Virus record (IMG/VR): IMGVR_UViG_3300038648_000021
Span: 1-27,351 of that record
Source of the DNA: a virus
Strand: one strand, 5' to 3'
Length of the DNA: 27,351 bases
The position numbers were made by a program, and so were the translations under genes. Below, piece by piece: positions 1 to 27,351 of this stretch. How positions within the stretch are numbered: position 1 is the first letter of the stretch; the number at the start of each line of letters is the position of its first letter. The notes below the pieces were generated by a model. It saw only the letters and a program-made list of their open reading frames with translations. It made no database searches and had not been told where the DNA came from.

Positions 1-103
1 CCGTGTTGCTATCGCAGAAGATCTCGGCTGGGAGAAGATGGAAGTCTCGTCCGATGTGCTGAAGTCTTCCGACCTAGACTTTGACAAGAAACACGGGTGG
101 TGA
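1..103 (+). CDS. 3' end of a head-region gene, cut by window edge
   Basis: Only the last 33 codons are visible, reading in frame from base 2 to a TGA at 101-103. The peptide contains EDLGWEKMEVSSDVLK and ends in DFDKKHGW. It is charged and shows no recognisable motif. The following gene begins on GTG codons that overlap this stop, so the two are translationally coupled and belong to one operon. Its position upstream of neck and tail genes suggests a head or packaging-related protein, but the visible part cannot identify it. That it is coding is well supported by the clean overlap; its function is unknown. Confidence 0.6.
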   Translation, partial: RVAIAEDLGWEKMEVSSDVLKSSDLDFDKKHGW

Positions 104-459
104 CCTTGGCCGCGCTTGATAACGTCAACGGCATCCAGTTCTCACATCAGGTGGAGCAGAACCCTGGCGGAAGGTTGAAGTACAACGTCATTAAGGCGCA
201 CGATGCAGACAGGGAAGTTGGCGAGATGAGGTGGTCCCAGAAGACCGGCGAGATACAGCGTGTTGAGGTACAGGGACGGATGGGCCCCAACGGTGATGCT
301 AATGGTGGGTCTTACCAGCACCGTGGTATCGCCACACACATGTATGAGGCGGCGAAAGAGATTCCTGGTAAAGGCCCAACACATAGCTCGCAGCGCACCG
401 ACGCGGGCGAGGGCTGGTCTAAAGCTGTTGGCGGTCGGCGTCCAAGGCGGGTGCAATGA
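100..459 (+). CDS. Small GNAT-like domain protein
   Basis: A protein of about 119 residues. Near residues 70-85 it has QHRGIATHMYEAAKE, which resembles motif A of GNAT acetyltransferases (Q/R-x-x-G-x-G/A followed by a helix that holds acetyl-CoA). Close after it comes HSSQRTDAGEGWSKAVGG, a tail that I recall from small GNAT-like proteins or domains of actinophages. Those two stretches are seen; acetyltransferase activity is inference, and the domain may be a structural remnant. The start is GTG at 100, forming a GTGA overlap with the upstream stop; GTG at 97 is equally possible. The stop overlaps the next start (ATGA). It lies in the head-neck block, so it may be a virion-associated protein. 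Confidence 0.6.
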   Translation: MTLAALDNVNGIQFSHQVEQNPGGRLKYNVIKAHDADREVGEMRWSQKTGEIQRVEVQGRMGPNGDANGGSYQHRGIATHMYEAAKEIPGKGPTHSSQRTDAGEGWSKAVGGRRPRRVQ

Positions 460-977
460 TGGCAAGGATCGACTGGCACGCCGGAAAGTTTTCGGCCGAT
501 GCTGAAACGAAGCGCATCTTCGAGGGGATGGAAGGCTGGGCCTCCCGCTACGGAGACTGGATAAACTACTACCGTCTCGACCAGGCCGCAACTCAATTCG
601 ATGACGTCTACGAAGAAGTCACCGACCAGGGCCGGATCTATAAGCCGATGCGCCGTGTCCCCGCTATGCACGTTACACATGTTCGCGGCGCGAACGAATG
701 GAATGACAAGGGCTTCTACGTCACCGACGACCTCGATGCGATCATGTCATTCCAGCAGTTCACACAGTGTGGCCTTATCATGGCCGACATCGACACAAAC
801 AACTATGACATGGACCGCATCGTCTACGACGAGAAGGTCTTCCGCATCAAGGAGATAGCAGTTCGCGGGAAGATACAGACCAGGGCTATCGTCATCACCA
901 TCAACGCCACCCAGTTGAAGCCGGATGAGATGGTCGAGGACCAGCAGATGTCCAACTTCATAGAGGCGTGGCAATGA
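456..977 (+). CDS. Probable head-tail connector/neck protein
   Basis: A soluble protein of 173 residues with mixed alpha/beta character, no signal peptide and no membrane segment. The N-terminal part is helical and rich in aromatics (GWASRYGDWINYYRLDQA); the rest looks beta-rich. No catalytic motif is visible. It sits between head-end genes and the sheath/tube cassette, where contractile phages usually encode neck or head-completion proteins (the T4 gp13/gp14 position). That assignment rests on position, not on recognised homology. The start is ATG 456, immediately followed by another ATG at 459; the first makes an ATGA overlap with the preceding gene, and AAGG at 444-447 is a possible ribosome binding site. 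The stop overlaps the next gene in the same way. Confidence 0.5.
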   Translation: MMARIDWHAGKFSADAETKRIFEGMEGWASRYGDWINYYRLDQAATQFDDVYEEVTDQGRIYKPMRRVPAMHVTHVRGANEWNDKGFYVTDDLDAIMSFQQFTQCGLIMADIDTNNYDMDRIVYDEKVFRIKEIAVRGKIQTRAIVITINATQLKPDEMVEDQQMSNFIEAWQ

Positions 978-1192
978 GTGCACAAGACTGTATGGGCCCC
1001 CAGTGGTTCCACTTCGAGCCAATGTCGGGTGCTGTCCCGGCAAAGGACAAGGCGTACTGTAGTGGGTGCGGTGGTTACCAGCCTATCGTGGGCGGAAGTA
1101 ACCTGTGCAAAGGGTGCCGAAGTAACTGGGATGTTCAGAACGCGCACCACAGCCAGCACACGCGAGAAGTCACTCCGAGGAACTGGATTTAA
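974..1192 (+). CDS. Small zinc-ribbon protein
   Basis: A protein of 72 residues with two CxxC knuckles, CSGC and CKGC, about 15 residues apart, which is the pattern of a zinc ribbon. The C-terminal part is polar and rich in His (NAHHSQHTREV). The ATG at 974 forms an ATGA overlap with the upstream stop and has AGAGG a few bases before it; a GTG six bases earlier is possible but less likely. It is the last gene of its overlapping cluster and is followed by a 73-base gap. The zinc-ribbon fold is well supported by the cysteines. The role is unknown: small zinc proteins are scattered through actinophage genomes in both structural and regulatory positions. Confidence 0.65.
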   Translation: MSAQDCMGPQWFHFEPMSGAVPAKDKAYCSGCGGYQPIVGGSNLCKGCRSNWDVQNAHHSQHTREVTPRNWI

Positions 1193-1202
1193 TCGGCTAC
1201 AA

Positions 1203-1208
1203 TAGAAT
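1203..1208 (+). promoter_or_regulatory. Possible -10 element upstream of the tail operon
   Basis: TAGAAT, matching the common actinobacterial principal-sigma -10, lies in the gap before the gene at 1266 and overlaps a TACAAT at 1198-1203. No convincing TTGACN -35 box lies 16-18 bases upstream. It could give the tail genes an extra start point, but it is weak evidence. Confidence 0.25.
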
Positions 1209-1265
1209 CAGAGCCTATCCCACGCGCGGACGGTTCTTCGCCGCTAGACCCCGCTAAGGACAACC

Positions 1266-2063
1266 ATGGCCTGGTTACTCTCAGAAGACGCTGCAATGAA
1301 GTATCTTCTCCAGGGTATAGTGGTGCATGATGTCACGGATGATTGCCCAAGAGTTAGCGGAGTTAAGCAGCACAACGATTCAACTGGACGGCGAGTTACT
1401 GTTCGGTATCGTTCCCCCGAGGATGAAGTAGCAGCGTATAAGCCCCCCTCGATCTTCATTGAGTTTCCTGACATCTCGATGGCCTATGATCGTATGCACT
1501 CTTCGGGGCCGATTACCCTGCCATACGCCCCCGAAGGTTTCCCCGCCTGGTGGGACGAGAGCGCGGTCCCTGAGGTCTATGACCCGCAAGACTCGCCCTA
1601 CACGGTGCCCGAGTTTCCTGTGGCCTACAACATTGATTACCAAATCACTGTGTACGCGAGGATCAAGCGCGACCATCTGATGCCCATCCTTTCCCGGCTG
1701 GAGCAATGGGATAAGCTCGGCCGCTCAAGTACCCTGAAGATTCCGCAGGATGGTACCTTCCGAAGACTGACTAGGCTAGCCGGTCCCCACATTGCCTGGA
1801 TTCCCAGCGATGATAACGAGAAGAAGCTGTTCACAGCAACCTACCTTGTGCGCGTCCCGACCGAACTAGTTGGGCCGGTGACAAACCTGTACGAGAGTGG
1901 CCCGCTCGCTAACACCATTATCGTCAACGGTCAGTACACCACTAATGACCTCAGCACGTATTACAATGAGAGTGAGCTTAGTCTTGGTGAACTCCAAGAG
2001 TCTATTAGCTTGCTGTCAGTAGGCAACCAGACCGCTTGGAATACCCAGCAGCTAAACCAGTAA
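1266..2063 (+). CDS. Tail terminator/tail completion-like protein
   Basis: A protein of 265 residues beginning directly before the sheath gene. The ATG at 1266 has AAGGA at 1256-1260 as ribosome binding site. The middle of the protein has PEFPVAYNIDYQITVYAR followed by a basic helix (DHLMPILSRLEQ), then beta strands ending in FTATYLVRVPTEL. This alternation resembles tail completion/terminator folds, and T4 gp15 or gp3 fill this place in the gene order (neck, terminator, sheath, tube). That assignment is inference from position and general character; I do not recognise a definite family. The C-terminal part (from about residue 225) is Asn/Gln/Ser-rich and probably flexible. It is separated by 12 bases from the sheath gene. 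Confidence 0.5.
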   Translation: MAWLLSEDAAMKYLLQGIVVHDVTDDCPRVSGVKQHNDSTGRRVTVRYRSPEDEVAAYKPPSIFIEFPDISMAYDRMHSSGPITLPYAPEGFPAWWDESAVPEVYDPQDSPYTVPEFPVAYNIDYQITVYARIKRDHLMPILSRLEQWDKLGRSSTLKIPQDGTFRRLTRLAGPHIAWIPSDDNEKKLFTATYLVRVPTELVGPVTNLYESGPLANTIIVNGQYTTNDLSTYYNESELSLGELQESISLLSVGNQTAWNTQQLNQ

Positions 2064-2075
2064 GAGGAGAAAAGA

Positions 2076-3659
2076 ATGGCAACTTCCGGCCGCCCCGGCG
2101 TGTTCACGAGTGAGTACTTCGCGCCACTTGCCGTGGGCAACAACCCTATCCCGGGTGAGGCGCTTCCGGCAATCGCCTGCGCACACCCTCGCGGACCTCT
2201 GGGCCCGCAACTGATTACCTCCTGGGGTCAGTTCGTTCGCCTGTATGGTGACTTCACGCAGTCCCCCGGCTCCCTCCTGCCTTTCGCCGTCTCCCAGTTC
2301 TTCGTGGCTAACGGTGGATCTCAGCTCTTCGTCCTGCGCCTCCCGAACTCTGATGCCACCTACGCTAGTCTGGACCTCCAAGACGTTAACAGTGACGATG
2401 AAGGTTCGACTGGTGCGGTTACCGTTACCGCGCTGACTCCCGGTGTCTGGGCGCAGAACGTTTTCATCGAGGTCACTGCCTGCACGAATAGTGGCACCCG
2501 GGTGTCCTCAAACTTCAACGTGTATCTTGGTAGTGTTCAGGTCGAGACCTGGCAGGACCTGTCCATGAACCCAATGGACTCCCGGTACCTGGCAGCCATT
2601 GTTAACTCGGGCTCCAACTACATCCGAGTTACTGACAACATCAACCAGACTCCGGTTCTCGCGGGTGCGGATGCTTATGCTCTCGGCTCAAGTGACCTGC
2701 TTCCCGTCTCTCCGTCGCCTCTGACTGGTGGCTCGGACGGCAGCACCCCGCCGGTTATTGCCACAGTGGTTCCCCAGTGGCTCGACACGCTGACCAACCA
2801 GGTTCTCGTTGTCAACGTTCCCGGACTGTCGAACGTCACCATCCTGAACTCTCTGATCGCATGGGCGGCCGACCGTGGTGACAAGTTCATTGTCATTGAC
2901 GGCCCCCAGCCAAACCTGGCCAATATTGGCACGCTCGGGTACAGTGGCTCTGTTGTTACCGAGTACGCCCAGATGGTGGCCAGTGGTAGCCCGGTGCTAA
3001 CGGCTTCTTCGTATGCGGCAGTGTACGCTCCCTGGCTGCTGGTTCAGGACCCATCCTCGTCTGCCCCTGGTGCGACTCGCTGGCTGCCCCCGGGCCCGGC
3101 TGTCCTTGCGGTGTACAACACCAATGACTCCGCGAATGGCGTATTCGATACCCCCGCTGGAACCACGGCACAGATAAACGCCATTGGACTGGAAACGAAT
3201 TTCGCACAGGTTGACCTGGATAACCTGAACGACATGCAGGTCAATGCTATTAAGGTTGTTCCCGGTGCGGGCTTCTGCATCTTCGGCGGTAGGACGCTAG
3301 CTGTTGGGTACCCCGACCGGTACATCTCGATTCGCCGGATGATCATGCAGCTTGAGCATGACTTCGAGAACATCCTTCAGGGCTTCCTGTTCCAGCCGAA
3401 CGACTACCTGCTCTGGAGGTACATCTCCACTGCCCTGACCAACTATCTGATTCAGCAGATGCAGATCGGTGCACTGGCAGGCTCCACTCCCAACACTGCT
3501 TACCAGGTTGTCTGCGACGATACTAACAACACGCCATCTCTCATTGCGGCTGGTATTGTTACAGCGGATGTTGCGGTTGCTCTTAACAGCCCGGCCGAAT
3601 TCATCAACATCAATCTCTCCCAGTTCCAGGGCACCACGACCGCTACCACCACCACGTGA
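2076..3659 (+). CDS. Contractile tail sheath protein
   Basis: A protein of 527 residues with typical sheath layout. Near the N-terminus GVFTSEYFAPL (about residues 8-18) matches the start seen in many sheath proteins (G-V/I-Y-x-x-E). The C-terminal third carries the conserved sheath domain: an RRMIMQLEHDFEN helix, FLFQPND near residues 437-442, a WRYISTALTNYLIQQ helix, and a terminal beta strand ending in FININLSQF. Sheath subunits polymerise around the tail tube and contract to drive the tube through the envelope. Start ATG 2076 follows AAGAGGAGAAAAGA, one of the strongest ribosome binding sites in the window, as expected for an abundant virion protein. The tail tube gene follows after 15 bases. 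Identification is confident. Confidence 0.93.
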   Translation: MATSGRPGVFTSEYFAPLAVGNNPIPGEALPAIACAHPRGPLGPQLITSWGQFVRLYGDFTQSPGSLLPFAVSQFFVANGGSQLFVLRLPNSDATYASLDLQDVNSDDEGSTGAVTVTALTPGVWAQNVFIEVTACTNSGTRVSSNFNVYLGSVQVETWQDLSMNPMDSRYLAAIVNSGSNYIRVTDNINQTPVLAGADAYALGSSDLLPVSPSPLTGGSDGSTPPVIATVVPQWLDTLTNQVLVVNVPGLSNVTILNSLIAWAADRGDKFIVIDGPQPNLANIGTLGYSGSVVTEYAQMVASGSPVLTASSYAAVYAPWLLVQDPSSSAPGATRWLPPGPAVLAVYNTNDSANGVFDTPAGTTAQINAIGLETNFAQVDLDNLNDMQVNAIKVVPGAGFCIFGGRTLAVGYPDRYISIRRMIMQLEHDFENILQGFLFQPNDYLLWRYISTALTNYLIQQMQIGALAGSTPNTAYQVVCDDTNNTPSLIAAGIVTADVAVALNSPAEFININLSQFQGTTTATTTT

Positions 3660-3674
3660 TCAGGGGATAAATAA

Positions 3675-4247
3675 ATGTCGGTTACTCAGAAGTCGTCCCT
3701 TAGCTCGGTCGCGACTGACCCGCTCAGGAACTTCAAATTCTACGTTCAAATCAACCCAATGTCTGGCAACATCATGGGCACTGGGGCCATCACTCTAGGC
3801 TTCATGACCGTCTCCGGTCTGGGTATGAATATGGATGTCATCCCCTACCGCGAAGGTAACATGAACACCACAACCCAAAAGTCTGTGGGACAGACCGACT
3901 TCAACCCGATTACGCTGACTCGTGGCGTGACGCTGGGTGCTAGTCAGATGCAGATCGAATGGCTGACGCAGATGTTCGTTGTCGTCAATGGTACCGGCAC
4001 CGCTGCTCAAGGTGCCGAGTATCGTTCAGACCTTTTCGTCTACGTGGTTGACCACCCGTCCACCGGCCCATCCGCTCCCGAGAAGGCTGGGTTCCACGTC
4101 CAGCGTGCATGGCCCTCGGCCGTTGCTTACTCGGACCTGGATGCTGGAGCTAACCAGCTCTTCATCAGCCAGATCACCTTTGCTCACGAAGGCTTCGACG
4201 CGGCTGTTGCTGCGGCTGCTGGCTCCACTGCCATCGGCAGTATCTGA
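3675..4247 (+). CDS. Major tail tube protein (T4 gp19-like)
   Basis: A protein of 190 residues, the usual size for gp19-type tube subunits. Typical features are DPLRNFKFYVQINP near residues 15-28, GFMTVSGLGM, then YREGNMNTTTQK and the conserved ITLTRGVTLGASQ strand-turn region; the C-terminal half ends with DLDAGANQLFISQITFAHEGFD. Subunits stack as hexameric rings inside the sheath to form the DNA channel. GGGGA at 3663-3667 before the ATG is the ribosome binding site. It follows the sheath by 15 bases, the classic sheath-tube pair. A second gene of the same family lies at 5320-5997; this one is the better candidate for the major subunit because it has the better ribosome binding site and the compact length. 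A strong hairpin follows the gene directly. Confidence 0.93.
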   Translation: MSVTQKSSLSSVATDPLRNFKFYVQINPMSGNIMGTGAITLGFMTVSGLGMNMDVIPYREGNMNTTTQKSVGQTDFNPITLTRGVTLGASQMQIEWLTQMFVVVNGTGTAAQGAEYRSDLFVYVVDHPSTGPSAPEKAGFHVQRAWPSAVAYSDLDAGANQLFISQITFAHEGFDAAVAAAAGSTAIGSI

Positions 4248-4297
4248 TAGACTAACAATTGCTCGGCCGGAATGTTAGTTTCGGCCGGGCAACTATC
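4246..4297 (+). terminator. Hairpin after tail tube gene, with competing fold
   Basis: TTGCTCGGCCGGAA (4259-4272) pairs with TTTCGGCCGGGCAA (4279-4292) as a 14-bp stem with two G-U pairs and a 6-base loop. GATAG at 4246-4250 can also pair with CTATC at 4293-4297. ACTAACA (4251-4257) can instead pair over 7 bases with TGTTAGT (4273-4279), which is the loop plus the first stem base, so two folds exclude each other. There is no U-tract. Likely a partial terminator, an RNA-stability element or an attenuator lowering expression after the abundant sheath and tube genes. The pairings are read directly; the function is inference. Confidence 0.6.
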
Positions 4298-4321
4298 AAA
4301 TCACTAATTCGGAGAAATGAC

Positions 4322-5161
4322 ATGGTTGACAAAACGGTCTCATCGAGTACTGACCCGGCTAAGGCTGCTGCAATGGCCAAGGCCGTTATGGATGCTGGTA
4401 AGGAAGAGTTCCCCAAGGAGCCTCCCGAGCTTGCACCTGATACGGTTGATCTCCCAGGCGGGCTAGTCCGTGGCGACGAGGTTATTCGCACCGCGACCGT
4501 CCGTGAACTTACTGGTGAGGACGAAGAGAAGCTGTACAAGGCTCTCGCCTCGAACAACCGGTACCATTTCACGAACGTGCTGCTTGAGTGTGGCACCGAG
4601 CTGATCGGTGATGAGCCTGCTAAGCCACTGCTAAAGAACCTCCTTATAGGAGACCGTGAGCAGATCATCCTGGCCATCCGGCGTGTCACCTACGGTGATA
4701 ACATTACTGTCGTCAACTACGAGTGCCCCGAGTGCGGCGTTGTCACCCCCCAGATCTCATTCGACATCTCCGAAGACATCCCGGTCAGGAAGCTTGAACA
4801 CCCGAGTGACATTGAATTCGAGGTTAAGCTTCGCAAGGGATCGGTGGCCCACGTCAGGCTCCCGACCGGCGCTGACCAGAAGATTCTGTCCGAGCACCCG
4901 GATGCTACACTCGCTGAGCGCAACACACTCATGCTCCAGAACGTCATCCGCATACTCGTTGATCCGAACGGTACTCAGCATAACCTTGCCGTTGAGCCTT
5001 CTCTTGCACTGAAGATGGGTCTCGTTGACCGGCGCTCCATCCTGACCGAAGTTGCCAAGCGAACGCCCGGCCCGCGCTATAATGATATTAAGTTCGTGCA
5101 CGAGGCTTGTGGCAAAGAGGTGACCCTCGGGATTGACCTTGGGGACTTGTTTCTCAGCTAG
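4322..5161 (+). CDS. T4 gp26-like baseplate/tail assembly chaperone
   Basis: A protein of 279 residues. I use ATG 4322, not the upstream in-frame start at 4259, because CGGAG lies 7 bases before it and the upstream codons fall inside the hairpin. The layout (LPGGLVRGDEVIRTATVREL, a helical GEDEEKLYKAL, then IRRVTYGDNITVVNYECPECG) resembles the T4 base-plate hub assembly family (gp26 type). Cys135-x2-Cys138 and a distant His260-x2-Cys263 could complete one metal site from two ends of the chain. The family is thought to help assemble the baseplate hub; this is not a classical tape-measure chaperone. Its 3' end overlaps the open frame of a tiny ORF, so it also fills the place where chaperone frameshift pairs are found. 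The family call is from memory of the pattern and is moderately sure. Confidence 0.65.
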   Translation: MVDKTVSSSTDPAKAAAMAKAVMDAGKEEFPKEPPELAPDTVDLPGGLVRGDEVIRTATVRELTGEDEEKLYKALASNNRYHFTNVLLECGTELIGDEPAKPLLKNLLIGDREQIILAIRRVTYGDNITVVNYECPECGVVTPQISFDISEDIPVRKLEHPSDIEFEVKLRKGSVAHVRLPTGADQKILSEHPDATLAERNTLMLQNVIRILVDPNGTQHNLAVEPSLALKMGLVDRRSILTEVAKRTPGPRYNDIKFVHEACGKEVTLGIDLGDLFLS

Positions 5162-5180
5162 CATCGAGCGGCGCGATATA

Positions 5181-5186
5181 TATAAT
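5181..5186 (+). promoter_or_regulatory. TATAAT box in an AT-rich patch
   Basis: A perfect TATAAT sits within a run of alternating A and T at 5176-5186, unusual for this GC-rich region. No good -35 is seen 17 bases upstream (CTAGCA). Transcription from it would begin near the GGAG at 5193-5196, leaving almost no leader for the tiny ORF but a normal leader for the second tube gene at 5320. It is a weak promoter candidate that could serve the second tube. Confidence 0.3.
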
Positions 5187-5204
5187 CAATTCGGAGCAAT
5201 ATAC

Positions 5205-5318
5205 CTGTCATTCCCAGCTTGGACCCCACGTGATTGTCTGGGATTAACCGTACACCAGCGTGCCTACTGGGCCAAGTGGTCTATAGCACGTTATGAGAGA
5301 GTTCACGGGGCAGAGTAG
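5205..5318 (+). CDS. Tiny ORF, candidate second chaperone, CTG start or frameshift
   Basis: The frame is open from 5124 to the TAG at 5316-5318 but contains no ATG or GTG. From CTG 5205 it encodes 37 residues (SFPAWTPRDCLGLTVHQRA, then AYWAKWSIARYERV), a protein-like amphipathic helical sequence. The ribosome-binding context ATTCGGAGCAATATAC before this CTG closely matches ATTCGGAGCATTAAC before ATG 22118, which favours CTG as a real start. Alternatives are TTG 5133, preceded by GAGGTGA 9 bases upstream, or a +1 slip from the gp26-like gene within 5124-5161. In T4 a small protein, gp51, works with gp26 in hub assembly; this ORF may be its counterpart, by position and size only. It ends one base before the second tube start. 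Confidence 0.45.
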   Translation: MSFPAWTPRDCLGLTVHQRAYWAKWSIARYERVHGAE

Positions 5319-5319
5319 T

Positions 5320-5997
5320 ATGGCTATAGAACAGGTGTCGTCACTGTCGTCGAACGCGACTGATCCGTTACGTGACTTCAAGTTCGCCATTACCATTCAA
5401 GGTAATGGCTCGGCTGCGCCGCCTCCGATAACCATGGGCTTCGTGACCTGTTCTGGGCTGGGCCTCGTATCCGACGTCATCTCCTACCGTGGTGGCGGGA
5501 TGAACCTTTCGACCCAGAACATGCCTGGTCAGGTCACCTGGAATCCCCTGATGCTCACTAGGGGAATAACGCTAGGCGCTACCCAGATCCAGACAACGTG
5601 GCTTCAGCAGATATTTAGTCTTATGCAGGGGACCGGTAGCCAAGTAGGGGTAACCAGCGGAGGCACCACTGTTGGCGGGATAACAAAGACGACAGACTTC
5701 AGGTCAACGATAACGATTGCCGTGCTATCCCACCCTGACACAGGCCCTAGCGCAGCAGAGCTAGCTACCTTCATTCTATATAACGCATGGCCCTACACCA
5801 TAGCTTACGGTGATCTGGACGCTGGAAGCAATCAGTTGTTTATCTACCAGATGGCGCTAATGTTCGAGGGTTTCGACTCTTACGTTGGGACAAATACTGC
5901 TGGTCTGGTTGCTGCTGTCAAGCCGGACTCAACTACGACACCCGTAACCACCGGCCTCGGAACTACTGCCTCTCCGAACATCGCGGCGACACGATGA
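5320..5997 (+). CDS. Second tail tube paralogue (possible tube initiator)
   Basis: A protein of 225 residues, clearly homologous to the major tube at 3675. Shared blocks are SSLSS-x-ATDPLR-x-FKF at the N-terminus, GF-x-T-x-SGLG, LTRG-x-TLGA-x-Q, and DLDAG-x-NQLFI followed by EGFD near the end. It is longer through an insertion around SGGTTVGGITKTTDF and a Thr/Ser-rich C-terminal tail. I use ATG 5320, not ATG 5293, because it aligns with the start of the major tube. No clear ribosome binding site precedes it, so translation may be coupled to the tiny ORF and its output low. Contractile injection systems such as Afp/PVC encode a second tube-family protein that begins the tube on the hub; a similar role is inferred here. 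Family membership is confident, the role is not. Confidence 0.85.
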   Translation: MAIEQVSSLSSNATDPLRDFKFAITIQGNGSAAPPPITMGFVTCSGLGLVSDVISYRGGGMNLSTQNMPGQVTWNPLMLTRGITLGATQIQTTWLQQIFSLMQGTGSQVGVTSGGTTVGGITKTTDFRSTITIAVLSHPDTGPSAAELATFILYNAWPYTIAYGDLDAGSNQLFIYQMALMFEGFDSYVGTNTAGLVAAVKPDSTTTPVTTGLGTTASPNIAATR

Positions 5998-5999
5998 AC

Positions 6000-6200
6000 T
6001 TACTTACGCTTGATCTTCAGCGCGTTACGGAACCTGCTGAAAGCGTGCGCGGTTGCCATAACAGCGGCTACTGCCACCATATTCTCCGCAAACAGCTTGT
6101 CTTCAAGGTTACTCGCGTCCTCGACACCTTGCTCGAACGCTCGGAAGCCACGTACCTGCTGGGCCATGCGATCACCGGCGGTGGGAAACTCGTTGCTCAT
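6000..6200 (-). CDS. Reverse-strand small protein of unknown function
   Basis: A 66-residue protein and the only convincing reverse-strand gene in the window. It starts at ATG 6200 (complement) with GAGAGAAGG just upstream, and ends in a basic tail (RFRNALKIKRK). The N-terminal half is acidic and polar (SNEFPTAGDRMAQQV, then FEQGVEDASNLEDKL); the middle AENMVAVAAVMATAHAF is an Ala-rich hydrophobic helix, perhaps membrane-touching. Composition and codon use resemble the neighbouring genes, whereas the overlapping + strand frame gives a His/Cys/Arg-rich product typical of an antisense shadow. It fills the space between the second tube and the tape measure and would be transcribed head-on to the tail operon. 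It could be a moron-like accessory gene or an antisense control unit. No family recognised. Confidence 0.55.
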   Translation of the reverse strand: MSNEFPTAGDRMAQQVRGFRAFEQGVEDASNLEDKLFAENMVAVAAVMATAHAFSRFRNALKIKRK

Positions 6201-6229
6201 AATGCCTTCTCTCAAGTTGGCCTAAGGCT

Positions 6230-6249
6230 AGTATACAGGGTGGTGTCAA
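6230..6249 (-). promoter_or_regulatory. Candidate promoter for the reverse-strand gene
   Basis: On the reverse strand TATACT (6230-6235) would put transcription start about 20 bases before the ATG at 6200, which suits the nearby ribosome binding site. A TTGACA also occurs (6244-6249), but only 8 bases from TATACT, too close for normal -35/-10 use. Only the -10 is supported. The region overlaps the tape measure ribosome binding site on the other strand. Confidence 0.4.
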
Positions 6250-6252
6250 GTC

Positions 6253-9200
6253 GTGCCTGAGCCAGATATCGGGGGCGGGATGAACATGGGTCCGGGCCAG
6301 ACTGCCGGGACAGGTCCCTACGCGACACCCCAGACTACCGCCGTCCTCGGGACGAATGATCTCCAGAAGGCAATTGACGGGTTCAGTGCTACGGTCACGA
6401 AGCTGTCTACTCTCTATAACCAGATGTCAAAGGATGCTAAGGCTGGCAACGGTATCTTCGGCAGCAATAGTGGCAGCTCAGGTAGTCCCACACTAGTCTC
6501 AGCGCAGCAGACCAAGAGCCCTACTGGGTTCATGGCAAACGTTACGGAAGCCTTCAGCTTCATGCGTGGCACTGCGGGCGCTGTTCACGGTAAAGATGTC
6601 TTCGGCGCACCCAAGACTCCTGGGTTCAACTCGAACACCCACACCAACGGCGGCAACGGGCAAGGCTTCGCGGGCCAGGCATCCTTCAGCGGCTCCCAGA
6701 CGGCCCCTGCGGGCCCAGCAGGACCTGGGGGGACTGGGGGGCCTGGAGTTACTTCTGCCGCCTCTGGAGGCGGTAGCGGAGGCTGGGCGGGTACCATCCG
6801 GGCCGGTGGCTTCATGGCGGTGGTCGGCTCCATAGCCAGCTTCGGCAGCCAGAACATGAGCACCCAGAACAACATCAACGGCTTCACGCGACAGATGGGA
6901 ATGTTCGGAGTATCGAACTACGCTGCCCGCTACAACTCTATTGGTGCTAACGGCCAGAACGAGAACGCTCTCGCACAGAACTCAGGTGATGCGGTAGCCG
7001 GTGCTGCTTCAGTATTCTCGGTAGGTAACTACGCACCTGGCTCGCAGCGTTTCAACGCGGCACAAGGTATGACCAATGCGATTGGGGTGACCAACCCCGG
7101 GCTCGGTTACGCTGCCAGCGCTCAGGCAATGGCACAAATGTACAGCCCGCAGACGAGTTACCGGATGCTTCAGATGGGCTACTCGGCCCAGCCGCTGAAG
7201 ATTGGTGGGGGCACCAGTAACGCGGGCCAGCTTAGCAACAGCATTATGAGCAGGATCTTCCCGACCGTTGGAACAGGCAAGCTCACCCAAGGTCAGTTCA
7301 ACACGTCCTTTAGTGCCAATGGTAAGGGCACGATGGACCTGACCCAGGCGGGTTTGGACCCAAGTATCATGACCCCGCTGCTTTCGTCGTACAACAAGTA
7401 CATGGGCACGAAGGGTGCGACACAGGCCGGATTCAACAAGGACATCAATGCTATCGCCCATGGTAACCAGAGTCTTGGCAAGAAGCTGGGCATTAACTCT
7501 TCTAACATCATCGCCGCGCAAGGTGCACAGGCAGCAAGCACCTCTATGCAAGGCGACGTCTCACAGAGCTTCTCTGATGGACTGAATGACGCGACCGCAT
7601 CCCTTTCCACTTTCCGTAACCTCCTGGATAAGATAGTTTCCGCGCCTGGAATTAACCAGGTAGCCGGTGGCAGTGCTGGTGCCCTTGGTGGTCTTCACGA
7701 CCTTAGCCACCCGAAGAGCATGATTGAGGGCATTGGGGGGATGGCGATGCTCTCTGGTATCGCCAATAGGTTCGGTGGCGGCATGATGACCACCTCCGCT
7801 GCTATCGCTGCCGGGGCTACCCCCGTGGTGCAAGTCGGTGGTGGCAACGGTATCGGCGGTGGTGGCCTCAGCGGTGGCGGTGGTCTTGCGTCCAGTAGAC
7901 TAGGCCAGGGTGCAGCCGGTATCGGTGACTCGATGGGGCTGACCAGCATTGGCGAGGGCGGGGCTATTACCGCAGCCAGCCTTGCACCATTACTGCTGCC
8001 TCTCATGGCCGTCGCTATCCCACTCGCGGTGGTCCTGTTCGCGAAGTACATCCCGGGTGACCGCACGACGCAGAAGAAGGTAGCTACAACAGCCAATAAT
8101 GCAGTGTCGGCACAGCGAAAAGGCATAGCAGCGGGTACGGCACAAAACGTTCCCGGCGAGACGGCCCTTCCCACGGGCTACCACGACCCGGGACGTGCCA
8201 TAGCTCCATCCGCGCCAGCGGGAAGTGTGCAGAGCCGCTATGCGGCCGGTGGCGTCCTCCCCGGGTACGCACCTGGTCGGGACACAGTGCATGCTATGCT
8301 GTCGCCGGGTGAAGGTGTTCTGGTCCCTGAGGCCGTCAAGGGTGTGGGTGGCGCGAAAGCAATTAACGCCATCAACAAGAAGTACGCCGGGCACCGTGGT
8401 GCAGGTAAGGGACACCCGCAGGGCGGGCGCGGTGTACAGCACTACGCTACTGGTGGAGAGGTCGCATCGTACGCCGAAACCTTCGCTACTGGCCTCACTC
8501 ACCCCTACGTAACTGGCGGTGCAACTCCCTCTGGCTGGGACTGTTCAGGTTTCTCGGCCTACGTCTACGAGAAGTTCGGGCTGTTCCCGGGTAAGCAGGG
8601 TACTCGCTACGGCACTTCTGAGACCCAGTATTCTGACTCGCACCTGAAGTCTTCCAATGGGCCGGTGGCTGGTGGCCTGGTGTTCTTCGATGACGGGGTG
8701 TACGCGAACCCCGGGCACGTTGGTGTCGTTATCAGTGGCAGCCAGTACGTTGGGGCAGACAGTTCATCCGTTGGTACCGTCAAGGGTCCTTTGACTGGTG
8801 CCGTGGGCTACCGTATCCCGAAGAGCTGGACGGGTAACGGGCAGACAGGCAGCAACGGAAACAGCGGCTCTAGCAGCAGTGGCCAGGCAGCCGGTTACAC
8901 ACAGATTACTGGCGGTGGTGGCAGCTCGACCAGTGAGGCAAACAACGTGTCCGGTGGCCTATCCGCTAGCGGTGGGAACTATACTCCTGCTGTGGCTGGT
9001 AGTGGTGGCGGTGGCGGTGGCGGTGGAGCTAGTGGCACAGCAGGAAGCGTTGGCAACGTTGGTCCGGGTGAGGCAGCATTCATTAAGGCTGTGCTAAAGG
9101 GAATTGGTGCGCCGCAAAGTACCCCTCAGGTAGACGCAATGCAAGTTTGGGCCAAGGCAGAAGGTGGCGGCTTCGGCACCGAGAACCAGGCCAACTATAA

Positions 9201-9795
9201 CCCGTGGAACCTTAACCCAGGCCCTGGCGCGGGCTGGCCAGGACATAACGCAACCGGTGCCTGGTCGTTCCCGAACGCTACTGACGGAGCTAAGTACACC
9301 GCGCAGGTTATGGAGCAGAGTAACTACACGTCTATCCTGGGTGCCTTTAAGAAGTCTGGCAATACTGAGAACGCTATTCTTCAAGCAATTAAGACCGGTG
9401 GCTGGGCTCAGTCCGGCTACGCTGGTAACGACGAGATGACAGCGGGAATTGCTAATACGCAAGGCGGCAAGAACTGGGCGGGTGCTGTCGGTGGTGTCGT
9501 TCCCAGCGTACAGACATTCGCAACCGGTGGAGTCGCGACCGGACACTTTACGAATGTGCTCGAATGTGCCCCGACGAAGGCAAGCAGTGGTGGCGGTAAC
9601 ACTGTGCACCTAGAATTCAAGCAGGGTTCTATTGTCATAGGTGGTGGTTCGAGTGGCGGAAAGAAGCCTCCTTACCAGGGGAGTACGGGAACGAAGTATG
9701 ATGCTTCAGACTCGGCGCGAGAACTTATTACAGAGATCAAGAGGCAGCTTGAGAGCGAAGATCTCTATGCTTCGATAGCGAAGGGGAACCACTAA
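6253..9795 (+). CDS. Tape measure protein with two muralytic-like domains
   Basis: A protein of 1180 residues that sets tail length and is released into the envelope at infection. Residues 1-560 are Gly/Ser/Asn/Ala-rich. A hydrophobic segment (LAPLLLPLMAVAIPLAVVLF) lies near residues 575-600. Next comes a motif typical of tape measure proteins, PGRDTVHAMLSPGEGVLVPE. Residues about 736-860 form an NlpC/P60 domain with DCSGF (Cys764) and GHVGVV (His822), a papain-like peptidoglycan peptidase. A glycine linker leads to a second domain (about 936-1085) with AKAEGGGFG (candidate catalytic Glu970) and NPWNLN, resembling the lysozyme-like domains of actinophage tape measures. The C-terminus (ARELITEIKRQLES) is helical. 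GTG 6253 has AGGGTGG upstream; ATG 6280 is the alternative. The stop overlaps the next gene. Confidence 0.9.
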   Translation: MPEPDIGGGMNMGPGQTAGTGPYATPQTTAVLGTNDLQKAIDGFSATVTKLSTLYNQMSKDAKAGNGIFGSNSGSSGSPTLVSAQQTKSPTGFMANVTEAFSFMRGTAGAVHGKDVFGAPKTPGFNSNTHTNGGNGQGFAGQASFSGSQTAPAGPAGPGGTGGPGVTSAASGGGSGGWAGTIRAGGFMAVVGSIASFGSQNMSTQNNINGFTRQMGMFGVSNYAARYNSIGANGQNENALAQNSGDAVAGAASVFSVGNYAPGSQRFNAAQGMTNAIGVTNPGLGYAASAQAMAQMYSPQTSYRMLQMGYSAQPLKIGGGTSNAGQLSNSIMSRIFPTVGTGKLTQGQFNTSFSANGKGTMDLTQAGLDPSIMTPLLSSYNKYMGTKGATQAGFNKDINAIAHGNQSLGKKLGINSSNIIAAQGAQAASTSMQGDVSQSFSDGLNDATASLSTFRNLLDKIVSAPGINQVAGGSAGALGGLHDLSHPKSMIEGIGGMAMLSGIANRFGGGMMTTSAAIAAGATPVVQVGGGNGIGGGGLSGGGGLASSRLGQGAAGIGDSMGLTSIGEGGAITAASLAPLLLPLMAVAIPLAVVLFAKYIPGDRTTQKKVATTANNAVSAQRKGIAAGTAQNVPGETALPTGYHDPGRAIAPSAPAGSVQSRYAAGGVLPGYAPGRDTVHAMLSPGEGVLVPEAVKGVGGAKAINAINKKYAGHRGAGKGHPQGGRGVQHYATGGEVASYAETFATGLTHPYVTGGATPSGWDCSGFSAYVYEKFGLFPGKQGTRYGTSETQYSDSHLKSSNGPVAGGLVFFDDGVYANPGHVGVVISGSQYVGADSSSVGTVKGPLTGAVGYRIPKSWTGNGQTGSNGNSGSSSSGQAAGYTQITGGGGSSTSEANNVSGGLSASGGNYTPAVAGSGGGGGGGGASGTAGSVGNVGPGEAAFIKAVLKGIGAPQSTPQVDAMQVWAKAEGGGFGTENQANYNPWNLNPGPGAGWPGHNATGAWSFPNATDGAKYTAQVMEQSNYTSILGAFKKSGNTENAILQAIKTGGWAQSGYAGNDEMTAGIANTQGGKNWAGAVGGVVPSVQTFATGGVATGHFTNVLECAPTKASSGGGNTVHLEFKQGSIVIGGGSSGGKKPPYQGSTGTKYDASDSARELITEIKRQLESEDLYASIAKGNH

Positions 9796-11099
9796 TGGGT
9801 GTCCAGCCAGCCGTGGGCTCGGCCACAGCAAGTAAAACAAACGCCCAGCAGCAGGCAGCTATCGCAGCCGCCGCTGCCCCCGGGTACGATAACTACGCTT
9901 CAACGGTGGCTCAGCAGGACTCATCGTCCACTGCATACTACCAGGGCAACGCTGGTGACAACGGCGGGGTGACAGACCTCCCTGCCGGGTACTCCTCTAG
10001 TGGTGGCACTTCCTCGTCAGGCAGCACAGACAGTAACAGTGGTGGAGGAGGCGGTGGCGGTGGAGGAGGCGGTGGCGGTGGAGGAGGCGGTGGCGGCGGT
10101 GGAGGTGGCGGTTCCACCAGCTCCAGCAGCTCCACTAATACGAACATCGGCACCTACTTCTATACACAGCCTCCCTTCGACCCACGTCTTACTTCTCTTC
10201 CATTCCTGTCTGGTCAGGGTGCGGGTAAGATCACAGAAGGATACATGATCTGGGACCAGGCGAAGTCACTGCCCGGGTACACGAAGCGGGCAATGGTAAA
10301 CTTCCTGTACAACCCGACGACAGTAGACACGAGCTACGCTATTGACGATGACAACGTGTCCGGTGCCCTTGTGTTCGCACAGCCAGGTGACCTTGCTGCG
10401 GCTGTTGTCCCAATGAATGCCTCGGTGTCCTTCTCCCTGCTGTATGACAGGACCTTCGAGCTGTGGGGCTCGTACAATACTGACGGGACACCCAGTTCCT
10501 CGACGCCCGGTACCCCAGCAAACATGAACGATGCTGGACAAGGTGGTGTCAACGTCGATATCATGGCGTTCAAGCAGCTAACAGGGCAACTAGCAGACCA
10601 GCCTAACGGGCAGAATGGTGCAAAGAAGAGCTACTTCAACATCCAGGGTCCAATGGTTCTGGTTCCCACGTGGCTGTATCTCGGCCCACCCTCCAGCGGC
10701 ATGTTCTACTTCGGCTATGTCTCGGCGTGGGATGCGACGATTACACACTGGACACAGTTCATGGTGCCGATGCGTTGCACAATAGCCGTTACCTTCACTA
10801 TGATTCCACCGCCGTGGAATGAGCCACTGACTGGCTCGGGTGCTAATTCATTCTGGAGTCTGCAATCGCTGGTCGGCCCATCCTCTCCGACAAACGGTAT
10901 TCTGCCGACACCTAGTGGCAGTGGCGGAAGCGGTGGTACTGGCACGGCACTCCCGGCGACGGATCTTCTGCCGGGCGGTAAGATACCAACTCCGACTGCT
11001 ACCCCAGTTCCAAATAAGCCTGCTCCCGCGCCCCCTAAGATGCCTCAGGCTCCAGCACCTACTAATCAAACCGGTGGCTCGAAGTTCGGGAGTTCATAA
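9795..11099 (+). CDS. CIS_tube-like baseplate protein with polyglycine linker
   Basis: A protein of 434 residues. An Ala/Gln/Ser/Gly-rich N-terminal arm ends in a run of 24 glycines and a Ser-rich segment. The folded part follows: AMVNFLYNPTTVDTSY, SVSFSLLYDRTFELW, GGVNVDIMAFKQLTG, FGYVSAWDATITHWT and PMRCTIAVTFTMIPP. This order of strands resembles the N-terminal domain of contractile injection tube proteins of the Afp7 type (CIS_tube), which bridge tube/hub and baseplate. The tail is Pro/Ala-rich and disordered. In Afp7-like proteins a LysM domain is fused at the C-terminus; here the next gene encodes it separately. It starts at ATG 9795, overlapping the tape measure stop. The family call is by pattern, moderately sure. 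Confidence 0.65.
   Translation: MGVQPAVGSATASKTNAQQQAAIAAAAAPGYDNYASTVAQQDSSSTAYYQGNAGDNGGVTDLPAGYSSSGGTSSSGSTDSNSGGGGGGGGGGGGGGGGGGGGGGGGSTSSSSSTNTNIGTYFYTQPPFDPRLTSLPFLSGQGAGKITEGYMIWDQAKSLPGYTKRAMVNFLYNPTTVDTSYAIDDDNVSGALVFAQPGDLAAAVVPMNASVSFSLLYDRTFELWGSYNTDGTPSSSTPGTPANMNDAGQGGVNVDIMAFKQLTGQLADQPNGQNGAKKSYFNIQGPMVLVPTWLYLGPPSSGMFYFGYVSAWDATITHWTQFMVPMRCTIAVTFTMIPPPWNEPLTGSGANSFWSLQSLVGPSSPTNGILPTPSGSGGSGGTGTALPATDLLPGGKIPTPTATPVPNKPAPAPPKMPQAPAPTNQTGGSKFGSS
10041..10112 (+). repeat. Tandem 18-bp repeat encoding 24 glycines
   Basis: Three perfect copies of GGTGGAGGAGGCGGTGGC (10041-10058, 10059-10076, 10077-10094) are followed by six more glycine codons to 10112. All codons are GGN, and the unit is in frame, so copy-number change would alter linker length without breaking the gene. 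The purine-rich G strand could also form G-quadruplex-like structures. Confidence 0.95.
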
Positions 11100-11377
11100 T
11101 GGCTATCAGTGCAACCGGGCGCTACGCGAGTAGTACGGTCGTTAACCTCGATGTCGATGGCCAGGTTCGTAAGGTAATTGTTCCCGGCCCGGAGAATGTA
11201 TTCACCTTTAGTTATCAGACACACATGTGGACAGATTTTGACCGCCCTGATAGTCTCGCTGAGAACTACTATGGTGATGCAACACAGTGGTGGAACATAG
11301 CTAACGGGAATCCCGAGATCATGGATTGGTCGCAGGTAGTGATGGGTACTATCATCAGAATTCCGAGCCTCCTCTGA
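11099..11377 (+). CDS. LysM/gpX-like tail adapter protein
   Basis: A protein of 92 residues. The C-terminal half reads FDRPDSLAENYYGDATQWW, then NIANGNPEIMDWSQVVMG and IIRIPSLL, the pattern of the LysM-like fold of P2 gpX and of LysM baseplate adapters (D-x-x-x-x-A-x-x-Y-G-D, W-x-x-I-A-x-x-N, G-x-x-I-x-I-P). Such proteins join the baseplate hub to the tube or sheath initiator. The start overlaps the upstream stop (TAATG) and the stop overlaps the next start (TGATG), so it is co-translated between the CIS_tube-like protein and the hub. In Afp7 these two domains are one protein, so the pair here looks like a split version. Confident on the fold, fairly confident on the role. Confidence 0.75.
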   Translation: MAISATGRYASSTVVNLDVDGQVRKVIVPGPENVFTFSYQTHMWTDFDRPDSLAENYYGDATQWWNIANGNPEIMDWSQVVMGTIIRIPSLL

Positions 11378-12549
11378 TGGCTGCTGCTGTAGGCCCGGTT
11401 GTATTCCAGGTCAAGGTGAATGGGACAGTGATTAACGAGTCCCCCCTGGACTTTGAGCTGCGCCAAGCATGGGGTAGTCACGATCTATTTTTCATCCGGC
11501 TCGTCGTGCCAAAGCTCAAGCCCAATAAATCCCTGCTTAAAGCATGGGCGGATGGTTCTCCCGTGGAGATCCTGTGGGGACGTCAACCGACCTCGGTGAG
11601 CACCTGGTACGGGTACATCAACCACCACGAGTCCAGCTCCACTGACGACCAGAAGCTCGGGCTCTGGCAGATGACGTACGTTATAATCGGCTCATCGAAA
11701 GTCCTGAATGGTCACAATAGCCGTACCTGGAAGGGTATGACTGCCGCCGGGATAGCACAAACAATTGCCAGAGCTAATGGGTTCCGGGCAGTGGTAACCC
11801 AGTCAACCTGGGTGCTGCCACTAGAGATACAGTCCAACGAGTCGGACTTCCAGTTCCTCACACGTATAGCTGATAAGGTTGGGTTCCGATTCTGGGTGAG
11901 CGGTGGAACCCTCTACCTGATTGACCCACTGGTGCTGGTGTCTGCCGGAACTAGCTACGTGGTTCCTCATTACGTCATTAACAAGGCTCTCTATGTCCAG
12001 GACACCGCCATAAATTTCAAGGTGGTGCAGGGAGATAACATACCTGGCTCGGTTAAGATGAATAGGACGATTTACGGCGTGGATTCTAGTGGCGTGTACG
12101 CGGTAACGGCGAGCGGTGACAGCTACCAAGACTATAATATCGACTCGTCGAGGTACGTGGCATCCCGAAGTGAGGCCCAGAGCATCGTAAACGCGAACAA
12201 GTCACTCGCACAATTCTGGATACAGGCTACCGTGGATGTCTTCGGGTACAACGTGCTCTACCCTGGTAAGGTGATTAACCTATCCGGTGCTGCCATTCCT
12301 GATGGTGACTCGGGTGACTGGATTGTCACCGGGGCCGACCATATCCTGAAGCCTTCTGGCACCCGGGCGGCGGTTGACGACACGTATGTCACGCGACTAA
12401 CACTCTGCCGTAACACTAAGGACACAACACTCGTGCCTTATATTAAGAGTGTGCAGCCAGTGGTACCAGAGATCGTCACATGCAGGCTCCAGGCTAACAA
12501 GTGGATAGCCACGCAAATGGCTACGATTACACAGGGGATAGAGTCATGA
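11377..12549 (+). CDS. Baseplate hub protein (gp27/gpD-like)
   Basis: A protein of 390 residues. I use ATG 11377 in a TGATG overlap; the longer reading from 11326 runs into the preceding gene. Hub-type features: an early strand-rich domain (VFQVKVNGTVINESPLDFEL), the segment GMTAAGIAQTIARANGF, and the typical NESDFQFLTRIADKVGFRFW near the middle, shared by T4 gp27, P2 gpD and VgrG N-terminal regions. A late TVDVFGYNVLYPGKVINL strand pair also fits the family. It forms the trimeric centre of the baseplate between tube and spike. The next gene encodes the spike and overlaps by ATGA, so hub and spike are separate here, unlike VgrG. Assignment is confident. Confidence 0.85.
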   Translation: MAAAVGPVVFQVKVNGTVINESPLDFELRQAWGSHDLFFIRLVVPKLKPNKSLLKAWADGSPVEILWGRQPTSVSTWYGYINHHESSSTDDQKLGLWQMTYVIIGSSKVLNGHNSRTWKGMTAAGIAQTIARANGFRAVVTQSTWVLPLEIQSNESDFQFLTRIADKVGFRFWVSGGTLYLIDPLVLVSAGTSYVVPHYVINKALYVQDTAINFKVVQGDNIPGSVKMNRTIYGVDSSGVYAVTASGDSYQDYNIDSSRYVASRSEAQSIVNANKSLAQFWIQATVDVFGYNVLYPGKVINLSGAAIPDGDSGDWIVTGADHILKPSGTRAAVDDTYVTRLTLCRNTKDTTLVPYIKSVQPVVPEIVTCRLQANKWIATQMATITQGIES

Positions 12550-13067
12550 CCACACGACAGTGGCTGGGCATCTACATGGGGCGTGTGGCGAAGACTCGCG
12601 CTGCTGACCTGTGTGTCCAGCTCCAGGTCCCCCAGGTCCTTGGTACCGCCGTAACAGATTGGGCCCAGCCTCTTGGGTACCAGAATAACGGGAGCACGTC
12701 TACGGCTGGCCCAGGCCCGGCTACAGGCACTCTAGTCCAGGTCATGTTCATCGGCGGGGATGTGCGGACACCTGTCTACCATCTATACGCTCAGGCGAAT
12801 GACACATCGTTGCACAGCCAGGCGGGTACAACGACAGAGATAGGTACGATGTCGTCTGGTGACTGGTGGTCCTCCAATACAGCAACGCCAATTGGCGGGA
12901 CTACGGGGCCGGGATTAAGCGGTGGTAACCTCCACTACCATGCGCTCGGTGATACAACTCACTCACACGACATCAACTACGACAATGCTCTCAGCAACCA
13001 GATCAACACAGTCATCAACCAGCTAAATGAAATAACCACGAAACTTGAAGCAGCCGGGATTCTCTAA
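12546..13067 (+). CDS. Baseplate spike protein with HxH tip motifs (gpV-like)
   Basis: A protein of 173 residues starting at ATG 12546 (ATGA overlap with the hub). The N-terminal part, IYMGRVAKTRAADLCVQLQV through ATGTLVQVMFIGGDVRTPVY, reads as the OB-fold barrel of gpV/gp5-type spikes. Near the C-terminus it has His130-Tyr-His132 and His139-Ser-His141-Asp. P2 gpV and related spikes hold an iron ion at the tip through an HxH motif from each of three chains; two such motifs occur here. A helical C-terminal segment follows (NQINTVINQLNEITTKLEAA), likely a trimeric coiled coil, which is unusual for a spike that normally ends at the tip. The protein is shorter than a full beta-helix spike. Role confident, details inferred. 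Confidence 0.75.
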   Translation: MTTRQWLGIYMGRVAKTRAADLCVQLQVPQVLGTAVTDWAQPLGYQNNGSTSTAGPGPATGTLVQVMFIGGDVRTPVYHLYAQANDTSLHSQAGTTTEIGTMSSGDWWSSNTATPIGGTTGPGLSGGNLHYHALGDTTHSHDINYDNALSNQINTVINQLNEITTKLEAAGIL

Positions 13068-13085
13068 TGATAGACTGGAAGTATT

Positions 13086-13478
13086 ATGGCTGAGATATTA
13101 TACCCCTTCGGGCTGGACGTCCACGGGAGTGTCGCCGCGACTTCGGACCCGAACGTCCAGCAGATGCAGCACGTTGATTCACTGGTGTCCACGTACCCGG
13201 GTGAGCGCGTCATGCGGCCGACCTATGGCATTCCCCTGCGTGACTACGTGTTCGAGCCGGGGCCGGACTTCGTGTCTAACGAGCTTCAAAGGAATGTGAC
13301 ACTAGCTGTTGGCCAGTGGGAGCCTACGGTTCAGGTGACACAGGTAACCCCCGTGCTCGACGAGGACACTCAGGGTGTCGTCTCCATTGATGTAGACTTC
13401 AATAGCAGTAACTCGGCATCGAACGCACCAGTTCACACTGCCACCGTGTACGTTGGAGGATCGGTGACCACGACATGA
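13086..13478 (+). CDS. gp25-like baseplate wedge protein
   Basis: A protein of 130 residues, normal for the gp25/gpW-type wedge family, which shares the fold of T4 gp25 and helps trigger sheath assembly on the baseplate. Visible features are YPFGLDVHGSVAATSDPNV at the N-terminus, STYPGERVMRPTYGIPL (the conserved region around the E-R-x-x-R-P-x-x-G block) and a C-terminal beta strand in VVSIDVDFNSS. GGAAG at 13077-13081 is the ribosome binding site. The stop overlaps the gpJ-like gene (ATGA), the standard gp25-gpJ order. Confident. Confidence 0.85.
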   Translation: MAEILYPFGLDVHGSVAATSDPNVQQMQHVDSLVSTYPGERVMRPTYGIPLRDYVFEPGPDFVSNELQRNVTLAVGQWEPTVQVTQVTPVLDEDTQGVVSIDVDFNSSNSASNAPVHTATVYVGGSVTTT

Positions 13479-15025
13479 CAAGCCCTATTCCGGCTCAGTA
13501 CCCTTCTCTGCAAATCCCAGCGTCTATTGACTACACGTCCAAGGACTTCACCACGCTAGCTGCGTCCATGCTGACGTACGCTGGCCAGGCTATGCCCGAC
13601 TGGAATACAACGTCCGAAGGTGACTTCGGCGTGATGATGGTCGAGCTTATGGCATACATGGGAGATATACTCTCCTATTATGGTGACCGGATTACACAAG
13701 AGGCGTACCTCCCTACTGCCACCCAGCGCCTGAGCCTGCTGAACATCGCTACCACACTAGGTTATGTTCCGTCTGCCAGCATCCCATCTAGTGGTGTCCT
13801 CACCTTCCAGACTGACGCAACTGGCCCAGCCGTTACTATCCCAGCACTGACACAGGTGGTGGCCAGTGTCACCCCAGCAGGACAGTCTGGGCCTCCAGTA
13901 TTCGAGACCCAGAGCGCGATAGTTGTTCCGCCGAATGGTGGCACGATGTCGGTCGAAATTGTCCAGGGGTACACCGAGACATTCGTGCAGATCGGAACGT
14001 CGGACGGAACGCCTAGCCAGGCATTCGCTCTCCCCCAGCTTGGTGTTATCGAATACAGTGTGGCCGTCTATGTAGAATCCCCCGACACAGTGTCTGCGCC
14101 AAATGAGTGGTCTCAGGTAGACTTCATGATTGATGCGCAACCTGACGACCAGGTGTTCGCTATCGCGTCCGACCAGAATGGTGTCACCTACCTAGTCTTT
14201 GGCGACAACCAGAATGGTATGATCCCAGGAATTAACCTGAACATCTGGGCCTCGTACCGCGTGGGCGTGGGCAGTGCTGGTAACCTGCCCGCAGGTTCGG
14301 TGAATGCTATGGTGCAGACCATTCCGGGTGTGGGGATAGCCTTACTTGATGATGGGGTCACTCCAATCTGCTCACTGATGGGTGGCGGGGCTGACGCTGA
14401 GTCCAACGATAGTATCCGCCAGAACACATCACTCGCGTTTTCGACGCAGTATCGAGCAATCAGCCCTCAGGATTACACGAACCTCGCCTACAATGTGCCC
14501 GGTGTCCTCATGGCTAACGCTGTCTTCGGTAACGCCAACAGTGTGACCCTGTACGTCCTTGGGCCGAACTATGCGGCCCCCGGACCTCTTCTGGTGGACA
14601 ACATACTCGACTACTTCACACCGCTGGCAGCGGGCGGCGTGACGCTCTCTGTGGCCGACCCAAACATTGTGTCAGTAGACATCGGGGCACCTATCGCCCC
14701 TTCTTTGCTGAACCCTACCGGTGGAACAGCAAGCCCTGCGGTGCAGCTCCAGGTGAAGCCGAAGTTCTCGCAGGCAGTGGTGACGGCTAACGTTATTGCC
14801 GCGCTGCAAGCTCTCCTATCCCCACCGAACGTTTCCTTCGGCCAGCTCCTTAATGTCTCGGACATCTTCGAGGCCATTGTTGCTGTCGCTGGTGTCGCGT
14901 ACGTCAGCATTCCTGTATTCACCCGTGAAGACGTGGCACAGACTGGTACCACTTCCATTCAATTCCGCCAGAGCGAGGTCCCAATGATAGGTACCATTAA
15001 CATTCAGGCCTCCGGGGGGATCTAA
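13475..15025 (+). CDS. gpJ-like baseplate wedge protein
   Basis: A protein of 516 residues in the gpJ/T4 gp6 family, which forms the ring of the baseplate linked to gp25 and gpI. Key stretches: the N-terminal DYTSKDFTTLAASML, NTTSEGDFGVMMVELMAYMG, DILSYYGDRITQEAYLPTA and TQRLSLLNIATTLGYVPS, all typical of this family; later FGDNQNGMIPG and GVGSAGNLPAGSVNAM are the conserved G-rich turn; the C-terminal region reads ISPQDYTNLAYNVPGV. It starts at ATG 13475 in an ATGA overlap with the gp25-like gene and is followed after one base by the next gene. Family assignment is confident. Confidence 0.9.
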   Translation: MTSPIPAQYPSLQIPASIDYTSKDFTTLAASMLTYAGQAMPDWNTTSEGDFGVMMVELMAYMGDILSYYGDRITQEAYLPTATQRLSLLNIATTLGYVPSASIPSSGVLTFQTDATGPAVTIPALTQVVASVTPAGQSGPPVFETQSAIVVPPNGGTMSVEIVQGYTETFVQIGTSDGTPSQAFALPQLGVIEYSVAVYVESPDTVSAPNEWSQVDFMIDAQPDDQVFAIASDQNGVTYLVFGDNQNGMIPGINLNIWASYRVGVGSAGNLPAGSVNAMVQTIPGVGIALLDDGVTPICSLMGGGADAESNDSIRQNTSLAFSTQYRAISPQDYTNLAYNVPGVLMANAVFGNANSVTLYVLGPNYAAPGPLLVDNILDYFTPLAAGGVTLSVADPNIVSVDIGAPIAPSLLNPTGGTASPAVQLQVKPKFSQAVVTANVIAALQALLSPPNVSFGQLLNVSDIFEAIVAVAGVAYVSIPVFTREDVAQTGTTSIQFRQSEVPMIGTINIQASGGI

Positions 15026-15026
15026 G

Positions 15027-15740
15027 ATGACAGCTCCTTTGTTTCCCCAGAGTACTATACAGTGGCTTGATCGTGTTGACGAGCTTAACACTGTGTTTGC
15101 CAACGACCCTAACTCGATCGCGGCTGAGGTGGGTGCGGTAGAGAACACCTTAGGTGTTATGCCACAGGTGGAGAAGCTCCCAATCGTTGGAACGGGTACC
15201 ACCACCTACCAAACTGTGGACGCCCGGCTCAGTGATATGCTGAACGGTAACCAGGTCCCTGTACTAGCCATCTCCAGCCCCCAGCAGTATGTTAAGAACC
15301 GGCAGTCGGCTGGGGATAACTACGGCGAGTTCAATAACTACACCAACGTTAGCTATGATCCTTTCGGCATGTGGAATGGTACTGACATCACAATCCAGGC
15401 CAATGGGTGGTACCTAGTCACCGCAGAACAGTCCTGGGACTGGTGGAGTACCGGATACAATGGAATGTCACTCTGGATTGATGGCTCCATGTTCCGTCAG
15501 GACCTCTGGCACTGGGATTTCGTTGGGAACACACTGGGCTCCTACTGGTACCCCACCACCGCCGAGAAGCGGCCGGGGAGTACTGACGTTAGCTGGCAGG
15601 GCGTTCTCCAGCAGGGTCAGCGGATACGAATCATGTCCGAGAATGGGTGCGCGGACACACCTCACAGGGCGTTTAACCAGAGTCTCGCGATAAGCTTCGT
15701 GCGCTCGGTGGCCGCGAACGTGCCTAGCTCCACTAGCTGA
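15027..15740 (+). CDS. Baseplate/tail fibre protein with C1q-like jelly roll
   Basis: A protein of 237 residues. Residues 1-75 look like an attachment segment with helices (TIQWLDRVDELNTVF, SIAAEVGAVENTLGV) ending in YQTVDARLSDM, a common start of actinophage fibre proteins. Residues about 95-232 are a beta-sandwich of C1q/TNF type: NGWYLVTAEQSWDWW, MSLWIDGSMFRQD, GVLQQGQRIRIMSENG, LAISFVRSV. Such domains trimerise and bind host glycans. It is notably rich in Trp and Tyr, which suggests sugar contacts. ATG 15027 lies one base after the gpJ stop and GGGGG at 15015-15019 is a possible ribosome binding site. A receptor-binding or fibre role is likely; the exact family is inference. Confidence 0.65.
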   Translation: MTAPLFPQSTIQWLDRVDELNTVFANDPNSIAAEVGAVENTLGVMPQVEKLPIVGTGTTTYQTVDARLSDMLNGNQVPVLAISSPQQYVKNRQSAGDNYGEFNNYTNVSYDPFGMWNGTDITIQANGWYLVTAEQSWDWWSTGYNGMSLWIDGSMFRQDLWHWDFVGNTLGSYWYPTTAEKRPGSTDVSWQGVLQQGQRIRIMSENGCADTPHRAFNQSLAISFVRSVAANVPSSTS

Positions 15741-15752
15741 GGAATCTAACAC

Positions 15753-18700
15753 ATGGCAATCTACGGGCAAACGGTTTACGGGACAGACGTTTATGGTCTT
15801 GAGCTTCCGCCTGCCTATTTGTCTGACCCTTTTGTTGCCACGTCGAAGGATTACGGCAGCATTCGGGTTACCTGGAACAAGCCTTCCGGCACCATTTACC
15901 AGTACCGGCTGTTGTCTAATCGCTATGGCTTTCCGGTAAACGAGAACGATGGTATCGTGCTCATGGACTCCGGGGCACCTCAGACGGACGCATCGGCTCC
16001 ACTTGGCTATGACATAGGTAGCTACTTTGGCTCCCAGTATGTTGACCAGACTGCCGTCCCCGGGACATACCATTACTACGGTCTCTATGTCCTGGTAGGG
16101 ATGCCCAATACATGGGTGCGCTCGGGTGTAACCTGCTGCCTGGCCACCGCGAACTTTGGTTCGGCCGGGGAGATGCTTAACCTTGTCCCCGAGCACTTCA
16201 AGACAAACGGCGACGGAGACCTCACTACTGACGCTGTTGGAAACTCCTACCTCCTCCAGTTCCTTCACGTCCTCGGCTGGGGAATGGACTACCTGCGCAC
16301 CCAGTACTGGGCAGCCGCGAACTACATGAACAACCCGATCGCTATGCCGATCAATGACCTCTGGAACATGGCGGCCGAACTTGGGCTCACCTTCTCCCCT
16401 GAGGTGCCTGCGTACACCATGAGGAAGGCTGTAAACAACGCTACGCACGTCTACCGGGAGCGTGGTACCCTGGCAGGCCTCCGTAACGAGGTGGTTCTCA
16501 GGACCTCCTGGGACGCTGACGTGCAGGTCGGCAGGAACTTCCTGCTTCATGACGACCAGTCACAGTTCCTGAATAACGTCGCGGTGTATGAACCACATAC
16601 GTATTACAATACGAACGATATTATCCAGGTGTTCTGGGATAGCGTGAATAACGTGTTCGTTAACCCGGATAAGGGACGTGTTCCCTGGCTTATCAATGGG
16701 TACTACACGCTTCCGAGTGGTGTTGTTGCAGGCTACTACTACAAGAGCCTGCAAGCTAACAACCAGTTCGAGATAAACCAGCCCACCCTTGGCAGTAGTA
16801 ACGGGTACTGGTCACTTGTTAAAGACACCAATGACATCTGGCACCACATGGACAATGTGATGACCGGCAACCCGAGTAGCTGGGAAGTGCTCGACCCCAC
16901 CAACGCCAATGCTGTTCCGAACATCGCTACACTGACTCTCGGTGTCGGTGTGTCTCACCCACTGATTCCGGCTACCCCTGCTACGAGTCTTCGTATTAAC
17001 AACACGAGTGGCACCACGCGAAACATGCTGGCCAGGTCTGTCAGCCGCCGGAACATTGAGCTTGGCAAAATAACTGATGGTGGCTTCGAGTCAGGTATTA
17101 CCCTTCCCGGCCGTCACCACATGCAGCCTGACTGGGCCCCTGCCAACTGGCCACAGATATTCTGGGAGCCGGGTACCGCTGCCATGCAGCCGTGGTGGCC
17201 TACTGCCCCTCCCCTGAGCTGGTGGGGTGGCCCCTACCATATTCCCTCCTACTGGACCCTGAACAACTGCACGATGGTGCGTTCAACGGCTCAGTATTTC
17301 AGTGGCACCCACTCGGCATTGATTACCCCGGCTGGATTCCTGGGGTCGGCGCTACACCCACCCACTCCGAGCACCGCAAGCTCCCCGTGGGTGCAGTGCC
17401 CCGCAGGTATTGCAGTCACTGGCAGCGTCACCGTACTCCCCTCAGGTGCAGGCTCTTCCGGCGCACTGAGTACCTCGATGACTGTAGCTCTTCAGTGGTT
17501 CGATGCGTGGGGTACGGAGATCGGTAACCCTACAAACGTCACGACGTTTACGCCCGCCGTCAGCACCTTCACGAAGTACTCGACCACGAGTGGCACAGCA
17601 CCGGCTGGCACCTGCTACGCTGCTCTGCTGATTTCTTATTCGAACGCCGAAGTAACCGACCTTGTTTACGTTGACACCGCGACTCTGGCTGTTACACCTT
17701 ACAACGTCAATACAAACTACCCGCCGGAATTGACGCAGGCAATTGAAGACGGACTGCCTGTCCCATGGGTTCGTACGTCGCAGCAGTGGTCCGCGACTAC
17801 GAGGTACAGCACCAATGACATCGTGCTCTATAACAACCAGCCATTTATTGCGCTGCGCACGAGCACTGGCGCTGTCCCCCCAATGAATAACACACCTACA
17901 CCCGAGTGGGCTCCCCTCAGTGAGAGCCAGCGTATTCGTGTGGCAGTCAGTTCCTACACCTCGCAGGACCTGACTAATGTTGCTGACCAAGCAGTAGCGG
18001 TCAACCCATTCGTCGAATGGTACGACAAGCACGGCAACTTCATCGCCCGTGTGTTCGCTCGCCAGCCGGGTATCCCTGGTACTGTTGGGAAGCCGAACGC
18101 GCTGGCCTTCGACTCGTTCACGAGCAAGAGCGTAGTGGTGTCCAGTACAACCTCCGGGGCCGTGACCCTCGGTCCCTGGCAGGCTAGCTTCTACTCGAAC
18201 ACCACGCTTACCGGCGTCCCTGCTGTCACTGAGACGGTGGCTACAGTTGGTGGATGGACGTCGGGTGCAAGTCCGGCCACTGGCATCCCCAAGTCAGGAT
18301 GGTCCGCGAGCTACACATGTAACTTCACGCCAACGAACTCTGGCAACTACATCTTCTCTGCTCAGTGTGCTGGTGGTGGATTCCGCATAATCGTCAACGG
18401 GGTGACGGTAGTAGACAACTGGTACGCCAAGAAGACAACTGTTGTATCCAACTCGGCAACGCCAACAGCACTAGTTGCTGGTACTGCGGTCAATGTTATC
18501 GTCCAGTACTACGATGTGCCGGTGCCCGGTGTGCCTGGGCCTGCGACCAACCCAACCTTCGTCCCCCACACACCTACCAACCTGCGCGCCACAGCCTGGA
18601 CCGGCACAAGCATCTCGGTCACGTGGGACGCGATGGCACTGGCGACCAGCTACCAGGTTCGCCTTACCTATCACACGCCGGACTCCGATGACGAGCTGGA

Positions 18701-18845
18701 AGTGTTCAGTGGTATCACCAGTGAGAACTACACGATCTCTACTGGGATCTCTCCCTGGCAGACGTACGGAGTACACGTAGTTGCCTATGGCGATTATGGC
18801 CGGGGTCCGTCTGAAGCATCTATCGTGCAAAGGTCGGCCGCCTGA
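15753..18845 (+). CDS. gpI-like tail protein with CBM, PA14 and FN3 modules
   Basis: A protein of 1030 residues. Residues 18-120 look FN3-like. Residues about 149-263 match the P2 gpI-type baseplate tail protein domain (LLQFLHVLGWGMDYLRTQYW, PINDLWNMAAELGLTFSPE, ERGTLAGLRNEV), which anchors fibres to gpJ. Residues about 279-355 and 677-725 resemble CBM5/12-type modules (Y-x-x-N-D-I-V, Y-N-x-x-x-F-x-A). Residues about 440-650 form a CBM4/9-like jelly roll with GFES and a Trp/Pro-rich insertion. Residues about 806-919 look like a PA14 domain (WQASFYSNTTLTGVP, SGNYIFSAQCAGGGFRIIVN). Residues 941-1028 are an FN3 domain. It is both baseplate part and receptor binder. Start ATG 15753 follows GAGGA. 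The stop overlaps the next gene (TGATG). Confidence 0.8.
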   Translation: MAIYGQTVYGTDVYGLELPPAYLSDPFVATSKDYGSIRVTWNKPSGTIYQYRLLSNRYGFPVNENDGIVLMDSGAPQTDASAPLGYDIGSYFGSQYVDQTAVPGTYHYYGLYVLVGMPNTWVRSGVTCCLATANFGSAGEMLNLVPEHFKTNGDGDLTTDAVGNSYLLQFLHVLGWGMDYLRTQYWAAANYMNNPIAMPINDLWNMAAELGLTFSPEVPAYTMRKAVNNATHVYRERGTLAGLRNEVVLRTSWDADVQVGRNFLLHDDQSQFLNNVAVYEPHTYYNTNDIIQVFWDSVNNVFVNPDKGRVPWLINGYYTLPSGVVAGYYYKSLQANNQFEINQPTLGSSNGYWSLVKDTNDIWHHMDNVMTGNPSSWEVLDPTNANAVPNIATLTLGVGVSHPLIPATPATSLRINNTSGTTRNMLARSVSRRNIELGKITDGGFESGITLPGRHHMQPDWAPANWPQIFWEPGTAAMQPWWPTAPPLSWWGGPYHIPSYWTLNNCTMVRSTAQYFSGTHSALITPAGFLGSALHPPTPSTASSPWVQCPAGIAVTGSVTVLPSGAGSSGALSTSMTVALQWFDAWGTEIGNPTNVTTFTPAVSTFTKYSTTSGTAPAGTCYAALLISYSNAEVTDLVYVDTATLAVTPYNVNTNYPPELTQAIEDGLPVPWVRTSQQWSATTRYSTNDIVLYNNQPFIALRTSTGAVPPMNNTPTPEWAPLSESQRIRVAVSSYTSQDLTNVADQAVAVNPFVEWYDKHGNFIARVFARQPGIPGTVGKPNALAFDSFTSKSVVVSSTTSGAVTLGPWQASFYSNTTLTGVPAVTETVATVGGWTSGASPATGIPKSGWSASYTCNFTPTNSGNYIFSAQCAGGGFRIIVNGVTVVDNWYAKKTTVVSNSATPTALVAGTAVNVIVQYYDVPVPGVPGPATNPTFVPHTPTNLRATAWTGTSISVTWDAMALATSYQVRLTYHTPDSDDELEVFSGITSENYTISTGISPWQTYGVHVVAYGDYGRGPSEASIVQRSAA

Positions 18846-19675
18846 TGACCACCGAGAACTTCTCCACCTCCCCTATCTCTGTCCAAGGCGGGCAGCCATT
18901 CACATTCAGCGTATACTTCAAAAGTGGCAGCTCACTGAGGGCCACTATTGAATGGCGTAACGCGAAGCACAATAGTATCGGCACCTCGACGACACCCACC
19001 ACGACTGCCCCAGGTAGTAGTCCCTACGTGAATGGCACTGCACCCGCGAGCGCGGTGCAGGCTGTCATTACTGTTACGATAGAGCACACACAGTACCAAA
19101 CATCGTCATTCAATTCGGTCCACTTCCAGCAGACGCTGCCCGGTGCACCAGCAGCATCCAGCCTGGCACTGACTTCCCCCACGTGGTCAGGGATTGCAGG
19201 GTACACAACCAGTACGAATCTTACTGGCCGCTTCACGGACGACCACCAGTACAATTGGACAACGCCTGACGGAAACTACCAGGTTGGCGGGTTCGGTGGC
19301 GGAACTGCGTGGCCACTGACAACGGGAGTACGTTCGCTCGCGCTGGTGACCGGTACTGCTAACACCAACGTCGGTGTCACCTTCCGCTCTGGCGCACCGG
19401 CTGGTATGACACAGGGTCTTGTCTTCCGGTACAGCAAGGCTGGTTCCGTAGAGAACTACTGGCGTGCGTGCCGCACGCAACTCCAGTACGTGACTGGTAC
19501 CACCTGGACGACTGTGACCACGTTCACCACACCCTTTGCCGACAATGATAGGATCGTTGTGCAGCTTAACGGTGCCACACTCAGTGTATTCCGTAATGGA
19601 AACAACCAGATATACACCACCGGAGCTGCCACCTTCAACCAGACAGCATTCCAGCATGGATTGGTCGTTGAGTAA
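18845..19675 (+). CDS. Tail fibre protein with LamG-like domain
   Basis: A protein of 276 residues. Residues 1-95 (GGQPFTFSVYFKSGSSLRAT, IEWRNAKHNSIGTSTT) look like the latter half of a CBM4/9-type jelly roll whose first strands (the NPSFE part) are missing. Residues about 115-276 form a concanavalin/LamG-like sandwich: GLVFRYSKAGSVENYWRACR, DNDRIVVQLNGATLSVFRNG. This pattern recurs in actinophage minor tail proteins and probably binds sugars. The start is in a TGATG overlap and the stop in a TAATG overlap, so it is made together with its neighbours. The half-module at its N-terminus suggests it was once joined to a larger fibre protein. Confidence 0.7.
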   Translation: MTTENFSTSPISVQGGQPFTFSVYFKSGSSLRATIEWRNAKHNSIGTSTTPTTTAPGSSPYVNGTAPASAVQAVITVTIEHTQYQTSSFNSVHFQQTLPGAPAASSLALTSPTWSGIAGYTTSTNLTGRFTDDHQYNWTTPDGNYQVGGFGGGTAWPLTTGVRSLALVTGTANTNVGVTFRSGAPAGMTQGLVFRYSKAGSVENYWRACRTQLQYVTGTTWTTVTTFTTPFADNDRIVVQLNGATLSVFRNGNNQIYTTGAATFNQTAFQHGLVVE

Positions 19676-22101
19676 TGGTTAACTTCACGAACAACTGGTG
19701 CTGGAACCCATCCTTCGAGGCAGACACTCCTGGGGCACCACCGGTTGGGTACACTCCGCTGCCCAACACCACCATAGAGACGACAACCGTGGACGCGAAC
19801 AGCGGCCAGCAGTCCATGCTCGTCCAGACCGTGGGCAACGGGACTACTGAGGGTTTCATCGGCCCGTCAGTAGAGTTCCCTGACTCGGTTGCTGGGAGCC
19901 TCTCTGTGGCCCTCTCGGGTCCGACCGGTACCGTTATGGTCAGTGCGGTCATTAACCCCGGAGGCGTCACCCTAGGGTCGCAGGTGGCCTACCTGACCGA
20001 CGTGTGGCAGACCGTACAGATTAACGGCCTGAACATAATGGGAGGGACCTCCCTCCAGCTCGTGATAACTACCACGTCGCCGGAAGTTCTTTCGTTCATG
20101 GTGGACTGTGTACAGTACGAAGCCGATGACCAGTTCACTTCCGCGTACGCAGCGTGGCTGGCTAACCCGTCGCTCCCGGAGCCGGTTCCGAACCCCTACA
20201 TTGATGGTAGTCTGGCCGGTTGCTACTGGTCGGGTGCGGCCAACTCCTCTGCGTCGTACCAGCCAGTGCAATTTGCTATCAACCCTGTCGGCGGGGTGTC
20301 GATGGGTGGCTCCATCACCATCATCCAGCCGGGTACTATACTCTCCCTGTTCCCTGATGACACCATGCTCACTGGGCAGATATCATCCGGTGGTCAAATA
20401 TACCTGCCCCCTAGCGGAACCTTCCTGCTAGAGCCAGCGGGGGCGTTCGATGACTTCGCCCTGTTCGAATTGTCCACAGTGAATGGACCGGACCCTGACC
20501 CGGCGATGACTTACGCCGGGTGGAGTAACGCCGGGGCCCTGTCGGCTCAGACGCTGCCCTACACCAGGAGCTGGGGAGTCTTCTATCCGCCGCTCGACTA
20601 CCCGTGTTCGGACACCGACGCTAACGGTAACCCGGTCAACATATGGAACCGCGCGGCCTACATGGCGATGGGCAACGAGTTCGTGGGCATACTCAACACC
20701 GCTGGCCAGAACATGACGCTGATGCAGGCAGAGATGCTCCCAATCGTTGGCAGCACACTAACACCGGCTGCCGTAGGTCTCGATGGCACCGCGACCGGAG
20801 ACACCCCACCTGCCCCGAGCCCGTATGACACACCCCGGTCGATTCACACAATCGTTAAGCCCACGCGCCTGAACTATTGTCCCAACCCCTCGTTCGAGTC
20901 AAGTTTAGTCAACTGGACGAGTTCTGGATTGGCAGCCCTCGTGCAAGACAGTACACAGGTGTGCTGGCAAGATATCAATGGCAATCAGGTGGCCTACGGC
21001 GGGGACCTCTACAGTATGAAGGTCGTTTCTACCACGGCGGCCGATGGTGCAGTGGTTACCGTTCCCAATCTCTTCGTTGGTGACACGTACACCGCAAGTA
21101 TCTATGTGCTCACACAGTCGGCGGGTACTGGAGACATAATCCTCACTGCTGGCAGCTCGGTCGGTGGCGTCCCGGGGTACGCGATGGAGGCGCTGGTCAA
21201 TGGCACCGTACCTGCTGCCGACCTTCCAGTGTCTCAATGGGTGCGGGCGCAGGTGACATTCGTTGCGTCGGCCAGCACAATGTACCTGAACGTCACCCCA
21301 ATGGCTTCGGCGCTGGTGACTACCTCGTGGAGCCTGGCGTGGAACGCTGACTGCTGCCTCATTGAGGAGGGAGAGATAGCTGGCTCCTACTTCGATGGTA
21401 ACTTCGGCAGCCCTGATTACCAGTGGGAGGTAACTCCCGTCACCGGAACGAGCACAAAAATCGTTCCCACCGTTGATAACTGGACCTTTGAGTCCGGCAA
21501 GGGTAACTGGGTTTCAGTCGAGAACTGCGCAATCGCAGCATCAACGACCCACGCGCACGGTGGTCAGCACAGTCTCCGGTTGACCCCAACCGCAGCCGCC
21601 GCGACCAGCGTGATGGCTGCGGCTAGCACTGCCACCGCTACGCAGGGAATGTCTGTGTCGTCGCTGACAACGACTGCGATCTCGGTGACCGCGTGGTTTA
21701 TGTCTCCCTTCCACGGACGTAATTGCCAGGTAGGTGTCACCTTCTACGACTCCTCCCATACAAAGATTTCAACGGTGGTTGGGAACAAGGTATCAGACAG
21801 CTCAACGTGGACACAGGTGTCAGCATCTATCCTCGTGCCTATTGCTGCCGCGTGGGCAGTAACGTACGTGCAGGTGGTTAACCCCAATGAGATACATTAT
21901 GTTGACACCGTGACAATGACTATTAACAAAACGGTCACGAGTACTACTGCCACGTCTGTCGTTGACACAAATACATCGCGCTCGTACTACTATGAGAACT
22001 ACGCGGTCAACCAGGAAGTTATTACCGACGTCCTGACTAACCACACACCGCTCGGCATAACACCTGCCATACCTATCTACGATCAAGCGCCAACACAATA
22101 A
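19675..22101 (+). CDS. Large receptor-binding/minor tail protein with repeated CBM modules
   Basis: A protein of 808 residues made of repeated jelly-roll modules. Module starts are WNPSFEADTPG (about residue 10), CPNPSFESSLVNW (about 403) and NWTFESGKGNW (about 602), each followed by strands of CBM4/9 type such as GGQHSLRLTP. Two modules end in a Y-I/F-DG segment followed by a W-containing strand (YIDGSLAGCYWSG, YFDGNFGSPDYQWE), a signature I know from distal minor tail proteins of actinophages. Residues about 200-395 form a different beta domain (INPVGGVSMGGSITIIQPGT). No enzyme motif is seen. It is the last gene of the fibre cluster and probably gives the finest host specificity. A TAATG overlap gives the start; the next gene begins 17 bases on. 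Confidence 0.75.
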   Translation: MVNFTNNWCWNPSFEADTPGAPPVGYTPLPNTTIETTTVDANSGQQSMLVQTVGNGTTEGFIGPSVEFPDSVAGSLSVALSGPTGTVMVSAVINPGGVTLGSQVAYLTDVWQTVQINGLNIMGGTSLQLVITTTSPEVLSFMVDCVQYEADDQFTSAYAAWLANPSLPEPVPNPYIDGSLAGCYWSGAANSSASYQPVQFAINPVGGVSMGGSITIIQPGTILSLFPDDTMLTGQISSGGQIYLPPSGTFLLEPAGAFDDFALFELSTVNGPDPDPAMTYAGWSNAGALSAQTLPYTRSWGVFYPPLDYPCSDTDANGNPVNIWNRAAYMAMGNEFVGILNTAGQNMTLMQAEMLPIVGSTLTPAAVGLDGTATGDTPPAPSPYDTPRSIHTIVKPTRLNYCPNPSFESSLVNWTSSGLAALVQDSTQVCWQDINGNQVAYGGDLYSMKVVSTTAADGAVVTVPNLFVGDTYTASIYVLTQSAGTGDIILTAGSSVGGVPGYAMEALVNGTVPAADLPVSQWVRAQVTFVASASTMYLNVTPMASALVTTSWSLAWNADCCLIEEGEIAGSYFDGNFGSPDYQWEVTPVTGTSTKIVPTVDNWTFESGKGNWVSVENCAIAASTTHAHGGQHSLRLTPTAAAATSVMAAASTATATQGMSVSSLTTTAISVTAWFMSPFHGRNCQVGVTFYDSSHTKISTVVGNKVSDSSTWTQVSASILVPIAAAWAVTYVQVVNPNEIHYVDTVTMTINKTVTSTTATSVVDTNTSRSYYYENYAVNQEVITDVLTNHTPLGITPAIPIYDQAPTQ

Positions 22102-22117
22102 CATTCGGAGCATTAAC

Positions 22118-22453
22118 ATGGAGTTCTTACTCGGAGCCTTTGCAGCCTTCTTTGTCTGGATGCTGCTGCGTCTCATCCTTCCCTTCAGGCTGCCCGATAC
22201 ACTCGCACTGGCTGCCTACGGTGGCATCGCGTACGGTGTCCTCTGTATCCCAGACCACCGTGCTGTGGTTGCGCTCGCCTGCGGTGGGGGCGTAGTCTTC
22301 CTCTATCTGCTGGCATCGAAGCTCGGCGGCGTAGGTGACCCTGGCTCCTGGAATCTCCCAGAGGTCCACCTCCCTCAGCGGAGGCCAGCACGGCGTGTCC
22401 CTGGTGAAGCTCCCCGGGGCAGCCAGATCGGTAAGAGACTCCCCCGGCTTTGA
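22118..22453 (+). CDS. Small membrane protein, holin candidate
   Basis: A protein of 111 residues with three hydrophobic segments: about residues 3-23 (LLGAFAAFFVWMLLRLILPF), 28-45 (TLALAAYGGIAYGVLCI) and 49-69 (VVALACGGGVVFLYLLASKL), then a basic Pro/Arg-rich soluble tail. This fits a small inner-membrane protein. Its place directly after the fibre genes and the charged C-terminus fit a holin, but no endolysin gene lies beside it in the window, so the role is inference. GGAG at 22107-22110, in the context ATTCGGAGCATTAAC, is its ribosome binding site. The gene ends before a promoter-like region that serves the next gene. Confidence 0.65.
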   Translation: MEFLLGAFAAFFVWMLLRLILPFRLPDTLALAAYGGIAYGVLCIPDHRAVVALACGGGVVFLYLLASKLGGVGDPGSWNLPEVHLPQRRPARRVPGEAPRGSQIGKRLPRL

Positions 22454-22479
22454 CGGGACGGACCTCCGTAGGGTAGCAT
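22450..22479 (+). promoter_or_regulatory. Sigma-70-type promoter candidate
   Basis: TTGACG (22450-22455) and TAGCAT (22474-22479) are 18 bases apart, close to the actinobacterial HrdB/SigA consensus TTGACN...TAGAAT. Start of transcription near 22486 leaves a short leader before AGGAGG and the ATG at 22514. The -35 overlaps the end of the preceding gene. Confidence 0.55.
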
Positions 22480-22489
22480 CGGTAGCATA
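22472..22489 (+). repeat. Tandem 9-bp repeat in the promoter region
   Basis: GGTAGCATC is followed directly by GGTAGCATA. The first copy contains the -10 element of the promoter candidate and the second covers the expected start site. It may be a small operator or a chance duplication. Confidence 0.6.
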
Positions 22490-22513
22490 GATCCATACCT
22501 ACAGGAGGATTAC

Positions 22514-23278
22514 ATGGCAGAAAACACAGACTGGGCCGTGGCTTTCGCAGGCCCCGGTGACGCCAGCCCCAACAACGTGAGTGACCTGCTCGACAATTGG
22601 TGGAAGGATGTGCCCGAGGAGGCCGACTTCACCCTCATCCTCCCCGACAAGATCACGCGGGCGCAGAAGGGACTGGGCAACGTCGCGGCCTACATCGGTG
22701 ACATCTTCGGTGATGAGAAGGATGATGGGTTCGTTACCCAGAAGGTCTCCGACCTGGTTGACCGTCTGGTGCACGAGCGGGACGTCGAGGGCAAGCAGGC
22801 GTACCTCGTGCTCCTGGTCGGTGAAGAGATAGATGACGAGGGTGTCTCGCTACTGGAGGCGGCCACGAACGCTGGCATCCCGGTCAAGGACCTGACCTCT
22901 GGTCTCGATGACCTGGAGTTCTCGGCCGAAGAGACAGAAGTGGTCCCAGACGTCCCTGAGACGCCCGCTGCGGCCCCGTCAAGGCGTCGTAGGTCTCCTG
23001 GCAAGGCCTCTACTCCTGAGGCCGTTACAGAGGCTCCCAAGCGCAGGGGACGTCCGCGTAAGGAGCAGCCCGCAGAGCATGCGGCTGTCGTCGAGAAGGT
23101 TGCGGCCGAAGTGGATGCTGTGGTGTCCGAAGCGGCCAAGGTGTACGACGTTGCAACCGGGGTGAACGCTGACGATGACCCGAAGCCTGTCACCCTGAAC
23201 GAGGTTCGTTCGCTTATCGGCACGGTCGTTGAGGAGTCCGTGCGCAAGGTGCTGAAGGAACTGCTCACCGCCCTCTAA
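22514..23278 (+). CDS. AT-hook protein with possible Rossmann-like N-domain
   Basis: A protein of 254 residues. Residues about 1-135 are acidic and alternate strand and helix (ADFTLILPDKITRAQKGLG, KQAYLVLLVGEEIDDEG, LLEAATNAGIPVKDL), which suggests a Rossmann-like fold, though no family is recognised. Residues 157-164 (RRRRSPGK) and 176-183 (KRRGRPRK) are basic; the second is a good AT-hook, which binds the minor groove of AT-rich DNA. The C-terminus is a helix (SVRKVLKELLTAL). It has its own promoter candidate and a strong AGGAGG ribosome binding site, and two hairpins follow it. It could be a DNA-organising or host-takeover protein; AT-hook identity is seen, function is inference. Confidence 0.7.
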   Translation: MAENTDWAVAFAGPGDASPNNVSDLLDNWWKDVPEEADFTLILPDKITRAQKGLGNVAAYIGDIFGDEKDDGFVTQKVSDLVDRLVHERDVEGKQAYLVLLVGEEIDDEGVSLLEAATNAGIPVKDLTSGLDDLEFSAEETEVVPDVPETPAAAPSRRRRSPGKASTPEAVTEAPKRRGRPRKEQPAEHAAVVEKVAAEVDAVVSEAAKVYDVATGVNADDDPKPVTLNEVRSLIGTVVEESVRKVLKELLTAL

Positions 23279-23284
23279 ATGAGT

Positions 23285-23320
23285 CCGGCCCGGGGAGCGT
23301 GAGCGCTCGACCCGGGCCGG
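23285..23320 (+). terminator. Strong stem-loop after the AT-hook gene
   Basis: CCGGCCCGGG (23285-23294) pairs perfectly with CCCGGGCCGG (23311-23320). Inside it GAGCG (23295-23299) pairs with CGCTC (23304-23308) around the loop TGAG, leaving a 2-base GA bulge. A 15-bp GC-rich stem 7 bases after a stop codon is a good terminator, although no U-tract follows, which is common in high-GC bacteria. Confidence 0.8.
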
Positions 23321-23342
23321 GCTGAGGGGAGGGAGCCTCAGC
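23321..23342 (+). terminator. Second stem-loop in tandem
   Basis: GCTGAGG (23321-23327) pairs with CCTCAGC (23336-23342) around an 8-base purine loop. It abuts the first hairpin with no gap and may form a two-part terminator with it, closing the structural block before the replication genes. Confidence 0.65.
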
Positions 23343-23349
23343 ACACGTT

Positions 23350-23355
23350 TATAGT
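23350..23355 (+). promoter_or_regulatory. Possible -10 element for the replication block
   Basis: TATAGT lies right after the terminator hairpins and about 17 bases before GTG 23372, with AAGGAGGG in between as ribosome binding site. A normal -35 would fall within the second hairpin and no consensus hexamer is seen there, so the promoter is only a candidate. Confidence 0.35.
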
Positions 23356-23371
23356 ACCACGGAAGGAGGGA

Positions 23372-23818
23372 GTGATCAAAAACAACGATCTTAGCGGCGC
23401 ACCGATGCCGCGTGTGTGTGTAGTTTTTGAAGGAGCGGTTGCATTCCTGGACAGTAAGGACGAGAGGCTGTTCACGAAGCTACTGGAGAAGGAGCACTAC
23501 GGTGCCGCCCTCCAGCTCTTCAAGCTTAACGAACTTGCAGTCAAGGTGATCTGGGACCGGGCCTGGAAGTATGACCTGCGCATCGACATCATCACATACT
23601 TCGGCGGGGATGAATTCGCGGAGGCGATACGAGCATCCCTTGAGGCCGAGGAACTACCGTTCAACAACGTGTGGTACACGCGCCCGGACATCCTTGCGCG
23701 GAAGGCTACCTGGACACAGGACCTGCAGAGGATCTATGATCCGTTTGAGGCACACGTAGGTCTGTTCGGCCAGAAGGGCCGGTATCTTACCGACATCAAC
23801 CAGATTGGGAGGGCATGA
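23372..23818 (+). CDS. HAD-like protein, catalytic motif apparently degenerate
   Basis: A protein of 148 residues. Start GTG 23372 has GGAAGGAGGG directly before it. The strand PRVCVVFEGAVAFLDSKD is where HAD phosphatases have D-x-D; here the first acidic residue is Glu and the second is absent, so activity is doubtful. Later come a strand-helix pair, IDIITYFGGDEFAEAIRASL, and WYTRPDILARKATWTQDLQ and GLFGQKGRYLTDINQIGR, a layout I associate with small actinophage HAD-like proteins. It opens the second block, and its stop comes 1 base before the next gene. The assignment is from fold pattern only. Confidence 0.5.
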   Translation: MIKNNDLSGAPMPRVCVVFEGAVAFLDSKDERLFTKLLEKEHYGAALQLFKLNELAVKVIWDRAWKYDLRIDIITYFGGDEFAEAIRASLEAEELPFNNVWYTRPDILARKATWTQDLQRIYDPFEAHVGLFGQKGRYLTDINQIGRA

Positions 23819-23819
23819 C

Positions 23820-24023
23820 ATGGAGTTGGAAATTTTTGAGATACGGTGTGCGAGATGCCCAGCAGTAGAGGTCATCGGTGAAGAGGGCGAGGAGCACTAC
23901 TGGTCATGGGTGTACCCAGACCATCGAAAGAAGAAGTGCTTCCCCGTCTGTTTCAACTGCGTGACGGTCGATGACCTAGAGGACATCCCTCCATACAACC
24001 CGGCCGAAGAGAACTACTTCTGA
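23820..24023 (+). CDS. Small zinc-finger-like protein
   Basis: A protein of 67 residues with CARC near the N-terminus and CFNC near residue 45, plus HYWSWVYPDH between them, a zinc-ribbon arrangement. The rest is strongly acidic (VIGEEGEEH, DDLEDIPPYNPAEENYF). ATG 23820 has GGGAGGG 3-9 bases upstream; an in-frame TTG at 23805 is less likely. The stop overlaps the next start (TGATG). Role unknown; in a replication operon it may bind nucleic acid or a host protein. Confidence 0.65.
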   Translation: MELEIFEIRCARCPAVEVIGEEGEEHYWSWVYPDHRKKKCFPVCFNCVTVDDLEDIPPYNPAEENYF

Positions 24024-24460
24024 TGAACCCGGCAAGCCTAATCGACACACTGAAGTACCTGGACGCTGAAGCAGCGGCTGGACACTTCAAGGGTAGGAGC
24101 GGTGCGCTCAGCGTGCTCCGCTACCTAGCGACGAACTCGTGGCACAGGTACCCCAACCCTGAGGGACAGCCACCGGGCACCGTACTCTACGGTAAGTCTG
24201 CGTACAAGATCATCGCTCGGGACACAGCCATCGCGTACAGCTCCGTCAAGATCCACGTTGGGTGGCTGGAAGATAACCAGTGGCTGGCCCTCGGTGAGCA
24301 GGAGCACGACGCGCGTGGCTACGCGATGCAACACAGGATCAGGTTGCGGCTGGACCCAACCGGACACGAGTACCGCGAGGACCACAGGAAAATGTGGGCA
24401 GACCTGGCGGCAGATTCTAGCTCCAGGAAGAGTCAGAATATAGCTCCAGGCCGGGGCTAG
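24023..24460 (+). CDS. Winged-helix DNA-binding protein
   Basis: A protein of 145 residues. Residues about 30-95 read as a helix-turn-helix/winged-helix domain: SGALSVLRYLATNSWHR, YKIIARDTAIAYSSVKIHV and GWLEDNQWLALGEQEHD, where the second stretch holds the recognition helix. This pattern is shared with phage replication initiators (O-protein type N-domains) and with simple regulators. The C-terminal tail is basic and polar. It starts in a TGATG overlap. The last codons lie inside a hairpin. Being upstream of RNase HI, helicase and primase, it could be an initiator or a regulator of this operon; I cannot decide between them. Confidence 0.6.
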   Translation: MNPASLIDTLKYLDAEAAAGHFKGRSGALSVLRYLATNSWHRYPNPEGQPPGTVLYGKSAYKIIARDTAIAYSSVKIHVGWLEDNQWLALGEQEHDARGYAMQHRIRLRLDPTGHEYREDHRKMWADLAADSSSRKSQNIAPGRG

Positions 24461-24466
24461 AATCTG
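24411..24466 (+). terminator. Long-stem hairpin over the end of the winged-helix gene
   Basis: CAGATTCTAGCTCC (24411-24424) pairs with GGGGCTAGAATCTG (24453-24466) over 14 bp with one G-U pair. The 28-base loop contains a second copy of TAGCTCCAGG (24441-24450; first copy 24418-24427). The stop codon of the winged-helix gene lies within the 3' arm. It may be an attenuator, an RNA processing site or a protein-binding site. No U-tract follows. Confidence 0.55.
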
Positions 24467-24524
24467 GCTCACAGGTACTAGGGATTAAAAGATAACCAGG
24501 GATAGAGACTACAGGAGGCACGTT

Positions 24525-25010
24525 GTGGCTAAGACTAGAGGTAGTAGGTTCGATAGTTATTCAGAGGATGGTGAGTCCAAACCTTCGTCGAGGGGTAACG
24601 GCTGGTCGGACAAGCCTAGGACACCGAAGACACCCTACGACCCAGACAAGTGCCCGGCTGGGTATGACCCTGAGGTGTGGAGTCTGGGACTGCTGTTCGA
24701 CCAGCTAGCCAAGAAGCGTGGGGTAACTCTCGCGGCCAGGATGCCAGTCATCCACGGGGTGCTGCTCAAGAGGTTCGCCAGGTTCCGCGAGCTGGTGCAG
24801 GAGAAGCCTCACATGCTGCTGAATTCTAAGGGAGACATCCCCCCGTGGACTGAGTTCGTGTCGGCCACCATCAGGGCATACTGGACCCCAGGCTTTTTCG
24901 GCTCCGAGTACGACGAGTACGCCCTGGATGACTACTGTGACACTTTCTTCTACTACGGCGAGCAGGTCAGAGCACACGCGAAGAACGTTCGGGAGGGGAG
25001 GATCAAGTGA
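24525..25010 (+). CDS. Hypothetical protein in replication operon
   Basis: A protein of 161 residues. The first 50 residues are polar, basic and probably disordered (Ser/Lys/Arg/Pro-rich, GWSDKPRTPKTPYDPDK). The rest is helical (VWSLGLLFDQLAKKRGVTL, LLKRFARFRELVQEKP) and ends in an acidic aromatic region (SEYDEYALDDYCDTFFYYG) followed by a basic tail. No known motif. GTG 24525 has AGGAGG 11 bases before it; a TTG two bases earlier is in another frame. The stop overlaps the RNase HI start as GTGA. Its place between the winged-helix protein and RNase HI suggests a replication accessory role, which is inference. Confidence 0.65.
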   Translation: MAKTRGSRFDSYSEDGESKPSSRGNGWSDKPRTPKTPYDPDKCPAGYDPEVWSLGLLFDQLAKKRGVTLAARMPVIHGVLLKRFARFRELVQEKPHMLLNSKGDIPPWTEFVSATIRAYWTPGFFGSEYDEYALDDYCDTFFYYGEQVRAHAKNVREGRIK

Positions 25011-25453
25011 CCAGGCGTATCAAGCGGCCGAAGAGGATCTACTACACGGATGGTTCGTGTCACCCCAACCCTGGCCCCGGTGGCTGGGCAGTGGTCCTCG
25101 ACTGTGAGCTGGTAGCCTCTGGCCACGAACGGAAGTCCACCAACCAGCGGATGGAGCTGGTAGCCCTTACGGTAGCGTTGCGCCTTGCTGGAGCTGCGCC
25201 AGGACGTACTGAGATCCGAGCGGATAGCATGTACGCCCTGGACGTCCCGAAGTACGGCGGCACCTGGCAGAGACACGGGTGGACAAGGAAGTCTGGCCCC
25301 CTGAAGAATCTCGATTTGATCAAGCCGCTGTACGAGGCGTACCTTGGAGCTGGAGACGTGACTCTAACCCACGTACGAGGCCATCAGGGAATCCTGGGCA
25401 ACGAGATCGTGGATAAGTATGCGGCACTAGCTAGGCTGGAGGGCCTTAGATGA
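25007..25453 (+). CDS. rnhA: Ribonuclease HI
   Basis: A protein of 148 residues, the normal length of RNase HI, which cuts RNA in RNA-DNA hybrids and can remove primers or R-loops during phage replication. All active-site residues are present: Asp15 in YTDGSC, Glu50 in NQRMELVAL, Asp73 in RADSMYA and Asp136 in GNEIVDKYA, plus His126 in VRGHQG. The substrate-handling WQRHGWTRKSG region is also present. Start GTG 25007 overlaps the upstream stop (GTGA) after GGGAGGGGAGG. It lies directly before the helicase and overlaps it (ATGA). Assignment is confident. Confidence 0.95.
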   Translation: MTRRIKRPKRIYYTDGSCHPNPGPGGWAVVLDCELVASGHERKSTNQRMELVALTVALRLAGAAPGRTEIRADSMYALDVPKYGGTWQRHGWTRKSGPLKNLDLIKPLYEAYLGAGDVTLTHVRGHQGILGNEIVDKYAALARLEGLR

Positions 25454-26763
25454 GGAACCTTGGACGAGAGATCATAGCCAACATTCTGCGTGTCAAGACT
25501 CCTGCGATGAAGGCATTCCTCGAAGCAGGGTTCAACATGGAGTGGCTCAAGGATAGCGTTGACCTGTCCCGTGCCGCTGTCTTCAGTGAGACTGACCTGG
25601 AAGCCTACACGTTCATCGTCAAGCACTATCTGTCCGAGCGCGAGGTTCCCTCGACTGGCTTCTTCCGCTTCAATTACCCGGCCGAGACCTTCCGCCTACC
25701 CGAGAGTGACGTCACCACTAACGAGCTGGTGGCTGCCGCTTCATCCTGGCGGTACGAGGTACAGATCAGGACGTACGGCGGGGACTTCATTGACCTCGTT
25801 GAGTCCGGTAAGTTTGAGGACGCCCAGGCTGTCACCCGGGAGATCACGAAGATAAGGGTCGCCAACTCAACTAAGAATATCCACATAGTCTGGGACGGTA
25901 AAGAATACGACCTTGACCCACGTATCAACCGCGAGATCAATCAGGGTGTGCTCACTGGTATTGAGGCACTAGACGCCGACTTCACCGGCTGGCAGCCTGG
26001 TGACCTCGTTACATACCTTGGCCGTGAGAAGGCAGGCAAGACCTCCTTCTTCCTGAAGAGTTCGCTTGCCACCTATTTCAACGAGGAGGTGCCCAGGAAG
26101 ATCCTGTTCGTGTCGGTAGAGATTGCGGCTGGTAATGACCCATCACGTCCTGGCATCGCGGACAGGCTTGACGCCTTCTCCGCAGGCGTTAGCTTCAAGG
26201 ACTACTCACGTGGCCGCCTATCATGGGACCACGAGGCAATGAACCGCCTGATAAAGGCTCGCGCCGAGATGGACCTGCCCGGGGAGTACCACATCATCCA
26301 GCCAGTCGGAACCTACACGATCCTGGACTTGGAGAATGACATCGAGACCTACGAGCCTGATGTCGTCTACGTCGATGGCTTCTACATGATGACGGACATC
26401 GAGACTGGCAAGGGTGGTGGCGACTGGCAGGGGCACGACAACCTGGCTAAGGCATTCAAGTTCCTCGCCATGCGTAAGAAGATCGTGCTGCTGACTAGCA
26501 CCCAGGTACGTGCGAAGCAGTTGTCCGGCAAGAAGAAAGAGATCGAGGGCCACGCGATGATGGGTGGTACCGGACTGAACATGTGGAGCGACATGGTACT
26601 CGGCGTCAACATCGACGACGATAAGGTAACGCACACAATTACATGCAGTGCTAGCCGCACCGGCTACCTGCCTACCGTACGTGGCACGTGGGACTGGAGC
26701 ACGTGTACGTTTAATGGGGCCGAGGAAGTACCCGAGTCCGAAGAATTCGAGGAGACTTACTAA
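25450..26763 (+). CDS. DnaB-like replicative helicase
   Basis: A protein of 437 residues. The first 150 residues form an N-terminal domain (VKTPAMKAFLEAGFNMEWL, YTFIVKHYLSEREVPS). The RecA-like ATPase core begins with TGIEALDADFTGWQPGDLV, then Walker A GREKAGKTS (about residues 191-199), ILFVSVEI, Walker B VVYVDGFYMM, and the sensor-like STQVRAKQ and GGTGLNMWSDMVLGV, in the order of DnaB/RecA-type helicases. Length fits DnaB. It unwinds DNA at the fork and would act with the primase two genes on. The start is in an ATGA overlap with rnhA and the stop in a TAATG overlap. Confident for RecA-fold ATPase, fairly confident for DnaB. Confidence 0.88.
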   Translation: MRNLGREIIANILRVKTPAMKAFLEAGFNMEWLKDSVDLSRAAVFSETDLEAYTFIVKHYLSEREVPSTGFFRFNYPAETFRLPESDVTTNELVAAASSWRYEVQIRTYGGDFIDLVESGKFEDAQAVTREITKIRVANSTKNIHIVWDGKEYDLDPRINREINQGVLTGIEALDADFTGWQPGDLVTYLGREKAGKTSFFLKSSLATYFNEEVPRKILFVSVEIAAGNDPSRPGIADRLDAFSAGVSFKDYSRGRLSWDHEAMNRLIKARAEMDLPGEYHIIQPVGTYTILDLENDIETYEPDVVYVDGFYMMTDIETGKGGGDWQGHDNLAKAFKFLAMRKKIVLLTSTQVRAKQLSGKKKEIEGHAMMGGTGLNMWSDMVLGVNIDDDKVTHTITCSASRTGYLPTVRGTWDWSTCTFNGAEEVPESEEFEETY

Positions 26764-26969
26764 TGCAAGAGATCAGGATACAGATAACGGTGCTGAACGA
26801 GGACGATAGTGCGTCACTAATGAGCTGGCCGCTCGATGACGAGGAGCATAACATCTACCGCACCTTGCTCACTAACAATTTTGGCGAGCCAGAGGAGGCC
26901 TTCTACACCGCTGATGGTGTCGAAGCCATTGACGAGGCAGTCCAGCCCGAGCACGTGATCGTACTCTAA
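26763..26969 (+). CDS. Small acidic protein between helicase and primase
   Basis: A protein of 68 residues, strongly acidic (NEDDSASLMSWPLDDEEH, EAIDEAVQPEHVIVL) with a beta-type start (EIRIQITVL). TAATG overlaps at both ends tie it to the helicase and the primase. No family recognised. It may be a small partner of either enzyme; this is inference from position. Confidence 0.65.
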   Translation: MQEIRIQITVLNEDDSASLMSWPLDDEEHNIYRTLLTNNFGEPEEAFYTADGVEAIDEAVQPEHVIVL

Positions 26970-27351
26970 TGACCTGGCAGAAGCGGGCCCACCGAGGGAG
27001 GTCACCTGTCCCCGGCGACATCGTGGCCGCCCTAGGTGAGCTTGGCTTCACCGAGATCCACGAGGACAACGGCGAGGTCAAGGTCCTCTGCCCCTACCAC
27101 AATGACCACAGCATTGGCACCTTCAGCATCAACGCGAAGTCAGGGGTCAACCACTGCTTCAGTTGCGGCGAGAGTGGGCAGTTCGTGCGCGTCGTTGAGA
27201 CGGTCAAGGGCTGGGGCTGGGAGAAGTCTGCACTCTGGTGCCAGACCCGTGCTCTAAAGGGCGCACAACGCATTGTGGAGCCGTCTGAGCCACGTTCTGG
27301 GCCGGTGGACACCACCCAGCAGATCAATGAGGCTTCACTGGCCCTCTTCAC
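26969..27351 (+). CDS. DNA primase N-terminal part, CHC2 zinc finger, cut by window edge
   Basis: The frame runs from ATG 26969 (TAATG overlap) to the window end without a stop, giving 127 residues. VLCPYHNDHSIGTFSINA followed by NHCFSCGESG is the CHC2-type zinc finger of DnaG-like primases (C-P-x-H ... C-x-x-C), which recognises the template. The upstream helix VPGDIVAALGELGF is also usual. The catalytic Toprim part would lie beyond the window. Next to the DnaB-like helicase this is the expected partner. Confident for the zinc finger; full-length primase is inference. Confidence 0.88.
   Translation, partial: MTWQKRAHRGRSPVPGDIVAALGELGFTEIHEDNGEVKVLCPYHNDHSIGTFSINAKSGVNHCFSCGESGQFVRVVETVKGWGWEKSALWCQTRALKGAQRIVEPSEPRSGPVDTTQQINEASLALF

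Follow-up and report, generated by a model that had tools for sequence, protein, structure and literature searches.

How a contractile phage might use two tail tube proteins is the question raised by a 27,351-base viral fragment from IMG/VR, the whole of which we refer to as the window. The phage is a virus of soil actinobacteria, and the fragment carries a contractile tail module in which the usual sheath-adjacent tube gene (tube1) is joined by a second tube gene (tube2) behind the chaperone gene. The first-pass annotation proposed that the second protein might serve as a hub initiator ring, as Afp5 does, or build a specialised segment of the tail.

The tail module and its two tube genes

The module is read on the plus strand. 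It begins with a neck/tail-terminator-like protein (1266-2063, 265 aa) that is 39.8% identical to BRock gp139 (E = 3e-27) and whose GiJojo homologue is annotated as a tail terminator. Next come the tail sheath (2076-3659, 527 aa; phrog_23 tail sheath, 3.7e-37), tube1 (3675-4247, 190 aa), identified as the main tail tube protein from its place beside the sheath, as in single-tube relatives, a T4_baseplate-domain tail assembly chaperone (4322-5161, 279 aa; PF12322, 3.9e-13), a small ORF in another frame that overlaps the chaperone end (5133-5318), and tube2 (5320-5997, 225 aa). The tape-measure protein (6253-9795, 1180 aa) is assigned from its NlpC/P60 domain (PF00877, 7e-11), its position and its homology to the long ORF that follows the chaperone in relatives, so that the order sheath, tube1, chaperone, tube2, tape measure is as originally noted. 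It is followed by a tube-initiator protein (9795-11099, 434 aa) with a barrel core at 10140-10841, identified through structural matches of its AF2 model (pLDDT 77.9); a run of about 25-30 glycines precedes the barrel domain. Beyond it lie a LysM-type small baseplate protein (11099-11377, 92 aa; phrog_7145, 1.4e-7, with PF05489 Phage_tail_X below its cut-off at 0.0038), a gpD/VgrG-like hub (11326-12549, 407 aa; PF05954, 1.7e-10), a spike-like protein (12501-13067, 188 aa; 37% over 75 aa to BRock gp130), a gp25-like sheath initiator (13086-13478, 130 aa; 38.6% to BRock gp129; TssE model, 0.0084) and a gpJ-like baseplate wedge (13475-15025, 516 aa; TIGR02243, 1.6e-52). In Afp7 and Alg7, the LysM part is fused to the barrel.

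That the proteins at 3675 and 5320 are tube paralogues sharing a set of gp19-like motifs was the starting observation, and it is confirmed. The two are 49% identical over 194 columns (BLASTP E = 8e-60), the motifs are present in both, and their PF06841 (T4_gp19) scores of 83.3 bits (1.8e-23) for tube1 and 65.1 bits (7.3e-18) for tube2 exceed the Pfam gathering cut-off of 28.2. Both match phrog_4542 'tail tube protein', and tube2 also passes the TIGR02241 cut-off (63.7 versus 62.4 bits). The AF2 model of tube2 is a tube barrel that matches tubes of CIS and of phages (VIA Z scores reach 12.6, with an rmsd of 5.0 over 143 residues), with a mean pLDDT of only 67.6 and low values in the β2-β3 loop itself. 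An extra loop and a Ser/Thr tail had been singled out in tube2; both are particular to this phage, the tail being absent from the tube2 of a related locus, L007, and the loop shorter there, and these features were dropped as a hallmark since orthologues do not share them. Identity between duplicate copies is roughly 45-65% across the group. With dN/dS values of about 0.09 (L038/L049) and 0.27 (L007/L009) indicating purifying selection, the second copies are real genes under constraint.

The reported lack of a clear ribosome binding site before tube2 was confirmed, with the refinement that its start is not placed at random: it lies at or overlaps the stop of the small ORF in the window (TAG T ATG), in L007 (TAG GTG) and in L009 (overlapping GTGA). 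The small ORF resembles BRock gp135 and is probably reached by frameshifting, because conservation in L007 and L009 extends to residues that precede any start codon. It and its equivalents in those two loci lie in the +1 (or -2) frame over the chaperone end, beside the conserved GACYTGTTTCTCNNNTAGC, and a programmed frameshift of the tail chaperone is probable. Coupled translation of tube2 is thus likely in the window group, and its output may be low because the upstream ORF is itself probably reached by frameshifting, which would fit a minor component.

The window has a minus-strand ORF of 66 aa (6000-6200) between tube2 and the tape measure; its homologues in L007 (8688-8888) and L009 (5449-5646) lie at the same place but on the plus strand. 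The window and L007 versions are 42% identical (E = 3.9e-10; 37.4 bits against 20.4 for the best shuffle). Judged by this homology, the arrangement is a single-gene inversion inside a late operon; a search for long flanking inverted repeats around the gene found none. In L049, L034, L035, L021 and L015, segments related to it are found near where the neck gene begins.

Distribution and history of the second copy

An alignment-based scan of IMG/VR yielded 268 relatives, of which 80 loci were retained; further loci came from a second scan. Among the loci from both scans, two tubes occur besides the window only in L007, L008, L009, L038, L049 and L086 (L087 and L088 are re-fetches of L049 and L038, and L003 and L004 are parts of the window). 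When tube1 or tube2 was the sole query, close-relative scans of IMG/VR gave no match, a tube2-only profile found no members further than L007-L009, and a DNA pattern for the S/T-TQNMPG motif matched only L038, L049, L070 and unrelated proteins. Most contigs with a tube pair are fragments, as is the window; contigs of 101-116 kb carry one full-length tube each, and actinobacterial prophage loci have a single tube gene each, that of L150 being split in two. The closest isolates are Streptomyces myophages. BRock, LuckySocke, GiJojo, pSt2308 and Alone3 share the tail gene order and homologous components with the window phage but have only one tube gene against its two; a megablast of the window against phage records found no match. 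This search for the pair in related phages shows a second tube-family protein to be rare, most relatives having a single tube.

The second copy lies behind the chaperone in the window and L007-L009, and directly behind tube1 in L038 and L049; in L086 it precedes the neck gene by about 2 kb. In the tree, second copies of the window type group together (100/98), and the tube1 proteins of the same group are their sister clade (97/90); those of L038 and L049 form another clade, and L086 stands apart on a long branch. The three gene arrangements look like separate duplications. Repeated duplication is the favoured history because the AU test rejects a single clade of all second copies (p = 0.029), also when the last quarter of the alignment, where the L038 conversion tract lies, is removed (p = 0.008); long branches and gene conversion leave some room for one old event.

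The conversion tract is found in the tandem tube genes of L038 (10001-11142), which share in their last quarter a 42-bp stretch of identical DNA and 12 of 14 fourfold sites, suggesting recent gene conversion. One old duplication, kept in few phages and partly homogenised in this way, would account for the tract, and an Asn common to all second copies (see below) would then be inherited rather than convergent. Such a history, which overlaps the functional readings considered below and is compatible with any function, appears unlikely to us: the single clade is rejected more strongly once the last quarter is removed, and no conversion tracts were found in the tube pairs of the window, L007 or L009.

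The β2-β3 loop and resemblance to initiator rings

We compared the six second copies with 72 other tube sequences at the positions conserved in at least 90% of the 72. K69 of tube1 (codon 3879-3881) is kept in 70 of the 72 and is replaced by Asn in all six second copies (N67 in tube2, codon 5518-5520), and D75 (codon 3897-3899) is likewise kept in 70 of the 72 and in none of the six. T65 is lost and L100 and T148 are altered in every second copy, and N19, K21, T66 and F76 are lost in most. Within residues 60-82, 5 of 14 conserved positions are lost in at least four copies, versus 7 of 56 elsewhere, a modest enrichment per position; a count of charged loop residues fails to tell every second copy apart from other tubes. 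The two K69 exceptions among other tubes, L070 (N/S) and L081 (Q/S), also lack D75. K69 and D75 covary, since both loci lose them together, and loss of the pair in these main tubes means that it is not unique to second copies, which counts against placing tube2 at the tube base. The N/S version of L070 lies at 9998-10549, and its close relatives L014 and L015 keep the lysine; no partner tube copy was found on the L070 contig. In a 115-kb relative, an ORF for an unrelated protein of 299 aa that probably has a membrane segment (L170, 903-1802) contains on the minus strand, at 1320-1448, the sequence SEVIPYREGGFNNTIQEIP, which is nearly a tail tube β2-β3 loop and may be a captured loop fragment or a chance mimic.

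Residues 60-82 are the β2-β3 loop, which by homology would occupy the same place in the ring as in solved tubes. The homologous hairpin of the pyocin and T4 tubes lies under the neighbouring subunit and contacts the lower disk (PMC6088184). In λ, the β2-β3 loop and the N-loop make inter-ring contacts, and mutation of aspartates in the loop, which are needed for ring stacking, stops tube growth (PMC8718954). The sequence changes of tube2 affect the β2-β3 loop and the region near the N terminus, through which stacked rings are joined in tubes of known structure. The eCIS tubes keep the KMPG lysine; the aligned Afp5, All3323 and Alg5 lack it.

The position of these changes bears on two other roles for tube2. 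It might be built into a mixed tube, either as tube1-tube2 heterohexamers or as a distinct stretch with altered stiffness or cargo handling. The gp19 fold and most conserved positions are retained, the PDB holds a Bacteroides Hcp2-Hcp3 heterohexamer (9vne), and in L038 the ATG of tube2 overlaps the stop codon of tube1, an arrangement that could yield nearly equal amounts of both. We nonetheless consider a mixed tube improbable: the consistent changes are in inter-ring elements and not clearly in lateral ones, and in the window group the gene has moved behind the chaperone, coupled to a probable frameshift ORF. Alternatively, tube2 could be a spare tube protein that evades host sensors of tube monomers such as DSR2 and has no dedicated position. 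DSR2 binds the monomeric tail tube protein through loop 1, between β2 and β3, the loop that is altered in tube2 (PMC10981675). Both the tree and dN/dS indicate that tube2 changes faster than tube1 in the window group, which would suit an escaping copy. Escape should diversify the loop, however, and the same Asn replaces the lysine in all six second copies; the tubes studied with DSR2 are also of another type (phage SPR). We know of no DSR2-like sensor in these hosts and regard this role as highly unlikely.

In eCIS, Cis5 and Cis7 rings lie under the tube (PMC8894135, PMC8894136), and loss of tube proteins including Pvc5 blocks the particles (PMC12210884). The core of the initiator at 9795-11099 has its best structural matches in Afp7/Pvc7/Alg7 and the A-1(L) initiator, and a protein of this type is also present, alone, in single-tube relatives. 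We scored the same PDB tube and initiator chains in four matched profile searches (A3, A4, A8 and A9) and a single-tube control (A10), using three-sequence profiles and counting chains absent from the score output as at or below the reporting limit. The mean tube-minus-initiator score is about +14 bits for single tubes (A10) and about +18 to +20 bits for tube1 of paired phages (A8, A9), and about +2 and 0 bits for the second copies (A3, A4). Initiator scores of the second copies are not above those of single tubes (A10 mean about 33), which speaks against a base ring; it is mainly the loss of tube-like score that closes the gap. We had considered a rise in initiator similarity of the second copies and dropped it, the single-tube control also scoring initiators well. 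The second copies have thus lost their tube bias and the paired tube1 its initiator similarity, which looks like a division of labour, though one that the narrow NCBIfam CIS models do not show.

These scores and the loop also bear on the opposite end of the tail, where tube2 could form the final ring and fit the tube to the tail terminator. One altered face would be expected of a special ring at whichever end it sat, and the most proximal Afp1 ring of AFP already differs in conformation (PMC8718954). The altered loop, however, faces the lower disk in solved tubes (PMC6088184), and the second copies score like initiator rings, so that a head-proximal position seems very unlikely.

Direct comparison of tube2 with Afp5 gives a divided answer. 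Afp5 is its best phmmer match and, for the tube2 monomer model, its top Foldseek match, which speaks for the initiator idea, but VIA-align ranks Afp1 and Pvc5 equally; this tie and the low pLDDT of the loop weigh against a base ring. The NCBIfam CIS1 and CIS5 models do not separate tube1 from tube2: CIS5_fam shows no preference for tube2 in the window (37.5 versus 37.4 bits) or in L007 (34.0 versus 43.6 bits for tube1), and the 37.5 bits of tube2 are far from its equivalog cut-off of 260. Separate descent from the main tube, which marks a Cis5, is not seen either, tube2 grouping with the tube1 of its own group (100/96) in a tree of phage tubes only. As with a Cis5, tube2 coexists with a main tube (3675) and an Afp7-type barrel protein (9795-11099), and the β2-β3 lysine is missing.

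A possible base ring and its counterparts

The initiator idea draws on three kinds of evidence: the second copies have all lost the Lys/Asp pair of the loop, their profiles no longer favour tubes over initiators, and translation of tube2 is probably coupled in the window group. These suggest a specialised ring whose ring-ring interface has changed and which resembles eCIS initiator rings. Plain equivalence with Afp5 has to be given up: tube2 is not orthologous to Afp5, it misses the CIS5 cut-off, and an Afp7-like initiator is already present. Our preferred reading, held tentatively and at somewhat less than even confidence, is that tube2 forms one specialised ring that works like Afp5 without being an Afp5, most probably between the Afp7-like initiator and the main tube. 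Tube2 would have arisen when the tail tube gene was duplicated within this lineage, and would then have specialised as a minor ring. Made in small amounts by coupled translation, it would assemble into one (or few) hexameric rings whose upper face stays compatible with tube1 and whose lower face fits the initiator. As the first ring above the baseplate, it would start the polymerisation of tube1, much as Afp5 sits between Afp7 and Afp1; in single-tube relatives, tube1 would bind the initiator with no ring in between, as the tubes of phages A-1(L) and Mu do. Against a base ring it must be said that these relatives assemble tails without tube2, and that the three classes of second copy occupy three different gene positions.

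A broader proposal, which we consider possible though on balance doubtful, is that at least three tube duplications in one group of actinobacterial contractile phages each turned the spare copy into an Afp5-like base ring with loss of the same Lys/Asp pair, replaying the origin of the two-initiator-ring architecture of T4 and eCIS. The literature searched gave no description of recurrent tube duplication with a common loop signature. What an extra ring does could be tested directly on the relatives that naturally have one tube gene or two, and a gene annotated 'tail tube protein' in phages of this kind can conceal a component that differs in structure.

Phage G provides a precedent for a contractile phage with two tube candidates: a 2021 description of its gp179 and gp180 assigned them no definite roles (PMC8570332). 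They lie between the sheath and the chaperones, and in the available text of that report they are credited with only distant HHpred similarity to tubes, with no mention of recurrence or of a loop signature (PMC8570332).

The Cis5 proteins (Afp5, Pvc5, Alg5 and All3323) resemble tube2 as gp19-fold paralogues that accompany a main tube and an Afp7-type barrel, lack the KMPG loop lysine and score better with the second copies than with their partner tube1. They differ in that tube2 arose from the tube gene of its own phage group, and its gene lies between the chaperone and the tape measure.

The initiators of T4 are highly diverged, and the origin of separate tube-fold initiator rings, whether gp48/gp54 or Cis5/Cis7, is usually lost in such deep divergence; the duplications described here are recent enough to show which residues change first. 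In T4, gp48 and gp54 form hexameric rings between the hub and the gp19 tube (PMC8718954). T4 baseplate chains (5iv5) are among the structural matches of both the tube2 and the initiator models, but gp48 and gp54 lack comparable sequence similarity, whereas tube2 is 49% identical to tube1.
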